A stretch of DNA of 64,000 nucleotides from an uncultured Campylobacterales bacterium (GTDB taxonomy: Bacteria > Campylobacterota > Campylobacteria > Campylobacterales > Arcobacteraceae), in NCBI GenBank assembly GCA_947494995.1, contig CANLWY010000001.1, positions 124,001 to 188,000 of the forward strand. Direction: 5' to 3'. The notes under the pieces were generated by a model. The model did no database searches and was not told the origin of the DNA. It saw nothing but the letters and a program-made list of their open reading frames with translations. A program made the position numbers and the translations under genes. This document shows positions 1 through 64,000 of this stretch, piece after piece. How positions within the stretch are numbered: position 1 is the stretch's first letter; the number at the start of each line of letters is the position of its first letter.

Positions 1-918
1 TTCAGTATCGTAATCCTCATGTGTAGCACATTGAATATCGATATATTGTCTAGTGTCATCACAACCTTTAAGCTCTGTACTTTCAGCAACAAAAGCTTCA
101 TGTAGTGGCGGTAAAATATATGCTGCAATATCTTTATGAATAAGAAGTGTTTCTATAGAGTTACATACACCTGGTCTTTGTACTTTTGCATTAATTGCAA
201 TCTCTATTGCTTTATTATGATTTGCATCTTTATCAATAAATACGTGACAAAGTCCTTTATCATGTTTCACTACTGGAACAGTTGCATTTGTACTAACGTG
301 TTTAATTAATGCTTCTCCACCTCTTGGAACAATTAAATCTACATATTTATCTTGTTTGATTAATTTATCTACACCTTCTCTACTTGAATCTGGTAAAAGA
401 GAGATTGCTTGTTCTGGAAGTTTATTTTTTGCTAAAACATGTCTTAATACATTTGCAATAGCTTTATTTGAGTGTTCAGCTTCTTTTCCACCTTTTAAAA
501 CGCAAACATTTCCACTTTTAAAACAAAGAGCTGCTGTATCAGAAGTTACATTTGGTCTTGATTCATATATGATTCCAATTACTCCGATTGGAATAGATAC
601 TTTTTGGATATTTAATCCATTTTCAGTAACCCAGCCATCAAGCATTCTTCCTACTGGTTCTTTTAGCGTGGCAATTTCCCTAATTGCTTCTGCCATACCT
701 TCAACTCTTTCTCCTGTTAGTAAAAGTCTGTCAAGAAGTGCATCAGATAGACCACCTAGTTTACCAACACTCATATCTTTTTCATTGTTACTTACAATAA
801 AGTCACAGTGCTCCATAAGTGCATCTGCCATTTCAAGTAAAACTTTGTTTTTTACTTCACCACTTAGAGTAGCTATTTCTCTACTGATTTTTTTTGATTC
901 TTCTAAAAATTGTTGCAT
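1..918 (-). CDS. proA: Gamma-glutamyl phosphate reductase (ProA), 3' end beyond the window
   Basis: Glutamate-5-semialdehyde dehydrogenase reduces gamma-glutamyl phosphate with NADPH in proline synthesis (cytosol). I translated the minus strand from the ATG at 918: it opens MQQFLEESKKISREIATLSG and stays open to base 1, giving about 306 of the usual ~415 residues. Family signatures are visible: the nucleotide-binding stretch around VLKGGKEAEHSNKA, VDLIVPRGGEALI, and the catalytic-cysteine segment AKVQRPGVCNSIETLLI. The C-terminal quarter lies outside the window. No proB is seen on this side. The plus-strand open frame opposite is a shadow. Confidence is high because motifs and length to the cut agree. 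Confidence 0.95.
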   Translation of the reverse strand, partial: MQQFLEESKKISREIATLSGEVKNKVLLEMADALMEHCDFIVSNNEKDMSVGKLGGLSDALLDRLLLTGERVEGMAEAIREIATLKEPVGRMLDGWVTENGLNIQKVSIPIGVIGIIYESRPNVTSDTAALCFKSGNVCVLKGGKEAEHSNKAIANVLRHVLAKNKLPEQAISLLPDSSREGVDKLIKQDKYVDLIVPRGGEALIKHVSTNATVPVVKHDKGLCHVFIDKDANHNKAIEIAINAKVQRPGVCNSIETLLIHKDIAAYILPPLHEAFVAESTELKGCDDTRQYIDIQCATHEDYDTE

Positions 919-1004
919 GTAAGTTTTTCCTATGTTATTTACATTATGGATAATTTTATCTAAAAAATTCTTTTAAATAGTGTCTTGAAGAGGTTTTGTT
1001 GGTG

Positions 1005-1029
1005 AAAGTAGCAGTACTACTGCTACTTT
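1005..1029 (-). terminator. Stem-loop after trxA
   Basis: A perfect 10-base inverted repeat (1005-1014 with 1020-1029, 5-base loop) lies 16 bases beyond the trxA stop on the minus strand. It is followed there only by a short T stretch, so it is a plausible but modest intrinsic terminator separating trxA from proA. Confidence 0.6.
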
Positions 1030-1044
1030 TTATATACTAAGTTA

Positions 1045-1362
1045 TTATAATTGTGCGTTAATTTTGTCAGCTAATGCTTGTTTAGATTGTGCACCGATAA
1101 CTTGGTCAACAATTTCTCCGTCTTTCATAAATAAAATTGTTGGAACTGATCTAACACCATATTTAACTGCTAAATCTTGTTGTTCGTCTGTATTTACTTT
1201 ACAAATGTTTGCTTTTCCATCAAACTCAGTTGCTAATTCATCAATAACGGGAGAGATCATTCTACAAGGTCCACACCATGGAGCCCAAAAGTCTACTAAA
1301 GATACACCAGTACCTACTGTAGCATCAAAGTTATCTGCGTTTAATTCAATATATCCTGCCAT
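1045..1362 (-). CDS. trxA: Thioredoxin
   Basis: Small cytosolic dithiol-disulfide oxidoreductase that keeps protein thiols reduced using thioredoxin reductase. The 105-residue product has the active site WCGPC at residues 29-33, the buried Asp of the DFWAPWC strand, and the cis-proline loop SVPTI, so it is a full-length classical thioredoxin with no extra domain. An AAGGATATTTT site precedes the ATG. It is divergent from an HxlR-type regulator at 1509; the 146-base space between them holds a long perfect palindrome (1441-1462), so shared redox control is possible. No trxB lies within the window. Confidence 0.97.
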   Translation of the reverse strand: MAGYIELNADNFDATVGTGVSLVDFWAPWCGPCRMISPVIDELATEFDGKANICKVNTDEQQDLAVKYGVRSVPTILFMKDGEIVDQVIGAQSKQALADKINAQL

Positions 1363-1440
1363 AAAATATCCTTTTTTATTTTTTGTTGCAGAAGTTTAGC
1401 GCAATAGTGAAACAAAGTCAAGTACATACTAAATAGTTTT

Positions 1441-1462
1441 ATAGTTACCTTTAAGTAACTAT
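1441..1462. promoter_or_regulatory. Perfect 22-base palindrome between trxA and the HxlR gene
   Basis: Two 8-base arms (ATAGTTAC and GTAACTAT) flank a 6-base spacer, 47 bases before the HxlR-family start and 79 bases before the trxA start. HxlR regulators bind as dimers to dyad sites, usually in their own promoter, so this is the best operator candidate for the gene at 1509. That assignment is inference. Confidence 0.5.
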
Positions 1463-1508
1463 TAACTTTGTTTCTTCTAGAATTATAAAAAAGGATTAGG
1501 GGATTATT

Positions 1509-1865
1509 ATGGAGAGCAAACAATATAATTGTTTTTTTCAATTAGCAACTGATATGATTGGTGGTAAATGGAAAGGCATGGTTCTTTGGGCACTTAAAAA
1601 GGGTGTGAAAAGAAATGGTGAACTAAAAAGAATGATTCCTAATATCTCTCAAAAAATGCTAACACAACAACTTCGTGAACTTGAAGACGTTGGTATTGTA
1701 CAAAGAATTGTATATCCTGAAATTCCTCCAAAAGTAGAGTATAAACTAACAGAAAAGGGGGAAAAGTTAATTCCTATATTAGAAAAGCTACATGATTGGG
1801 GAAAGGAATATGCTTCAGATAACAAGATTAAATTAAGTCAAGATGAAAATTGTATTTTAGATTAA
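1509..1865 (+). CDS. HxlR-family winged-helix transcriptional regulator (first of two)
   Basis: DNA-binding regulator of 118 residues, the normal length for HxlR/YodB proteins. The signature core is present: IGGKWKGMVLWAL, then NISQKMLTQQLRELEDVGIV for the recognition helix and wing, and VEYKLTEKGEKL. A single N-terminal cysteine (Cys8) sits at the position used by YodB, QsrR and HypR to sense quinones, aldehydes or oxidants. A good AAGGATTAGGG site precedes the ATG. It is followed after 4 bases by a YkgJ-type cysteine cluster gene and is probably co-transcribed with it. A second HxlR gene lies at 3554. Target and ligand are unknown. Confidence 0.9.
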   Translation: MESKQYNCFFQLATDMIGGKWKGMVLWALKKGVKRNGELKRMIPNISQKMLTQQLRELEDVGIVQRIVYPEIPPKVEYKLTEKGEKLIPILEKLHDWGKEYASDNKIKLSQDENCILD

Positions 1866-1869
1866 TATT

Positions 1870-2469
1870 ATGAAAAAATTTATTAATACAAAACTAAATC
1901 CTTTTTTTACTTTTAGTTCATGTGACATATGTGAATCAAAATGTTGTGATGGCAGAAATGGTACAGTTTTTTCACAATTGCTTTTAGAAGACTTTGAATT
2001 GGTATCAAAGAGGTTTCCAATAGTTTTTTTATTAGGAGATTTAGGTTTCCTAAAACCTGTAATTCTATTAACAAATGGAAAATCTTATTGTAGATATCTA
2101 AAAGATAGTAAATGCAGTATATATGAAACTAGACCGAGTATATGCAGAGTTTATCCTTTAAGTCCTCACTTAACAAATGATATATTTATTGATACTTTAT
2201 GTCCAGCAGTAAATGAAAAAGGTAATATTCTTATAAACAATGGAATTATTACTCAAAAGAGTTTTAATAATGAAATATTTGATAATTATAAAGATAAATA
2301 CATAAATATGCATCTTCATTTTGAAAATTATAATAATAAAGAAAACTTAGAAGTCTTAATAGAAATTGCTGGAGATACTTTCTATAAATTTAAAGAGGAT
2401 TTTAATGATAAATATCTAAAAATACATCAATCCTCTTTAAAAAATTTTGATGGATATTTTACAACTTAA
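1870..2469 (+). CDS. YkgJ-type cysteine-cluster (zinc/iron-chelating domain) protein
   Basis: 199-residue protein with the CxxCxxxCC arrangement of the YkgJ/CxxCxxCC family near the N-terminus (CDICESKCCDG) and the second cysteine set CRYLKDSKCSIYETRPSICR, where the family consensus is C...C..Y..RP..C. These cysteines are thought to bind zinc or an iron-sulfur cluster; biochemical function is not established. The C-terminal half (residues ~100-199) is charged with no recognised domain. It starts 4 bases after the upstream HxlR gene and ends 11 bases inside the convergent YhdH-type gene. Confidence 0.8.
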   Translation: MKKFINTKLNPFFTFSSCDICESKCCDGRNGTVFSQLLLEDFELVSKRFPIVFLLGDLGFLKPVILLTNGKSYCRYLKDSKCSIYETRPSICRVYPLSPHLTNDIFIDTLCPAVNEKGNILINNGIITQKSFNNEIFDNYKDKYINMHLHFENYNNKENLEVLIEIAGDTFYKFKEDFNDKYLKIHQSSLKNFDGYFTT

Positions 2470-3436
2470 CTAAATATCTTCCTACAGCTTTCCCTTCAAG
2501 TAGTGCTTTATAGGCCTCTTTTATTTCATCTAAACTTATTTCATTTGTTAAATTTTCTAGACTATTTATTTTAAAGTCTCCTGCAATTTTTTTCCATGCA
2601 GCTACTTTTTTTTCTCTTTTTGCTTCAACAGAGTCAATACCTATAAGTCTTACTCCTCTTAAAATAAATGGAAATACATTTGTAGGAAGTTCATGAGAAG
2701 AAGTTAATCCACAACATGTAGCTACTCCATCATATTTGATTAGTTTAAGTGCTTCTGCTAAGATGTTTCCCCCAACAGTATCAATAACTCCATCATATTT
2801 TTCACTTCCCATTGGTCTTTTGTTTTCAATATCAAAATCTTTTCTTAGTATGACTTCTTTAGCACCAAGCTCTTTTAAAAATGGAATCTTGTCTTCTTTC
2901 CCAGAAATTGCAGTTACTGAAAACCCAAGTTTGCTTAAAATTGATACTGCAATTGAACCAACACCTCCTGTTGCACCAGTTACAAGCACTTCTCCTGATG
3001 TAATATTGTTATTAAGTAATTCATTTACAGAAAGGGCAGCAGTAAGTCCTGCTGTTCCATAAGTCATTATCTCTTTATCTGAGATTCCTTTTGGTAGTTT
3101 TATAACCCAAGAGGCAGGAACTTTTACAAATTGGGCATGACCTCCATTTGTATTCATTCCCATATCATATCCAGTTACTAAAACTGCGTCACCTTTTGAA
3201 AATTCATTTGAGTTTGTTTCTTCAATTATTCCTGATACATCAATACCGGTAACATGAGGAAATACTCTTGTAACCCCAGGATTCCCTATAGAGCTTAATG
3301 CATCTTTAAAATTAAGTGAAGAGTATGTTACTTTAATTAATACTTCATTCTCTTCTATTTTAGGAATATCAATCTCTTGAATTCCAGACTTAAACTTCTT
3401 ATCTTCTATTTTTTCTACAATATAAGCTTTCATCAT
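2459..3436 (-). CDS. yhdH: YhdH/AcuI-type medium-chain oxidoreductase
   Basis: Zinc-free medium-chain dehydrogenase/reductase of the YhdH/YhfP family; characterised members are NADPH-dependent acryloyl-CoA reductases or quinone oxidoreductases. The 325-residue product has the GroES-like N-terminal domain with SSLNFKDALSSIGNPG and VTGIDVSG, and the nucleotide-binding segment VLVTGATGGVGSIAVSIL near residues 150-170. AGGAG sits 6 bases before the first ATG (3436), deciding between two adjacent methionines. It is divergent from the HxlR gene at 3554 across a 117-base region with repeated TACTAT elements, an arrangement typical of HxlR control of a detoxification reductase. It overlaps the YkgJ-type gene tail to tail by 11 bases. 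Confidence 0.9.
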   Translation of the reverse strand: MMKAYIVEKIEDKKFKSGIQEIDIPKIEENEVLIKVTYSSLNFKDALSSIGNPGVTRVFPHVTGIDVSGIIEETNSNEFSKGDAVLVTGYDMGMNTNGGHAQFVKVPASWVIKLPKGISDKEIMTYGTAGLTAALSVNELLNNNITSGEVLVTGATGGVGSIAVSILSKLGFSVTAISGKEDKIPFLKELGAKEVILRKDFDIENKRPMGSEKYDGVIDTVGGNILAEALKLIKYDGVATCCGLTSSHELPTNVFPFILRGVRLIGIDSVEAKREKKVAAWKKIAGDFKINSLENLTNEISLDEIKEAYKALLEGKAVGRYLVKL

Positions 3437-3506
3437 AAATAACTCCTATTTACTTTTTTAAAAATCTTAGCTAAAATATAACAAAAGAGCAAGAACTAAC
3501 AAAAAA

Positions 3507-3534
3507 CATAGGTACTATCTAAAAAGATACTATG
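3507..3534. promoter_or_regulatory. Repeat-rich operator candidate between yhdH and the second HxlR gene
   Basis: TACTAT occurs twice in direct orientation (3513-3518 and 3528-3533), and the outer halves CATAG (3507-3511) and CTATG (3530-3534) form an inverted repeat. It is the only symmetric element in the 117-base divergent intergenic region. Binding by the product of 3554 is inferred from position. Confidence 0.4.
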
Positions 3535-3553
3535 TGATTTACTGGAGTTTATA

Positions 3554-3895
3554 ATGAGTAAAGAACTTGAAATTAAAGAAAAATTTGAAAAATGTCCTGT
3601 TGAAACGGCCCTTGATGTATTAGCAGGAAAGTGGAAAATTTTAATCTTATGGTATCTACGACGGGATACTTTACGATTTAATGAGTTACAAAAAATGTTA
3701 CCAAGAATCACTCAAAAAATGTTAATTCAAAAGTTAAGAGAGTTAGAAGATGACGGAATAGTACATAGGGAAGTTTATCCAATAGTTCCTCCTAAAGTAG
3801 AGTATTCATTAACTGAGTATGGAAAGACTTTAAACCCTATCTTGAAGCAAATGTATTTTTGGGGAGAAATTCATAAAGAGAAATCATTTAATTAA
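3554..3895 (+). CDS. HxlR-family winged-helix transcriptional regulator (second)
   Basis: 113 residues with the HxlR core: CPVETALDVLAGKWKILIL, RITQKMLIQKLRELEDDGIV and VEYSLTEYGKTL. It shares about half its residues with the HxlR protein at 1509 by eye, so the two are paralogues. One cysteine (residue 14 of the translation) precedes the first helix, the sensing position in YodB-type members. It is divergent from yhdH, its likely target. Its last 8 bases overlap the convergent fetB-like gene. Confidence 0.9.
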   Translation: MSKELEIKEKFEKCPVETALDVLAGKWKILILWYLRRDTLRFNELQKMLPRITQKMLIQKLRELEDDGIVHREVYPIVPPKVEYSLTEYGKTLNPILKQMYFWGEIHKEKSFN

Positions 3896-4583
3896 CTTTC
3901 TCTTTTCCTTTTAATAAAAAATAGACTATTGTACTAATTCCTGCACTAGATAAAACCATAACCATAATTAAAATTTGATAACGTACTGCTACTAATGGGT
4001 CAACTCCTGAGAGAATTTGACCTGTCATCATCCCTGGAAGGGCTACAAGTCCCACAGCAAGTAGTGAGTTGATTTGAGGTATCATACATGCTTTAAAAGC
4101 TGTTTCTCTTGCTTTTTCATACTCAATTCTTATTCTTTCTTTTTCGAAGCGTTCAATAGCTAAAGACAGAGCATTCATTGTATTTGCAAATATCATCCCT
4201 GCAATAGGAATCACAAATCTGGGTTCATATAAGCTTTCTAAATCAAGAACAAATCCAACTATAAGTACTAAATGAATAACTCCTGATAAGGCAATTGCTG
4301 TGAATATCTGTTTATAGTGTTTTTTTGATTTATCTTTTGTAACACGAAGAGAAATCCATGTTGAAATAGTGATCATAAAAAGAATTATAAAAGTACCTAA
4401 AATTATATTTTTTGTCTCAAAAATAAATAAAAGAAGATATCCAATGGCTATTAACTGTATAAGCATTCTAGTAGTTGAATAAATGATTTCAGTAGAGTCA
4501 CCAGTCCATTTTTTATAGTAATACCATACAAAAATAAGGGGGATTAGTGTTAGTGATAAGTTAAAAAAAGAGATAGTCTGCAT
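3888..4583 (-). CDS. fetB: FetB/UPF0014-type membrane permease, no partner ATPase nearby
   Basis: 231-residue integral membrane protein with about six or seven hydrophobic segments and the family signature region MIFANTMNALSLAIERF followed by MIPQINSLLAVGLVALPGMMTGQILSG. In E. coli FetB pairs with the ATPase FetA in an ABC system linked to iron export and peroxide resistance. No FetA-like ATPase is adjacent or elsewhere in the window, which is unusual. It starts 4 bases after the gpsA stop with a weak ribosome site, so it may depend on translational coupling to gpsA. Confidence 0.85.
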   Translation of the reverse strand: MQTISFFNLSLTLIPLIFVWYYYKKWTGDSTEIIYSTTRMLIQLIAIGYLLLFIFETKNIILGTFIILFMITISTWISLRVTKDKSKKHYKQIFTAIALSGVIHLVLIVGFVLDLESLYEPRFVIPIAGMIFANTMNALSLAIERFEKERIRIEYEKARETAFKACMIPQINSLLAVGLVALPGMMTGQILSGVDPLVAVRYQILIMVMVLSSAGISTIVYFLLKGKEKVN

Positions 4584-4586
4584 TTT

Positions 4587-5483
4587 TTAACTTTTTAATA
4601 AGTCCTTTAGACTATCTAGTGGGTTTTTACCATCGAGGATAAATTTAACCTCATTTGCTATTGGAGTGTAGATTTCATGATCTTCAGATAGTTTATAAAC
4701 AGCTTGTGCAGTCATAACGCCTTCTGCTACTTCTCCCAGTTCTTCAAGTATAGTGTCTAGTGATTTCCCTTCTGCAAGTCCTAATCCTACTCTATAGTTT
4801 CTACTAAGTGTACTACTTGCTGTTAAAAATAAGTCACCTGCTCCTGATAATCCTACAAAAGATGATTTTTTAGCTCCAAAATGAAGACCAAATCTTTGCA
4901 TTTCTACTAAACCTCTTGAAATAAGCGAGGCTCTAGCATTATTTCCTAAGTTTAAGCCTGCACAAATACCTGAAGCAATAGCTAGAACATTCTTATATGC
5001 TCCTGCAACTTCTGCACCTATAACATCTTTTGAGTAATAGGTTTTTAAAAAGTTAGGAAAAAATGGTGCAAATTCATCATATAGTTCTTTAGAAGTGGAG
5101 TTTATTACAATTGCTGCTGGAAGTCCTTTGATAACTTCTGCTGCAAAAGAGGGACCAGAGATAAAACCTATATTTTTTTCTGGTACAAATTGAGCATAAA
5201 TCTCATTTAAAAACTCACCTGTATTTGCTTCAATACCTTTTGAGGCAACAAGTATCTTTTGTCCTTTAAATACAAAGTTATCTTTTAGCCATTGTTTTAT
5301 TTGTTGGGCGGGAATAGCAATAACTAAGTATTCACAATCCATTGCAGTATTTAAATCAACAAAATTTTTGATCTCTTTTTTTGTTCTTGATGTTATTAAA
5401 CACTCTTGATTTTGACTAAGGGCAAAATGTAGGGCTTGACCCCATTTCCCTGCTCCAATTACTGCAATAGAATTTTTTCTCAT
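4587..5483 (-). CDS. gpsA: NAD(P)-dependent glycerol-3-phosphate dehydrogenase
   Basis: Makes sn-glycerol 3-phosphate from dihydroxyacetone phosphate for phospholipid synthesis (cytosol). The 298-residue product starts with the nucleotide-binding loop GAGKWGQALHFALS, has the family stretch GFISGPSFAAEVIKGLPAA, the catalytic-lysine region GAYKNVLAIASGICAGLNLG, and GLSGAGDLFLTASS. It is slightly short relative to E. coli GpsA (~339) but typical for Campylobacterota. It abuts gatB directly (stop at 5484, start at 5483), so it is probably the second gene of a gatB-gpsA-fetB operon. Confidence 0.96.
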   Translation of the reverse strand: MRKNSIAVIGAGKWGQALHFALSQNQECLITSRTKKEIKNFVDLNTAMDCEYLVIAIPAQQIKQWLKDNFVFKGQKILVASKGIEANTGEFLNEIYAQFVPEKNIGFISGPSFAAEVIKGLPAAIVINSTSKELYDEFAPFFPNFLKTYYSKDVIGAEVAGAYKNVLAIASGICAGLNLGNNARASLISRGLVEMQRFGLHFGAKKSSFVGLSGAGDLFLTASSTLSRNYRVGLGLAEGKSLDTILEELGEVAEGVMTAQAVYKLSEDHEIYTPIANEVKFILDGKNPLDSLKDLLKS

Positions 5484-6920
5484 TTATGATAATCTTTGTT
5501 TTAGTAGTTCATTTACTTTTGCTGGGTTTGCAGAACCTTTTGATGCTTTCATTGTTTGACCAACAAAGAATCCAAATAATTTCTCTTTTCCACCTTTATA
5601 TTCTGCTACTTTATCTTCATTTGCAGCTAAAATACCATCAATAATATCTAGAATAGCTCCATCATCTGATACTTGTTTTAATCCTAGCTCATCAATTACT
5701 GCATCTACTTCAACTTCTGGTTTTTCCATTAGGTAATCAAGTACTTCTTTAGCAGCTTTTCCAGAAATAGCTCCACTCTCAATTGCTTTTACAACTTCTG
5801 CTAGTTTTTTAGCTTGAACTGGAGAGTTCTCTAGGTTCATACCTTCTGTAAATCTAGCTGGTAATTCAACTGTCAACCATGTTGCTGCATTTTTACCAGC
5901 GATTCCTTCTTTCATCATTTCATCAAAGAAGTTTGCTGTTTCTAAAGAAGCAGTGATAACAGAAGCATCATACTCTTTAATTCCAAACTCACTTACAAAT
6001 CTTTCTTTCTTTTCATCAGGTAGTTCAGGAATTTGTGAAAACTTTTCTAACATTTCATCAGGAATAATTACAGGTAAAAGGTCTGGATCTGGGAAATATC
6101 TATAATCAGCTGCATCTTCTTTACCTCTCATAGATCTAGTTTCACCCTTTTCTGGATCAAATAGTCTTGTTTCTTGAACAATCTCTGTATCATGAATCCC
6201 ATCTTCCCAAGCCTCAATATGTCTTTGTACTTCATATTTAATTGCTTTTTCAATGAATTTAAATGAGTTCATATTTTTGATTTCACATCTTGTGTATAAC
6301 TTATCATCACCTTTTGGTCTAATAGATACATTTACATCTGCTCTAAAAGAACCTTCTTGCATATTTGCATCAGAGATTCCAAGGTATCTTACAATTGAGT
6401 GTAGTTTTTTAAGATATAAAATTGCTTCTTCCGCAGATCTCATATCAGGTTCAGAAACGATTTCAAGAAGTGGCGTTCCTGCTCTGTTTAAATCTACATG
6501 AGAAACATTTCCTGCATGAATATTTTTACCTGCATCATTTTCTAAGTGAGCTCTTGTAACTCCTATCTTTTTTGAACTTCCATCTTCAAAATCAATTGTT
6601 AATTCACCAAGTCCTACAACTGGTACTTCAAATTGAGAGATTTGATAACCAGATGGTAAGTCTGGGTAGAAATAGTTTTTTCTATTGAATATTGATTTTT
6701 GATTAATTTTTGATTTAAGAGCAGTTCCAAGCATAATTGCTTTATGAACAGCTTCTTTGTTTAAAACTGGTAATGCTCCTGGAAGTCCTAAACAAGTTGG
6801 ACATACATTTGTATTTGGTTTTTCCCCAAAACTTGTTGCACATGAACAAAAAAGCTTTGATTTAGTATTTAATTGTGCGTGAACTTCAAGTCCTATAATA
6901 ACTTCAAACATTCCTGACAT
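5484..6920 (-). CDS. gatB: Aspartyl/glutamyl-tRNA(Asn/Gln) amidotransferase subunit B
   Basis: Subunit B of GatCAB, which binds mischarged Glu-tRNA(Gln) or Asp-tRNA(Asn) and with GatA converts it to the amide. The 478 residues match the family length: [20 protein letters not shown] near the start with zinc-site cysteines (FCSC ... NVCPTC), the [20 protein letters not shown] signature, and a C-terminal GatB/YqeY helical domain ending in the tRNA-binding tail ([16 protein letters not shown]). An AAGGAAAC site precedes the ATG chosen. gatA and gatC are not in the window. Confidence 0.97.
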
Positions 6921-6934
6921 CTGTTTCCTTCTTT

Positions 6935-7759
6935 TTATCTTAGTATTTTTATATCTGCAGATAGTTTTAGTTTTTCAAAATAGTCTTTTAAATATTTTTT
7001 CTCTCTATCTTGCATTACAATATTAAAAATTCTGTCTCTTACATCTTCAAATTTAATTGTTTGTTGATTTTCTTTTTGTCTAATTAAAAGAGTTACAAAC
7101 TGTTTATTAGATGTAAAAATTGGTGTAAATTGATTCATTTTTGTTTCATTGATAATATATCTTAATTGAGGGTTTAAGTTAGTTTGGTCTAAATCAATTG
7201 GTGCTTTACTTACCCCTGGAATATCTGCCATTGGATTTCTCATTATCTCTTGTAAATCAGCTTTATTTTTAGAAGAGTATTGAATTGCTTTTACATTTGA
7301 AGCCATTTGAAACATTGAGGTATTATTTTCATAATAGATTTTTAAATCTTTTTCATTTGCGATTTTTAAATTTCCACGAACAAGTTTATCAGTTAGTTTC
7401 TGTCTAATAATCAATTGCTTAGTTTGATTTTCATATCTATCATAATCATTATACTTTTGCTTGATAATCGATTTAAATGTATATAAATCCATTCCATTTG
7501 AAGCAGCAAGCTTTTCTAAGTAATTATTTACGTCAAACACATCTGCTGTAATATTATGTTTTTCTACAAGTTGTGAGAATAGTACTTCATCAACTAATTG
7601 GCTAACAGCTTCCTCTTTTGATAGTTTTCTTTCAAACTTCTTTTTTTCTATATCAAATAGTGTAATTGGGTCATCATTAACAACTAGTGCGATTGCATCT
7701 ACTAAACCTGCAGAGGCTACACTTGCAGATAATAAGAAGGCGAAAAGTAGTTTCTTCAT
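6935..7759 (-). CDS. Periplasmic SurA-like peptidyl-prolyl isomerase/chaperone
   Basis: Exported protein of 274 residues; signal peptide [19 protein letters not shown] SurA N-terminal chaperone-like domain follows ([20 protein letters not shown] to about residue 120), then a diverged parvulin-like region. Proteins of this layout (Campylobacter PEB4, Helicobacter HP0175) assist outer-membrane protein folding. I chose the ATG at 7759, 12 codons inside the longest open frame, because AAAGGATTAA stands directly before it and it begins a proper signal peptide. gatB follows after 14 bases. Confidence 0.85.
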
Positions 7760-7830
7760 TTTAATCCTTTCTATTAAAAACAGACATTTTACCAAAAAAA
7801 TGGTAAATATCTGTTTTTGTATAAAAAAGA

Positions 7831-10671
7831 TTAACTATTTTTAGCTTTTGATGTTCTATCTATTAGATAAAAAATTGAGTTGTAGTCTAAGTTTGCGTGG
7901 TCACTTAACCCAATTTCACAAGTCTTTGATGTAGAGAAGGCATATTTTGCTTCTTTAACTTCTTCACTTAAAAATCTAAGGGCAGATTCATTTAGTTCTG
8001 GAAAGTTAAATCCTCTATCTCCTGCAAAACCACAACATTTTACATTATCTGGAACAATAACTTTTGTTGAACATAGATTTGCTAACTCTATAAATCTTTC
8101 ATGTAATCCCATTTTTCTTGATGAACAAGTTGTATGAATAGCAATAGGTTCATCAATTTTAGTAAATTCAAACTCTGGAACTAAGTAGTCTAGTGCAAAT
8201 TCTATTGGTTCATAGATTCTAATGTCACTTTGGAAACTCTCTAGCATTTTTTTAGTACAAGGGCTAGTATCACATAAAACTGGATATTCTCCGAAGTTTG
8301 ATGCTATATTTAAAGCGTCTTCTAGTTCATCAGATTTTTGTTTCCCTTGTTCATTAAAACCTTTAGAAGAAAATGGCATACCACAACATAAAGAACCTAT
8401 TTCATTAGGGAAAATAATTTGGAAACCTGCTTTTTGAAGAAGTTTAACTGTAATATCAAATAACTCTTCATCAACTGTTGTTTCTGCACTTCTTCCCATT
8501 GTTCTACTTATGCATGATGGGAAGTATACAACTTTTTTAGAGCTTGATTTTTGCTCTATTTTTGTATTAATACTTGTTGGTTTAGGAAGACTTGCAGTCC
8601 ATTTTGGAATTCTTTCTCCCGACCATTCTCTTACTGTATCCATAATAGAACCCATACTTGGAATTCCTACGATACTTCTTGCAAAGTTTGCCCCATATAA
8701 ACCAACTTTCATTGCTTTTAGTGTTCCACCAAAATTATTTGCAACTTTAAACGCAATGTCGTTTGCTTTTGCACTATTTTGTTCAGTTCTTAAGTATTTA
8801 GTTAAAGTACCAGTATCAATTTTAACAGGACAAGCTGTTGAGCATAAAGAACATGTTGCACATGTCTCTATACCATCATATTGGTATAGTTCTTTGTATT
8901 CATTTGCTTCTTTTATATTCCCTGCTCTTTCAAGTCTTGAAATTTCTCTGTTTATAACAATTCTTTGTCTTGGTGTTAATGTGATATCATTTGATGGACA
9001 CGTAGGCTCACAGAATCCACACTCAATACATTTATCAACAATTTCATTTGTTTGAGGCATTGCTTTTAAATTTTTAAGGTGAGCTTCTGCATCATCATTA
9101 ATGATAACACCGGGGTTTAAAAGATTTTTTGGGTCAAATAAATCTTTAATCCTTTTCATCATTGAATAAGCAGTTTTACCCCACTCTACTTCAATGAAAG
9201 CAGCCATGTTTCTTCCTGTACCATGTTCTGCTTTTAATGAACCTTCATATTTAACTGCAACTGAGTTTACAACATCATTCATAAACTCATCATATCTTTT
9301 TACTTCACTCTCAATTGAAAAGTCTTGTGTAAATACAAAGTGGAAGTTTCCTTCTAATGCATGCCCAAAAATTAGTGCTTCATTATAGTTATGCTTTTTA
9401 AATAGAGCTTGAAGCTCTAAAGTTGCATCTGCAAGTACTTCAATTGGGTAAGCAACATCTTCAATGATTACAGTTGTTCCATTTTCTCTTACTGCTCCAA
9501 CTGCTGGGAACAATCCTTTTCTAATCTTCCAGTATAGAGTATACTCTGCTACATCTTTTGTAAAATAGATATCTCTTTTTACTTCAAACTCTTTTAGTAA
9601 CTCTTCAAGCTCTTTGATTTGAATATCTAAAGTTTCATCATTAATAGCTCTAGTCTCAATTAAAAGTGCCGTTACTTCATTATCAAAATCTTTAATAAAT
9701 TCTGGCATTGCTGGATCATTTTCAATAGCTCTTAATCCTGCTCTATCCATAAGTTCAACGGCATCAATAGTAATAGTTTTTGCTTCACGCGCTAATTTGA
9801 TTTTTGTTACTGCATTACATGCTTCTTTTACATCTTTAAAGTAAATAAGAGCAGAAGCCTTATCTTTTAAATCTTCTACTGTTCTATAAGTAATCTCTTC
9901 AATAAAAGCTAAAGTTCCTTCTGAGCCTATAATTAAGTGTTGTAAAATCTCAAATTCATCACTAAAGTCAATTAGTGCATTTAGTGAATAACCACATGTG
10001 TTTTTGATTTTAAATTTTTTCTCAATTTTTGCTCTTAGTTCTTCATCATTTACTGTATCACTTGCAATTTGTTTTAAATCTTTTAAAAACTCGCCATGAG
10101 TTTTTCTAAACTCGGCTTTACTAGTTTCACTTGAGGTATCTAGTTTTGTTCCATCTTGGAATATTAGTTTCATTGATTCTAATGTTTTGTATGAGTTATC
10201 AGCAATACCACAACACATTCCAGATGCATTGTTTGCTGCAATACCACCAATCATTGCTGCATTGATTGAAGCTGGATCTGGACCAATCTTTTTTGAAAAT
10301 GGTGCTAAGATATTATTTGCTTCTTGTCCTGTTAATGCAGGTTGAAGTGAAATTGATTTTTTATCATCTGATAATTTAAAATCTCTAAAGTTTCTTGATG
10401 TAACTATTAAAATAGAATCTGAGATAGCTTGACCAGATAGAGATGTTCCCGCAGCTCTAAATGTAGTACTTAATTCCATTTCATTAGCAAGTTCTAATAT
10501 AGTTTGAACTTCATCAGGTCCATCTGTTTTGATAACAATTTTTGGAACTAATCTATAGAATGAAGCATCAGTTCCATAAGCTAAAGTATGTAGCTTATCA
10601 GTAAAGATATTCTCTTTTTTTAATTTTTGAGAAATTTGATTATAAAATTCTTGATATTTTCCTTCTAGCAT
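7831..10671 (-). CDS. FAD/Fe-S D-lactate dehydrogenase-type oxidoreductase
   Basis: 946-residue two-part flavo-iron-sulfur protein. Residues ~1-540 form a FAD-binding_4 plus FAD-linked oxidase module (AGTSLSGQAISDSILIVTSR; AEHGTGRNMAAFIE). Residues ~550-650 hold two 4Fe-4S motifs (CIECGFCEPTCP and CATCSLCSTACP). The C-terminus has two cysteine-rich CCG motifs (SLCCGMPFSSKG and KCCGFAGDRGF). Campylobacter Cj1585-type D-lactate dehydrogenases share this build and size; the glycolate or 2-hydroxyglutarate oxidase branch is the alternative. It lies directly downstream of the TRAP operon and near lutABC, which favours lactate. Electrons would go to quinone at the inner face of the membrane. Confidence 0.88.
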   Translation of the reverse strand: MLEGKYQEFYNQISQKLKKENIFTDKLHTLAYGTDASFYRLVPKIVIKTDGPDEVQTILELANEMELSTTFRAAGTSLSGQAISDSILIVTSRNFRDFKLSDDKKSISLQPALTGQEANNILAPFSKKIGPDPASINAAMIGGIAANNASGMCCGIADNSYKTLESMKLIFQDGTKLDTSSETSKAEFRKTHGEFLKDLKQIASDTVNDEELRAKIEKKFKIKNTCGYSLNALIDFSDEFEILQHLIIGSEGTLAFIEEITYRTVEDLKDKASALIYFKDVKEACNAVTKIKLAREAKTITIDAVELMDRAGLRAIENDPAMPEFIKDFDNEVTALLIETRAINDETLDIQIKELEELLKEFEVKRDIYFTKDVAEYTLYWKIRKGLFPAVGAVRENGTTVIIEDVAYPIEVLADATLELQALFKKHNYNEALIFGHALEGNFHFVFTQDFSIESEVKRYDEFMNDVVNSVAVKYEGSLKAEHGTGRNMAAFIEVEWGKTAYSMMKRIKDLFDPKNLLNPGVIINDDAEAHLKNLKAMPQTNEIVDKCIECGFCEPTCPSNDITLTPRQRIVINREISRLERAGNIKEANEYKELYQYDGIETCATCSLCSTACPVKIDTGTLTKYLRTEQNSAKANDIAFKVANNFGGTLKAMKVGLYGANFARSIVGIPSMGSIMDTVREWSGERIPKWTASLPKPTSINTKIEQKSSSKKVVYFPSCISRTMGRSAETTVDEELFDITVKLLQKAGFQIIFPNEIGSLCCGMPFSSKGFNEQGKQKSDELEDALNIASNFGEYPVLCDTSPCTKKMLESFQSDIRIYEPIEFALDYLVPEFEFTKIDEPIAIHTTCSSRKMGLHERFIELANLCSTKVIVPDNVKCCGFAGDRGFNFPELNESALRFLSEEVKEAKYAFSTSKTCEIGLSDHANLDYNSIFYLIDRTSKAKNS

Positions 10672-10790
10672 ATTTATATCCCTTTTTATATATTTTTAAT
10701 TATAACTGCTTAATATGAAAAAGATATGCTATTCTAGTCTAGGTACGGTATAAATTCTTTGTTGAGGATCGTTTATATATGAATTCATTC

Positions 10791-10841
10791 TGTCACACTG
10801 TTTAAATATAAGATTGGTTAGTAGTTTTAAACAGTGTAACA
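10791..10841. repeat. Long inverted repeat downstream of dctM
   Basis: Arms at 10791-10806 and 10826-10841 pair in 15 of 16 positions around a 19-base loop. It lies 25 bases after the dctM stop and 120 bases before the oxidoreductase start (minus strand). There is no T-run after it on either strand, so it could be a transcript-end stabiliser or an operator rather than a standard terminator. Confidence 0.55.
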
Positions 10842-10865
10842 TTAATTAATCCTTGTTATTCCTTT

Positions 10866-12239
10866 TTACATATCTGCAGACATTCCGAAGAATTCTGGGT
10901 AGAATGCAACAATACCAAGTATTATCACTTGTATGACAATAAACGGTAGAACACCTTTATAGATTTGTGATGTTCTTACACTTGCAGGGGCACACCCTTT
11001 TAAGTAGAAAAGACTGAATCCAAATGGTGGTGTTAAAAATGATGTCTGTAAGTTCATTGCAATTAAGATTGCAAACCATACAGGGTTAATTCCTAAAGTC
11101 TCTGCAACAGGAATTAAAATAGGAACAATTATATATGAAATTTCAATAAAGTCAATAAAGAATCCTAAAATTAAGATTGCTAACATTGTAAATATTACAA
11201 ATCCCCATTTCCCATCACCAGGTAAACTTAGCATTACGTGTTCAACAATTTCTTCTCCACCAGTATATGAAAATACCATTGAGAATGCTGTTGCACCAAT
11301 AAGAATACCAAATACCATTGATGTAATTTTAACAGACTCTAATGCTGCTTCTTTAATCATTCCAATAGCAAATGTTCTATACATTAATGCAAGACCAATT
11401 GCACCAATACAACCAACTGCTGCCGATTCAGTAGGAGTTGCAACTCCTGCAAAGATTGAACCAAGTACTAAAACAATAAGTGTTAATGAAGGAATAATAT
11501 CAATTAACGCTCTTATAACTTGCTTCTTTTTACTTCCTCTACTTGGATCAGGTGGAATAGCTGGAGCCATATCTTTGTTAATAAAAGAAACTGCTAATAT
11601 AAATAGTATATATGCAGCAACTAAAGCAAGTCCAGGACCAATTGCAGCTGCAAAAAGGTCACCAACAGGAACTTGGAATACATCTCCTAAAATAATCAGT
11701 ACGATTGAAGGGGGAATAATCTGTCCTAGTGTTCCTGAGGCACATATTGTACCTGTGGCTAGTTCGGTATTATATTTATATTTAAGCATAACTGGAAGTG
11801 AAATAACACCCATAGCAACAACAGAAGCACCAACAACACCAGTTGAAGCTGCAAGAAGTGTTCCTACAAGTACAGTAGAGATAGCAACACCACCTCTAAT
11901 TTCACCAAATAAGAATCCCATTGATTCTAATAGTTTTTCAGCTAATCCAGTTTTTTGTAAAACAATACCCATAAAAATAAACATTGGAATTGCCATAAGA
12001 ATTGTACTTTGCTGAATCGAAAAGATTCTAAAAGGCATAAAATCAAACATCTCTACACCTTCAATCCAACCTTCATTTATAAGTTGTGCAAAGGCAATAT
12101 CTCCTTCATAGTCTTGCCAAATTGTTATAAACCCAGCTGCAATACCAAAAAATACTGAAACAGCTGCAAATGTAAATGCTACTGGAAATCCAAGAATTAG
12201 CATAAACAGTGCAGTAAAAAACATTACTATACCAATCAT
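10866..12239 (-). CDS. dctM: TRAP transporter large permease
   Basis: DctM subunit, the Na+-coupled transport channel of a tripartite ATP-independent periplasmic transporter. The 457 residues are almost entirely transmembrane (about 12-14 segments), with family stretches MAIPMFIFMGIVLQKTGLAE, GTLGQIIPPSIVLIILGDV and LQTSFLTPPFGFSLFYLKG. The length is slightly above the common ~430 because of an insert near residues 40-65 (WQDYEGDIAFAQLINEGWIE). Its ATG overlaps the dctQ stop by 4 bases (ATGA), showing translational coupling. Confidence 0.96.
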   Translation of the reverse strand: MIGIVMFFTALFMLILGFPVAFTFAAVSVFFGIAAGFITIWQDYEGDIAFAQLINEGWIEGVEMFDFMPFRIFSIQQSTILMAIPMFIFMGIVLQKTGLAEKLLESMGFLFGEIRGGVAISTVLVGTLLAASTGVVGASVVAMGVISLPVMLKYKYNTELATGTICASGTLGQIIPPSIVLIILGDVFQVPVGDLFAAAIGPGLALVAAYILFILAVSFINKDMAPAIPPDPSRGSKKKQVIRALIDIIPSLTLIVLVLGSIFAGVATPTESAAVGCIGAIGLALMYRTFAIGMIKEAALESVKITSMVFGILIGATAFSMVFSYTGGEEIVEHVMLSLPGDGKWGFVIFTMLAILILGFFIDFIEISYIIVPILIPVAETLGINPVWFAILIAMNLQTSFLTPPFGFSLFYLKGCAPASVRTSQIYKGVLPFIVIQVIILGIVAFYPEFFGMSADM

Positions 12240-12877
12240 TTTGAATCTCCTTTTTTATTCTCTTTTTTTAATTCTTCATCATCTGAACCATCAATATTTA
12301 CTACATGGAACTTATGCTCTTCAAGGTCACATTTTAAACCTTCAATTTCACCTTTTAGATTATATTCATCATAACCATGTAGCCCTATATAGGCATTAAA
12401 ATTTTTAATAAAAAATCCAATTGTTGTAATGATTAATAAAAAGAATGATAATGGAATAAGTGCTTTTACAACCCATCTATATGGAAGTCCACCTGGATCT
12501 CCACTTCCTTCCATTGTCTCAATTGCTTCAAATACAGGTCCTACTGAACTTAATCCAACTAATATAGAAATAGGTAGAATAAATATGATTGAACCTACCA
12601 TGTTTATCATGGCTTTTTTCTTATATCCAAGTCTGTCATAAACAAGGTCAACTCTTACGTGACCATCCTCTTTAAGAGTATATGCTACTCCTAATAGTAT
12701 AATTACTGAGAATAGATGCCATTCCATCTCTTGCATTGCAATAGAACCTGATTTAAAAAAGTATCTCATAACAACATCATAAAATACATTTAAGATCATT
12801 AATACCATAGCAACGCCTGTGACTAATCCAATAATATCTGCAAACTTATCGAAGCCACGTTCTAGTTTTAACAACAT
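12236..12877 (-). CDS. dctQ: TRAP transporter small permease
   Basis: DctQ subunit, four-helix membrane partner of DctM. The 213 residues include hydrophobic segments at about 18-40, 50-70, 95-118 and 145-170 and the conserved motif DVVMRYFFKSGSIAMQEMEW. The C-terminal ~40 residues form a charged cytoplasmic tail (ending DDEELKKENKKGDSK), longer than usual. AAAGGAAATTTT precedes the ATG. It is separated from dctP by 109 bases holding two strong stem-loops. Confidence 0.92.
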   Translation of the reverse strand: MLLKLERGFDKFADIIGLVTGVAMVLMILNVFYDVVMRYFFKSGSIAMQEMEWHLFSVIILLGVAYTLKEDGHVRVDLVYDRLGYKKKAMINMVGSIIFILPISILVGLSSVGPVFEAIETMEGSGDPGGLPYRWVVKALIPLSFFLLIITTIGFFIKNFNAYIGLHGYDEYNLKGEIEGLKCDLEEHKFHVVNIDGSDDEELKKENKKGDSK

Positions 12878-12901
12878 AAAATTTCCTTTGGGTGTTTGTT
12901 A

Positions 12902-12946
12902 AATAGGTAAGATAAAGATATCCTTCTTATATTTATGTTACCTATT
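12902..12946. repeat. Stem-loop 1 in the dctP-dctQ gap
   Basis: Perfect 9-base arms (AATAGGTAA at 12902-12910, TTACCTATT at 12938-12946) around a 27-base loop. With the hairpin at 12955-12975 it can uncouple the level of dctP from dctQM, because binding-protein genes usually need far more product than permease genes. Confidence 0.5.
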
Positions 12947-12954
12947 ATATAAGT

Positions 12955-12975
12955 AGTCCCCTTAAAAAGGGGACT
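12955..12975 (-). terminator. Stem-loop 2 after dctP (attenuator or mRNA stabiliser)
   Basis: Perfect 9-base stem AGTCCCCTT / AAGGGGACT with a 3-base loop, 12 bases after the dctP stop on the minus strand. It is GC-rich for this genome. No T-run follows, so partial termination or protection of the dctP message 3' end is more likely than full termination. Confidence 0.65.
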
Positions 12976-12986
12976 TTATAAGGTTA

Positions 12987-14057
12987 TTATAGATTATCTT
13001 TTAAGTAAAGGTAGTCAGACATTTTAGTCCACTCTCTAGCTTTCTTTTGGAAAGCAGCTTGTGAATCTAATACTTCTTTTAATAATGGTTGACCTTTAGC
13101 TTTTTCAACTAATAACTCGTCGTTTGCTTTTTTCATAGCATCCATAACTTCTTTTGGGAAAGTTTTGATCTTGATATTTGGATAATCTTTTCCAATTTTA
13201 GACCAAGCTTCAGCTGACATTGCATAGTTTTGGATATACATATCATAAGCAGTAACTCTCATTGCTGTAACTAAGATTTGTTGTAAATCTTTAGGTAATT
13301 TTTTAAATTTCTTTTCATTTACTAAGTATTGTAACTCTGTTCCTGGCTCATGCCATCCTGTATAGTAGTTAGGAGCAATTTTGTGGAATCCCATGTTGAT
13401 ATCCATACCAGGTCCAACCCACTCTAGTGCGTCAATTGTTCCTCTTTCTAATGAAGTATATAATTCACCAGAAGCAATATTAGTAACTGTTAATCCAAGT
13501 TTTGCCATAACTTCACCAGCAAATCCAGGAATTCTCATTTTAAGACCTTTTAAGTCTTCTAAAGAGTTGATTTCTTTTCTGAACCATCCACCCATTTGGT
13601 TACCAGTGTTTCCACCTGGGAATGATAATACTTTATGTTTTTTGTATGCTTTTTTCATTAAGTCCATACCACCACCGTAGTAGAACCATGCATATTGCTC
13701 AGGAGCAGTCATACCAAATGGCATAGTTGTAAATGGTAAAGTATTGATATCTTTACCTTTCCAGTAATATGATGCAGAGTGACCCATATCATATTGACCA
13801 CCTTTTACCATATCTAAAATTCCAAGAGCAGCTTTATGCTTGTTAGATGCATCTACTCTAATTTTTAATCTTCCATCTGACATCTCTTCTGCAAGTTTTG
13901 CCATATTTTTTGGTGCATCAATAAATGGTGATAAAGTTGGCCCCCATGTAGTAGCCAGTTTCCATTTGTATACTTTTTTTGCCATTGCTGACGTTCCTAG
14001 TCCTGCAACTAATGCTGCAGCAACAAGTAGTTTAGTTGGTTTACCAAACATATTCAT
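12987..14057 (-). CDS. dctP: TRAP transporter periplasmic substrate-binding protein (DctP family)
   Basis: Periplasmic receptor of the TRAP system, 356 residues with a signal peptide ending at AMA near residue 26. The sequence after it (KWKLATTWGPTLSPFIDAPK, RLKIRVDAS, GQYDMGHSASYYWKG, ALEWVGPGMDINMGF) resembles the lactate/2-oxoacid branch of TRAP receptors (TakP- and TTHA0766-like) rather than the DctP C4-dicarboxylate branch. Its neighbours, the lactate oxidation genes, agree. AAGGAG lies 6 bases before the chosen ATG. A paralogue at 35066 is strikingly similar. The ligand is inferred, not shown. Confidence 0.93.
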   Translation of the reverse strand: MNMFGKPTKLLVAAALVAGLGTSAMAKKVYKWKLATTWGPTLSPFIDAPKNMAKLAEEMSDGRLKIRVDASNKHKAALGILDMVKGGQYDMGHSASYYWKGKDINTLPFTTMPFGMTAPEQYAWFYYGGGMDLMKKAYKKHKVLSFPGGNTGNQMGGWFRKEINSLEDLKGLKMRIPGFAGEVMAKLGLTVTNIASGELYTSLERGTIDALEWVGPGMDINMGFHKIAPNYYTGWHEPGTELQYLVNEKKFKKLPKDLQQILVTAMRVTAYDMYIQNYAMSAEAWSKIGKDYPNIKIKTFPKEVMDAMKKANDELLVEKAKGQPLLKEVLDSQAAFQKKAREWTKMSDYLYLKDNL

Positions 14058-14133
14058 TGTGATCTCCTTTTTTTGTGTCTCGTCAAAATTGTAACCACAC
14101 GAAATGACAATGATATGATATTTTTTTCATTTT

Positions 14134-14166
14134 AGTGAAAAAAAGTCCCAAAAATAGGGCTTTTTG
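14134..14166 (-). terminator. Intrinsic terminator after the response regulator gene
   Basis: On the minus strand a short GC stem (GCCC / GGG, extended by A-T pairs and one bulge) is followed by a run of seven T. It separates the two-component pair from dctP, so dctPQM probably has its own promoter in 14058-14133. Confidence 0.75.
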
Positions 14167-14180
14167 ATCATATGTTCATT

Positions 14181-14201
14181 AAAATAGCGAATTGCTATTT
14201 T
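14181..14201 (-). terminator. Second stem-loop after the response regulator gene
   Basis: Perfect 8-base arms AAAATAGC / GCTATTTT with a 5-base loop, about 20 bases after the stop codon; a third copy of GCTATTTT sits beside it (14205-14212). It forms a tandem with the terminator at 14134-14166. Confidence 0.5.
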
Positions 14202-14219
14202 CGTGCTATTTTTGACTAT

Positions 14220-14864
14220 TTAGTCTGTTTTAAAGACGTAACCTGTATCAACTACTGTTTGAATATAATCTTTTTGTACAACTTTTCTAAGTCTTCTAAT
14301 TAGACTTCTTATAGATTCAATTGAAGCAAATGCTCCTTCCCAAACATAATTTTCTATTTCCTCATATGTCAATACTTGATTTTTTTTAGTTAAGAAAAGA
14401 TTCATAAGAAGTCTCTCTTTTTTTGTAAGTCTATGTGTCTCCTTTTCAATAGTAATAGTAGAGGACTTATAATCAAAGAAGCAATCTTTATCAAATGTGA
14501 TTAAATCATCTTTAATTTGACAAAGTCTTTCAACCTTTATTTCTAGTTCATCAATAAAGAAAGGTTTTTTTAGATAGTCATTACATCCATAATCGTAAGA
14601 CTCTTTAATGATATCAAGTTCAACAGTAGCACTTATGATGATAACAGGAACTTCATTATAGTATTCTCTAATTTTCTTTAATATCTTGATCCCGTCAACA
14701 TTTGGTACATTTATATCAAGAATAAAACAGGAGAAGCCTTCTGTTATATTATCATATGCTTCTTGCCCATCAATAAAGTTGAATATTTTATAACCTTTTA
14801 ATTCCAGCCTTTTTTTTATTGTAGTATTTAACTTTTTATTATCTTCAAGAAGCATGATTTTCAT
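14220..14864 (-). CDS. OmpR-family response regulator
   Basis: 214 residues: receiver domain (1-~115) with phospho-acceptor Asp in CFILDINVPNVDG, Thr/Ser switch in VIIISAT and conserved Lys in NDYLKKPF; then a winged-helix DNA-binding domain (~125-214) with YEEIENYVWEG and SIRSLIRRLRKV. It overlaps the sensor kinase gene by 20 bases, so they are translationally coupled partners. Location directly upstream of dctPQM suggests it activates the carboxylate transporter and perhaps lactate genes. Confidence 0.93.
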   Translation of the reverse strand: MKIMLLEDNKKLNTTIKKRLELKGYKIFNFIDGQEAYDNITEGFSCFILDINVPNVDGIKILKKIREYYNEVPVIIISATVELDIIKESYDYGCNDYLKKPFFIDELEIKVERLCQIKDDLITFDKDCFFDYKSSTITIEKETHRLTKKERLLMNLFLTKKNQVLTYEEIENYVWEGAFASIESIRSLIRRLRKVVQKDYIQTVVDTGYVFKTD

Positions 14865-17052
14865 TGTTTATACCTTTATTATGAGGAAGTTTTAATGTAA
14901 ATATAACATTTTCATCTTTATTTTGTACAGAAATAATTCCATTCATTTTGTCTTCAATAATTACTTTTGCCATATATAGGCCAAATCCAGTACCATCTTT
15001 TTTAGTTGTGAAATATGGTTCAAATATTTTATCAATGATAGAATCATCGATATTTCCACCGTCATCAATTATTTCTACTGTGGTAAATGTTTCACAATGA
15101 GAAATATTGATAATGAGATTAAATTTTTCATCGGACTTTTTTTCAATAATTTTATTTTTTGCATTATTAATCAAGTTTAATAAGACTTGTTTAAATTCAT
15201 TTTCATATCCATATATTAAAAGTTCTTCGTTTTCATATTGATAATTAAACTTTAAATTAATATTTGAATAGAAGATTTGCTTACTGATAATTTCAAAAAT
15301 CTCTTCAAATGATTTCCTAATAGAAAAAAGACTTTTCTTTGTAGAAGGTTTTAAAAAGTTTCTAAAGTCACTTAAAGTTTTTGACATATATTTTATTTGA
15401 ACCATTGAGTCATTTACAAACTCTTGTACTTCTAAATCTTTTAATTCATTTAATAAAAAAGAGGTTTGAATATCTTGAACTTGTGCAGAGAGTTCTACTA
15501 AAGGTTCATTCCATTGATGGGCAATTGCTGCAACCATATCTCCCATTTCTGCTAATTTACCTTGTTGGATTAAAAACTGTTTTTGTTGAATACGTTCTGT
15601 TATATCATCTAAGATACAAACTATTCCTCCCATTGAACCATCATTGTTTAAATAGACAGCTTTATTGATAATTATATGCTTCATATGATTGTTTGGTAAG
15701 TGTAGTGTAACCTCAGAGCTATTTGTTCCTAGTGTTGAAAGAAGTTTTCTATCTACTTCTTCATTTCTTTTTGCAATTTCTGGTGCAAAGAAATCTTTTG
15801 CAGTTTTTCCTATAACATCTTTTTTAGGGATATTTAATAGTGTTGAAAATGCTTTATTACATCCTAAAAACTTCCCATCTTTGTTTTTATAGTATATTGG
15901 GTTTGGAAGAGTATCAAGTAAAACCTTGTCAAATTTAATTCTATTTTGTAAATCTTTTTCTACAACTTTTCTTCTTTGAATATTTGCTTTCATTGATAAA
16001 ACCATTATAATTAATATCAAGATTATAGTTATTGTTGCAACAACTAAATTTGTGTATTTTCTTATAAAACCATGGGGCTCATTTATTATTTTGTAATTTT
16101 CAATAATCTCTTCAACTTCTAAATCAAATCTTGTTAGTTCTTTATAATCAAAAAGATATCTATTTGGAGAGGTTTCTAAAATGGGTATATCATAAGGTTT
16201 TGTTCCATTTAATATTTTAAGTGCCATATCAGATACTGCTTCACCTTGGGCAACAGCAGAGGTCATAAGTCCTCCAACTACTCCATAATCTAAATAAAAA
16301 TCCCAAAGACCATATATAGGGACATTACTAACACTTCTTATCTCTTTTAAACTCTGTTTATAAGTAAAGTATTTTCCTGTTTTATCTTTAAAAAGAAGAA
16401 CAAAAAGTATAGCAGAAGTATTATCAAGTTTTTTTATTTTTTCTTGTAGTTTTTTAATATCTATATTATCGATATATTCAATATCAATTTTTTTTGAGTA
16501 CTTTTCAAGTATAGGTCTTAAATCTCTTTTTACAGCAAAACCTGTTTTTGATTGGTCATTGATAATTAAAAGCTTTTTTAAATCAGGTTGAAGACCAAGG
16601 ATTAGTTTAAAGTTTTTTTCCAAGTCTACTTGTTCTACAACCCCACTCATATAGTGAGTCATAAAGTTTTCATCAAGTAGTGCTTTATCAAAGTTATTTA
16701 TTCCACAAAAAAGAACAGGTAAGTCTTTAAATAGGTATTCATGGTATTTAATAGCAAATTCAAAAGCATTGTTGTCACTAACAATAATTAAATTAAAGTT
16801 TCTTTTTCTTAATTGTTCTTTATAAAGGTCTGCTAATCTATCAAGATAGATTGGGTCTACAACTCTTTTTGTATCCATATATAAAGTAGTAAGTTCAATA
16901 TTTGCGTGAGGTTCAAATTTCTCCTCGATAGCTTTAGAAATATCATCGCTCCATTTATACCCTTTATGGTATGAATGAAGCAATAATACTTCTTTATTTT
17001 GAGCATATAAAAAGTTTATAAAAAGTAAAAATAGTATAAATAATTTATTCAT
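14845..17052 (-). CDS. Sensor histidine kinase with periplasmic binding-protein-like sensor and PAS domain
   Basis: 735 residues. A signal-like first segment (1-17) leads to a ~300-residue periplasmic region resembling ABC-type substrate-binding proteins (EVLLLHSYHKGYKWSDDI ... VPIYGLWDFYLDYGVVGG), then a membrane helix near 338-360, a PAS domain (~375-490, KDGKFLGCNKAFSTLL), an H-box with AIAHQWNEPL, and an HATPase domain with NLINNAKN, DDGGNIDD and GTGFGLYMAK. It is a membrane sensor that presumably binds a small ligand directly or senses a loaded receptor. Partner regulator follows with a 20-base overlap. Confidence 0.92.
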   Translation of the reverse strand: MNKLFILFLLFINFLYAQNKEVLLLHSYHKGYKWSDDISKAIEEKFEPHANIELTTLYMDTKRVVDPIYLDRLADLYKEQLRKRNFNLIIVSDNNAFEFAIKYHEYLFKDLPVLFCGINNFDKALLDENFMTHYMSGVVEQVDLEKNFKLILGLQPDLKKLLIINDQSKTGFAVKRDLRPILEKYSKKIDIEYIDNIDIKKLQEKIKKLDNTSAILFVLLFKDKTGKYFTYKQSLKEIRSVSNVPIYGLWDFYLDYGVVGGLMTSAVAQGEAVSDMALKILNGTKPYDIPILETSPNRYLFDYKELTRFDLEVEEIIENYKIINEPHGFIRKYTNLVVATITIILILIIMVLSMKANIQRRKVVEKDLQNRIKFDKVLLDTLPNPIYYKNKDGKFLGCNKAFSTLLNIPKKDVIGKTAKDFFAPEIAKRNEEVDRKLLSTLGTNSSEVTLHLPNNHMKHIIINKAVYLNNDGSMGGIVCILDDITERIQQKQFLIQQGKLAEMGDMVAAIAHQWNEPLVELSAQVQDIQTSFLLNELKDLEVQEFVNDSMVQIKYMSKTLSDFRNFLKPSTKKSLFSIRKSFEEIFEIISKQIFYSNINLKFNYQYENEELLIYGYENEFKQVLLNLINNAKNKIIEKKSDEKFNLIINISHCETFTTVEIIDDGGNIDDSIIDKIFEPYFTTKKDGTGFGLYMAKVIIEDKMNGIISVQNKDENVIFTLKLPHNKGINNENHAS

Positions 17053-17080
17053 TAATTCCCTTAAAGGGTTAATTATACCA

Positions 17081-17665
17081 TTATTCTACAAAAATAACAT
17101 ATCCAGACTTAGGACCATGGGCTCCTATAACTAGAGATTGCTCAATATCAGCAGTTTTTGATGGACCACTAACAAAAACGCCGTAACCTGAATTATTAAA
17201 TGAAATTTTTTCATAAGCTTCATGCATATTATTTAAAATATCATCTTTTTGTACAACCAAAACAATATTTTGTGCAATAAAATATAAACTTCTGTGTCTG
17301 TTTTCATTGTTTTTTAACCATACCGCACCATTTTCAGCAACAGCAAACTCTCCACGAACAATTGCTAAATCAATATTCTCTAAATCGTGGGCATCATCTT
17401 TTTCATTTGGAATAAAGTTTCCAAGCTTACAGCCTTCTATATTTGAAGCTATTTGTTTTTCATCAGGATATAACTCCAAGATTGTTTTATCAAGCTCTTC
17501 TTTTTTTATAAATAAAGCTTTTCCTCCAACCGATTCAAGCATTGTTGAAAATTGTTCAAAAGGATTATCAAATTTTAATCCAAAGTTTGAATAACTAGGA
17601 AGTTCTGTATCTTGTACAACATTATTCTTTTTTATATTTCTAAGAATTAGTTCTTTACTGCTCAT
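17081..17665 (-). CDS. lutC: Lactate utilization protein LutC (LUD domain)
   Basis: 194-residue LUD-domain protein, the C subunit of the LutABC L-lactate dehydrogenase complex; DLAIVRGEFAVAENGAVWLKN, VLVVQKDDI and GPSKTADIEQSLVIGAHGPK are typical. It overlaps lutB by 11 bases and has AAGGATTAAAAA before its ATG, so it is expressed in the lutABC operon. The kinase gene begins 29 bases later on the same strand, so the operon may extend into the two-component genes. Confidence 0.92.
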   Translation of the reverse strand: MSSKELILRNIKKNNVVQDTELPSYSNFGLKFDNPFEQFSTMLESVGGKALFIKKEELDKTILELYPDEKQIASNIEGCKLGNFIPNEKDDAHDLENIDLAIVRGEFAVAENGAVWLKNNENRHRSLYFIAQNIVLVVQKDDILNNMHEAYEKISFNNSGYGVFVSGPSKTADIEQSLVIGAHGPKSGYVIFVE

Positions 17666-19034
17666 TTTTTAATCCTTCTTGATATAACTCTTTAAAAGAT
17701 TTTTTTGGAAACTTAGGTAAGTCTCTACCTTCTGCCCATACATTTGCTTTATTATAAAGTAGACCTTTTGGTAATAAAGGTACAATTTTTCTTGCAATTT
17801 TTCCTACAAGATTAAACAGCGTAGGCTTACTCATAAGCCAAACAGCAGCTTGCATAGAGAATTTCTTTTTTGTATCAATTATATTTTGTTCTCTTAAATC
17901 TTGCCTATGGGTATATAATTGCGAATCTAGGTCAATCTTTGCCGGACATACATTTGAACATGAACCACAAAGAGTACAAGCAAAAGATAGAGTTTTGTGC
18001 TTTTTAGGATCTCTAAAAGTTGATAGTGTAGAACCAATTGGTCCAGGAATAACATACTCATAAGAGTGACCACCTGACCTTCTATATATAGGACAAGTAT
18101 TCATACAAGCGCCACATCTAATACAATTTAATGCTTTTTTATAAGAATCAGATTGTAAAAATGGAGACCTATTATTATCTACAATAACAATATGCATCTC
18201 TCCACCTTCAATTGGTCCATGAAAGTGAGAAGTATAAGAAGTAATAGGTTGACCAGTTGCAGATCTAGCAAGAAGTCTCGTAAATACTCCTAAATCTTGA
18301 AGTCTAGGAATAACTTTTTCAATTCCCATACATGCAATATGAAGCTTTGGAAGACTTGCTCCCATATCTGCATTACCTTCATTTGTACAAACTACAACTC
18401 CACCAGTTTCAGCAATTGCAAAGTTAACACCAGTTATTCCTGCCTGGGCATCTAAGAATTTCTCTCTTAAGTGTGCACGTGCAGCTCTTGTTAGATATGT
18501 TGGATCTGCATTTCCTTTTTCAGTACCAATTTTTTCATGAAAAGTATCAGAAACATCCTCTTTTTTTAAGTGAATTGCAGGAAGTACAATGTGCGAAGGT
18601 GGTTCATTTCTAAATTGAACAATTCTTTCACCTAAATCTGTATCAACAACTTCCATTCCTCTTTCTTCTAAAAAAGGATTTAGATGACACTCTTCTGTTA
18701 ACATAGATTTAGATTTAACAACTTTTTTTACATTGTTTTTTTCTAAAATTCTATGTACTATTTCATTATGTTCTTTTGCATCTTTTGCAAAGTGAACTTG
18801 AATTCCTTTTGCATTTGCATTTTTTTCAAACTCTAAAAGATATTTATCTAAGTTTGCCATAGTATGAGACTTGATTTGATCAGCAAATGTTCTTAATTGT
18901 TCCCATTCAGGAATAGACTTTGAAGCTCTATCTCTTTTTTCTCTTACAAACCATAAAGCTTTATCATGCCAATGCATTCTTTCATCATTTGCAACAAAAG
19001 CTTTTGCATTTAGTGGGTGATTATGTGTACTCAT
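17655..19034 (-). CDS. lutB: Lactate utilization iron-sulfur protein LutB
   Basis: 459 residues. An N-terminal LUD domain (~60-290, GITGVNFAIAETGGVVVCTN) is followed by two 4Fe-4S motifs, CIRCGACMNTCPIYRRSGGH and CTLCGSCSNVCPAKIDL, then a C-terminal helical tail with PKFPKKSFKELYQ. LutB is the electron-transfer subunit of the flavin-free L-lactate oxidising complex known from Bacillus and Campylobacter. AGGGGAGG precedes its ATG and lutA ends 2 bases upstream, so translation is tightly coupled. Confidence 0.96.
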   Translation of the reverse strand: MSTHNHPLNAKAFVANDERMHWHDKALWFVREKRDRASKSIPEWEQLRTFADQIKSHTMANLDKYLLEFEKNANAKGIQVHFAKDAKEHNEIVHRILEKNNVKKVVKSKSMLTEECHLNPFLEERGMEVVDTDLGERIVQFRNEPPSHIVLPAIHLKKEDVSDTFHEKIGTEKGNADPTYLTRAARAHLREKFLDAQAGITGVNFAIAETGGVVVCTNEGNADMGASLPKLHIACMGIEKVIPRLQDLGVFTRLLARSATGQPITSYTSHFHGPIEGGEMHIVIVDNNRSPFLQSDSYKKALNCIRCGACMNTCPIYRRSGGHSYEYVIPGPIGSTLSTFRDPKKHKTLSFACTLCGSCSNVCPAKIDLDSQLYTHRQDLREQNIIDTKKKFSMQAAVWLMSKPTLFNLVGKIARKIVPLLPKGLLYNKANVWAEGRDLPKFPKKSFKELYQEGLKNEQ

Positions 19035-19035
19035 T

Positions 19036-19776
19036 TTAAGCCTCCCCTGCTAATATCTCTGTAATATGCATAATTTTTATAGGATCATTATTTCTATTTA
19101 TAATTCCTTCCATATGCATTAGACATGACATATCTGCACCTGTCATAACTTCTGCTTGGGAATCTAAATGGTCTTTAATTCTATCTTTTCCCATTGCAAC
19201 TGAAATATCAGGTTCTGTTACTGAGAAAGTTCCTCCAAAACCACAACATTCATCATCTCTATTTAGTTCAACAATTTCAATACCTTCAACTAAATTTAGA
19301 AGATTTTTTAATTTATTGTTTTGAGGGATATTAAGTTCACTAGCACTTCCTAATCCTAACGCTCTATGTCCATGACATGAGTTATGAACTCCCACTTTAT
19401 GAGGGAATTTTGCATCAAATTTTTCTACTTTTATAATATCATGTAAAAATTCACAAATTTCATAAATAGATGCTTTTACTTTATTATAATCTTTATTATC
19501 ATCAAAAAATGGTTCGTAATGTTCTTTTACCATTGTTACACATGAACCAGTTGGTGCAACAATATAGTCATACTTTTTAAAGGTATCAACAAATTGATAA
19601 GCTAATGTTTTCATATCTTTTGAACATCCTGAGTTAGCCATTGGTTGACCACAACAAGTTTGTTCTAAAGGGTATTCAACATCTAAACCTTGATTCTTCA
19701 AAATTTTTAGTGTTGCCATACAGCTATTTGGATATAGCTCATTCATAAAACAGGGTATAAATAATCCAACTTTCAT
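19036..19776 (-). CDS. lutA: Lactate utilization protein LutA (CCG-domain)
   Basis: 246 residues with two cysteine-rich CCG modules (TCCGQPMANSGCSKD and ECCGFGGTFSVTEPD) and the conserved GVHNSCHGHRALGLGSAS. These modules bind Fe-S clusters in heterodisulfide-reductase and GlpC/LutA families. I start it at 19776 rather than the longer frame at 19827: AAAAGGAGTT stands in front and MKVGLFIPCFMNELYP is the family N-terminus. First gene of the lut operon, divergent from the AraC-type gene. Confidence 0.95.
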   Translation of the reverse strand: MKVGLFIPCFMNELYPNSCMATLKILKNQGLDVEYPLEQTCCGQPMANSGCSKDMKTLAYQFVDTFKKYDYIVAPTGSCVTMVKEHYEPFFDDNKDYNKVKASIYEICEFLHDIIKVEKFDAKFPHKVGVHNSCHGHRALGLGSASELNIPQNNKLKNLLNLVEGIEIVELNRDDECCGFGGTFSVTEPDISVAMGKDRIKDHLDSQAEVMTGADMSCLMHMEGIINRNNDPIKIMHITEILAGEA

Positions 19777-19846
19777 AATAACTCCTTTTCCTTTTTTTAG
19801 TTTATAAGAACGGTATAAGAATAACATGATAATTTATAATATTTAG

Positions 19847-19885
19847 TTATCTATTTTTAATATTTTTTTTATCTATTTTTAATAT
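19847..19885. promoter_or_regulatory. Two 17-base direct repeats, 22 bases apart, before the AraC gene
   Basis: TTATCTATTTTTAATAT occurs at 19847-19863 and 19869-19885, identical and on the same face of the helix (two turns). The second copy ends 12 bases before the AraC-type ATG; lutA starts 71 bases to the other side of the first. Tandem direct half-sites are the classical binding pattern of AraC/XylS regulators. The AT-rich composition weakens but does not remove the case. Confidence 0.5.
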
Positions 19886-19897
19886 AATAAAGTAAAA

Positions 19898-20782
19898 ATG
19901 CAAAAAACAACAACTCAAAATAAACATACTCAAATAGCAAATTATACAATGAATTATATATATAATTATATAGATACAGATATTAATATTGATGATTTAG
20001 CAAGTAGATTTGAAATAAGCAGAGTATATTTTCAAAAACTCTTTAAAGAACAAATTGGTAAAAATATATATGAATCAATTAAAGATATTAGGCTCTATAA
20101 AGCTTCAAACTTATTACTTACAAATAAATCATCTACTGTTAAACAAATTGCTAATATGTGTGGCTACTCTTCTCAACCTTCTTTTATTAGAGCTTTTAAG
20201 TTAAGATTTAATCAAACTCCAAAGGAATGGAGAGAAGGTGGTTACAAAAGTTATTCTAATAATATTTTAAAAAGTATTGATATTGATTTTGATAAAATTG
20301 AACATTTTTTGCAAATTAATCCAAAAATTGTAAAACTTGAACCAATGAAAATTTATTATCTAAGAAATAAAGGATACAGTAAAGAAACATTAAAAAAAAC
20401 TTGGCAAAAAATTCAAGCTTGGATTTTTACTAATAATATAACAAAATACAAAGAATTGGCTTTTTATCACGATAATCCTGTAATTACTCCTGCAAATGAT
20501 TGTGTATATGTGGCAGGAGTTATTGTCAAAGAAGAAATAGATTTGTCTAATACCAATCTACCATACTTTAAAATTGCTGGTGGTTTATATGCCTCTTTTG
20601 AAATTAATGGTGTTCATGGAGATATTCTTAGGTTTTTGCAATGGGTATATCATGATTGGCTACCAAAAAGTGGTTTTGAAACTACTACTAATCCTGCACA
20701 TACAGTGTTGAATCAAAATCATTATACACATCCTAGTGAAAAGTTTAAAGCAACTCTATATCTTCCAATACAGTATGTCTAA
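19898..20782 (+). CDS. AraC-family regulator with GyrI-like ligand domain
   Basis: 294 residues. Residues ~10-110 are two helix-turn-helix motifs (INIDDLASRFEISRVYFQKL and VKQIANMCGYSSQPSFIRAF ... TPKEWR), and ~135-294 resemble the GyrI/effector-binding domain fused to AraC in SoxS/Rob-like proteins (LPYFKIAGGLYASFEI, DWLPKSGFE). Such domains bind small hydrophobic or cationic molecules. The gene is divergent from lutA and preceded by tandem repeats, so control of itself and possibly lutABC is likely. No clear Shine-Dalgarno site precedes the ATG. Confidence 0.88.
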   Translation: MQKTTTQNKHTQIANYTMNYIYNYIDTDINIDDLASRFEISRVYFQKLFKEQIGKNIYESIKDIRLYKASNLLLTNKSSTVKQIANMCGYSSQPSFIRAFKLRFNQTPKEWREGGYKSYSNNILKSIDIDFDKIEHFLQINPKIVKLEPMKIYYLRNKGYSKETLKKTWQKIQAWIFTNNITKYKELAFYHDNPVITPANDCVYVAGVIVKEEIDLSNTNLPYFKIAGGLYASFEINGVHGDILRFLQWVYHDWLPKSGFETTTNPAHTVLNQNHYTHPSEKFKATLYLPIQYV

Positions 20783-20795
20783 TAATTGTAGTAAT

Positions 20796-21359
20796 CTATT
20801 TCTCTAAGAAAAATGTAATATCATTATCTAGATATTTTTTAGAAATACTTACTTTATTTGTTAGTTGTTTACAATAATTAAAAACCTCTTCACTTTTTAA
20901 AGTATGAATAGATTTTTCACTTAGAAAATTAAATACAAAAGCTTTATTTGAAGCTATAAAACAGTTTTCTATAGCTTTAAGAAAATCTTTTTTTGTAAGA
21001 ATATTAAGTGCTCCACTACAAAGTAGATAATCAGCATTAGGAATAGGATGTTTTAAAATATCACATTTTAAGAAGATATTTTTAGGGAATCTTTTTTTTG
21101 CAACTTGAAGTATAAAGTCTTCACAATCTATACCTAAATAGATATCGGGTTTTATTTTTATTTTTTCTAAAAAATTTAAGTATTCCCCGAATCCACAACC
21201 AACATCAATAATAGATGAAGAATCAATATTTTTTAAAAATGATGTAAGTATTTCAAATCTTTTGTATTGATTCTTTTTAGAGTGCCAATGTACTCCTTTT
21301 GCAGATACTCCATGCTCTTTATAAGCATTGAAATAAAACTTATTATTTATAGTTTGCAT
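20796..21359 (-). CDS. Class I SAM-dependent methyltransferase, substrate unknown
   Basis: 187 residues. The SAM-binding glycine motif SSIIDVGCGFGEYLNFL is near residues 50-67, with an acidic second motif YLGIDCEDFI and motif IV region PNADYLLCSGALNIL. The substrate cannot be read. Its ATG overlaps the deaminase stop by one base (TAATG), so the two are coupled. It ends 14 bases from the convergent AraC-type gene. Confidence 0.85.
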   Translation of the reverse strand: MQTINNKFYFNAYKEHGVSAKGVHWHSKKNQYKRFEILTSFLKNIDSSSIIDVGCGFGEYLNFLEKIKIKPDIYLGIDCEDFILQVAKKRFPKNIFLKCDILKHPIPNADYLLCSGALNILTKKDFLKAIENCFIASNKAFVFNFLSEKSIHTLKSEEVFNYCKQLTNKVSISKKYLDNDITFFLEK

Positions 21360-21796
21360 TATCTTGATAATTGCTCTATTGTAACTCCATTATCTTTTAT
21401 AAATTTTGAAACAACATCAGAGTTTGTGTGTTCATAGCCTTTATCATATACAATTCTTTTAATTCCTGCTGCAATTATATTTTTCGAACATTCACTACAA
21501 GGCTCTAGTGTTACATAAATTGTTGCATCTTCAATACTTATTCCTTTTCTTGCTGCCCAAATGATTGCATTCATTTCTGCATGAATTTCATAAGTTTTTG
21601 ACCATTCATGATGATCTTTTGTATATTCTCCATCCCAGTGGTCACTACAGTTTGTATAGCCTGGTGGTGTACCATTATATCCAGTTGAAAGGATTCTTCC
21701 ATCTTTTACAATAACTGCTCCAACTTGCTTTGAGACACATTTAGAAGCATCTGCTATTTCATGCGCTATATTTATAAAGTTTAAGTCACTAATCAT
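21359..21796 (-). CDS. Deoxycytidylate (dCMP) deaminase family protein
   Basis: Zinc-dependent deaminase that would convert dCMP to dUMP for dTTP synthesis. The zinc and proton-shuttle motif HAEMNAI and the PCSECSKNIIAAGI pair are present, with the dCMP-specific STGYNGTPPGYTNCSDHW stretch. I chose the ATG at 21796 (145 residues): AGGA is 6 bases upstream and MISDLNFINIAHEIADASKC matches the domain start. The longer frame to 21868 adds 24 residues without a ribosome site. Confidence 0.88.
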   Translation of the reverse strand: MISDLNFINIAHEIADASKCVSKQVGAVIVKDGRILSTGYNGTPPGYTNCSDHWDGEYTKDHHEWSKTYEIHAEMNAIIWAARKGISIEDATIYVTLEPCSECSKNIIAAGIKRIVYDKGYEHTNSDVVSKFIKDNGVTIEQLSR

Positions 21797-22017
21797 CTTT
21801 TTTCCTAGTAAAGTTTCATGTTTATTACATATAAATTGTAATAAAGTTTCAAAAAAATAAAAATCCATATTTTGCTTTATTTTTGTTAATTTTACTTAAA
21901 TTTTTAGTAGATTTTGATAAAAAAAGCATTAATTTTGATAAATTTTTAATTTTAGTAAAAGAATTTATAACAAATTTTATGGTATTATGTTCGGAAATTT
22001 TAATAAAAGGGTAGACT

Positions 22018-22485
22018 ATGGATTTTAAAGAAATAAAAGAATTAATAAGAGTTTTTGATAAAAGTGAATTAAATAAATTAAAAGTTAAAGAAGGTGAGTT
22101 TGAAGTTGCTATGCAAAAAGGTTTTGAAGGTAATACTGTTGTAACTACTTCTGCACCAATTGCTGCGGCGCCAGTTGCTGCTGCGCCAATTGCGGCACCA
22201 GTTGCTGCTACACCTGCTGTTGAGTCAGTACCTGCTGCTATTTCTGGTGATACAATTAATTCTCCAATGGTTGGAACTTTTTATGCTTCTCCATCTCCTG
22301 AAGCATCTGCATTTGTAAAAGAGGGAGATACAGTTAAGAAAGGTCAAACTTTATGTATCTTAGAAGCAATGAAAATTATGAATGAGGTTGAAGCAGAATT
22401 TGATTGTAAAATTGTAAAAATTCTTGCTGAAGATGGTAAGCCTGTAGAATATGATATGCCAATTTTCGCTGTAGAAAAATTATAA
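22018..22485 (+). CDS. accB: Biotin carboxyl carrier protein of acetyl-CoA carboxylase
   Basis: 155 residues: N-terminal MDFKEIKELIRVFDKSELNK segment, an Ala/Pro-rich flexible linker (~44-74), and a C-terminal biotinyl domain with the EAMKIMN motif; Lys119 is the biotinylation site. It carries carboxybiotin between AccC and AccAD in fatty-acid synthesis. It is followed after 13 bases by accC. The 149-base upstream gap contains T-rich promoter-like sequence but no recognised operator. Confidence 0.97.
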   Translation: MDFKEIKELIRVFDKSELNKLKVKEGEFEVAMQKGFEGNTVVTTSAPIAAAPVAAAPIAAPVAATPAVESVPAAISGDTINSPMVGTFYASPSPEASAFVKEGDTVKKGQTLCILEAMKIMNEVEAEFDCKIVKILAEDGKPVEYDMPIFAVEKL

Positions 22486-22498
22486 TAAAGATTTAGCC

Positions 22499-23851
22499 AT
22501 GGCAGAAATTAAAAAAATATTAATTGCTAATAGGGGTGAAATAGTTCAAAGAGCTGTTCGAACTATTAGAGAGATGGGTAAAAAGTCAGTTGCTGTTTAC
22601 TCTGCAGGAGATAAGAATGCTTCTTATTTAAAACATGCAGATGAAGCTGTATGTATTGGTGATGTTAAGTCAATTGATTCATACCTAAATATTCCTGCAA
22701 TTATCACTGCTGCAGAAATTACAGGTTGTGATGCAATTTTTCCAGGTTATGGATTTCTTTCTGAAAACCAAGATTTTGTAGAAATCTGTAGATTACATAA
22801 TATCAAATTTATTGGGCCATCTGTTGAAGTAATGGAAAGAATGGCTGATAAATCAAAAGCAAAAGATGAAATGATTAAAGCAGGTGTTCCTGTTGTTCCA
22901 GGTTCTGATGGTTCTGTACATTCTGTTGAAGAAGGTAAAAAGGTAGCTGCAGAAATCGGTTATCCAATTATGGCAAAAGCTTCTGCAGGTGGTGGTGGTA
23001 GAGGTATGAGACTTATTGAGTCTGAAGATAAGTTTGAACAATTATTTACTGCTGCATCTTCTGAAGCATTAGCTGCATTTGGTGATGGTACAATGTATTT
23101 AGAGAGATTCATCAATAAACCAAGACATATTGAGGTTCAAGTTGTTGGAGATTCTCATGGAAATGCAATTCACATTGGTGAAAGAGATTGTTCATTACAA
23201 AGAAGACATCAAAAAGTAATTGAAGAGTCTCCTGCAATTTTATTAAATGATGAAACAAGAAAACACTTACACGATGTTGCAGTTAAAGCAACTAAATACT
23301 TAAATTATGAAGGTGCTGGTACTTTTGAATTCTTAGCAGATGACAAGCAAAACATCTATTTCATGGAAATGAATACAAGACTTCAAGTTGAACACCCAGT
23401 ATCTGAAATGGTTTCAGGTATTGATATTGTTGAACTTATGATTAAAGTTGCTGAAGGTGAAGAGCTACCACCTCAAGAAAAGATTAAATTTAGAGGACAC
23501 TCTATTGAAGTTAGAATCACAGCTGAAGATCCTAATACATTTTTACCTTGTCCAGGAAAAGTAAAACAATGGTTTGTTCCTGGTGGAAGAAATGTAAGAG
23601 TAGATTCTCATGTATATGCAAACTATGTAGTTCCTCCATATTATGACTCAATGATTGGTAAATTAATTGTTTGGGGAAGAGATAGAGAGAAAGCTATTAA
23701 TATTATGAAAAGAGCTTTAAATGAGTTTGAAGTAGAAGGAATTAAAACAACAATTCCTTTCCACCAAAAAATGATGGAAAATGAAGACTTCATTTCAAAT
23801 AACTACGACACTAAATATTTAGAAAACTACAAAAGTTTAGACGACTTATAA
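22499..23851 (+). CDS. accC: Biotin carboxylase subunit of acetyl-CoA carboxylase
   Basis: 450 residues, the standard length. It uses ATP and bicarbonate to carboxylate biotin on AccB. Motifs: ILIANRGEIVQRAVRT at the N-terminus, the ATP-grasp glycine loop KASAGGGGRGMRLI, GERDCSLQRRHQKVIEE, and MEMNTRLQVEHPVSEMVSG. Operon accB-accC ends at a stem-loop 23852-23877. Confidence 0.98.
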   Translation: MAEIKKILIANRGEIVQRAVRTIREMGKKSVAVYSAGDKNASYLKHADEAVCIGDVKSIDSYLNIPAIITAAEITGCDAIFPGYGFLSENQDFVEICRLHNIKFIGPSVEVMERMADKSKAKDEMIKAGVPVVPGSDGSVHSVEEGKKVAAEIGYPIMAKASAGGGGRGMRLIESEDKFEQLFTAASSEALAAFGDGTMYLERFINKPRHIEVQVVGDSHGNAIHIGERDCSLQRRHQKVIEESPAILLNDETRKHLHDVAVKATKYLNYEGAGTFEFLADDKQNIYFMEMNTRLQVEHPVSEMVSGIDIVELMIKVAEGEELPPQEKIKFRGHSIEVRITAEDPNTFLPCPGKVKQWFVPGGRNVRVDSHVYANYVVPPYYDSMIGKLIVWGRDREKAINIMKRALNEFEVEGIKTTIPFHQKMMENEDFISNNYDTKYLENYKSLDDL

Positions 23852-23877
23852 GATAGGAGTGCTTAGGCACTCTTATC
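23852..23877 (+). terminator. Stem-loop after accC
   Basis: An 11-base stem (23852-23862 with 23867-23877, one G-T pair, 4-base loop) begins at the base after the accC stop codon. It lacks a long T-run, so termination may be partial. Confidence 0.6.
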
Positions 23878-23918
23878 ATTACTCATTTTACAAAAGCTTA
23901 AATTTATATTAATTTAGA

Positions 23919-24104
23919 TATAATCCGCGAAAATATACACATTTATAATCACTTTTTACTTTGAGTTTCGATTATCAAGGCCTGCTTTTACGCTTAAGCA
24001 ACAATTTTTTTAATTAAGTTCTATTTAGAATCAATGCGTTTATATCCGTGTATTTTTTAATCTTACAATATACCAAGATGGTATAAATACACAAAAGGTA
24101 ATAA
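23919..24104 (+). promoter_or_regulatory. Promoter and long structured leader of the DEAD-box helicase gene
   Basis: A consensus TATAAT (23919-23924) would start transcription near 23931, leaving about 175 untranslated bases. The last part (24048-24092) folds into a two-part hairpin: outer GTGTATTT / AAATACAC and inner TATACC / GGTATA around AAGAT, ending 2 bases before the AAAGG ribosome site. Long leaders with such structures are common for cold-inducible helicases that unwind or autoregulate their own message. Confidence 0.5.
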
Positions 24105-25601
24105 ATGACTTTTACTGAATTTAATTTCAAAAATAAACTACAAGATGCAATTGATGAAGCAGGATTTAAAGAACCAAGTCCTATTCAAAGAGATGCAATT
24201 CCAGTTGTCCTAAATGGTAAAGATATCGTAGGTCAAGCACATACAGGAACTGGTAAAACAGCAGCATTTGGACTTCCAATTATAAATATGATGAAGTGTA
24301 ACAAAGATGTTGAAGCAGTTGTTATTGTTCCAACAAGAGAACTTGCTATGCAAGTATCTGATGAACTTTTTAGATTTGGAAAGAATCTTAACATAAATAC
24401 AGCAACAGTTTATGGTGGACAATCTTACAATAGACAATTAAAGCATATTGAAAATGCAGGAATTATAGTTGCAACTCCAGGTAGATTCTTAGACTTATTA
24501 AAAGGTGGAAAAATTAATATTAAGCCTTCTTTTGTAGTTTTAGATGAAGCAGATGAAATGCTTGATATGGGATTCTTAGATGATATTAAAGAGATTTTTA
24601 CATATCTTCCTGATGAGAGACAAACACTTCTTTTCTCTGCAACAATGCCTCCTGCAATTAAAAAACTTGCTCAAAATATTTTAAAAGAGCCAGAGTTTAT
24701 TACTATTACAAAAGCTGAGATGACTAACTCTAAAATTACTCAAACTTTTTATGTAGTTGATGAACATGAAAGAGATGATGCTTTAATCAGATTATATGAT
24801 TATAAAAATCCTGATAAATCAATTATTTTCTGTAGAACGAAAAAAGAGGTTGATAGACTTTCAACTTATTTAGTATCTCAAGGTTATTTTGCAAAAGGTC
24901 TTCATGGAGATATGGAGCAAAGACAAAGAGAAGAAGCTATAAATGCATTTAAAAAAGGAAAACTTGAGGTTCTAATTGCAACTGACGTTGCTGCAAGAGG
25001 ACTTGATGTTAATGATGTAACTCACGTATTTAACTACCATTTGCCATTTGACTCTGAATCATATGTTCATAGAATTGGAAGAACAGGAAGAGCTGGTAAA
25101 GAAGGTATTGCTGTATCTATTGTAACTCCTCATGAGTTTAGAATGTTACAAAAAATTCAAAAAGATACAGGTGGTAAACTTGAAGCAAAGGTAATCCCTA
25201 ATATTAAATCAGTAAAAGAGAAAAAAACTGATTCTTTAAGAAGTAAAATTGAAGATCAAAAAGTTTATGACTCTGGAATTGATTTAGTTGAATCTTTAAA
25301 AGAAGATTATGATTTATCTACAATTGCTCATAAGTTAGCATCTATGCTTACAAATGATACTTATGTTAAGGGTAATAACTATATCGGAAAATCACAAAAT
25401 GATATCCAAAGACTTTTTGAAAGACTTCAAAATGATAGAGGTGGAGATAGAAACTCTAGAGGTCGAGGACGTGGTCGAGGTGGAAACTATAGAGGTGGAA
25501 ACAGAAATCGAGGTGGAAGAGACGGAAACAGAGATGGAAATCGAGGTGGAAGATCAGGAAATAGAAACCCTAGAGGTGGAAGAGATAGTAGAAGAGGTTA
25601 A
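24105..25601 (+). CDS. DEAD-box ATP-dependent RNA helicase with RGG-rich tail
   Basis: 498 residues. All core motifs are visible: Q motif PSPIQRDA, AHTGTGKT, PTRELAM, TPGRFLDL, LDEADEMLD, SATMP, IIFCRTKKEVDRL, TDVAARGLDV and YVHRIGRTGRAG. The C-terminal ~70 residues are Arg/Gly/Asn-rich (RGRGRGRGGNYRGG and further), an RNA-binding tail. By family and taxon it corresponds to Helicobacter RhpA, the helicase partner of RNase J in the RNA degradosome; an RNase J gene lies at 44855. Other roles are ribosome assembly and cold growth. Confidence 0.96.
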   Translation: MTFTEFNFKNKLQDAIDEAGFKEPSPIQRDAIPVVLNGKDIVGQAHTGTGKTAAFGLPIINMMKCNKDVEAVVIVPTRELAMQVSDELFRFGKNLNINTATVYGGQSYNRQLKHIENAGIIVATPGRFLDLLKGGKINIKPSFVVLDEADEMLDMGFLDDIKEIFTYLPDERQTLLFSATMPPAIKKLAQNILKEPEFITITKAEMTNSKITQTFYVVDEHERDDALIRLYDYKNPDKSIIFCRTKKEVDRLSTYLVSQGYFAKGLHGDMEQRQREEAINAFKKGKLEVLIATDVAARGLDVNDVTHVFNYHLPFDSESYVHRIGRTGRAGKEGIAVSIVTPHEFRMLQKIQKDTGGKLEAKVIPNIKSVKEKKTDSLRSKIEDQKVYDSGIDLVESLKEDYDLSTIAHKLASMLTNDTYVKGNNYIGKSQNDIQRLFERLQNDRGGDRNSRGRGRGRGGNYRGGNRNRGGRDGNRDGNRGGRSGNRNPRGGRDSRRG

Positions 25602-25613
25602 TCCCTCTTTTTA

Positions 25614-25823
25614 CTATTTATAATATTTCTTTAAAGCTTTTTTTGCTTTTTTATAAGCTTCTTTAGAAGTTTTACCAAAGCCTCTAAATGCACCATCTTT
25701 ATTAAAAAATTCAATAATATCTAATTTACCTTTTTTCATTGTAATAACTCTAAATACATCAAACTCTTTTTTTATTTTTGCGATTTTTGGAAAATCTTGC
25801 TCAGTTATAATTGATATACTCAT
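25614..25823 (-). CDS. Small conserved-looking protein, function unknown
   Basis: 69 residues beginning MSISIITEQDFPKIAKIKKE and ending in a Lys/Ala-rich helix (SKEAYKKAKKALKKYYK). AAAGGATAAAAG stands before the ATG, and the gene fits neatly in the space convergent to the helicase, so it is probably real. I recognise no family. The basic tail would suit nucleic-acid binding, which is a guess. Confidence 0.65.
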   Translation of the reverse strand: MSISIITEQDFPKIAKIKKEFDVFRVITMKKGKLDIIEFFNKDGAFRGFGKTSKEAYKKAKKALKKYYK

Positions 25824-26010
25824 CTTTTATCCTTTTTATTAACTTTCTCTATATTTTATGGTTATATTATATAAAAAAAACTTTTTTGTCAAGTTTTTAG
25901 TGACTTGACGGTGACAAAAATTTAAAAAGTTTATAAAAAAATTGTGGAATATATTATAGAGATTAAAGATAAATTAACTATTTTAGTAATAATTTTTTTA
26001 AGTTTACTTA

Positions 26011-26032
26011 AAGGTTTTGTAACTAAAACCTT
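26011..26032. promoter_or_regulatory. Inverted repeat in the phosphate transporter leader
   Basis: Perfect 8-base arms AAGGTTTT / AAAACCTT around a 6-base spacer, 50 bases before the pit start. It could be an operator or an RNA hairpin. It does not match the Pho box of enteric bacteria. Confidence 0.35.
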
Positions 26033-26082
26033 AGTAAAATCCTAACAATTTAAGATTACAAAATGGTTACAAAAGGATTACC

Positions 26083-27663
26083 TTGGATATAAAAACAATT
26101 GAGAAAATTGATAATGCGACAAAAGAGACTTTACCTAGTTTTGCTAAGTTTTCATTAGCTTTAATATTTGTTGCACTAGTTTTTCTTTGGAGTTATACTT
26201 CTCATGGAGATGTACCAAATAATACATTTCTAATCATAGGTGCTGTATTTGGTGCTTATATGGCAATGAATATTGGTGCAAATGATGTTGCAAATAACGT
26301 AGGCCCAGCTGTTGGTGCAAAAGCTCTTACTTTAACAGCAGCAATTATTATTGCTGTTATTTTTGAAGCAATGGGTGCTTTTGTTGCTGGTGGTGATGTT
26401 GTTAAAACCATTAAAAAAGGAATTATTGATCCTGCAATGATTTCTGATCCTCAGATCTTTATTTGGGCTATGACAGCTGCATTATTATCTGCTGCATTAT
26501 GGTTAAACTTTGCAACATCTATTGGTGCTCCTGTATCAACTACACACTCAATTGTTGGTGGAGTAATGGGTGCTGGTATTGCTGCTGCTGGTTTTGCTAT
26601 TGTTTCGTGGGGGACTATGGGTAAAATTGCTGCTTCATGGGTTATATCCCCTGTTCTTGGAGGTGTGATAGCTGCAGCGTTTTTATATTTTATAAAAACC
26701 AAAATAGTATTTAAAAAAGATATGATTACTTCTGCTAAAAATGTAGTTCCTTACTTAATAGCAGTTATGACATGGGCATTCTCTACATACCTTATTTTAA
26801 AAGGTATTAAAAAGCTTATTAAACTTGATTTCTTTACTGCAGCAGGACTTGGTTTAGCAATTGCAATTGCTGTTTACTTTTTTGTAAGACCTTTAATTGC
26901 AAAGGCTGCTGAAAAATTAGAAAATGATAGAGTTTCTGTGAATACACTATTTACAATTCCTTTAATCTTTGCTGCCGCTCTACTTTCATTTGCTCATGGT
27001 GCAAATGATGTTGCAAATGCAATTGGACCATTAGCTGCTATTAATGATGCTATTATGAGTTCTGAAATTTCTAATAAAGTTGAGATTCCATTCTGGGTTA
27101 TGGCAGTTGGTGCTATAGGTATTGCAGTAGGACTTGCATTATATGGACCAAAACTTATTAAGACGGTTGGTTCAGAGATTACAGAACTTGACCAAATGAG
27201 AGCTTTCTCTATTGCAATGGCTGCTGCTATTACAGTTATTATTGCTTCTCAGTTAGGACTACCTGTTTCTTCAACTCATATTGCTGTTGGTGGTGTATTT
27301 GGTGTTGGTTTTTTAAGAGAATGGCTTGATTCATCAGAGGCAAGATTTATTGCAGATACAAGAAAAAGATTCAAAAAAGATAAAAAAATATTAGATTCTT
27401 ATCAAGATGAATTAAATAAGTTAGAAGCTTTAGAGAAAAAGTCTAAATCTGATTATATTAGAATCGCAGAGCTTTATAGAGTAATTGATGAGAAAGTTGA
27501 AGAAGTTAAACAAGAGAAAAAAGACTTCAAGTCAGCAAAAAGAGTTAAATATGTAAAAAGAGATGCAGTTAAGAAAATTATTGCTGCATGGGTTATTACT
27601 GTTCCTGCTGCTGCTTGTTTATCAGCTGCTGTATTCTTTATGATTAAAGGCGTAATGTCGTAA
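26083..27663 (+). CDS. pit: PiT-family inorganic phosphate transporter
   Basis: 526-residue secondary phosphate (metal-phosphate) importer. The duplicated PHO-4 signature is present: GANDVANNVGPAVGA near residue 66 and GANDVANAIGPLAAI near 306, with ten or more membrane segments and a cytoplasmic charged loop (~430-490) before the last helix. The start is TTG at 26083 with AAAAGGATTACC in front; no ATG in frame lies nearby upstream. No PhoU-like partner gene is adjacent. A perfect hairpin (27701-27732) follows. Confidence 0.95.
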   Translation: MDIKTIEKIDNATKETLPSFAKFSLALIFVALVFLWSYTSHGDVPNNTFLIIGAVFGAYMAMNIGANDVANNVGPAVGAKALTLTAAIIIAVIFEAMGAFVAGGDVVKTIKKGIIDPAMISDPQIFIWAMTAALLSAALWLNFATSIGAPVSTTHSIVGGVMGAGIAAAGFAIVSWGTMGKIAASWVISPVLGGVIAAAFLYFIKTKIVFKKDMITSAKNVVPYLIAVMTWAFSTYLILKGIKKLIKLDFFTAAGLGLAIAIAVYFFVRPLIAKAAEKLENDRVSVNTLFTIPLIFAAALLSFAHGANDVANAIGPLAAINDAIMSSEISNKVEIPFWVMAVGAIGIAVGLALYGPKLIKTVGSEITELDQMRAFSIAMAAAITVIIASQLGLPVSSTHIAVGGVFGVGFLREWLDSSEARFIADTRKRFKKDKKILDSYQDELNKLEALEKKSKSDYIRIAELYRVIDEKVEEVKQEKKDFKSAKRVKYVKRDAVKKIIAAWVITVPAAACLSAAVFFMIKGVMS

Positions 27664-27700
27664 TATTAGCTTAAAAGCTAAACAACTACATCTATATGAT

Positions 27701-27732
27701 AAAATTCCTTTTTTAACTTAAAAAGGAATTTT
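27701..27732 (+). terminator. Perfect 13-base stem-loop covering the ribosome site of the next gene
   Basis: AAAATTCCTTTTT (27701-27713) pairs exactly with AAAAAGGAATTTT (27720-27732) across a 6-base loop, 38 bases after pit. The right arm contains AAGGA, the only Shine-Dalgarno candidate for the AEC permease that follows. The element can thus act as a weak terminator for pit and as a translation switch for the downstream gene. Confidence 0.65.
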
Positions 27733-27733
27733 T

Positions 27734-28648
27734 ATCGAAGCACTTATTTCTGTTGCCATTATCTATCTTTTTATTATCATTGGTTTTATTTTTAAAAGGG
27801 TTTTTAAAAATGAAGTAAATGAAAAAACAATAGTTTTATTAAATTTATATTTTTTACAGCCTATGCTTATTTTTTGGGGATTAACAAGAGCTCCTATAAA
27901 TGAAGAGTTTATAATCTCTCCAATAATCTATTTTATTGCTGTTTTTATAGTTATGTTTATAGCTTATTTTTATTCAAAAAAGATATTTAAAGATTATCAA
28001 GATAAGTCAGTTTTTATGGCTTCAGCTTTAGTCGGAAACACAGGAAATCTTGGAATACCTTTAGGAATTGCTCTATTTGGTGTAGCTTCAGTTCCTTATA
28101 CTTCTATTTTGAATATTGCAAATATCTTTTTTATCTATATCTTTTCAGTATATTTTTTTGCAGGAGATAAATTCAAGTTTATTGATGCTTTAAAAGAGAT
28201 ATTCAAAATACCTGCTATTCATACAGCTATTATTGCCATTGGATTTAACTATTATGGATTTGAATTAAATGAAGATTTTGATAAGTTTTTTACAATGGGT
28301 GCATACGCTGCAATTGTAATGCAACTTGTAATTTTTGGAACTTTTATGTCTCAAGTTAAGATAAGAAGTGCAAATTGGAAACTATCTTTAAATATATCTC
28401 TTTTTAAACATATTATTCTTCCTATCGTTGGTCTTTATGTAATTTTGTATTTTAAAGTTGATCCTTTTGTAGGAGCTATAATATTCTTAGAACTTATTGT
28501 TCCTCTTGCAGTGAATAATGTAAATCTTTCAGCTTTATACAATTGTAAACCAATTGATACAACTTTTTCTGTATTGGTTAGTTCTGCTGTTTTTGTAGGC
28601 TTTATGTATTTATATATCTTGATTATAAACTCATTTTTTGGACTTTAA
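27734..28648 (+). CDS. AEC-family auxin-efflux-type permease, apparent non-AUG start
   Basis: Membrane carrier of the AEC family (malonate, malate or auxin-type efflux). The obvious ATG (27863) gives only 261 residues and lacks the first helices, but the same frame is open upstream to 27719 and encodes IEALISVAIIYLFIIIGFI followed by KRVFKNEVNEK and LLNLYFLQPMLIFWGL, the expected AEC N-terminus. No ATG, GTG or TTG exists in that stretch. ATC at 27734 (6 bases after AAGGA) or ATT at 27728 are the only initiation-like codons, giving ~304 residues, the family norm. ALVGNTGNLGIPLGIALFG is the signature loop. A sequencing error is the alternative. Confidence 0.75.
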   Translation: MEALISVAIIYLFIIIGFIFKRVFKNEVNEKTIVLLNLYFLQPMLIFWGLTRAPINEEFIISPIIYFIAVFIVMFIAYFYSKKIFKDYQDKSVFMASALVGNTGNLGIPLGIALFGVASVPYTSILNIANIFFIYIFSVYFFAGDKFKFIDALKEIFKIPAIHTAIIAIGFNYYGFELNEDFDKFFTMGAYAAIVMQLVIFGTFMSQVKIRSANWKLSLNISLFKHIILPIVGLYVILYFKVDPFVGAIIFLELIVPLAVNNVNLSALYNCKPIDTTFSVLVSSAVFVGFMYLYILIINSFFGL

Positions 28649-28651
28649 TAT

Positions 28652-30430
28652 ATGTGTGGAATACTAGGAACAAACTTTTTAACATCAAATTTTGATGAGG
28701 CTTTAAAACATCTAAACAATAGAGGTCCAGATTTTAATAAAAAGATACAATTAGAAGAGAGACTATTTGGGCATACAAGACTTTCAATTATTGATTTAGA
28801 TGATGAAGCAAATCAGCCTATGGTTTTTGATGATATAATTCTTGTTTTTAATGGTGAAATATATAATTATAAAGAATTGATTGAAGAAGAGAATCTCCAG
28901 TGTAAAACGGCCTCTGATACAGAAGTTATTATACGTCTTTATCAAAAGTATAAAGAGGATTTTTTAAATAAACTAAATGGAATGTTTAGTTTTGCTCTTT
29001 TTGATATAAAAGAGAACAAATACTTCTGTGCAAGGGATAGGTATGGGAAGAAGCCATTTTTTTACTATTTTAAAGATGGTAAGTTTATCTTTTCAAGTTC
29101 AATACAATCTATTATAAAAATACTTGGGACTATTCCTTCTTTAAATAAAGTAGCTTTATCTCAGTATGTTCAATATTTTGTTTCTATAGGAGAGAATACT
29201 TTTTATAAAGATATTGAGGCCCTAGAGGCTTCAACATATTTTGTTTTTAAGAATAATGAGATTTCAAAAAAGAAGTTTTATAAAATAAATACCTATAAAA
29301 AGATAAAAACTGAAAAAGAGGCATTAGAGGGAATAGAAGATTTACTTTTTAAATCAGTTGAATCAAGACTTGTTTCTGATGTTGAAGTTGGCTCTTTACT
29401 TAGTGGAGGGATTGATAGTTCTTTGATTTCTGCTCTTTATTCTAAAATATCAGGAAAAAAGATAAACACCTTTTCTATTGGATATGATGAGTATAAAAAC
29501 TATTGTGAGTTAGATTATGCAAAAATTACAGCAGAACATATAAACTCTAATCATACACCCGTAACTATTGGTAAAAGTGATTTTATAGAGTATTTTGAAG
29601 ATACTTTAACTGCTTTAGAAGAACCCCATGCAGACTCTGCTGCTATTCCTTTGAATATTTTAACTAACAAGATTCATAAAATGGGAATAAAAACAGTTTT
29701 GAGTGGAGAAGGAAGTGATGAGCTTTTTTTAGGATATGATAATTATGCGAAGTTTTTAGGATATTATGATTTTGAAAAAACTTTATCTCAAGGACAAAAT
29801 GAGTTTTTAAATTCAATAATATCAGCTTTACAAAATAATACAAAAGAGAGTGAATATCTAAGAAGAATTGTAAAAAAACAGACTTTATATAACTCTTTTG
29901 GTGAGATTTATTCAAATATTCAAAAAAAGAAACTTTTTAAAAAAGTACCTACTTTTAAAAGTGAAAAACCAAAAAAAGATCCTGTTGATTGGATGAGTTA
30001 TATTGATTTGAAAATTTGGCTTGGGGAAGCACTTTTAAGTAAGGTGGATCGAGTATCTATGCGAAACTCTTTGGAAGTTAGAACACCCTTTTTAGACTAT
30101 CGTTTAGTTGATTTTGTTTTTTCAATAGATTCTAATATTAAAGTTGGAGATACAAACAAGTATCTACTTAAAAAAATAGCTTCAAAATATATCCCTGAAA
30201 CAATCATAAACCGTACAAAAAAAGGTTTTAACTCTCCTTTTAATGAATGGATTCACAGTGAGTATAAAGAGTCTATTTTAGATACTATTTTAAAAGTAAA
30301 TAGTGAAACAAATTTATTTAATGAAGAGTATTTAAAACATATTTATCAGCTATCAAAGAATAGGAAGTTTAAACAACATCTTTGGACTATATTTATTTTC
30401 TCTAAATGGTATAAAAAAACGTATCTTTAG
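28652..30430 (+). CDS. asnB: Glutamine-hydrolysing asparagine synthetase
   Basis: 592 residues. Class II glutamine amidotransferase domain with catalytic Cys2 (MCGILGTNF), RGPDFNKKI, FNGEIYNYKEL and GYEKKP-like RDRYGKKPFFYY; then the synthetase domain with the PP-loop GSLLSGGIDSSLISAL and LSGEGSDELFLGYD. It forms asparagine from aspartate, glutamine and ATP. Because gatB is also present, the cell may have both direct and tRNA-dependent asparagine routes; alternatively this enzyme amidates surface polysaccharide, as in some AsnB relatives. It overlaps the convergent DUF2628 gene by 4 bases. Confidence 0.93.
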   Translation: MCGILGTNFLTSNFDEALKHLNNRGPDFNKKIQLEERLFGHTRLSIIDLDDEANQPMVFDDIILVFNGEIYNYKELIEEENLQCKTASDTEVIIRLYQKYKEDFLNKLNGMFSFALFDIKENKYFCARDRYGKKPFFYYFKDGKFIFSSSIQSIIKILGTIPSLNKVALSQYVQYFVSIGENTFYKDIEALEASTYFVFKNNEISKKKFYKINTYKKIKTEKEALEGIEDLLFKSVESRLVSDVEVGSLLSGGIDSSLISALYSKISGKKINTFSIGYDEYKNYCELDYAKITAEHINSNHTPVTIGKSDFIEYFEDTLTALEEPHADSAAIPLNILTNKIHKMGIKTVLSGEGSDELFLGYDNYAKFLGYYDFEKTLSQGQNEFLNSIISALQNNTKESEYLRRIVKKQTLYNSFGEIYSNIQKKKLFKKVPTFKSEKPKKDPVDWMSYIDLKIWLGEALLSKVDRVSMRNSLEVRTPFLDYRLVDFVFSIDSNIKVGDTNKYLLKKIASKYIPETIINRTKKGFNSPFNEWIHSEYKESILDTILKVNSETNLFNEEYLKHIYQLSKNRKFKQHLWTIFIFSKWYKKTYL

Positions 30431-30903
30431 TTAATAATAAATATTGAAAGGGCAAAAACTCCTGGAATAATTGAAAAGAAAAAGAGTGATATAAAATAAA
30501 AGATAAGAGCAAAAAATGTTACCCAAGAGTGATATCCTCCAAGTTTTATTAAATCTTTTTTAACTTCTTCAATACTTCTATTTCTATAATCACATTTTTC
30601 TAAATCATTATGGAATTTTATTGTATAAAAATAGAAAGCAGTTGCTCCTGCTATAATAGATAAAAAAAGTCCTCCAAAAGGAACAGTAGCAAAACCTATA
30701 CTAAGTATGAAAAATATTAGAGCTGTTAAATACATCTTTCTATAAAGAAAAAAAGCCCAAGTCATAAAAAAAGCCCACCAAGACCAAGTAAGATTAAATA
30801 TTGGTTTGTTGTCTACTAAAAGATCTTCAACCCTTGCTAGATAGATATATACTTTACTCTCTTTTTGTAGATGGGCAGACAAAAATTCTTTTAAATTTTC
30901 CAT
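30427..30903 (-). CDS. DUF2628-type membrane protein
   Basis: 158 residues. The N-terminal soluble ~35 residues are followed by NLTWSWWAFFMTWAFFLYRKMY, the hallmark of DUF2628 proteins, then two or three membrane segments, a basic cytoplasmic loop (HNDLEKCDYRNRSIEEVKKD) and a last helix. Function is unknown. It stands alone, convergent with asnB and divergent from the gene at 31060. Confidence 0.75.
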   Translation of the reverse strand: MENLKEFLSAHLQKESKVYIYLARVEDLLVDNKPIFNLTWSWWAFFMTWAFFLYRKMYLTALIFFILSIGFATVPFGGLFLSIIAGATAFYFYTIKFHNDLEKCDYRNRSIEEVKKDLIKLGGYHSWVTFFALIFYFISLFFFSIIPGVFALSIFIIN

Positions 30904-31059
30904 AATTACTCCAAAATTCTTGATATATTATAATAGATTTGCGTAAATTGTCAATTACATATTTTTTAATAAGTTGGAAAAATATATAATAATCTCGCAT
31001 TTTAAAGGTTATCAAAGAAAAAATCGATTATATTCATAACCAGCATATAAAGGAAAGAC

Positions 31060-31362
31060 ATGAATTTAATAATCCCCGTTGATTGTAATAAGAGGCACGA
31101 AGCTCTTTTAACAACTTTGGATTCTTCTGAAGATTGGGCTTTTGTTGAGCTTGATGATGGACAAATCGTAAATTGTACTTTTTATAAAGACAGACATGAT
31201 ATTATAGATTTTGTTGAAACTGTTGTTGTAATTAATGAACTAGAATATGTATGGCAGTTTCAAGAAGAAGGTATTGCAATACTTGTTGCACCAAAACAAA
31301 GAAGTATTGATGAAATTGTAGAGGCTTTTCTATTTAAAGAGCTTCATGATTTAAGTGTATAA
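31060..31362 (+). CDS. Conserved-looking small protein, function unknown
   Basis: 100 residues, MNLIIPVDCNKRHEALLTTL ... DEIVEAFLFKELHDLSV. The alternating strand/helix pattern beginning with an IIPVD strand recalls the NifX/dinitrogenase-cofactor fold, but I see no cofactor motif and do not assign it. AAAGGAAAGAC precedes the ATG. Its stop codon is inside the left arm of a strong terminator that ends directly before tRNA-Val. Confidence 0.75.
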   Translation: MNLIIPVDCNKRHEALLTTLDSSEDWAFVELDDGQIVNCTFYKDRHDIIDFVETVVVINELEYVWQFQEEGIAILVAPKQRSIDEIVEAFLFKELHDLSV

Positions 31363-31388
31363 AGTTTAATATCTTTATACACTTTTTT
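31353..31388 (+). terminator. Strong intrinsic terminator ending two bases before tRNA-Val
   Basis: A perfect 12-base stem (AAGTGTATAAAG at 31353-31364 with CTTTATACACTT at 31373-31384, 8-base loop) runs into a six-T tract. It overlaps the stop codon of the preceding gene. The tRNA gene begins at 31391. Confidence 0.85.
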
Positions 31389-31390
31389 AT

Positions 31391-31466
31391 GACCGTGTAG
31401 CTCAGTTGGTAGAGCACTACGTTGACATCGTAGTTGTCGTTGGTTCAAGTCCAATCATGGTCACCA
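31391..31466 (+). tRNA. tRNA-Val (anticodon GAC)
   Basis: 76-base cloverleaf: acceptor GACCGTG pairs with CATGGTC (one G-T type pair), D-loop AGCTCAGTTGGTAGAGC, anticodon stem CTACG / CGTAG around TTGACAT (anticodon GAC), T-arm with GGTTCAAGTCC, and an encoded CCA end. GAC reads GUC and GUU valine codons. Its 3' end is the left border of the accessory island that follows. Confidence 0.96.
31457..31466 (+). repeat. Left attachment-site candidate (tRNA-Val 3' end)
   Basis: ATGGTCACCA forms the last ten bases of the tRNA and recurs in the same orientation at 34614-34623, beyond the unrelated-looking accessory genes. Integrases often recombine at tRNA 3' ends and leave such a copy. Confidence 0.45.
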
Positions 31467-31539
31467 CTTTTATATCTTTTATTTAAGGGGCATTTCTTCT
31501 GATATGAATTTAGAATACAAATATTTTTTACAAGGTTTT

Positions 31540-32909
31540 TTACAAGTTGATATTATCAATTAATAAATTTGATAATTCATTAATATTTTCAGGAATATAA
31601 ATTGCTCTTGAATGTATAAACTCACTTCTTTTTGTTTTTAGTATAAATTCTCCTACTCCAAACTCTTGAGGGGTTATTCCTTTGTTTAATAAAATATCTG
31701 TATCAGGGAAAATAGATTGAATTGAGGTTTCCTCTTCTGTAAAATGCATCAGCTTTGTATCTGTATTTATTTTCATTGCTCCTGTAATACCTGAATTATT
31801 TGCTACATAACTTTGTGTAGATAGCATTATCCTAAAACCTTGGCTTCTTCCTGTTGAAAAAAGCTCTTCTAACATTTCAACTGTTTCAGTATGGATTTTC
31901 TTCATTTGTGTATCTGTTGGCTTATAGTTTAGTATCATAGCAACTTCATCAAGTAGAATATAAATATATTCATTTTTAATTCTTTTTTTCTTCTCTTGCT
32001 TTATTTTTTTCTGAAGTTCTTTGTTTAGCTCTGTCATTTCTTTTAAAAAGGTATGAAGTTTTATTCTATCATTTGATATAGTTTTTATCTTTTCTGTTTT
32101 TAGTTCTTGCTCTACTATCTCATAAACATTGCTTTCAATTCCACCTTTAAAATCTATGAAGTAAAAGCTTTTAACTTTTCAAAATTGTAAAATATTGAAT
32201 TGATAGGATAATCATATTTAATGTATTTGATTTTCCTTTTCCAGAAGAACCAAAATTTCCTAAATGTAATAATTTATCCATATCAAGATAAACAGCTTCT
32301 ATTTTTATTTTAATAGAGCCTTTGTATCCTAAAAAAATCTTTTCTTTTTGTAATGGTATTTCTTTTATTTTTGATAGTGTTTTTAATGTTGGAACTTGAT
32401 TTATAAAAGATACTTTTATTCCATTATCTGAAAACCTTTCAAACTCAACTGAACTTTTTGAAAAAAGCTGTTTAAGTGTTTGAAATTGACTTATAAAAAT
32501 ATCATATTTAATTTTTGAATATTTGTGAGGTTTAAAATAATAGATATTACCCCATTTAAAAAACAAATAATAGCCATATAAGCCCATATGATACAATTTT
32601 AGTTGTATCATGTTATATCTGTGTTGAAAATAGTATATAACTGTATTTAGTGCTATTAGTATCGATACAATTTATAAATTTAATGTTTTAAAATCATTTG
32701 AAAGATAATCTTTAAAAATAAATGCTTGTATAAAGTGATTATAGTATGAATAAATCACAGTAAGAGGGTGTATATAGTTTTTCTGAATTAAAATAATAGT
32801 AAATCAATACACAAGATAAATAAACTAATATATTAAAAGAGAGAATGAAAGAATTAAACTTTAATTTGTCAAATCTGCCATCCTCATTGTAGAAGATATG
32901 AAACATCAT
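31540..32909 (-). pseudogene. Broken FtsK/SpoIIIE-like (TcpA-type) DNA-translocase ATPase
   Basis: Three pieces of one minus-strand gene lie in different frames. 32739-32909 encodes 56 residues with a membrane segment (SFILSFNILVYLSCVLIYYY). 32171-32611 carries Walker A (GNFGSSGKGKSNTLN). 31540 to about 32178 carries FYFIDFKGGIE, the Walker B segment YIYILLDEVAMIL and a STGRSQGFRIMLSTQS sensor region. Damage: a frameshift near 32740-32760, an in-frame TAA at 32672-32674, and a +1 shift near 32174-32182. The intact protein would be ~450 residues, like translocases of integrative or plasmid elements. It is very probably dead. Confidence 0.8.
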
Positions 32910-32915
32910 TCTTCT

Positions 32916-33059
32916 TCATATATTATCCCTAACAAAAGATTTATATTCTTTACCCTCTTTTGTTTTTTTAATTTCCGTTAATGGAGGATATGAAGCACCT
33001 CTAACAGTAGCAATAATAGTTGTTTGGTAATCTAACTTTTTATTAAAAATCTTTGACAT
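32916..33059 (-). CDS. 47-residue ORF upstream of the broken translocase
   Basis: Begins MSKIFNKKLDYQTTIIATVR and ends EYKSFVRDNI, with AAGGATTAGAC directly before the ATG. It is basic, has no cysteines or membrane segment, and its stop lies 7 bases before the first piece of the FtsK-like pseudogene. I do not recognise it; gene order suggests a small accessory protein of the mobile element. Confidence 0.55.
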   Translation of the reverse strand: MSKIFNKKLDYQTTIIATVRGASYPPLTEIKKTKEGKEYKSFVRDNI

Positions 33060-33179
33060 GTCTAATCCTTAATTTATATTTGAAGCTTTTTGCTTCTTAT
33101 ATAGATTATATGATTAGAATTTAGATTTAATTATTTTTTTAAAAGATTTTAAGATTTTAAAAGTAGTTCAACAAAATAT

Positions 33180-34445
33180 TTATTCTTTATCTAGCTGTTT
33201 AATATAAAGACTAAAAATATTTTTTTCTTCTTCATTCATATCTAAAAGTTTAGGAACATAATCAAGTGGTATATAAAATTGAAAGTTTTCAGTACATTTT
33301 TCATTTGTTTGAGTAGTTTTTTCTTCTAATTCTATAGGTATTGATGCTATAACATCAATGTCAAAACAAAGTTCTTTTTTATTTATTTGTATTTCATAGC
33401 TAAGCTTTTCAATTTTTTGTGTAGGCATATTTTGAGAATTTAATGAACCTAATCTATTACCTTCATATACTACTTTAATTGGTAGTGCTATAGGTTCTTT
33501 ATATTGTATTAAAGTATTTTTTACTTGAGAAGCATTTAATAAATTAGTATTAATTACATAGCTTATTGGTTCTACACTCTCAGGAGCATTACTTTTGATT
33601 TTATGTTTATGAATGAATTTATAATTTTCAGATACCCTACATGCTTGAAATCTTCTATTTAATAAATTAAATTCTACTGACAAATGTTCATATCTTTTGT
33701 TTGTAAAAATATAAAAAATTCTTCCAAAATTATTTGATAGTATTTCCATACTACTCATTTTTTCATAGTAATTTGGTTTTTTTGTATCAAAAAAATCTGC
33801 TATATTAGAAGGAGTAAGAAAATTTGAAAAACTTTCTTCTGCTTTTTTTAATATAAGTTCATTTTTAAATTTTTTCCAATTGTTATAGAAAAAGTCTCTT
33901 AATGAATTATTAAGATTAAATAAAGAAGGAACTATATTAAAAGGAATTCCAAATATAAAAGTCTCATCAAGATTTTTACTTTCCAAAGCTGAAAGGCTTT
34001 CATTATCTTTAGTAATTACAGGGGAAGCAATAACATGCATCTCAAGCAAAAAGAAACAATTAACAATTCTTAATTTATATTCAATTTTAGGAATAGGTCT
34101 ATATTTATACCCACTTTCAATGGCATTTTTACTAAATCTATATTCTATATAACCTACCTCTTCAATATAATTTTTAATAGAACCAATATCAAAATATAAT
34201 GTTGTGAGCTTAGATTCAATCATCATTTCCAATTGTTGGATTAAAGTTGTTTGATTTATAAATTTACTATTAATACAATATGTTTTTTCTTCAAAATATA
34301 TTGTTAATTGTTTCCTTCCTAATGATAATTCATATTTTTCATATGTTTCTATATCTTTAAAAATATATTTAGTAAAATATGAATAATTTGGGCTATATTC
34401 TTTAGGAATTGTTTCAGTATATAATAATTGGTTTTTTGGATACAT
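33180..34445 (-). CDS. Unrecognised 421-residue island protein with a duplicated domain
   Basis: No known family seen. The protein has no signal peptide or membrane helix. Two segments resemble each other: ~144-220 (IEYKLRIVNCFFLLEMHVIA ... IFGIPFNIVPSLFNLNN) and ~344-418 (LSYEIQINKKELCFDIDVIA ... QFYIPLDYVPKLLDMNE). Each is a beta-rich stretch ending in an IP-hydrophobic-VP-L motif, so the protein looks built of two related ~75-residue units with different linkers. Very low GC and position inside the island suggest acquired DNA. No strong ribosome site is visible before the ATG at 34445. Confidence 0.75.
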   Translation of the reverse strand: MYPKNQLLYTETIPKEYSPNYSYFTKYIFKDIETYEKYELSLGRKQLTIYFEEKTYCINSKFINQTTLIQQLEMMIESKLTTLYFDIGSIKNYIEEVGYIEYRFSKNAIESGYKYRPIPKIEYKLRIVNCFFLLEMHVIASPVITKDNESLSALESKNLDETFIFGIPFNIVPSLFNLNNSLRDFFYNNWKKFKNELILKKAEESFSNFLTPSNIADFFDTKKPNYYEKMSSMEILSNNFGRIFYIFTNKRYEHLSVEFNLLNRRFQACRVSENYKFIHKHKIKSNAPESVEPISYVINTNLLNASQVKNTLIQYKEPIALPIKVVYEGNRLGSLNSQNMPTQKIEKLSYEIQINKKELCFDIDVIASIPIELEEKTTQTNEKCTENFQFYIPLDYVPKLLDMNEEEKNIFSLYIKQLDKE

Positions 34446-34613
34446 TTTTAGCCTTATTAAAAATAATATTTAAGAATATTATAATATAATATCCCTACTT
34501 AATTAATTTAATTATCAATTTCTTACACAAATTCTCAAACTGTCTTTAAATTAATTAAATAGGAAAGTCTTTATATTTAGATTTAATCAGCTCTTGTCAA
34601 ACGAAGTGCTAAA

Positions 34614-34623
34614 ATGGTCACCA
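34614..34623 (+). repeat. Right attachment-site candidate (copy of the tRNA-Val 3' end)
   Basis: ATGGTCACCA repeats the tRNA-Val terminus 31457-31466 in direct orientation. The match does not extend either way, so the core would be only ten bases. Confidence 0.45.
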
Positions 34624-34774
34624 TTATTCAGTACTTTATAAAGTTTTCTTTTGATTCTATTTATAAACTAATACACAAAGTAAGTTTAGACTAAAAACTT
34701 ATTTTACTCTTTCGATTAATCTTCTATTTTTTTTAGTTAACTTTTATATATATTTCATATGAAAGGTTATATAT

Positions 34775-34894
34775 TTGAAAAATGATAAGCAAAATAGTAG
34801 AGTTTCTTGGAGAGAGCTAAGAAAAGAGTTCTTAATTGATTGCATACTCTTATCAATTTTTTATTTTTTGTTGTATTATATTTCTACACATTAA
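34775..34894 (+). CDS. Possible 39-residue single-helix membrane peptide
   Basis: A TTG start 8 bases after AAAGG opens a frame with a basic amphipathic first half (SRVSWRELRKEFL) and a hydrophobic second half (CILLSIFYFLLYYIS). The pattern is typical of small inner-membrane proteins, but with no ATG and no recognised relative it could be chance or a decayed gene. Confidence 0.3.
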   Translation: MKNDKQNSRVSWRELRKEFLIDCILLSIFYFLLYYISTH

Positions 34895-35065
34895 TTCTAA
34901 CAATTCTATTTATGAAAAATACAAAAGGTCATTAGATATATATCAAAGAATCTAGAGATAATTAGTATAGTATGACCTTAATTTAATAACTTATTTAACT
35001 TTTTTTATGATAAACTTTTCCCCAAGATGTATGGGAACATCTAAAATAAATAAAAAAGGGATGGG

Positions 35066-36124
35066 ATGAAATTATTTTTTAAGTTTACACTTTTAATTTC
35101 GTTTATTTTAACTTCTTCATTGTCAGCTGAAAAAGTTTATAAGTTAAAAATGGCTACAACTTGGGGTCCAACAGCTGCTCCATTAATTGATTCAGCTAAA
35201 AATATGGCTAAACTTGCAGAAGAGATGTCAAATGGACAACTTAAGATTAGAGTAGATGCTTCTAATAAGCATAAAGCACCATTAGGGATTTTAGATATGG
35301 TAAAAGGTGGACAGTATGATTTAGGTCATTCTGCTTCATATTATTGGAAAGGTAAAGATATTGCTGCTCTTCCATTTACTTCTATGCCATTTGGTATGAC
35401 TGCACCTGAACAATATTCATGGTTCTATTATGGTGGTGGACTAGAGTTAATGCAAAAGGTGTACTCTAAGCATAAAGTATTATCATTTCCTGGAGGAAGT
35501 ACTGGAGTTCAAATGGGAGGATGGTTTAAAAATGAGATTAAATCATTAGATGACCTAAAAGGACTTAAGATGAGAATTCCTGGATTCGCTGGTGAAGTAA
35601 TGGCTAAATTAGGTGTTCAAGTTACTAATATTGCTCCAGGTGAACTTTTCACTGCTTTAGAGAGAAATACAATTGATGCCTTAGAGTGGGTTGGACCATC
35701 AATGGATATTAAAATGGGATTCCAAAAGATTGCTCCTTTTTACTATACAGGGTGGCATGAGCCAGCATCTGAAATGCAATTTCTTGTAAATAAAAAAGCT
35801 TATAAAAAGTTACCTAAACATCTTCAAAAAGTTTTAACTACTGCTATGAGAGTTGCAGCATATGATATGTATGCACAAAACTACAATATGAATGCTATTG
35901 CATGGGATAAAATGAAAACTGAAAATCCAAATATTAAAGTTTTAACTTTCTCTAAAGAGATTATGGATGCTATGAAAAAAGCAAATGCTGAGTTAAGAGC
36001 AGACTTATCATCAAAGTCAGCAGAATTAAAAGAAGTTTTAGACCACCAAGAAGCTTATATGAAAAAAGCTAGAGAGTGGACTAAAATGTCAGACTATCTT
36101 TATTTAAAAGATAATCTAAAATAA
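35066..36124 (+). CDS. Orphan TRAP substrate-binding protein, close paralogue of dctP
   Basis: 352 residues with a different signal peptide (ending LSA) but a mature part roughly three quarters or more identical by eye to the DctP at 12987-14057; in the first hundred mature residues only about 15 differ. Shared blocks include SNKHKAPLGILDMVKGGQYD and MTAPEQYSWFYYGGG. No permease genes accompany it, so it probably feeds the dctQM permease at 10866-12877 or acts as a receptor for a sensor. It ends 5 bases from the convergent fumarate reductase operon. Confidence 0.92.
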   Translation: MKLFFKFTLLISFILTSSLSAEKVYKLKMATTWGPTAAPLIDSAKNMAKLAEEMSNGQLKIRVDASNKHKAPLGILDMVKGGQYDLGHSASYYWKGKDIAALPFTSMPFGMTAPEQYSWFYYGGGLELMQKVYSKHKVLSFPGGSTGVQMGGWFKNEIKSLDDLKGLKMRIPGFAGEVMAKLGVQVTNIAPGELFTALERNTIDALEWVGPSMDIKMGFQKIAPFYYTGWHEPASEMQFLVNKKAYKKLPKHLQKVLTTAMRVAAYDMYAQNYNMNAIAWDKMKTENPNIKVLTFSKEIMDAMKKANAELRADLSSKSAELKEVLDHQEAYMKKAREWTKMSDYLYLKDNLK

Positions 36125-36128
36125 GGAT

Positions 36129-36854
36129 TTAAAACCCATTAGGATCAAAACCTCCTGATGGGTCAAATCCACCAAAAGCTTGCATAGATTTATCTTCATA
36201 TCCATTTTGAACAGATTTCATTCTTAAATTCATAATATCTGTTTTAGGATCAATAAATTGAGGACATACAATTGTACAGTTCCCACATAGTGTACAATCC
36301 CATATTCCGTCGTTTTGAATACTTTCAATGATATCCTTAGGCTTTGCCTCTTTTTTATCATTTACATACCTTAATGCTCTTGTAAGAGTATAAGGTCCTA
36401 AAAACTCTTTATTTACTTCATATACAGGACATGAGCTAAAGCAACTTTGACAAAGGATACAATTACTCTGAGTATCAATTAATTTTTCATCTTCTTTAAA
36501 GATCTTTTCATTACTTAAGTTATTTAAAAAAGTTTTACTCTCTTTTAGAAACTTCTCTTCATGTCTTAAGTCTACAATTAGATCTTTTATTAAATTTGAA
36601 TTATTTAGTGGTTCTATTAAATCATTTTCATTTAAATGAGTTTTACAAGAGAGTCTTTCAACTCCATTTACTCTTATTGCACATGATCCACAAACACCGG
36701 TTTTACAACCACATCTAAAACTTAAAGAGTTGTCATATTTAGTTTTTACTTCAATTAATGAGTTTAAAATAGTCTCATCATGTTTTATATCATACTTTTC
36801 TATATATTGTGAGTCATTTTTTTCAGGATTATACCTTTTGATATTTATTTTCAT
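36129..36854 (-). CDS. Fumarate reductase/succinate dehydrogenase iron-sulfur subunit, atypical third cluster
   Basis: 241 residues. A plant-ferredoxin-like domain binds 2Fe-2S through Cys50, Cys55, Cys58 and Cys70 (extra Cys48). The second domain has CILCQSCFSSCP (Cys132, 135, 138, 142) and CTLCGNCTIVCP (Cys187, 190, 193, 197). Usual SdhB/FrdB proteins lack the Cys at the 190 position and bind 3Fe-4S there; here a second 4Fe-4S is expected, as in E-type enzymes. The C-terminus has a repeated GGFDP motif. It overlaps the flavoprotein gene by 4 bases. Confidence 0.9.
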   Translation of the reverse strand: MKINIKRYNPEKNDSQYIEKYDIKHDETILNSLIEVKTKYDNSLSFRCGCKTGVCGSCAIRVNGVERLSCKTHLNENDLIEPLNNSNLIKDLIVDLRHEEKFLKESKTFLNNLSNEKIFKEDEKLIDTQSNCILCQSCFSSCPVYEVNKEFLGPYTLTRALRYVNDKKEAKPKDIIESIQNDGIWDCTLCGNCTIVCPQFIDPKTDIMNLRMKSVQNGYEDKSMQAFGGFDPSGGFDPNGF

Positions 36855-38458
36855 AGAATATCCTCAAAATAGTGCACAATTTTTCCTTCTTTGAATATAG
36901 ATACAGAGTTTTTATCAAAAGACTCTTTTTCGTCTGCAAAATCTACTCTATAGTGTGCTCCTCTACTCTCTTCTCTAGTTAAAGCACTTTTTATAATCAC
37001 TTCACTTAATTGTATTAGGTTTTGAAACTCTAAAAGCTCTACTAGGTTTTTATTGTAGGTTCTACTTTTATCCTCTATTCCCATCAAATCTAGTTCATTC
37101 TCTTTTTTATAGATATATTCAAGGGCTTTAGTTAGTTTTTTTTCTTCTCTAAATAATCCTACATTATTAAAAAAAAGTTTGCCTAACTCTTTTTTTGTTT
37201 TATAAAAGTCATAATCTGATTCTTTGTTGAATAATGTTTCAATTCTTTTTTTGTCTTTTTCAAATTGATTATTAAGGTTAGTGCTTTTATTTTTTATTGA
37301 TAATGCCTTTTTAGCTGCATTTTTACCTGTAATTTTTCCAAAAGTGATTATCTCTAGTAAAGAGTTTCCTCCAAGTCTATTTGCTCCATGTATACCACTT
37401 TGTGAGCATTCTCCACAGGCATAAAGATTTTCAATTGAACTTTCACCATTTATATTTGTTAAAACTCCACCCATAGTATAATGTGCAGATGGATTTATTG
37501 GTATTAAGTCTTCTTCCATTTTAAGTTTCATAAAATCGTAGACTAGGCGTCTTTCTTGAGGCATTACTTCATTTATTTTTTCAATTCCTAAATGTCTCAA
37601 ATCTAAGTATATTTTTTCTTTATTATGATGTTTTTTATAAATTGCACGGGCAACTTCATCTCTAGGTTTTAGTTCATCAATAAAACGATTGCCTTTTTCA
37701 TCAATTAAATATCCACCCTCTCCCCTTGCACTCTCACTTATTAAAATATTTTTATTTTCTAATGCTGTTGGGTGAAATTGTATAAATTCCATGTTTGATA
37801 GTTTGGCTCCTGCTCTAAAAGCCGCTGAAATACCATCCCCTGTTGTTGCAAAAGAGTTTGTTGTGAAGTTATGGTATATTCCTGCGTATCCACCTGTAGC
37901 TAATATTACAGTTTTTGCTTCAATCTTTTTTACTTCAGAGTTTAAAATATCAAGTACAGTAATACCTTCAATTTTATTGTTTTCTACTATAAGATTTAAA
38001 AGTAGATGCTCATTTAAAAATTCAATTTCATTTTTTATACATTGGTCATATAAAGTATGTAAAATTTTTAATCCTGTATAGTCAGAACTATAACAGGTTC
38101 TTTTTGCTTTTGTTCCACCAAATTTTCTTTGAGCAATCTTGCCCTCTTCATCTCTACTAAAAGGAACTCCAATTGAATCAAGCCACTCTATAGTTTCTTT
38201 TGAACTATTACAAAACTGTTCAATGTTTTTTTTATTTCCAAGTTTATGTGAAGCTTCATATGTATCATTAAAGTAGTTTTCTAAAGAGTCTTGATGATTC
38301 TCTTTTAATACAGCATTAATTCCACCTTGTGCTTGACAAGTTTGAGAATGAGTTGGATATGTTTTTGAAATAACTAAAACTTTTGTATTATATTTTTTTG
38401 CATTAAGTGCAGCACTTAATCCAGCTCCACCTGAACCTATAATTAATACATCAATCAA
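36851..38458 (-). CDS. Fumarate reductase/succinate dehydrogenase-type flavoprotein without the covalent-FAD histidine
   Basis: 535 residues. FAD-binding GSGGAGLSAALNAKK; the covalent-flavin site reads YPTHSQTCQAQGG, with Gln39 in place of the His of the usual RSHT motif, so FAD is probably non-covalent. The active site is intact: FIQFHPTALENKN, ESARGEGGYLID, HYTMGG, and CGECSQSGIHGANRLGGNSL. Such enzymes tend to favour fumarate reduction. L-aspartate oxidase is the alternative homologue, but the coupled FrdB-like gene argues against it. The start is TTG at 38458, right after the stop of the Phd-like gene with GGGAG upstream. No anchor gene is adjacent. Confidence 0.88.
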   Translation of the reverse strand: MIDVLIIGSGGAGLSAALNAKKYNTKVLVISKTYPTHSQTCQAQGGINAVLKENHQDSLENYFNDTYEASHKLGNKKNIEQFCNSSKETIEWLDSIGVPFSRDEEGKIAQRKFGGTKAKRTCYSSDYTGLKILHTLYDQCIKNEIEFLNEHLLLNLIVENNKIEGITVLDILNSEVKKIEAKTVILATGGYAGIYHNFTTNSFATTGDGISAAFRAGAKLSNMEFIQFHPTALENKNILISESARGEGGYLIDEKGNRFIDELKPRDEVARAIYKKHHNKEKIYLDLRHLGIEKINEVMPQERRLVYDFMKLKMEEDLIPINPSAHYTMGGVLTNINGESSIENLYACGECSQSGIHGANRLGGNSLLEIITFGKITGKNAAKKALSIKNKSTNLNNQFEKDKKRIETLFNKESDYDFYKTKKELGKLFFNNVGLFREEKKLTKALEYIYKKENELDLMGIEDKSRTYNKNLVELLEFQNLIQLSEVIIKSALTREESRGAHYRVDFADEKESFDKNSVSIFKEGKIVHYFEDIL

Positions 38459-38902
38459 CTATTTCTCCCAGAAGTCTTTTAGTGGTTCTTCTTCCTCTAC
38501 TGCTGAAGCATCAGAGATATCACTTAAATTTAAACTTTCAATTTGTGCAAGTGCTTCTTCTAAATCTTTTTCATCAAGTTTTTTTTCATGCTTTATTTCA
38601 CAACTTTCTTCAAGAAGTTCATTTTTTAATTGAGCATTCTTTTCTTGAGAAACTTCTTTTCTTTCTTCTTTTTTCTTTGAATTACTTTCTTTATTGTTTA
38701 GTATCTCTTTTAAAGATAGATACTCACTCATTATCTCTTCATAAACAGAAAAATCTAAAAGCATAAAAGCAGGTTTACCATCTCTTAAGATAATGGCTTT
38801 TTCAATCTCATCTTTTTGCAGTTTATCAAATACTTTTTTACTCTTTCTTATTAACTCTGTAGAAGAGAACATCTCTTCTGATGTATATTGCAAAGGGTTC
38901 AT
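38459..38902 (-). CDS. Phd/YefM-like DNA-binding antitoxin-fold protein with acidic tail
   Basis: 147 residues. The first ~70 (MNPLQYTSEEMFSSTELIRK ... KPAFMLLDFSVYEEIM) match the Phd/YefM fold, which binds DNA as a dimer. The rest is Lys/Glu-rich and helical with an acidic end (SAVEEEEPLKDFW), longer than a normal antitoxin. No toxin gene is adjacent: the next gene, starting at its stop codon, is the reductase flavoprotein. It may therefore be a solitary regulator of that operon. AGGAGATATA precedes the ATG. Confidence 0.7.
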   Translation of the reverse strand: MNPLQYTSEEMFSSTELIRKSKKVFDKLQKDEIEKAIILRDGKPAFMLLDFSVYEEIMSEYLSLKEILNNKESNSKKKEERKEVSQEKNAQLKNELLEESCEIKHEKKLDEKDLEEALAQIESLNLSDISDASAVEEEEPLKDFWEK

Positions 38903-38922
38903 TATATCTCCTATACGTATTA

Positions 38923-38939
38923 TAGTATGTATTATACTA
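38923..38939. promoter_or_regulatory. Palindrome and promoter-like repeats before the Phd-like gene
   Basis: TAGTAT (38923-38928) and ATACTA (38934-38939) form a dyad 21 bases before the start codon, within a stretch carrying two TATAAT-like hexamers on the minus strand. Phd/YefM proteins repress their own promoter through such short dyads. It overlaps the stop codon of the upstream dehydrogenase gene. Confidence 0.4.
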
Positions 38940-39861
38940 CGAATTCTTTTATGTTGTCAAATGTAGTATCAATTATTTTATTTCTTGCTTCAATTGATGC
39001 CCATGCAATATGTGGAGTAATTACAAGCCGTTCTTTATTTTGAACAAGATTTAGAGGATTTTCTTTTTTTATTGGTTCTTCTGATATAACATCAGTCCCA
39101 TAGTATAGTTCTTTATATCTATCAAGTGCTATTGCAATATCTTCTTCATTTACTATACCCCCTCGACCAACATTAATTAAAATAGCTCCATTTTTTAGCA
39201 AATCTAAGTTTGTTTTATTTATCAAATTAGAAGTTGATTCATTTAAAGGTGAATGAATAGAGATTATGTCTGATGTTTTTAATAATTCTTCTAATTGCAT
39301 ATGATTAAAATCTGTGTTTGAATTCTTTCCTGAAGTTGAATAATAGTTTACATTACATTCAAAGGCACGAGCAATATTTGCAACTCTTTTACCAATATTA
39401 CCAAGTCCAATGATACCCCAGTTTTTGTTTTCTAATTCATAAAATGGTTTGTCAAGATGTGTAAAAATGTCAGATTTTTCCCATCTTTTACTTTCCACAT
39501 AGTTTTTATAGTAATCAAGTTTTTGAATAAAATGAAGTGCAAGAGTAATTGTATGTTGTGCTACTGTTGATTTTGCATAACCAACTACATTTTTAACTTC
39601 AATATTTTTTAGAGCTGCGTACTTCAGGTCTATATTGTTTGTTCCTGTTGCAGTAACACAAATAAGTTTTATTTTGGACTTATCTATTATCTCTTTATTG
39701 ATTATTACTTTATTTGTAACAACTACATCTGCATCTTGAACTCTTTGTAGTGTTTCATTTGGTTTTGTAATATCATATATTGATACTTCACCTAAAGTAT
39801 TAAATTTCTCAAGGTCTATATCACTACCAAGAGTTTTTCTATCTAAGAAAACGATTTTCAT
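38932..39861 (-). CDS. D-isomer-specific 2-hydroxyacid dehydrogenase
   Basis: 309-residue NAD(P)-dependent cytosolic dehydrogenase, probably hydroxypyruvate/glycerate type. Rossmann loop WGIIGLGNIGKRVANIARAF, SLHSPL-type IISIHSPLNEST, catalytic Arg in LINVGRGGIVNEEDI, Glu in SEEPIKKENPL and His in ITPHIAWAS are all present. Its ribosome site AAAGG lies in the stem of the hairpin at 39862-39903, so translation may depend on unfolding. Confidence 0.9.
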   Translation of the reverse strand: MKIVFLDRKTLGSDIDLEKFNTLGEVSIYDITKPNETLQRVQDADVVVTNKVIINKEIIDKSKIKLICVTATGTNNIDLKYAALKNIEVKNVVGYAKSTVAQHTITLALHFIQKLDYYKNYVESKRWEKSDIFTHLDKPFYELENKNWGIIGLGNIGKRVANIARAFECNVNYYSTSGKNSNTDFNHMQLEELLKTSDIISIHSPLNESTSNLINKTNLDLLKNGAILINVGRGGIVNEEDIAIALDRYKELYYGTDVISEEPIKKENPLNLVQNKERLVITPHIAWASIEARNKIIDTTFDNIKEFVV

Positions 39862-39903
39862 TTTGAATACCTTTACATATTTTAGTTAGTAAAGGTATCA
39901 AAA
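39862..39903 (-). terminator. Terminator-like hairpin after phoH that also covers the next ribosome site
   Basis: ATACCTTTAC (39867-39876) pairs perfectly with GTAAAGGTAT (39889-39898), extended by flanking TTTTG/CAAAA. On the minus strand it follows the PhoH gene by 18 bases, and its second arm contains AAAGG, the Shine-Dalgarno site of the dehydrogenase whose ATG is at 39861. Confidence 0.65.
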
Positions 39904-39920
39904 CTCTTATAAATATAAGT

Positions 39921-41336
39921 TTATTTATTTTTACTCGAAAAAATTTGCTCTGCCCATTCAGTAATTGGACCTCTTAATACTTTTTGTAGTTTAATAGCAA
40001 AGATATTTATTAGTTCACTTTCACTTTTTGTTGATTTTAAAAGAGTAGTTAAAGAGTTAGTGTGTTTATTTACATAGAAGTTGTCAATTTGTTTATTACT
40101 ACCAAGTACTACAACTTTACATGTACTATCAATACGTGATAAAACCATTTGCATAGTTTTATTTGACATATTTTGTGCTTCATCGATAATTACAAAAGCA
40201 TTTGATAATGTTCTTCCTCTCATTTCACCTACCCACATGGTCTCAATTCCATAGTTTTGAATAAGTTGCTCAACTCTTTGATTAACTTCTTGATCATCAA
40301 GTTCAGAGAAGTTTTCTGTATTTTTTTTATTTGCTCTTTTTTTCTTATACTCACTTCTTATTATATAGTTTAGACTATCCATAAGTGGATGATTATAGAT
40401 TTTAAATTTCTCTTCAAATCCAGGAAGATATCCTATATCTTCTCCTTTATCTAAAGATTCAATTGAGTTTCTAATATAGATGATTTTTTGAAAATGCTTT
40501 TGACGTACTAGTTTTAAAGCTCCACTTAAAGCTAGTAAAGTTTTTCCTGAACCTGCTTTAGCTTCTACTATTAATACATTAAAAAAGTGTGATAGAATGG
40601 CATCTGAAAAGAATAGTTGCTCTTTATTTAAGGGTGTAATTACTTGATTTCTAATTTCACTTTCATCTAATAGATAAATTCTTTTATTTTGAATAGTTGC
40701 TAGAATTATTTGATCAGAACTTTTTACTTTGAAACAGTAACAGAAGTTATATGTTTGAAAATCTTCATCATAGTCTGTAATTAATGCATTTTCTAAAAAC
40801 TCAATTTGTTCAAATTTTATTTCTATTGTTTTAATAAATTCATAATTAAATTCATCTTTATTTGAGCCTATAAGTGAGTCTGTTGTTATATCTAAACTTA
40901 CAGCTCTTGTTCTTGCCATAATATCTAATGAGAGAAAAGTGGTCTCTTTTTTATAATACTCTTTTGCAAAACTTGCAATTTCTAAAATTTTTCTATCATT
41001 AATTATATTTAATGGTACATTTTTTGTATTAATTGAGTATTCATCTTTTGATATAACATCAATAATTGTATCTTTTGGTTCAAAGATTTCAAGTCTTATA
41101 ATCTTATAACCATTTTCTATAGTTGAATTTTTTATTTCACAATTTTCTAGGATTCTTGCAAACTCCCTTGCCTGAAAGTTTATCTCTTCAAAGCCACCTT
41201 TTTTTGTATCTATTTCATCTAAAACTGTTTCAGGAAGTATTATTAGGTTTTTGTTTTCATCGCTTAGCTTGAAAATATTTGTTGCATCTTCAAGTAGAAT
41301 ATTTGTATCTAATACATAGATTTTTTCAAAAGTCAT
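39921..41336 (-). CDS. PIN-domain/PhoH-type ATPase
   Basis: 471 residues. An N-terminal PIN nuclease-like domain (~1-150; YVLDTNILLEDATNIFKL, with acidic residues at LPETVLDEID) joins a C-terminal PhoH ATPase domain with Walker A VEAKAGSGKTLLALSGALKL and Walker B AFVIIDEAQNMSN. This is the PhoH2-like fusion, in which RNA unwinding and cleavage have been shown in mycobacterial members. Its ATG overlaps the hemJ stop by 4 bases. Confidence 0.9.
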   Translation of the reverse strand: MTFEKIYVLDTNILLEDATNIFKLSDENKNLIILPETVLDEIDTKKGGFEEINFQAREFARILENCEIKNSTIENGYKIIRLEIFEPKDTIIDVISKDEYSINTKNVPLNIINDRKILEIASFAKEYYKKETTFLSLDIMARTRAVSLDITTDSLIGSNKDEFNYEFIKTIEIKFEQIEFLENALITDYDEDFQTYNFCYCFKVKSSDQIILATIQNKRIYLLDESEIRNQVITPLNKEQLFFSDAILSHFFNVLIVEAKAGSGKTLLALSGALKLVRQKHFQKIIYIRNSIESLDKGEDIGYLPGFEEKFKIYNHPLMDSLNYIIRSEYKKKRANKKNTENFSELDDQEVNQRVEQLIQNYGIETMWVGEMRGRTLSNAFVIIDEAQNMSNKTMQMVLSRIDSTCKVVVLGSNKQIDNFYVNKHTNSLTTLLKSTKSESELINIFAIKLQKVLRGPITEWAEQIFSSKNK

Positions 41337-41863
41337 TTTGCATCTTTAGGTTTTTGTTTATGAACTTTATATACAATAAATGCTCCAATTAATAGTGTAA
41401 GTACTGTAAATAGAATAGAGAATGTTTTTGTAATAACATAACCAACAATCAACAGTGATAAAACAGTTGGCACTTCATTATAGGCTCTAAAAAAATTACC
41501 ACTTTTTGTATACTCTTCATTTTCAAGTTTTTTTCTAAAATATTCAAGTGAAAAAGAGTAAGCCATTAATATAAGTACAACTAGAATTTTTGCATGCATC
41601 CAACCATCACCTTCTAAAAGATAAGGTCTTAATATAATCATAAAAATACCACTTGCGAATGTTGCCCACATTGCAGGAAGGCCAATATATTTATACATTT
41701 TATATTCTTGAACTTTAATTACTTCTACAAAATCTTTTTTATTTTTATGCTCTGTATGATAAACATAAAGTCTTGGTTGGTAAAAAAGCATTGCCATCCA
41801 TGACATCATTGCCATGATATGAAAAATTAATATCCATGAATAGTAGTTTTGTAGAAAATCCAT
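41333..41863 (-). CDS. hemJ: Protoporphyrinogen IX oxidase HemJ
   Basis: 176-residue membrane protein of the HemJ/CopD-like family that oxidises protoporphyrinogen IX late in haem synthesis. Four or five membrane helices and the family residues are present: LIFHIMAMMSWMAMLFYQPR, the WATFASG helix, LLEGDGWMHAKILVV and FFRAYNEVPTVL. It is in a run rsmA-rnj-kdsD-rluB-rarA-hemJ-phoH, all on the minus strand with gaps under 20 bases or overlaps. Confidence 0.93.
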   Translation of the reverse strand: MDFLQNYYSWILIFHIMAMMSWMAMLFYQPRLYVYHTEHKNKKDFVEVIKVQEYKMYKYIGLPAMWATFASGIFMIILRPYLLEGDGWMHAKILVVLILMAYSFSLEYFRKKLENEEYTKSGNFFRAYNEVPTVLSLLIVGYVITKTFSILFTVLTLLIGAFIVYKVHKQKPKDAK

Positions 41864-41878
41864 TATTTCTGTCCTTTT

Positions 41879-43063
41879 TTATTTTATATGTTTTATTTTT
41901 TTTAGCCATTCGTCTAAAGTTTTCTCATAAGCTATATTTAGAGAATCGTATAAAACTAATGGTTCTTTTAAATATTCTTGCTCTACCCATCCACCATAGT
42001 CATGAGGGTATTTATATCCTACATGTTGGTTATTTATATGTTTAGGTATATCTAAAATTTTACCATTTTTTACTTCACTAAGTGCTTTATTAATTGCTTT
42101 ATATGAACTATTTGATTTAGGGCTTGATGCTAAATAAATAACACATTGTCCTAATAGAATTCTACTCTCTGGATATCCTATTTTTGACGTTGCTGTCATT
42201 GTACTAACTGCAAGATTTAATGCATGTGGATTTGCATTTCCAATATCTTCACTTGCAAATATCACTAGTCTTCTTGTTATAAACTCAACTGTCTCTCCAC
42301 CATTTATTAATCTTGCTAGATAATATAAAGCTGCATTTATATCTGAACCTCTAAGAGATTTAATCATTGCGCTGGCTAAGTCATAATGAGAGTCCTTTGA
42401 ACTAACACCATCTCCTATTGCATTTGCTCTTAATTGATGTAGTATCTCTAGACTTATTTTTGTATCAATTTTAATGGCAAAATTAAGTAGATTCAACATT
42501 GCCCTTGCATCACCACTACTTGATAGTATTAAATACTCTCTTGCCTCTTCTTCTAGCTCTATTTCACTATTTACTATTGCCCTATCTAAAACTTTTTGCA
42601 TCTCTTCTTTTGTGAAAGCTTTAAATTCATAAAGAAAAGATCTTGATCGTATTGCTGATGTTAGAGTAAAGAAAGGGTTTTCTGTACTTGCACCTATTAT
42701 TATGGCATCATAGTTTTCCATGATAGGAAGTAGTACTTCTTGCTGGTTTTTTGACAACCTATGTACTTCATCAATGAATAATAAAGGTTTAATTAAAGCA
42801 TTTTTATATCTATCAAATACTTTACGTAAATCTTCAACTTTTATTGTTGTTGCATTAAAATAATAGTAGTCTGTTCCAATATGTTTTGCAATAATTTTTG
42901 CAAGTGTAGTTTTACCAGTTCCTGGTTTTCCATAGAAAAAAAGATGGGGAATCTCTTTTTTTTCAATAAGTTTATATAGAGCTTGATTTTTTCCGATAAT
43001 ATGAGATTGTCCCACAAACTCATTTAGAGTCTGTGGTCTTAATTGATTTGATAAATCAGTCAT
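41879..43063 (-). CDS. rarA: Replication-associated recombination protein A
   Basis: 394-residue AAA+ ATPase (RarA/MgsA) that acts at stalled forks. It opens with LRPQTLNEFVGQSHIIG, then Walker A FYGKPGTGKTTLAKII, Walker B LLFIDEVHRLSK, sensor GASTENPFFTL and the C-terminal helical domain including LYYLARLINGGETVEFITRR. It overlaps rluB by 8 bases. Confidence 0.95.
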   Translation of the reverse strand: MTDLSNQLRPQTLNEFVGQSHIIGKNQALYKLIEKKEIPHLFFYGKPGTGKTTLAKIIAKHIGTDYYYFNATTIKVEDLRKVFDRYKNALIKPLLFIDEVHRLSKNQQEVLLPIMENYDAIIIGASTENPFFTLTSAIRSRSFLYEFKAFTKEEMQKVLDRAIVNSEIELEEEAREYLILSSSGDARAMLNLLNFAIKIDTKISLEILHQLRANAIGDGVSSKDSHYDLASAMIKSLRGSDINAALYYLARLINGGETVEFITRRLVIFASEDIGNANPHALNLAVSTMTATSKIGYPESRILLGQCVIYLASSPKSNSSYKAINKALSEVKNGKILDIPKHINNQHVGYKYPHDYGGWVEQEYLKEPLVLYDSLNIAYEKTLDEWLKKIKHIK

Positions 43064-43874
43064 TATCTTTATTATTGTTTGTATCTGAATTGTTTACAAA
43101 ATGTCTTAAGTCTCTATACTCATCACGAGTAAGATATCTTGATTTCCCTGTTGGAAGATTATTTAGTGATATTCCTCCAAATTCAAATCTTTTTAAATCC
43201 ATCACATCTAATCCAAAGTGCGCAAAGAATCTTCTAAGTTCTCTATTCTTACCTTCTGTAATACCAACTTTTAATTTTGAAAAATTTTCATTGTTTGTTA
43301 AAATTTGATAAGCAACAAAAGGTTCAAAAGTCATTGATTTTATTTTTGACTTTTCATGTGCACCATTAGACGCATCTTCTAATTCTAAACCATGAAGCAT
43401 AGCCTCTTCTACTTTAGGAGAAATTTTACCATTCACTTTGATTTTATATACTCTCTCTAAGTTAGAGTGCATTAGTTTATTAGCTACCTCTACTGAATCA
43501 GTTAATAGGATTAGTCCTTCACTAGCATAATCTAATCTACCAATTGGTAAAAAGTGCTTATACTTTTTATCTAAAGTATCAAATATAACTTTTCTGCCTT
43601 GAGGGTCATTTTTAGTAACTAATTCCCCTTTAGGTTTATTATATACGATTACTGTATACATTCTATTTTTATCTTCTTTAATAATTCTCTTTCCAATTTT
43701 AACTATATCATCAGCACTTACTTTTGAAGCTAAATTTGTTACAGGTTTTCCATTTATTGTAACTCTTCCCTCTTCAATTATTTTGTCTGCTTCTCTTCTT
43801 GAATAGTTACTATTATGAGAGATAAACTTATTTAACCTAGTAAGCTCTTTTTCTTCTGGATTATCTTTTGACAT
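43056..43874 (-). CDS. rluB: 23S rRNA pseudouridine synthase, RluB type
   Basis: 272 residues. An S4 RNA-binding domain (~10-65, RLNKFISHNSNYSRREADKI) precedes the catalytic RsuA/RluB domain with the aspartate motif PIGRLDYASEGLILLTD and the GKNRELRRFFAHFGL segment. Closest by layout to RluB (23S position 2605 in E. coli numbering); RsuA/RluE/F types cannot be excluded. Its ATG overlaps the kdsD stop by one base. Confidence 0.92.
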   Translation of the reverse strand: MSKDNPEEKELTRLNKFISHNSNYSRREADKIIEEGRVTINGKPVTNLASKVSADDIVKIGKRIIKEDKNRMYTVIVYNKPKGELVTKNDPQGRKVIFDTLDKKYKHFLPIGRLDYASEGLILLTDSVEVANKLMHSNLERVYKIKVNGKISPKVEEAMLHGLELEDASNGAHEKSKIKSMTFEPFVAYQILTNNENFSKLKVGITEGKNRELRRFFAHFGLDVMDLKRFEFGGISLNNLPTGKSRYLTRDEYRDLRHFVNNSDTNNNKDND

Positions 43875-44839
43875 TATTTTATTCCTGCTTCAATTAAGTC
43901 ATGAATGTGTAGAACACCTACAACCTTTTCTTCTTTATTTGTAATTATAAGTAGTTGGATTTTAAAATCTTCAATGATTTTTAAAGCATCACTAGCAAGA
44001 AGATTTTGATCATTAATTGTTCTAGGATTTTTAGTAGCTACTTCTTCTACTTTACAATCTATACTAAACTCTGGTTTCATTAGAGCTCTTCTTAAGTCAC
44101 CATCACTTAATACTGATGTTAACCTACCCTCTTCATCTGTAATTAGTACGTTGCCTAATCTACCTTCACTCATTATAACAATTGCATCTTTTAATTTTGT
44201 TTCACGTGAAACAATAGGAAGGTTTTCTTTTCGTAATAGGTCATCAACTTTAATAAAAAGTTTTTTTCCTAAACTACCACCTGGATGAAATGATGCAAAA
44301 TCTTCTTTCTGAAAGTTTCTCTTTTTCATAAGACATACTGCAAGAACATCACCCATTGCCATAGTAAGTGTTGTTGATGAAGTTGGAGCTGTATCTAAAG
44401 GACATGCTTCTTTACTCACTGAAATATTAATAAAGAAGTCAGAGTATTTACCTAAGGTAGAATTTTCATTTTTTGCCATTGCAATTAATGGAATATCAAA
44501 TCTTTTCAGATGAGGAAGAAGTTGGATTAATTCTTCACTCTCTCCACTATATGAAATAGCAAGTACTATATCATCTTTACCTATCATACCTAAATCACCA
44601 TGCATTGCTTCAGTAGGATGTAGAAAAAATGATGAAGTTCCTGTACTAGCTAATGTTGCAGCTATTTTAGCTCCAACTAAACCTGACTTACCAACTCCAG
44701 TAACTATAAGTTTTCCTTTAGAGTTGATAATTAAGTCTATAGCTTTTTCTAAATCAAAAGATGAAATATTCTCAGATGCAATCTTTAATTCATTTGCTTC
44801 TGTATCTAAAACATCTTTTGCTATTTTATTAAAGTCCAT
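43874..44839 (-). CDS. kdsD: Arabinose-5-phosphate isomerase (KdsD/KpsF)
   Basis: 321 residues: SIS domain (~35-165; VTGVGKSGLVGAKIAATLAS, MHGDLGMI, SYSGESEEL) and two CBS domains (~205-321). It interconverts ribulose- and arabinose-5-phosphate for KDO and lipopolysaccharide. Inside its coding sequence (44198-44213) lies a perfect 16-base ParB-type parS palindrome, encoding the VSRET residues at the first CBS domain. Confidence 0.95.
   Translation of the reverse strand: MDFNKIAKDVLDTEANELKIASENISSFDLEKAIDLIINSKGKLIVTGVGKSGLVGAKIAATLASTGTSSFFLHPTEAMHGDLGMIGKDDIVLAISYSGESEELIQLLPHLKRFDIPLIAMAKNENSTLGKYSDFFINISVSKEACPLDTAPTSSTTLTMAMGDVLAVCLMKKRNFQKEDFASFHPGGSLGKKLFIKVDDLLRKENLPIVSRETKLKDAIVIMSEGRLGNVLITDEEGRLTSVLSDGDLRRALMKPEFSIDCKVEEVATKNPRTINDQNLLASDALKIIEDFKIQLLIITNKEEKVVGVLHIHDLIEAGIK
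44198..44213. promoter_or_regulatory. parS site (perfect) inside kdsD
   Basis: TGTTTCACGTGAAACA is exactly the consensus parS palindrome bound by chromosomal ParB proteins in many bacteria; the palindrome extends one more base on each side. A second copy with one mismatch is 5.5 kb away at the rlmN start. parS sites cluster near the replication origin. Confidence 0.85.
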
Positions 44840-44854
44840 CGTTTTTATAATTCC

Positions 44855-46822
44855 TTACTGTACAAAAAGTGTAGGTACAATCATTGGATATTTTTTGTAT
44901 TTTCTAACACAATGTTTTCTTACAACTTTTCTAATTTCATCTTCTAAAACTCTATTGTTTTTGAAAATACCCTCTTTTGCATTTTCTAAGAATGTAACTA
45001 ATAAGTCTTCAATCTCTTTAGAAAATTGTTTATCTTGTTTATCAGGAACTAATCCAAAGGCTGATACTCTTGGTCTTTGTTCCATTTTTCTATCATCAGC
45101 ATTTACTTGAGCAACAATCATAACAACACCTTCATTTGCCATAGTTTGTCTATCCATAACAATATCATTTGCAATTTTGTTGTTTAACTGATTGTCAATA
45201 TATACTTTACCTGTTTTTACTGTTTTTACTTTTTTAAGATATTTTGGAGTAACTTCAACAGTTTCACCATCACTCATTATGTATGTATTCCTTTCTAGAA
45301 CACCACAGTCAATACCTGTTTTTGCATGTTTTACTGCATGGTTGTATTCACCATGAATTGGCATGAAAAATTTAGGTTTTACTAATCTAATCATCAGTTT
45401 TTGTTCTTCTTGTGCAGCATGTCCTGAAACATGAATTTCACTAAAGTCTTGATATGCCACTTGTGCACCAGCTTTAAGTAGATGGTTAATAATAGCAGAT
45501 ACTGAAGCTTCATTTCCTGGAATTGCTTTTGCAGAAAGTATAATTTGGTCACCTGGCTTGATTTTGATATGTCTATGTTCATGAATTGACATTCTATATA
45601 ATGCAGACATTGATTCTCCTTGAGAACCTGTAGTTACAATTAATACTTCACTATCTTTATATTTATTTACTTCATGTGCATCAATAAATTGATCTCTAGG
45701 GAATTTAATATAACCTAAGCTCATTGCAAGATCTAAGTTTTTTTCCATAGATCTACCAATTACACAAACTTTTCTTCCATACCTTAAACCATATTCAATT
45801 GCTTGTGCAACTCTATGAATATTTGAAGAAAAAGTAGACATAATAACTCTACCTTTTGAAGTTGAGAAAAGTCTATCAAAAGTTGGACCAACAGTTTTTT
45901 CAGATTTTGTAAATCCTGGAGAATGTGAGTTTGTTGAATCTGACATTAATAGTAGAACACCCTCTTCCCCATAATGAGCAAATCTATGTAAATCAGTTGG
46001 AAAACCATCTATAGGAGTATGATCAATTTTAAAATCTCCTGTATGGATAATTGTTCCTGCTTCTGTTTTTATAGCTAATGAAGAAGAATCAATAATTGAG
46101 TGTGTAATGTGGATCCATTCAACTTCAAAATCTCCAATTTTAATAGGAACTCTTTTTTCAATTGGTCTAAATAGTTTTCTATGCTCTCTCATTTTATGTT
46201 CATCAAATTTTGAACCAATCATCTCTAATGGTAATGATGTTCCATAAATAGGAAATTGTAGCTCTTTAAATAGATATGGCATTGCCCCAATATGGTCTTC
46301 ATGACCATGCGTAATTACAACAGCCTCAATTTTGTCTTTGATTTGTCTAATATATGTAAAATCTGGTATTAAGATATCTACTCCATGCATATCTTCATCT
46401 GGGAAACTCATTCCAACATCAACAACAATTGCAGACTTTTCAGTCTCAATTACCATCATGTTTCCACCAATTTCACCTAAACCACCTAAAGGAGTGATTC
46501 TAACTTTTGCATTTGTAGAAAGATTAAGTTTATTATGAGGATTTAATCTCTCTTTATGAACTCTTTCATTTACACTATGAGCTTTTTTTAATTCACTAAT
46601 CCATGCAGAATTAGTTTTACTTGCATGTGTCTTCGCCCTATTCCCATTGTTATTAGGTTTTCTTCTTCTATTATTGTTTTGTTTTTTGTCACTATTTTCT
46701 TTGTTGTTTTGAGAAGGTTTGTTATTTTGTGTAGTTTTCTTATTTCCGCTAGACTGTTTTTTTGCCTCTTTTTGAGGTGCGTTTGCTATATCATTTTGAT
46801 TATTAGCTTTGTTGTTTTCCAT
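44855..46822 (-). CDS. rnj: Ribonuclease J with disordered N-terminal extension
   Basis: 655 residues. The first ~95 are Asn/Lys/Gln-rich low complexity (with NNRRRKPNNNG), then the metallo-beta-lactamase/beta-CASP core: metal motif ITHGHEDHIGAMPYLF, LIHTGDFKID-like IIHTGDFKIDHTPIDG, SDSTNSHSPGFTKSEK, and the C-terminal HVSGHAAQEEQK and PIHGEYNH motifs. RNase J is the main 5'-3' exo- and endoribonuclease of RNA decay in this lineage. The Helicobacter orthologue has a similar extension and binds a DEAD-box helicase. It overlaps rsmA by 20 bases. Confidence 0.96.
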   Translation of the reverse strand: MENNKANNQNDIANAPQKEAKKQSSGNKKTTQNNKPSQNNKENSDKKQNNNRRRKPNNNGNRAKTHASKTNSAWISELKKAHSVNERVHKERLNPHNKLNLSTNAKVRITPLGGLGEIGGNMMVIETEKSAIVVDVGMSFPDEDMHGVDILIPDFTYIRQIKDKIEAVVITHGHEDHIGAMPYLFKELQFPIYGTSLPLEMIGSKFDEHKMREHRKLFRPIEKRVPIKIGDFEVEWIHITHSIIDSSSLAIKTEAGTIIHTGDFKIDHTPIDGFPTDLHRFAHYGEEGVLLLMSDSTNSHSPGFTKSEKTVGPTFDRLFSTSKGRVIMSTFSSNIHRVAQAIEYGLRYGRKVCVIGRSMEKNLDLAMSLGYIKFPRDQFIDAHEVNKYKDSEVLIVTTGSQGESMSALYRMSIHEHRHIKIKPGDQIILSAKAIPGNEASVSAIINHLLKAGAQVAYQDFSEIHVSGHAAQEEQKLMIRLVKPKFFMPIHGEYNHAVKHAKTGIDCGVLERNTYIMSDGETVEVTPKYLKKVKTVKTGKVYIDNQLNNKIANDIVMDRQTMANEGVVMIVAQVNADDRKMEQRPRVSAFGLVPDKQDKQFSKEIEDLLVTFLENAKEGIFKNNRVLEDEIRKVVRKHCVRKYKKYPMIVPTLFVQ

Positions 46823-47603
46823 TCTTTACCTTTGTATACATTTGGCTATACAAAGATGCGCTTACTTCATGAGGACGTAGAGTCTCATTTAAATTAAGTT
46901 CATTATAGATATTAGATAAAAACTCTTTATCCACAATAGATGATAGATTTTTAGAAAGTTTTTTTCTTGGCTGAGAAAAGCAAACTTTCAAAAATTTGTT
47001 AAAATCTTTATCTAATACCTTGTTCATATCTTTTGACAGATATAATATTGAAGACATAACTTTTGGTGGAGGATCAAAAGATTCAGGTGGTACATCAAAT
47101 AGTATCCTTGATTCTTTTGAAATTAATTCTGCAATAACACCCAATGAAGAGTACTCTTTATCCCCTACTTTCGCAGAAAATTTTTGAGCTACTTCTTTTT
47201 GGATCATTACAATAATGTTCTCACAATTAATATCTTCAAATGCTCTTAATATAATGTTTGTTGCAATATAGTAAGGTAGATTGGCAATTAAATCATATTT
47301 GCCATCATTTAAGCTACCTTTTTTATCCCAAGCTTCTAAAACATCAGTGTGGATCAGTTCAAATCGCTTGTTTTCTATCTCTTTTGCAAACTTTGACTCT
47401 AGAATACTGATTAAATCAGTATCGACTTCATATGCAGTCGTATCTTTGTATTTGACTAAATTTTGTGTCAAATCACCTAAGCCAGGCCCAATTTCAATAA
47501 TATGGTTGTTATTATTGGGCATCGATTGGATGATCCTGTTTAAGACAGAAGAGTCTTTTAAAAAATTTTGTCCGAATTTCTTTTTTGCTATTACTTTTTT
47601 CAT
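46803..47603 (-). CDS. rsmA: 16S rRNA dimethyladenosine transferase
   Basis: 266 residues. It dimethylates two adenosines near the 3' end of 16S rRNA. The start at 47603 gives the family N-terminus MKKVIAKKKFGQNFLKDSSV; the longer frame to 47693 adds 30 residues that overlap the divergent hisF start. Motifs: IIEIGPGLGDLTQNL, VIANLPYYI-type DLIANLPYYIATNI, and VPPESFDPPPKVMSS. The ribosome site is weak. First gene of the long minus-strand cluster. Confidence 0.95.
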   Translation of the reverse strand: MKKVIAKKKFGQNFLKDSSVLNRIIQSMPNNNNHIIEIGPGLGDLTQNLVKYKDTTAYEVDTDLISILESKFAKEIENKRFELIHTDVLEAWDKKGSLNDGKYDLIANLPYYIATNIILRAFEDINCENIIVMIQKEVAQKFSAKVGDKEYSSLGVIAELISKESRILFDVPPESFDPPPKVMSSILYLSKDMNKVLDKDFNKFLKVCFSQPRKKLSKNLSSIVDKEFLSNIYNELNLNETLRPHEVSASLYSQMYTKVKNGKQQS

Positions 47604-47677
47604 AAGAAACAAGAGTATATCTGCTTTTAACTTACAATTAGATAATATTTTTACTATAAAATTAAAGGATAGGTGTT

Positions 47678-48439
47678 TTGAGTTATTTTGCAAAAAGAAT
47701 TATTCCTTGCCTTGATGTAAAAGATGGCAGAGTTGTTAAAGGAGTTAATTTCGTTGGACTTCGAGATGCAGGAGATCCTGTAGAAGTTGCGAAAAGATAC
47801 AATAATGAAGGTGCAGATGAAATTACATTTCTTGATATTACAGCAAGTCATGAGAATAGGGATACTATAGTTGATATTGTAAAAGATGTTGCTAAAGAGG
47901 TCTTTATACCACTTACTGTTGGTGGAGGTATTAGAAAGCTTGAAGATATCTATAAATTGCTTAATGTAGGATGTGATAAAGTATCAGTAAACTCTTCAGC
48001 AGTTGTTAATCCAGACTTTATTGACGAAGGTGCAAAAAGATTTGGAAGTCAATGCATTGTTGTAGCCATTGATGTTAAAAAAGTTGAAGATGGTTCTTAT
48101 CATGTTTTTGTAAAAGGTGGTAGAGAAGATACAGGTCTAGATGCAATACAATGGGCAAAAGAAGTATATAATAGAGGAGCAGGGGAGATACTTTTAACTT
48201 CTATGGATACAGATGGTGCTAAAAGTGGGTTTGAGTTAAATATTACAGAAAAAATTTCTTCAATTGTTGATATTCCTGTGATAGCAAGTGGTGGAGCAGG
48301 GACTATGGAGCATATGAAAGAGGCTTTTGAACATGGAGCAAGCGCTGCTCTAGCTGCATCTATTTTCCATTTTAAAGAGATTGATATAATGGAATTAAAA
48401 CATTATCTTAAAGAGAATAATATTCCTGTAAGGATTTAA
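47678..48439 (+). CDS. hisF: Imidazole glycerol phosphate synthase cyclase subunit
   Basis: 253-residue (beta/alpha)8 barrel. With HisH it closes the imidazole ring in histidine synthesis and releases [25 protein letters not shown] holds the first catalytic Asp; [32 protein letters not shown] (second Asp) and [14 protein letters not shown] follow. The start is TTG at 47678, after AAAGGATAGG. No other his genes lie within the window, so the pathway is dispersed. Confidence 0.97.
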
Positions 48440-48440
48440 T

Positions 48441-49109
48441 ATGAGATTTTTAAAACTTCTTTTAGTGCCAGTTTTTGCTTTTTCATTTGAAATTGAATTC
48501 AATAAAAAGTTTTATCATGAACTTCCTCATGATACTTTGAGTGCATATATAACTGTTACAATTACTGATGATAATGAAATTATTGTTGGTGAACGTTTAG
48601 AGGTTTTTAATCAAAAAATAAAAAGTTTAGATAAAGTAGAAAGAAAACTTGGAACTTTTAATATAAGACCTAAGTATAGGCATTCAACAAGTACTCCAAG
48701 AGTTTCTGGTTATATTGGAGAATTAAGATATAAAGTAAATTCTCGTAAAGCAAGATTTATGGATGAATTCATTTCTGAGATTACAAAACTTAAAAGAAAT
48801 AGAGATACTAATGTTTCTGTTTCAAGTCTTTCTTGGAGTGTAAAAGAAGATACTTATAATGTTACTTTAGACTTATTAAGATTAGAAGCAATTAATTGGG
48901 TAAGTCAATATTCAAAGAATTTGTCAAAAGATTTAAATAAAGAGTGTTCAGTTAAAAAAATTGACATAAATAAAACTATGCCAATGATGCCATTGAATAA
49001 TAGGGCAGTTTATTCAAGTATTGAAACTTCAACAAAATCAATACCGGTTCCTGAATCAAATCAAGAGAAAATAGTTATAAATCCACATTATGTAATGGAG
49101 TGTAAATGA
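48441..49109 (+). CDS. Exported SIMPL-domain (DUF541) protein
   Basis: 222 residues with a short hydrophobic N-terminus (MRFLKLLLVPVFAFSF) and then a SIMPL-like domain: YITVTITDDNEIIVGERLEV, TPRVSGYIGELRYKVNSRKA, and VSSLSWSVKEDTYNVTLDLLRLEAI. SIMPL proteins form periplasmic or outer-membrane rings and are tied to stress defence, but the role is unclear. It starts 1 base after the hisF stop and overlaps the next gene by 4 bases. Confidence 0.75.
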   Translation: MRFLKLLLVPVFAFSFEIEFNKKFYHELPHDTLSAYITVTITDDNEIIVGERLEVFNQKIKSLDKVERKLGTFNIRPKYRHSTSTPRVSGYIGELRYKVNSRKARFMDEFISEITKLKRNRDTNVSVSSLSWSVKEDTYNVTLDLLRLEAINWVSQYSKNLSKDLNKECSVKKIDINKTMPMMPLNNRAVYSSIETSTKSIPVPESNQEKIVINPHYVMECK

Positions 49110-49642
49110 TAGTTTGTGCAGGAAGAAATGAAACATTTAAATTTGCAGAACCAGTAGGCGTAGGATTAGTTGAGTCTGCAATTAATTTAACAAGACATTG
49201 TCTTTTCAATAAACCTGATTTTATACTTTTTATTGGTAGTGCAGGGTCTTATGGTGAACATAAGATATTTGATATAATTGAATCAAAAAGAGCTTCAAAT
49301 CTTGAACTATCATTCTTAAGTAAAGATTCTTATACTCCTTTAGATAATGTATTAGAGTCAGAAAATAAAATGGTGAGAAATGATACTATAGTAAATAGTT
49401 CAAATTATATAAGTACAAACTTTGAGTTATCAAAAGAGTATAGTCAATATGGTATTGGCATTGAAAATATGGAGTTTTTCTCTATACTACAAGTTGCACG
49501 TGAGTTTGAAATACCTGTAGCAGGAATCTTTATTGTTACAAATTATACAAATGAAAATGCACACGAAGACTTTATGAAAAATCATAAAGAGGCTATGTCA
49601 AAGCTAACTCAATATTTAGTTGAAAAACAAATAATCAAATAA
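49106..49642 (+). CDS. Purine-nucleoside phosphorylase-superfamily protein
   Basis: 178 residues. The fold of nucleoside phosphorylase/MTA-SAH nucleosidase enzymes is suggested by DFILFIGSAGSYGEHKIFDI near residue 38, the base-binding YGIGIENMEFFSILQVAREF (the E-N-M-E triad of the superfamily) and PVAGIFIVTNYTNENAHEDF. It is shorter than typical members (~230-240), so the N-terminal substrate-binding part is abbreviated; substrate unknown. Confidence 0.8.
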   Translation: MIVCAGRNETFKFAEPVGVGLVESAINLTRHCLFNKPDFILFIGSAGSYGEHKIFDIIESKRASNLELSFLSKDSYTPLDNVLESENKMVRNDTIVNSSNYISTNFELSKEYSQYGIGIENMEFFSILQVAREFEIPVAGIFIVTNYTNENAHEDFMKNHKEAMSKLTQYLVEKQIIK

Positions 49643-49643
49643 A

Positions 49644-49674
49644 AATTAAATAAGAAATTAAATAAGAAATTAAA
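49644..49674 (+). repeat. 12-base tandem repeat before rlmN
   Basis: AATTAAATAAGA occurs twice in tandem (49644-49655, 49656-49667) followed by a partial third copy. It sits between the preceding stop codon and the parS-bearing ribosome site of rlmN. No function is apparent. Confidence 0.6.
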
Positions 49675-49683
49675 ACAAAGGAT

Positions 49684-49699
49684 GGTTTCACGTGAAACA
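49684..49699. promoter_or_regulatory. parS site overlapping the rlmN start codon
   Basis: GGTTTCACGTGAAACA matches the parS consensus at 15 of 16 positions, and the inner 14 bases are a perfect palindrome. The GTG initiation codon of rlmN (49692-49694) is its centre, and the ribosome site AAGGA lies just 5' of it. Confidence 0.8.
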
Positions 49700-50762
49700 A
49701 TCAATATATGATTACACCTTAGATGAATTAAAGTCTCAGTTAAAACCTAGCTTTAGAGCAAAGCAGGTATATAATTGGATTTATAAAAAATATGTAACAT
49801 CTTATGATGATATGAAAAATATTCCAAATGATTTAAAAGAGAATCTAAAAGAAAATTATGAAATAAATGTTCTGGAGATAGTAAAAAAAGAAAAGAGTCT
49901 AGATGGAAGTATAAAGTATCTTTTTAAACTTCATGATGGTCATACAGTAGAAGCTGTGTTGCTTTTAATGAAGAAAAAAAAGGTAAATGAAGATGGAACA
50001 ATTGAAAGAAGTGAGAAGTTTACTGTTTGTATTTCTACACAAGTAGGTTGTAAAGTAGGTTGTACTTTTTGTCTAACTGCAAAGGGTGGTTTTGTTAGAA
50101 ATCTAAGTGTAGGTGAAATAGTAAATCAAATTGTTCAGATAAAAAGAGATAATGATATCCCTGAGAATAAATCATTAAATATTGTATATATGGGGATGGG
50201 TGAACCTCTTGATAATTTTAAAAACTTTATTCATTCTGTAAAGGTATTCTCTGAACCAGAAGGTTTATCAATAAATAGAAGAAGAATTACAGTCTCTACT
50301 TCAGGAATATCTTCAAAAATTGAAAAACTTGGAAATGAAGATTTAGGAATTCAATTAGCAATATCACTTCATGCTGTTGATGATGGTTTAAGAAGTGAGT
50401 TGATTCCAATGAATAAAGCTTACAATATAAAATCAATTATTGATGCAGTTAGAAAGTTTCCTGTTGATGCAAGAAAGAAAGTGATGTTTGAATATCTTGT
50501 AATAAAAGATAAAAATGATGATATTGCTTCTGCCCAAAAATTGTTGAAACTTTTAGATGGAATAAAAGCAAAGGTAAACCTAATTTATTTTAATCCTTAT
50601 CCTGGAACAACATATCAAAGACCACAAAGCAGTGATATGATAAAATTCCAAGAATATTTAGTAAATAAAGGTCTTCTTTGTACGATTAGAGAATCAAAAG
50701 GTCTTGATATCTCTGCTGCATGTGGACAATTAAAAGAGAAGGAAGCTAATGGAAGCTCTTGA
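49692..50762 (+). CDS. rlmN: Dual-specificity RNA methyltransferase RlmN
   Basis: 356-residue radical-SAM enzyme that makes 2-methyladenosine in 23S rRNA (A2503) and some tRNAs. CxxxCxxC cluster motif in VGCKVGCTFCLTAKGGFVRN, YMGMGEPLDNFKN, VSTSGISSKIEKLGNE, SLHAVDD and the catalytic C-terminal cysteine in DISAACGQL. The start is GTG at 49692 with AAAGGATGG upstream, and this codon is within a parS palindrome. Confidence 0.97.
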   Translation: MKQSIYDYTLDELKSQLKPSFRAKQVYNWIYKKYVTSYDDMKNIPNDLKENLKENYEINVLEIVKKEKSLDGSIKYLFKLHDGHTVEAVLLLMKKKKVNEDGTIERSEKFTVCISTQVGCKVGCTFCLTAKGGFVRNLSVGEIVNQIVQIKRDNDIPENKSLNIVYMGMGEPLDNFKNFIHSVKVFSEPEGLSINRRRITVSTSGISSKIEKLGNEDLGIQLAISLHAVDDGLRSELIPMNKAYNIKSIIDAVRKFPVDARKKVMFEYLVIKDKNDDIASAQKLLKLLDGIKAKVNLIYFNPYPGTTYQRPQSSDMIKFQEYLVNKGLLCTIRESKGLDISAACGQLKEKEANGSS

Positions 50763-50847
50763 TTATGCAATGTTGATTTTCATTGCTGCTGTTGCTATAT
50801 TTACAGCAATAGGCTTTTTTGTAAATAATAAAAATAAAGAAAAATAA
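50749..50847 (+). CDS. 32-residue single-helix membrane microprotein
   Basis: MEALDYAMLIFIAAVAIFTA starts the peptide, followed by IGFFVNNKNKEK: an acidic N-terminus, one membrane helix and a basic C-terminus, as expected for an N-out small inner-membrane protein. GAGAAGGAAG lies just before the ATG, which is inside the last codons of rlmN, and gltX begins 8 bases after the stop. The tight fit between two genes supports translation. No family recognised. Confidence 0.65.
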   Translation: MEALDYAMLIFIAAVAIFTAIGFFVNNKNKEK

Positions 50848-50855
50848 GGAAGAAT

Positions 50856-52268
50856 ATGGCAATTACTAGATTTGCTCCAAGTCCAACAGGATATTTACAT
50901 ATAGGTGGCTTAAGAACAGCACTTTATAGTTATCTTTGGGCGAAAAAAACAGATGGTGAATTTAAATTAAGAATCGAAGATACAGATAATGCAAGGAATA
51001 ATGAAGATGCTGTAAAAGCTATTCTAGAAGCATTTGAATGGGTTGGAATGCCAAGTGATTGTGAAATAGAGTACCAATCAAAAAGAACAGATATTTATAA
51101 AAAATATATTGAGCAATTATTAGAAGAGGGTAAAGCATATAAATGTTATATGTCTAGAGATGAACTTGATGCTTTAAGAGCAAGACAAGAAGCAGCAAAA
51201 GAAAATCCAAGATATGATGGTACTTGGAGACCAGAAGATGGGAAAACACTTCCTTCTATTCCAGAAGGAATTGATCCTGTAATCAGAATTAAAGCTCCAA
51301 CTGAGGGCTCAATTGTATTTGAAGATGGTGTAAAAGGAAGAATGACTTTTGATGCTAATCAAGTAGATGATTTTGTAATAGCACGTGCAAACGGTATGCC
51401 AATTTATAACTTTGTTGTTGCTATTGATGACCACTTAATGGGAATGACTGATGTATTAAGAGGTGATGATCATTTATCTAATACTCCAAAACAAATTGTA
51501 ATTTACAATGCATTAGGTTTTGATGTACCAAAATTCTATCATATGCCAATGATTAACAACCCTCAAGGTAAAAAGTTATCTAAACGAGATGGTGCAATGG
51601 ATGTGATGCAGTATAAAAGAGATGGGTATTTACCAGAAGCATTATTAAACTTTTTAGTAAGACTTGGTTGGTCAAATGGCGATCAAGAAATCTTTTCTAT
51701 GGATGAAATGTTAGAACTATTTGATCCAAATAATATAAATAAATCAGCTTCAGCTTATAATGCTGAAAAACTGTTATGGCTAAATGCACACTATATTAAG
51801 AACGTTTCAAATGAAAGATTGGCAAAAGAGTTAGAGTTTTTTGATTGTGAATTACATGGGCATGATAAAAAAGAGATGATTTTAGATTTATGTAAAGAGA
51901 GAGCTCAAACTATTCTAGAATTAAAAACTGCAATTACGAATATTTTAGAAGTACCAACTTCATACGAAGCAAAAGGTTCTAAAAAATTTGTTAAAGAAGG
52001 AACTTTAGATATCTTAAATAAATATCTTGAACTTCTTGAAGCAAATAAAGAGACTTTGCATGTAGCTCCTGATTATGAAGCTATTACAAAACCTTTTATT
52101 GAAGAAAATGGCTTAAAATTCCCTCAATTATTTCAACCGATAAGAATAGCATTAACAGGTGGAACACAAGCTCCTTCAGTATATGATATTCTTGCAATTT
52201 TAGGCTTAAATGAGTCAAAAACGAGGCTAAATAGAGCAATTGAAAGAAATTTTGATAAAGAAGCATAA
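50856..52268 (+). CDS. gltX: Glutamate-tRNA ligase
   Basis: 470 residues. Class I synthetase with the HIGH-type motif FAPSPTGYLHIGGLRTALYS and the KMSKS-type motif GKKLSKRDGAMDVM; DDHLSNTPKQI in the catalytic domain and a C-terminal anticodon-binding helical domain ending in a GLNESKTRL turn. In species with GatCAB some GltX copies charge both tRNA(Glu) and tRNA(Gln); Campylobacterota often have two GltX genes with split roles, and which one this is cannot be told here. Confidence 0.97.
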   Translation: MAITRFAPSPTGYLHIGGLRTALYSYLWAKKTDGEFKLRIEDTDNARNNEDAVKAILEAFEWVGMPSDCEIEYQSKRTDIYKKYIEQLLEEGKAYKCYMSRDELDALRARQEAAKENPRYDGTWRPEDGKTLPSIPEGIDPVIRIKAPTEGSIVFEDGVKGRMTFDANQVDDFVIARANGMPIYNFVVAIDDHLMGMTDVLRGDDHLSNTPKQIVIYNALGFDVPKFYHMPMINNPQGKKLSKRDGAMDVMQYKRDGYLPEALLNFLVRLGWSNGDQEIFSMDEMLELFDPNNINKSASAYNAEKLLWLNAHYIKNVSNERLAKELEFFDCELHGHDKKEMILDLCKERAQTILELKTAITNILEVPTSYEAKGSKKFVKEGTLDILNKYLELLEANKETLHVAPDYEAITKPFIEENGLKFPQLFQPIRIALTGGTQAPSVYDILAILGLNESKTRLNRAIERNFDKEA

Positions 52269-52335
52269 ATAATCCTTGCTAATTATTAATTAATCTGGCA
52301 TAATGTTTGTTACTTAAAAAAAGGAAAGAAAAGTA

Positions 52336-52602
52336 ATGAACATTTATGTAGGAAATCTGTCATATAGAATGGGTGATAGTGAGTTAGAAGCGGTATTCGC
52401 TAAGTTTGGTGAAGTTGTTAGTGCAAAAATCATTATGGACAGAGAAACTGGAAGATCTAAAGGATTTGGTTTTGTTGAAATGGCAACTGATATAGCTGGT
52501 AATGAAGCAATTGAAGCTCTAAATGACAGTGATGTTGAAGGTAGAAAGCTAAGAGTAAACGAAGCAAGACCTAGAGAAGAAAGACCAAGAAGACAATTCT
52601 AA
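52336..52602 (+). CDS. RRM-type RNA-binding protein
   Basis: 88 residues, a single RNA-recognition motif: RNP2 IYVGNL at the start and RNP1 KGFGFVEM near residue 45, ending in a short Arg-rich tail (PREERPRRQF). Bacterial RRM proteins of this size (cyanobacterial Rbp type, Helicobacter HP0827) bind RNA or single-stranded DNA and can be cold-induced. A strong terminator follows 18 bases downstream. Confidence 0.93.
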   Translation: MNIYVGNLSYRMGDSELEAVFAKFGEVVSAKIIMDRETGRSKGFGFVEMATDIAGNEAIEALNDSDVEGRKLRVNEARPREERPRRQF

Positions 52603-52621
52603 TCTAAAACTCTGAAAATAA

Positions 52622-52652
52622 AAAAAGGCCATATCTGAGATATGACCTTTTT
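52622..52652 (+). terminator. Intrinsic terminator after the RRM gene
   Basis: A 14-base stem with one mismatch (52622-52635 with 52639-52652, 3-base loop) ending in a T5 tract. Confidence 0.85.
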
Positions 52653-52687
52653 AGTTCTATAATTGTTTGATTTAATTTGTATATTCC

Positions 52688-52762
52688 AAATATAATGAAA
52701 CTTCAAGTAAGGAGAAGTTTTGTGTTGGTTGTTTGGTTAAATTATTAAGTTTCATTATATTT
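52688..52762. ncRNA. Possible structured RNA: perfect 16-base stem with 43-base loop
   Basis: AAATATAATGAAACTT (52688-52703) pairs exactly with AAGTTTCATTATATTT (52747-52762). The loop carries AAGGAGAAG and a GT-rich part. It lies in the 351-base gene-free interval 52603-52953, after a terminator and far from the next start. The stem is too far from genes for a simple terminator. I match no known RNA family, so this is a candidate only. Confidence 0.4.
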
Positions 52763-52953
52763 CATTTGAACTGTAAAAGTATTATAGACTTTTATTGTGT
52801 AGTAATCGTGGGCTTTATCTCCACATATAAAAAATTACAAAATATAGTACTTCAAAATTTATAAATAAACTATTTCTATAAAAATCATTTTATTTCTTTT
52901 TAAAACTAAGATTTGCTATACTTTTTTTTATTATTTTAAAATAGGAAAACAGT

Positions 52954-53214
52954 TTGAAAATATTTATATTTTTCATAGTCTTGGCAGTCATCTTCTACTA
53001 TATTAAAAAGTCAGAAAAAGATGTTCTTGAAATCGTAAAACATGATACTATTCAAAGGATAGTATTGTTTATAAGTGCTATATGGATAGTGTTTGCCATA
53101 ACTATAATCGACCCATTAGAAAGAGTAGATGCTTGGGATAATGTTTTAGTTTTAGCCATACTTCCTGTTCTTTTAGTAAATGGCTTATTAATAATATTTA
53201 GAAATCATGAATAA
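52954..53214 (+). CDS. Small membrane protein, function unknown
   Basis: 86 residues with three hydrophobic segments (IFIFFIVLAVIFYYI, IVLFISAIWIVFAITII and VLVLAILPVLLVNGLLIIF) and short charged loops. The start is TTG at 52954, with AGGAAAACAG in front. No family recognised. It stands alone and ends at a bidirectional terminator shared with cusA. Confidence 0.65.
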   Translation: MKIFIFFIVLAVIFYYIKKSEKDVLEIVKHDTIQRIVLFISAIWIVFAITIIDPLERVDAWDNVLVLAILPVLLVNGLLIIFRNHE

Positions 53215-53215
53215 T

Positions 53216-53247
53216 AAAAGTCATAACCAAATTTGATTATGACTTTT
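53216..53247. terminator. Bidirectional terminator between convergent genes
   Basis: Perfect 11-base arms (AAAAGTCATAA / TTATGACTTTT) with a 10-base loop and T/A tracts on both sides, between the small membrane gene (+) and cusA (-). Confidence 0.85.
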
Positions 53248-53251
53248 TAAT

Positions 53252-56200
53252 TTAATGTGATAAGTCACATTTTGTCATTTTACCTTTTTGTTTCAACGCT
53301 AAAATATAAAAAATTGCTGGGATAACAATTAGAGTTAAAAAGGCTGAACTAATCATTCCTCCAATCATAGGCGCAGCAATTCGTTGCATAACTTCACTAC
53401 CAACTCCATCTATATACATAATAGGAATAAGCCCACCTAATATAGCAAATAGTGTCATAAGTTTAGGACGAAGTCTAAGCACAGCACCTTTGTAAATAGC
53501 GTGTGCAATATGCTCTTTTTTTGGCTCTTTAATTTTTTCAATAAGTTCATGCATAGCTTCATGAAGATATACAAGCATTACAATAGAAGTCTCTGCTGCA
53601 ACACCAAGAAGAGCAAGAAATCCGACTATAACGGCGATTGAAATGTTGAAGTTTAAAAACTCTATATAAAATATTCCACCGGTTAATGCAAAGGGAAGAG
53701 TAAAGAATATAATCATAGTATAAGTAATATTTCTTAGGGCAAAATAGATTAGAATAAATATGATTACAAAGGTTAGTGGAATAATATATAGTAATCTATC
53801 CATAGCAGACTCTAAATATTCACTCTGTCCTGCCCACTCATAATAAAATCCTTCTGGAAGTTTTAAATCTTTTAAAAGCTCTTTTGCATTTGACTTATAT
53901 TCAGTTGCAGAGATGCCGTTTTTTGGAGTTATATAGATAAAGTTTACATTTAAAGCTTTTTCAGACTTTATAACTGAAGGTCCTTCTTCATATTTTAAGT
54001 TTGCAAACATCTCTAAAGGTTGAAATCCAAGTTTTGTTTTAATTTGAAGATTTCTAAGGCTAGTAATATCTTCTCTTTGAGTCATTTCATACCTTAAGCT
54101 TATAGGGTATCTTTCTAAGCCATCTAAAAGTGTAGATATTTTAGCTCCAGCAACTCCTAGAGAGATAGCCGAAAGTACATCATTTTTTGTGATTCCAAAT
54201 CTAGCTAACATCTCTTCTTTTAGTTCAATATTTAGATAATATCCAGAGTTAATCTTATCTGTTGAAACAGAAAGTGTTTTATCAAATTTTTTTAAAATTT
54301 GTTCTATCTCTCCAGCTTTTTCTTCTAATAGTTGGTGTGAGTTACCATAAAGTTTTATACCAAGTGGAGTTCTAATACCTGTAAGAAGCATATCAATTCT
54401 TCCACGAATTGGATATGTCCAAGAGTTAATTAAACCTGCAACTTGAAGTTTGTGATCCATTTCACTCATAAGTTTTTTGTAGGTCATACCCTCTCGCCAT
54501 TGATCTTTAGGCTTAAAAGTAATAATTGTTTCAATCATAGCTAAAGGAGCCGGATCAGTTGCTGTATCTGCTCTTCCTGCCTTTCCAAATACAGTATCTA
54601 CTTCAGGAAATGATTTTAAAATCTTATCTGTTTTTTGAGTTAACTCTTTTGCTAAATCAATACCAATTCCATATGGAGTAACTGGCATATACATAAAGGT
54701 TTGTTCATTCATCATTGGCATAAATTCCCAATTTTGTTTTTTATAAACGGGATATGCCAAAATGAGTGTTGCAAAAAATAGTAAAACAATTAAATATCTT
54801 AACTTTAAAGATAGTTTTAAAAAAGGTGAATAAAGTAGAGTAAAAAATCTATTTAATACATTTTTTTCTTCACTTAGAATTTTACCTCTAATAAAAAATA
54901 TCATCAAAATAGGAACAACAGTAATTGAAAGAATGGCACCTGCAATCATTGCAAAAGATTTTGTAAAGGCTAAAGGTGTGAATAGTCTTCCTTCTTGTCC
55001 TGTTAAAGCAAAGATTGGTAAAAATGAAACAACCACTAGAACAAGAGCAAAGAAAATTGGACGTCCTACTTGTTTTGCTGATTTGATGATTATTTCTATA
55101 CGCTCTTCATTTGAAATATTCTCTTTCCCCTGAAGATGTTTATGGGCGTTTTCAACCATTACAATAGTTGCATCAACCATAGCACCAATTGCAATAGCGA
55201 TACCTCCTAGACTCATAATATTTGAACCCAACCCAAAGGCTTTCATAAGTAAAAATGTTAGTAATACAGTAATAGGTAGAGTTATGATAATAATAAGTGC
55301 AGACCTAAAATGAAATAAAAACAGAGCAGTAACAAGCATAACAATAATTGACTCTTCAATAAGAGTGTTTTTTAAAGTATCAATTGCTTTATCAATAAGG
55401 GAAGTTCTATCATAGGTTTCGATTATTTCAACTCCCTCAACTTTTAATGTTGATAGTTTTTCTTTTACTGCTTTAATAACTGCATATGGATTTTCTCCAT
55501 ATCGTACAACGACAATACCTCCAACTGTTTCCCCTTGTCCATCTAGGTCTGCCATACCACGTCTGTTTGCTGAAGTAATATTAACTTCGGCTACATCTTT
55601 TATCTTTAAAGGAATAGAGTTTGCTGTTTTAATAGTAATATTCTCAATATCAACAACAGATTTTAAATATCCTTTGGCTTGAATCATATGTTCAAAGCCA
55701 TTTTCTAAGATAATTCTTCCACCTTTTTCAGAGTTGTTTTTTGTTAGTGCATTTTTAATTTGATTTATAGATAAATCAAATTGAACCATTTTATCTTGAT
55801 TTATGGTTATTTCATAGTTTTTTATAAATCCACCAATAGAAGCAACTTCACTTACACCATCAACTCCAAGTAGTGCAAACTTGTAGTAATAGTCTTGAAG
55901 GCTTCTTAATTCATCAAGTGATTTTGTATCAGATTTTAGTGCATACTCATAAGCCCAACCAACACCAGTTGCATCTGGTCCTATTGCTACATTTACTCCT
56001 TGTGGAAATGTTCCTTGAAGTTGTGATAACTGTTCTAATATTCTGTTTCTTGAATCATAAAGGTCTGTGCCATCTTTAAAGATTATATAAATAAGAGCAT
56101 TTTGAAAGGAACTCATAGCTCTTACTGTATCAATATTAGGAAGACTCATAAGGTTCGAAATCAAAGGATAGGAAACTTGTTCCTCAATAGTTTTGGGACT

Positions 56201-56368
56201 TTGTCCTGGCCACTTAACTTGCACAATTACTTGTGGTGGTGAAAGATCAGGTAAAGCATCAAGACTAGTGTTTTTTACTGCCCAAAATGAACCAGCTGTT
56301 AAAACGATAATTGAAAATAGAACTAGAAACTTGTTTCTAATACTATATGAGATTATACTTTCTACCAT
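53252..56368 (-). CDS. cusA: CusA/CzcA-type heavy-metal RND efflux pump
   Basis: 1038-residue inner-membrane proton-driven pump with twelve membrane helices and two large periplasmic loops. N-terminus TSLDALPDLSPPQVIVQVKW and GPDATGVGWAYEYAL are CusA-like, as is the Met-rich porter stretch EFMPMMNEQTFMYMPVTPYG. Relay-helix acid region GGIAIAIGAMVDATIVMVEN is intact. The methionines favour Cu(I)/Ag(I) over Zn/Co, which remains inference. Encoded in the operon fixH-like, tolC-like, cusB, cusA. Confidence 0.93.
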   Translation of the reverse strand: MVESIISYSIRNKFLVLFSIIVLTAGSFWAVKNTSLDALPDLSPPQVIVQVKWPGQSPKTIEEQVSYPLISNLMSLPNIDTVRAMSSFQNALIYIIFKDGTDLYDSRNRILEQLSQLQGTFPQGVNVAIGPDATGVGWAYEYALKSDTKSLDELRSLQDYYYKFALLGVDGVSEVASIGGFIKNYEITINQDKMVQFDLSINQIKNALTKNNSEKGGRIILENGFEHMIQAKGYLKSVVDIENITIKTANSIPLKIKDVAEVNITSANRRGMADLDGQGETVGGIVVVRYGENPYAVIKAVKEKLSTLKVEGVEIIETYDRTSLIDKAIDTLKNTLIEESIIVMLVTALFLFHFRSALIIIITLPITVLLTFLLMKAFGLGSNIMSLGGIAIAIGAMVDATIVMVENAHKHLQGKENISNEERIEIIIKSAKQVGRPIFFALVLVVVSFLPIFALTGQEGRLFTPLAFTKSFAMIAGAILSITVVPILMIFFIRGKILSEEKNVLNRFFTLLYSPFLKLSLKLRYLIVLLFFATLILAYPVYKKQNWEFMPMMNEQTFMYMPVTPYGIGIDLAKELTQKTDKILKSFPEVDTVFGKAGRADTATDPAPLAMIETIITFKPKDQWREGMTYKKLMSEMDHKLQVAGLINSWTYPIRGRIDMLLTGIRTPLGIKLYGNSHQLLEEKAGEIEQILKKFDKTLSVSTDKINSGYYLNIELKEEMLARFGITKNDVLSAISLGVAGAKISTLLDGLERYPISLRYEMTQREDITSLRNLQIKTKLGFQPLEMFANLKYEEGPSVIKSEKALNVNFIYITPKNGISATEYKSNAKELLKDLKLPEGFYYEWAGQSEYLESAMDRLLYIIPLTFVIIFILIYFALRNITYTMIIFFTLPFALTGGIFYIEFLNFNISIAVIVGFLALLGVAAETSIVMLVYLHEAMHELIEKIKEPKKEHIAHAIYKGAVLRLRPKLMTLFAILGGLIPIMYIDGVGSEVMQRIAAPMIGGMISSAFLTLIVIPAIFYILALKQKGKMTKCDLSH

Positions 56369-56377
56369 AATAAAATC

Positions 56378-57379
56378 CTACCAATCATCATCGTCTGAAC
56401 TATAAAGTCCGTTTGTAATTGCATCTGAATCAAGTAAAAATAAAGCATTGTTTATAACTTGTATACCTTCTTCTACTCCATCAAGTATTTCATATCTATT
56501 TGATGAGATTCTTTTAGCTGTAACTTCAATTGGTTCTATTTCAGTTTTTGATAGTTTTTGGAAAACATAGTGTTTATTTCCTTTACTTAAAACAGCAGTT
56601 TTAGGAAGAGTCAACATTTGCTTTGAAGCTTCTTTTAGCATAACTTTTGCAAACATATTAGGGTATAACTTTAAATCTTTATTTGGGATTACAAATCTTA
56701 CATCAACACTTTTAGTTTTTAAATCAACTGTTGGATAAATCATATCAACTGTAGAATCAATTGGCTTTGAAATTCCATCAATATATATTTTTGCATTCAT
56801 CCCTTTTTTTATAAAAGATAAATCTTTTTGATAAATAGAAGCAATAAACCAAAGTTCATCTAAAGAGGCTAGTTGTAAAAGTAATTTTCCTTTTTTTGCA
56901 AAACTTCCTTTGTTTATATTCTTTTGTAAAACAATTGAATTATTTGGAGAGTAAAAAGGAATCTCTTTTATAGCTTTTTTTGAGTTTCTTATCTTTTTAA
57001 TTGTTGAAGGGGTTATATCTAAAGATTTTAATTTTTCAATATTACTCTTTACTAAAGATTTGTTAAATCGTTTTGCAATTTGAATCTCTTGAGAAATTGA
57101 ACTTATCTCATCTGAGTAGATTGAAAAAAGTGCTTCACCTTTTTTTACTGTTTTATACTGCTCATTTGCATATAGTTTTGTGATATAGCCATCAAATCTA
57201 GTTGTAATATCATAAAATTTTGTTTCATTTAAGGCTGTATGTCCATAAAAGCTTTTTAAAGTACCTATTTGCTCTTTTTTTACTTTGACTAGCTTTGTAT
57301 TGAACAACTGCGAAACTTCAAGAATTTGAGCATTTAGTATCGTAGCTCCCAAAAGTAGGGTAGTTATAAGTAGTTTCAT
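56378..57379 (-). CDS. cusB: RND efflux periplasmic adaptor (CusB-like)
   Basis: 333 residues with a signal peptide (MKLLITTLLLGATILNA). The membrane-fusion fold is visible: FDGYITKLYANEQYKTVKKG and a helical hairpin (~95-145), then GSFAKKGKLLLQLASLDELWFIASIYQKDL, and a last domain with LPKTAVLSKGNKHYVFQKLS. Shorter than E. coli CusB (~407), lacking the long N-terminal metal-binding extension. Its ATG overlaps the upstream TolC-like gene by 4 bases. Confidence 0.88.
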   Translation of the reverse strand: MKLLITTLLLGATILNAQILEVSQLFNTKLVKVKKEQIGTLKSFYGHTALNETKFYDITTRFDGYITKLYANEQYKTVKKGEALFSIYSDEISSISQEIQIAKRFNKSLVKSNIEKLKSLDITPSTIKKIRNSKKAIKEIPFYSPNNSIVLQKNINKGSFAKKGKLLLQLASLDELWFIASIYQKDLSFIKKGMNAKIYIDGISKPIDSTVDMIYPTVDLKTKSVDVRFVIPNKDLKLYPNMFAKVMLKEASKQMLTLPKTAVLSKGNKHYVFQKLSKTEIEPIEVTAKRISSNRYEILDGVEEGIQVINNALFLLDSDAITNGLYSSDDDDW

Positions 57380-58590
57380 TCTATTTCCTCATTAAAATAT
57401 AAAGATGAAGCTAAAGCTGTGAAGTATTTTTGTTTTTCATCAATTGCTTTTAGTTCATATTTGATAATTTCGTTTAAATTGTTTATTAAAGCTTTTGAAT
57501 CCATATTTTTATATGAAGAGAAGCTATTATAAGTTTCTATAGTTTTTTCAAGTTGATTAAATTTTGGTAAAATATTTTTTTTGATGATGTTATAACTTAT
57601 ATGTGCATCATTTATATTCTGTTGAAATGTTTTTAGTTTATTTTCAAAAGTAAGTTTCATATCATTATATTTATGGTTTATTTCTACAGCTTTAAATTTT
57701 GCTTTTCTTGATTTAATATCTTCACTTCCTCTAATAGATAAAGGAATAGCAAAAGAGATATTTACATAGTCCTCATATTTACTATCTCTTTGAAAATAAG
57801 TAAGATTCATATTTACATCAGAATATTTTTTTTCAATTTCTAATTTTGACAAGTTTTCAAATTTTTTAGAGCTTTGTTTTATTGATAAAAGCTTTGGATG
57901 TTTTTCCACATTGTTGTATAAAGTAATGTTCTTTAATCTATTATCAAAATCTATATTTTCTTGTTTTGTATATGTGATTTGTTCAAGTTTTAAATTAAGT
58001 GTATTTATCATTGCTTTTAAATTTTGTGATTTTAGATTTAATTCTTGTGTCATAATCTGAGTTTTTAAAATTTGAGCTTGATTCGCTCTATTATATTTGT
58101 ATAGTTCTTTTAGTAGTTTTTCTAAATTTAAAGTATTAACTTTATATTTTTCAAATAAAGATAATCTCTCTTCTAATAACTTTATATTGTATATATATTG
58201 ATATATTTTTGATTTCAGTTGAAGCTTTTTATCTAAAACTTCATATTTTGAAATTTGGTACTCATCTTGTGCAATACTTTTTTGAATCTCTAATTTTTCT
58301 CCCACTGGAATAGTTTGTGAAAAACCTATAAAATGGGCTTGCATAGGCTCTTTATCCCTTGTTGTGATATCATTTAGTTGAATATCTGTTGCACCAATAG
58401 AAAGTGTCGGGTTTTTCCATTTTGTTGATAATTCAATTTGTTCTTTTGTAATATCAATTGAACTTTCTAATGCTTTAATTGAATAATTTTGGTTTAAAGT
58501 TTCCGTAACTACATCATCTATATTTTTTGCTTGAATAGATGATGTAGTCACTATTAGTAAACCACTTAAGATAAATGATTTTTTTAACAT
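57376..58590 (-). CDS. TolC-family outer-membrane efflux protein (CusC-like)
   Basis: 404 residues, signal peptide ending near SIQA, then two OEP repeats of long helices: SIDITKEQIELSTKWKNPTL to LKQLEK and, after residue ~230, EKYSDVNMNLTYFQRDSKYE with beta strands for the barrel. It forms the outer-membrane exit duct for the CusAB pump. No lipobox cysteine is present, unlike E. coli CusC. Confidence 0.85.
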   Translation of the reverse strand: MLKKSFILSGLLIVTTSSIQAKNIDDVVTETLNQNYSIKALESSIDITKEQIELSTKWKNPTLSIGATDIQLNDITTRDKEPMQAHFIGFSQTIPVGEKLEIQKSIAQDEYQISKYEVLDKKLQLKSKIYQYIYNIKLLEERLSLFEKYKVNTLNLEKLLKELYKYNRANQAQILKTQIMTQELNLKSQNLKAMINTLNLKLEQITYTKQENIDFDNRLKNITLYNNVEKHPKLLSIKQSSKKFENLSKLEIEKKYSDVNMNLTYFQRDSKYEDYVNISFAIPLSIRGSEDIKSRKAKFKAVEINHKYNDMKLTFENKLKTFQQNINDAHISYNIIKKNILPKFNQLEKTIETYNSFSSYKNMDSKALINNLNEIIKYELKAIDEKQKYFTALASSLYFNEEIE

Positions 58591-58600
58591 AGTTTTTCTT

Positions 58601-58981
58601 TTATAGATTTACACTTGATCTGATTTTATGAACTTTTCCATCTTCTGTTTTGAACATTAAATGAAATTGCCACGTTCCGCCCATTGAAAAATTGATTAAC
58701 ATTTTATATTTTCCATCTACAAGTTTTGCTTTATCTTTAAACTCCATATATGGCATACCAGGCATTTCAGGCATAAAGAATTTCGCTTTAACTTTTGCAT
58801 TAGTAACAGGTGCTCCATCTTTTGATAAAGTCACAAAGAAGATATTATCTCCAACTACAAGTGATTTTTCAGACTTTAAATTTGCCTCGTATCCATTTTT
58901 TTGTCCTGTTAAATCGATTGGTTCTGCATTTAAAAGTCCAAATGTTAGTGCTAAAATAGAAATTATTTTAATTAATTTCAT
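58601..58981 (-). CDS. Periplasmic FixH/YtkA-like protein heading the efflux operon
   Basis: 126 residues; signal peptide MKLIKIISILALTFGLLNA, then one Ig-like FixH/YtkA domain (LVVGDNIFFVTLSKDGAPVT ... INFSMGGTWQFHLMFKTEDG). It includes the methionine-rich loop FMPEMPGMPYMEF, a plausible Cu(I) or Ag(I) site. It is the first gene of the operon, 10 bases before the TolC-like gene, so it may be a periplasmic metal carrier for the pump. AAAGGAGTTTAT precedes the ATG. Confidence 0.8.
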   Translation of the reverse strand: MKLIKIISILALTFGLLNAEPIDLTGQKNGYEANLKSEKSLVVGDNIFFVTLSKDGAPVTNAKVKAKFFMPEMPGMPYMEFKDKAKLVDGKYKMLINFSMGGTWQFHLMFKTEDGKVHKIRSSVNL

Positions 58982-59055
58982 ATAAACTCCTTTTTTGATT
59001 TTTAGAAGTTTATTTATTTAATGAGGAAAGAGTGTGGAACTAAAAAAGTGATATA

Positions 59056-59084
59056 GACAACATCTTACAAATAAAGATGTTGTC
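59056..59084 (-). terminator. Stem-loop after the flotillin operon
   Basis: Perfect 11-base arms GACAACATCTT / AAGATGTTGTC with a 7-base loop, 16 bases beyond the flotillin stop on the minus strand; a T6 tract follows about ten bases later. Confidence 0.7.
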
Positions 59085-59100
59085 CTAAATAATTTTAATA

Positions 59101-60798
59101 CTATTTATTCAAATCTTTTGTAAAGCCATTTAAACTAGTAGCATCTAAATCAAGTTCTTTTAATAATGAATCTACAATTGGAGACTGTGCTCTATATTTT
59201 AAGGCACTATTCACTAATTGATCAGGTAGGGAATCTGTTGATTGAGTTGATTGCTGTCCTTCAGTTGATTGTCCTTGAGCCATTCCATCAACTTGAAGTA
59301 TTTTAATACTATCAATTTGCTCCATTGGTTTAACACTTTGTTCAATAATCTCTGGAAGTTGTTCTATTAGTTTAAGTTTAACTTGCATTGCAATCTGTTC
59401 GGCAGACAGTATATTTGAAGCATTATTAATAGATTCTTTACCTTCTGCTTCAACTTTATACTCAATTGCTTTTGCTTCTGCTTTAAGTTTTTCTGCTTCA
59501 TTATCACTTTTTGCAGTAATAATTGCTTTATCTGCTAACCCTTGTGCTAAGATTCTTTGTGCATCTGCTTGGTCTTCTGCTGCTTGCTTCTCAGCCTCAG
59601 CTCCAACTTTAATAGTAATTGCTTCTTTCTCTGCTTCTTGTGATGCTTGTACAAGTTCAATTGACTTTGTTCTTTCTGCAATTTCAGTTTCCCTTACTGT
59701 TTTTACTTGTTCTTCTGCTTTTACAGCTTCTGCTCTTGCTTCATCAGCCTGTGCTTGCGCTAACGATTGCATCTTTGATTTTTCAGCAATTGCAATCTCT
59801 TTATCTTGATTTGATAATTCAATTGTTTTATTTTTTTCAATATTTTTTGATTCAACTAATTGCTCTTTAATAATTCTTGCTTGTTCAAGCTCTTTTTGGG
59901 AAGCAATTCTTTTTTCTTCAATATCTTGGTCTGCAATAATTTTAGAGTTTTCTGCAACTTGTCTTTGTTCTGCTTCTTCTTTTGCTATTTCTGCCATTTG
60001 AGAAGCTTTTCTAACTGCAATTTCTCTCTCTTGAGCTAATACTGCATACTCTTCTTCTTTTTTAATCTCTAAAGATAATCTTTTTGTTTCTAAATCTTTT
60101 TGTTCAATTTCAACAGAAGTATCTCTTTCAATATCGTTTCTTGCTTTTCTTCTAGCTTCAATTTCTTCTGTTAATCTTGTTAACCCTTCTGCATCAAAAG
60201 CATTATCTGGATTGAAGAATTTTTTATTTGTTTGATCAAGTCCAGTTAGAGAAACAGATTCTAATTCTAAACCATTCTTCAATAAATCTTCAGATACTAC
60301 TTGTTGTACTTTTTGTACAAAATCAACCCTTTGCTCATGAAGTTCTACCATATGCATTTCTGCAGCAACTGCTCTTAATGCATCAACAAACTTACCTTCA
60401 ATTAACTCTTTTAATAAATCTGGTTGAGTTGTTCTAATACCTAAAGTTTGAGCTGCAAAAGCGATAGATTCATTTACGGGCTTTACTCTTACATAAAATT
60501 CAGCTAAAACATCCACTCTCATTCTATCTTTTGTAATTAGAGCTTGTTCATTTGACCTTTGTACTTCTAATCTTAATGTATTCATATTTACAGGAATTGT
60601 CTCGTGAAGTATTGGTAATACAACTGCACCTCCATTCATTATAACTTTTTCACCACCTAACCCTGTTCTTACAAAAGAAATCTCTTTTGAAGCTCTTTTA
60701 TATAATCTTGTAAAAATTAATCCTAATGAAATTAGTGACGCTATTATAATTATAGGTATCATTAATGCCATTGACGAAAAATTTAATTCTAAATCCAT
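59101..60798 (-). CDS. Flotillin-family (YqiK-like) SPFH membrane scaffold protein
   Basis: 565 residues: one N-terminal membrane helix (~9-30), an SPFH domain (~35-200; TKDRMRVDVLAEFYVRVKPV), then a long Glu/Ala/Lys coiled coil (~215-470) and a hydrophobic-containing C-terminal part with KLIEQLPEIIEQSVKPMEQI. Flotillins assemble rings or patches that order membrane lipids. It is the last gene of the operon PspA-YqiJ-flotillin, 10 bases after the OB-fold gene. Confidence 0.93.
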   Translation of the reverse strand: MDLELNFSSMALMIPIIIIASLISLGLIFTRLYKRASKEISFVRTGLGGEKVIMNGGAVVLPILHETIPVNMNTLRLEVQRSNEQALITKDRMRVDVLAEFYVRVKPVNESIAFAAQTLGIRTTQPDLLKELIEGKFVDALRAVAAEMHMVELHEQRVDFVQKVQQVVSEDLLKNGLELESVSLTGLDQTNKKFFNPDNAFDAEGLTRLTEEIEARRKARNDIERDTSVEIEQKDLETKRLSLEIKKEEEYAVLAQEREIAVRKASQMAEIAKEEAEQRQVAENSKIIADQDIEEKRIASQKELEQARIIKEQLVESKNIEKNKTIELSNQDKEIAIAEKSKMQSLAQAQADEARAEAVKAEEQVKTVRETEIAERTKSIELVQASQEAEKEAITIKVGAEAEKQAAEDQADAQRILAQGLADKAIITAKSDNEAEKLKAEAKAIEYKVEAEGKESINNASNILSAEQIAMQVKLKLIEQLPEIIEQSVKPMEQIDSIKILQVDGMAQGQSTEGQQSTQSTDSLPDQLVNSALKYRAQSPIVDSLLKELDLDATSLNGFTKDLNK

Positions 60799-60807
60799 TT
60801 TTTCCCT

Positions 60808-61467
60808 TTATTTTAATTTTTCTGGTAAGTTCTTTGTTGCATAAAAAACTGTATTATTTTGTTCTGATAATAGTACTTTATCTCCTTGCAAGAAAAATTC
60901 ATTTTCATTTTCTGGTTCAACCATAAAATAATGAGTTTGCCCATATTTATCCTTTGTTTTTGCCTCTGCAGGAGAACCTTTTGTTGCTTTTCCTAATGTG
61001 ATTATTGCAACATGTCCTATTAATTCACTAGTTGAGATAGAAGAAGTCTCATCTTTTGGTAAAATTTTAGCAATGACTCCACCTATAATTCTTAATGAAA
61101 AAAGAGAAATTATAAAAGTTGGAATAATAACGATATATTCAAGCCATAAAATACCTAGTGAATTTAATAATATAGCTTGAATAAATAATCCAAGAAGACC
61201 AAAAGATGTTAAGAATATTACTAACAACATCAATATTGGAACTTGTTTTAATCTTATCCATCCGAAGAATTTTGTAAGAGAATAGCCTGAATCCATTTCA
61301 AATTCAATATTTGAATCAAAGTCGGGAATTAAAGAATCAAAAAGATTAGATAATCCCATACCTAATACAACTAATATCCCTTCTAAAAAAGCAATAAGTA
61401 GCATTAATATTACGGCACTAGTAAATATTATATTATTGCTATGAAATAAAAACTCTACTAAACTCAT
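60808..61467 (-). CDS. YqiJ/NfeD-like membrane protein with OB-fold
   Basis: 219 residues: three or four membrane helices (~10-40, ~75-105, ~110-135) and a C-terminal OB-type beta domain (~145-215) with ELIGHVAIITLGKATKGSPA, KDKYGQTHYFMVEPENE and GDKVLLSEQ. NfeD/YqiJ proteins usually sit next to flotillin genes and act with them. It overlaps the PspA-like gene by 4 bases. Confidence 0.85.
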   Translation of the reverse strand: MSLVEFLFHSNNIIFTSAVILMLLIAFLEGILVVLGMGLSNLFDSLIPDFDSNIEFEMDSGYSLTKFFGWIRLKQVPILMLLVIFLTSFGLLGLFIQAILLNSLGILWLEYIVIIPTFIISLFSLRIIGGVIAKILPKDETSSISTSELIGHVAIITLGKATKGSPAEAKTKDKYGQTHYFMVEPENENEFFLQGDKVLLSEQNNTVFYATKNLPEKLK

Positions 61468-62102
61468 TTTTTATTAGCTTTTATACTTTGTAATCTTTCT
61501 TCTATTCTATTATCTCTTGTAAGTTTATCAAGTTCTGCAAGTTGAATATCATCTTTTTTTAGAAATTTTGATGTATCTACTTCTTCATTGACTCTATTAA
61601 AAGCTTTTTGGGCTCTTTCAAGATTCGATTCTATATTTAATGATTCTTTTTGTTCTAATTTTATGTTAATAAACTCTTGAAGTTCTTGATTCATTTCTCT
61701 TTCTTTTGCATTTAAAGCATCAATGTAGTCTTCTAGTTTTTTTATATTTTGATTTATATTTGATATCGTATCTTCTAAAATTGGAAATTGAGCTTCTATA
61801 TCTAGTTGTCTAGATATTGCTGATTTTGCAAGATCATCTCTTTTCTCAGATATAGCAATTTCAATTTGTTCTGCAAGCTTATTGTACTTTGCTGTTTCAT
61901 TTTCTAACTGAGATTTTGATTTTCTTAATTCTATAGTTTTTTTTCCAAGAAGAACTTTTACTTCGTCAATTGTTGAAACAACTTCTCTAATTGTTTCTTT
62001 CATTATTATTTCAGGTGAAGTAGACTCTGCTTTATCAATTATTGCATTAATACTACCAGAAATCAATCTCCCTACTCTTAATCTTATACTTTCATCCACC
62101 AT
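61464..62102 (-). CDS. PspA/IM30-family membrane-stress protein
   Basis: 212 residues, nearly all coiled coil: RLRVGRLISGSINAIIDKAE, EIIMKETIREVVSTIDEVKV, then long helices to the C-terminus. PspA proteins coat and repair damaged inner membranes in ESCRT-III-like polymers. First gene of the three-gene operon; AAAGGAGCAA precedes the ATG. The absence of PspB/C/F-like genes suggests control other than the enteric psp system. Confidence 0.88.
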   Translation of the reverse strand: MVDESIRLRVGRLISGSINAIIDKAESTSPEIIMKETIREVVSTIDEVKVLLGKKTIELRKSKSQLENETAKYNKLAEQIEIAISEKRDDLAKSAISRQLDIEAQFPILEDTISNINQNIKKLEDYIDALNAKEREMNQELQEFINIKLEQKESLNIESNLERAQKAFNRVNEEVDTSKFLKKDDIQLAELDKLTRDNRIEERLQSIKANKK

Positions 62103-62447
62103 TTGCTCCTTTAGGAATTAAAATATTTATAGTAATTATACATAAATAATTTTATTATATACTTTATCGTATATATTTTTTAAGGATATTATTTTGAAAT
62201 GCTAGATTTATTTTCTATAATAGTTGAGCTTTTTATAAAAAACTAAAAAAAGTAGTTCCTTTATTGGTTTCAAGGGGTCTATTTGTTTAATGAAGAAAAA
62301 GAATGGAATAGATTTAATTTATTTATACTAATTGTACATTTTATACTTTTGTGTTACAATTACATTATTATTTTGGATATTTTATATTTAAACGCCTATT
62401 TGAAGGCATTATAAATATTATTCAAATTATTTTTTAAAGGATTGCAT
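62103..62447. other. 345-base intergenic region before the chemoreceptor gene
   Basis: Divergent promoter region between the PspA-type operon (-) and the chemoreceptor (+). It holds no convincing gene. TGTTACAATTACATTA (62351-62366) near the end is promoter-like for the chemoreceptor, but no operator stands out. Confidence 0.5.
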
Positions 62448-64000
62448 GTGTTTAAAAATGTCACAATAAAAGTAAAATTAGTTTCTTTAATAATTGGAAC
62501 TATACTGTTTATCTCTTTAGCATTAGAGATAAAATCAATAATTTCTCTCAAGAAAGAAGTAAACTTAATATTAAAAAATTCTGAAGAACTTGTATATAAG
62601 GTTAAAGAGGAAGAAGTCAAAAATTATGTTTCTTTAGCGTATAAAACAGTAGAGTCTTATTATGAAAGAACTTCAAAAGAGAAGATGAAATTATCTGTTG
62701 AAAAATATCTAAAAGGTCAAACAAACTTTTTATTCTCTATTATAACTGCTGAGTATGAAAAGAATAAAGATATATTAAGTGAAGAAGAGCTTTTTCAAAA
62801 AATTAAGTCAATAATTTCTGTGACAAGGTTTGATAAAAATGGATATTTCTTTGGATATAGCACTGATGGTGTATGTTTAATACTCCCTCCAAAACCTCAC
62901 TTAGAGGGTAAAAGTTTAATGCATGTAAAAGATAGAAATGGTGTCGAAGTTATAAAAGGCGTTGTTGAACAAGGTACATCTGCAAGTGGAGAAGGGTATG
63001 TAACATATGAGTGGCCTAAACCTGGATTTGATGAAGAGCAATTAAAAGTTTCATATGTAAAAATGTTTAAACCTTTAAATTTAATTGTAGGAACAGGTGC
63101 TTATATTGATGATGTTTCTAGTCAAATGCAAATTGAAGCATTAAAAGCAGTTAGTAATATGAAGTATGGTGAGTCAGGATATTTCTGGGTAAATGATTCT
63201 AAACACATAGTAAAAGCACATGGGGTTAAAACTTCTTTAGTGGGTAAAGATATGACTAGTTTCAAAGATAAAAAAGGTACATATCTTTATCAAGAAATTG
63301 TAAAAACAGCTAATGCAAAAAAAGAGGGTGGAACAGTTCATTATTATTGGTCGATTCCAGGGAAAGAAGGTAGTTATAGAAAAATATCATACGTAAAAAG
63401 ATTTGAACCATGGGATATGATTATAGGGACTGGTACCTATGTTATTGATATCGATGATGAAATTATAAAAATGGAAGCAGAGGTTCAGGAAGAAATACGA
63501 GGTCAAATTATGAAATCATCTATTGTAATTATAGTGATTATTCTTTTAATCTCACTTCTAGTAGTCTTTATGTTAAATAAGGTTGTATTAAGACCTTTGG
63601 TTAATTTTCAAAATGGATTATTAAACTTCTTTAAGTATTTAAATAAAGAGCAAACTCATATTGATGAATTAAAAGCTTCTGCAAATGATGAAATTGGTAG
63701 TATGGTTAGTTTGATAAATGAAAATATTTCAAAAACAAAAACAATTATAGATCAAGACAATAATCTTATAACTGATGTAAAAGATATAGTTAATAGTGTT
63801 GGTAATGGGTATTTAGATAAAAGAATTAGTAATTCAACAAACAATGAATCACTAGAAGAGCTTAAAAATCTTTTAAATGATATGTTAGATAATCTAGAAT
63901 CTTTAGTAGGAAAAGATTTAAATAAAATTACTGAAGTTCTTTCAAGATATTCTGCAAGAGATTTCACTGCAACATTGGATAATCAGACATCAGGAAAAAT
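62448..64000 (+). CDS. Methyl-accepting chemotaxis protein with double Cache sensor, 3' end beyond the window
   Basis: 517 residues are present. The start is GTG at 62448, 6 bases after AAAGGA; the protein begins FKNVTIKVKLVSLIIGTILF with the first membrane helix at ~10-28. The periplasmic part (~45-350) carries two related sCache_2-type units (FDKNGYFFGYSTDGVCLI ... LIVGTGAYIDD and GESGYFWVNDSKHIVKAHG ... MIIGTGTYVID). The second helix lies at ~360-380 (SIVIIVIILLISLLVVFML), then HAMP-like sequence. The signalling tip is outside the window, so a methyl-accepting role is inferred. Ligands of this type are often small carboxylates. Confidence 0.85.
   Translation, partial: MFKNVTIKVKLVSLIIGTILFISLALEIKSIISLKKEVNLILKNSEELVYKVKEEEVKNYVSLAYKTVESYYERTSKEKMKLSVEKYLKGQTNFLFSIITAEYEKNKDILSEEELFQKIKSIISVTRFDKNGYFFGYSTDGVCLILPPKPHLEGKSLMHVKDRNGVEVIKGVVEQGTSASGEGYVTYEWPKPGFDEEQLKVSYVKMFKPLNLIVGTGAYIDDVSSQMQIEALKAVSNMKYGESGYFWVNDSKHIVKAHGVKTSLVGKDMTSFKDKKGTYLYQEIVKTANAKKEGGTVHYYWSIPGKEGSYRKISYVKRFEPWDMIIGTGTYVIDIDDEIIKMEAEVQEEIRGQIMKSSIVIIVIILLISLLVVFMLNKVVLRPLVNFQNGLLNFFKYLNKEQTHIDELKASANDEIGSMVSLINENISKTKTIIDQDNNLITDVKDIVNSVGNGYLDKRISNSTNNESLEELKNLLNDMLDNLESLVGKDLNKITEVLSRYSARDFTATLDNQTSGK

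What the first reader, a model, noticed from the sequence alone, without database searches (positions are those of the whole stretch)
44198..44213. Perfect parS palindrome inside kdsD
TGTTTCACGTGAAACA is the ParB target conserved across bacteria. Coding for VSRET at this point, it is a protein-coding parS. It predicts that this part of the chromosome lies close to oriC and nucleates ParB and SMC loading.
Basis: partly seen in the sequence, partly recalled or inferred. Interest (0 to 1): 0.65.

Follow-up and report, generated by a model that had tools for sequence, protein, structure and literature searches.

The report
Chromosomal centromere (parS) inside kdsD

Summary
In detail: TGTTTCACGTGAAACA lies at 44198-44213, reading V-S-R-E-T on the minus strand in kdsD. 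A second copy (14-bp core perfect) lies at 49684-49699 and contains the probable GTG start of rlmN. These are the only perfect cores in the 3.17-Mb genome. dnaA and the cumulative GC-skew minimum coincide 106 kb away. The genome has one parA-parB pair, remote from the sites. In 82 of 104 Arcobacteraceae genomes the kdsD codons GTT-TCA-CGT-GAA-AC are letter-identical, although CGT is only 3% of Arg codons elsewhere in kdsD. Most genera without the perfect site keep a degenerate palindrome by changing the protein. In other Campylobacterales families the parS pair mostly sits in the same gene block (kdsD-rnj-ksgA-hisF-mtn-rlmN), but inside mtn and an RluA-type gene: sites turned over while the block stayed the centromere. 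Best reading: an SMC-independent ParABS centromere. Each site is an ordinary parS; the order-wide anchoring is the newer part. ParB binding is inferred, not shown.

The parts
44198..44213 (.). parS site A, TGTTTCACGTGAAACA, inside kdsD (VSRET, residues 210-214)
49684..49699 (.). parS site B, GGTTTCACGTGAAACA (14-bp core perfect), at the 5' end of rlmN; contains the probable rlmN GTG start codon (49692-49694)
43874..44839 (-). kdsD/kpsF-type gene (SIS + two CBS domains), host gene of site A
44855..46822 (-). rnj (RNase J family), member of the block that carries the centromere across the order
46803..47603 (-). ksgA-like gene of the block (name from general knowledge; coordinates approximate at the 5' end)
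47690..48439 (+). hisF, member of the block
49106..49642 (+). mtn/mqnB-like nucleosidase gene (phosphorylase superfamily PF01048); the gene that carries a parS in most other Campylobacterales families examined
49373..49387 (+). position in mtn aligned with the parS (VSRET) of other families; here GTG AGA AAT GAT ACT (VRNDT), no palindrome: probable former site (inference)
49692..50762 (+). rlmN, whose start overlaps site B

Best explanation
44198-44213 is a working chromosomal parS. Together with the copy 5.5 kb away it forms the two-site centromere of this chromosome. Shown: sequence, genome-wide uniqueness, selection on the DNA letters, proximity to dnaA and the GC-skew minimum, and the presence of one ParA and one ParB. 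Inferred from the ParABS literature: ParB dimers bind each palindrome, load as CTP clamps, slide over the flanking genes (kdsD to rlmN), and the ParB-coated region is pulled along nucleoid-bound ParA so that the origin region segregates first. Because SMC-ScpAB appears to be missing in this lineage, the complex acts through ParA alone (or with an unidentified partner) and not as an SMC loading site. The block kdsD-rnj-ksgA-hisF-mtn-rlmN has stayed the centromere across much of the order, while individual sites were lost and re-created a few kb away, one of them inside kdsD.
For: Only two perfect cores genome-wide, 5.5 kb apart. 82/104 family genomes carry the exact 14-mer, all 16 of the genus exactly two, reversed control none. 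In 82 kdsD genes four consecutive codons (V210-E213) are single-codon; only 3 of the other 150 conserved degenerate columns are, and CGT is 3% of Arg codons there. Where the perfect site is missing, DNA symmetry is mostly kept by changing amino acids (VSRGT, VSCGT, VPHGT, VPYGT). In 31 closed or single-main-contig family genomes the kdsD site position is 38-172 kb from dnaA, at most 5.5% of the chromosome. GC-skew minimum at dnaA. birA-like, parA, parB, atpF-like cluster; the closest solved ParB relative is the H. pylori ParB of entry 4umk (E 4.9e-69), a protein shown to bind parS (PMC11229316); contact residues R173, T179, G201 as in parS-binding ParBs (PMC7383237). The same block holds the parS pair in other families.
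Against: No binding data. parAB lies on another contig; in closed relatives it is about 0.7-0.9 Mb from dnaA. At 106 kb the sites are less origin-hugging than in Caulobacter (about 8 kb, PMC5815017). Some genomes (e.g. G043, three of four g12 genomes) keep no recognisable kdsD site, so site A itself is not indispensable.
Confidence: 0.93

Rival explanations
1. Coincidence: VSRET happens to be spelled as a palindrome.
For: The five residues are conserved and codon usage alone gives this spelling in about 0.3% of random draws per gene, so one genome by itself would not be decisive.
Against: A second identical core 5.5 kb away and none elsewhere; letter-identical in 82 genomes while neighbouring codons vary; kdsD of other families has neither the peptide nor the palindrome.
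Confidence: 0.01
2. The site is a parS that also serves as the entry point for SMC-ScpAB.
For: General rule in B. subtilis and Caulobacter (review PMC7333895).
Against: ScpA 0/104 and 0/397 over the cut-off; SMC 0/104 over the cut-off, weak hits are short partial matches. Limits: only the top six SMC candidates per genome were scored, and MukB/MksB were not searched.
Confidence: 0.03
3. The palindromes are operators of another regulator (or Noc-type occlusion sites) and act on kdsD and rlmN expression.
For: Site B overlaps the rlmN start and could affect its expression.
Against: Noc sites are spread over the genome and differ at bases 1 and 6 (PMC7383237); ParB here has R173/G201, not Q173/R201; in other families the same motif sits inside other genes (mtn, RluA-type), so no regulated gene is shared.
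Confidence: 0.02

Closest known systems
Helicobacter pylori ParABS (HpParA/HpParB with parS TGTTCCACGTGAAACA, PMC11229316; structure 4umk)
   Same: Same class; closest solved ParB (E 4.9e-69); parS differs by one base; ParA-ParB-parS complexes shown in vitro.
   Different: Site here is the perfect palindrome; two sites, in kdsD and at the rlmN start.
Caulobacter crescentus parS cluster (PMC5815017)
   Same: Clustered sites near the origin, inside genes; new parS sites tolerated mainly near the existing cluster, which would explain turnover inside one block.
   Different: Five strongest sites within 5 kb and about 8 kb from ori there; two sites 106-111 kb from ori here; Caulobacter has ScpA (control positive).
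Bacillus subtilis Noc/NBS
   Same: Related HTH protein and 14-bp palindrome.
   Different: Different bases 1 and 6, dispersed sites, different contact residues.

Membership tests
Chromosomal parS (ParABS centromere) | 16-bp palindrome TGTTTCACGTGAAACA or close variant | tested here: met
Chromosomal parS (ParABS centromere) | Located in the origin region | tested here: met
   106 kb from dnaA and GC-skew minimum; within 5.5% of the chromosome from dnaA in 31 relatives
Chromosomal parS (ParABS centromere) | Cognate ParB with HTH domain and parS-type contact residues, plus ParA | tested here: met
Chromosomal parS (ParABS centromere) | DNA letters under selection independent of the protein | tested here: met
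Chromosomal parS (ParABS centromere) | Bound by ParB in vivo and needed for segregation | not testable with these tools
   needs ChIP-seq and mutants
SMC-loading parS | SMC-ScpAB present in the genome | tested here: not met
Noc binding site (NBS) | Different base 1 and base 6 and dispersed distribution | tested here: not met
   two clustered sites with parS bases; residues R173/G201

The most novel reading that the evidence does not exclude
The centromere of the order Campylobacterales has been held in one housekeeping-gene block (kdsD-rnj-ksgA-hisF-mtn-rlmN, plus an RluA-type gene) through its diversification, without SMC-ScpAB, while the actual parS palindromes were repeatedly lost and re-created in different genes of the block, reshaping the encoded peptides (VSRET in mtn or kdsD, HLFHVKH in the RluA-type protein).
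Probability: 0.65. Interest if true: 0.6.

Novelty: new member of a known kind. Interest (0 to 1): 0.45.

Why it matters
It places the centromere of a group that includes Helicobacter, Campylobacter and Arcobacter relatives in a defined gene block. It offers a natural ParABS system without SMC-ScpAB, so ParA-driven segregation can be studied apart from condensin loading. It also gives a clean record of how a centromere moves on the scale of a few kilobases and recodes the enzymes it passes through, which bears on the open question of why parS sites cluster (raised in PMC7333895).

Tried and rejected
Chance origin (rejected by conservation and uniqueness). Noc/NBS identity (rejected by bases and residues). 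SMC loading (no ScpA; no SMC over the cut-off). The 3-mismatch hit at 19534-19549 and the two-mismatch genome hits were treated as background (12 places per genome in all against 6 for the reversed control). Literature searches found no paper on Arcobacter chromosomal parS or on parS being anchored to this block, but the central survey (Livny et al. 2007) is not held, so priority cannot be excluded. ParB residue 200 changes in genera with variant sites, but the genera are few and related, so no causal claim is made.

Full report
What is there. The palindrome TGTTTCACGTGAAACA is at 44198-44213 exactly. On the minus strand it encodes VSRET, residues 210-214 of a KpsF/GutQ-type sugar-phosphate isomerase, the probable kdsD, within its first CBS domain. 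Over the 3.17-Mb genome these are the only two perfect cores, with no single-mismatch copies. At this base composition about 0.007 copies would be expected (own arithmetic).

Where it is. The window is contig C1:124001-188000. dnaA is at C1:62352-63638 and the cumulative GC-skew minimum of the first 400 kb is at C1:62271, directly upstream of dnaA, so the replication origin is very probably there. Site A is about 106 kb and site B about 111 kb away. In 31 closed or single-main-contig genomes of the family the kdsD site position lies 38-172 kb from dnaA, never more than 5.5% of the chromosome (positions; distances). Five single-contig genomes of other families begin with dnaA and have the pair within 1-64 kb of it, taking the contigs as circular.

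The cognate proteins. One ParB family gene is found (C4:251480), preceded by parA and a birA-like gene and followed by ATP synthase genes (birA and atp names from general knowledge). Its closest solved relative is the H. pylori ParB of entry 4umk. It has ParB N-terminal and HTH domains. By counting along the alignment it has R173, T179 and G201 (Caulobacter numbering), the residues of parS-binding ParBs, not the Q, K and R of Noc (PMC7383237). The parAB genes are far from the sites: in closed relatives about 0.7-0.9 Mb from dnaA.

Selection on the DNA. Among 104 Arcobacteraceae genomes, 82 have the exact 14-mer; the reversed control pattern has none; all 16 members of the genus have exactly two, about 5.4-5.6 kb apart. 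In the 82 kdsD genes with the site the codons GTT TCA CGT GAA are invariant, while only 3 of the other 150 conserved degenerate columns are; Arg is CGT in 3% and AGA in 85% elsewhere in the same genes. The third base of the Thr codon, outside the 14-bp core, varies, so the constraint ends where the core ends. Genomes without the perfect site mostly have GTT YCA YRT GRA AC at the same codons: the protein changes to VSRGT, VSCGT, VSHGT, VPHGT or VPYGT, the last spelling the perfect palindrome GTTCCATATGGAAC. Site B drifts in parallel (GTTTCATGTGAAAC, GTTCCACGTGGAAC, GTTCCACATGGAAC). The H. pylori parS used in the structural work, TGTTCCACGTGAAACA (PMC11229316), is one member of this spectrum.

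Turnover within one block. GTTYCAYRTGRAAC occurs in 346 of 397 genomes of the class, most often twice. In 19 genomes drawn from 11 other families the two sites usually lie 0.1-5 kb apart. Reading the DNA around them, nearly all lie in the same neighbourhood kdsD-rnj-ksgA-hisF-mtn-rlmN; exceptions include L217, whose sites are in other genes. But the sites are elsewhere in the block: one inside mtn, at an equivalent codon and spelling V-S-x-E-T in most, and one inside an RluA-type pseudouridine synthase near rlmN, spelling HLFHVKH or similar. The 80 named loci fetched separately show the same: sites in kdsD in Arcobacteraceae, in mtn in Sulfurospirillum and others; where both the mtn and rlmN genes are present in a non-Arcobacteraceae locus, a site in mtn is nearly always found. 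In this window the mtn position reads VRNDT with no palindrome, and kdsD of other families has neither VSRET nor the palindrome. One uncultured relative (L289) has the site in both mtn and kdsD. The simplest reading, not proven by a tree here, is that a kdsD site arose next to the old cluster and the mtn site then decayed. This fits the Caulobacter finding that new parS sites are tolerated mainly near the existing cluster (PMC5815017).

No SMC-ScpAB. ScpA is found in 0 of 104 family genomes and over the cut-off in 0 of 397 class genomes, while 9 of 14 control genomes are positive. SMC is over the cut-off in 0 of 104, with 10 of 14 controls over it; remaining hits are short partial matches to coiled coils or ATPase ends. 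The SMC search scored only the six best candidates per genome, but a true SMC would be expected among them. So parS is kept under strong selection where its SMC-loading role does not seem available. MukB and MksB were not searched.

Mechanism. Most likely ParB nucleates on the two palindromes, spreads as a CTP clamp over the block, and ParA moves it. Binding, spreading and segregation are inferred from the family, not shown here.

Verdict. The SMC part is not supported. A coding parS near oriC is ordinary; the anchoring of the pair in one block across an order and the recoding of three different genes are the more interesting result, and I could not exclude that it is already described in papers not held here.

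Noticed in passing
window 49684-49699 / 49692: The probable GTG start codon of rlmN lies inside the second parS; the same arrangement is seen in the relative L092, while in other relatives the site is tens to hundreds of bases further upstream.
   Followed up: partly
L182, L218-L220, L222, L226-L229, L231-L233: In other Campylobacterales families the second parS lies inside an RluA-type pseudouridine synthase and spells HLFHVKH, apparently at the family's conserved VHLxHxGHPI-like stretch (motif comparison from memory); the centromere seems to have shaped an enzyme motif.
   Followed up: partly
L194-L201, L208-L210 versus L154 (ParB loci): ParB residue 200 (just before G201) is Ala in genera with the canonical site but Gln, His, Leu, Phe, Val or Ile in most genera whose sites are GTTCCAYATGGAAC-like; possible co-drift of ParB and parS. 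Exceptions exist (L211 has Leu with a canonical site).
   Followed up: partly
L289:3095 and L289:7628: An uncultured Campylobacterales MAG carries the same variant parS in both mtn and kdsD, a possible intermediate between the two arrangements.
   Followed up: partly
G004, G011, G023, G026, G030, G035, G036 (about 6.8 kb from the kdsD site): Several relatives have an extra GTTTCATGTGAAAC about 6.8 kb from the kdsD site on the side away from rlmN, a possible third centromere site in another gene.
   Followed up: no
G000:C4:250601-252256 (L154:8602-10257): parA-parB sits between a birA-like gene and ATP synthase genes; in closed relatives parB is far from oriC and parS.
   Followed up: partly
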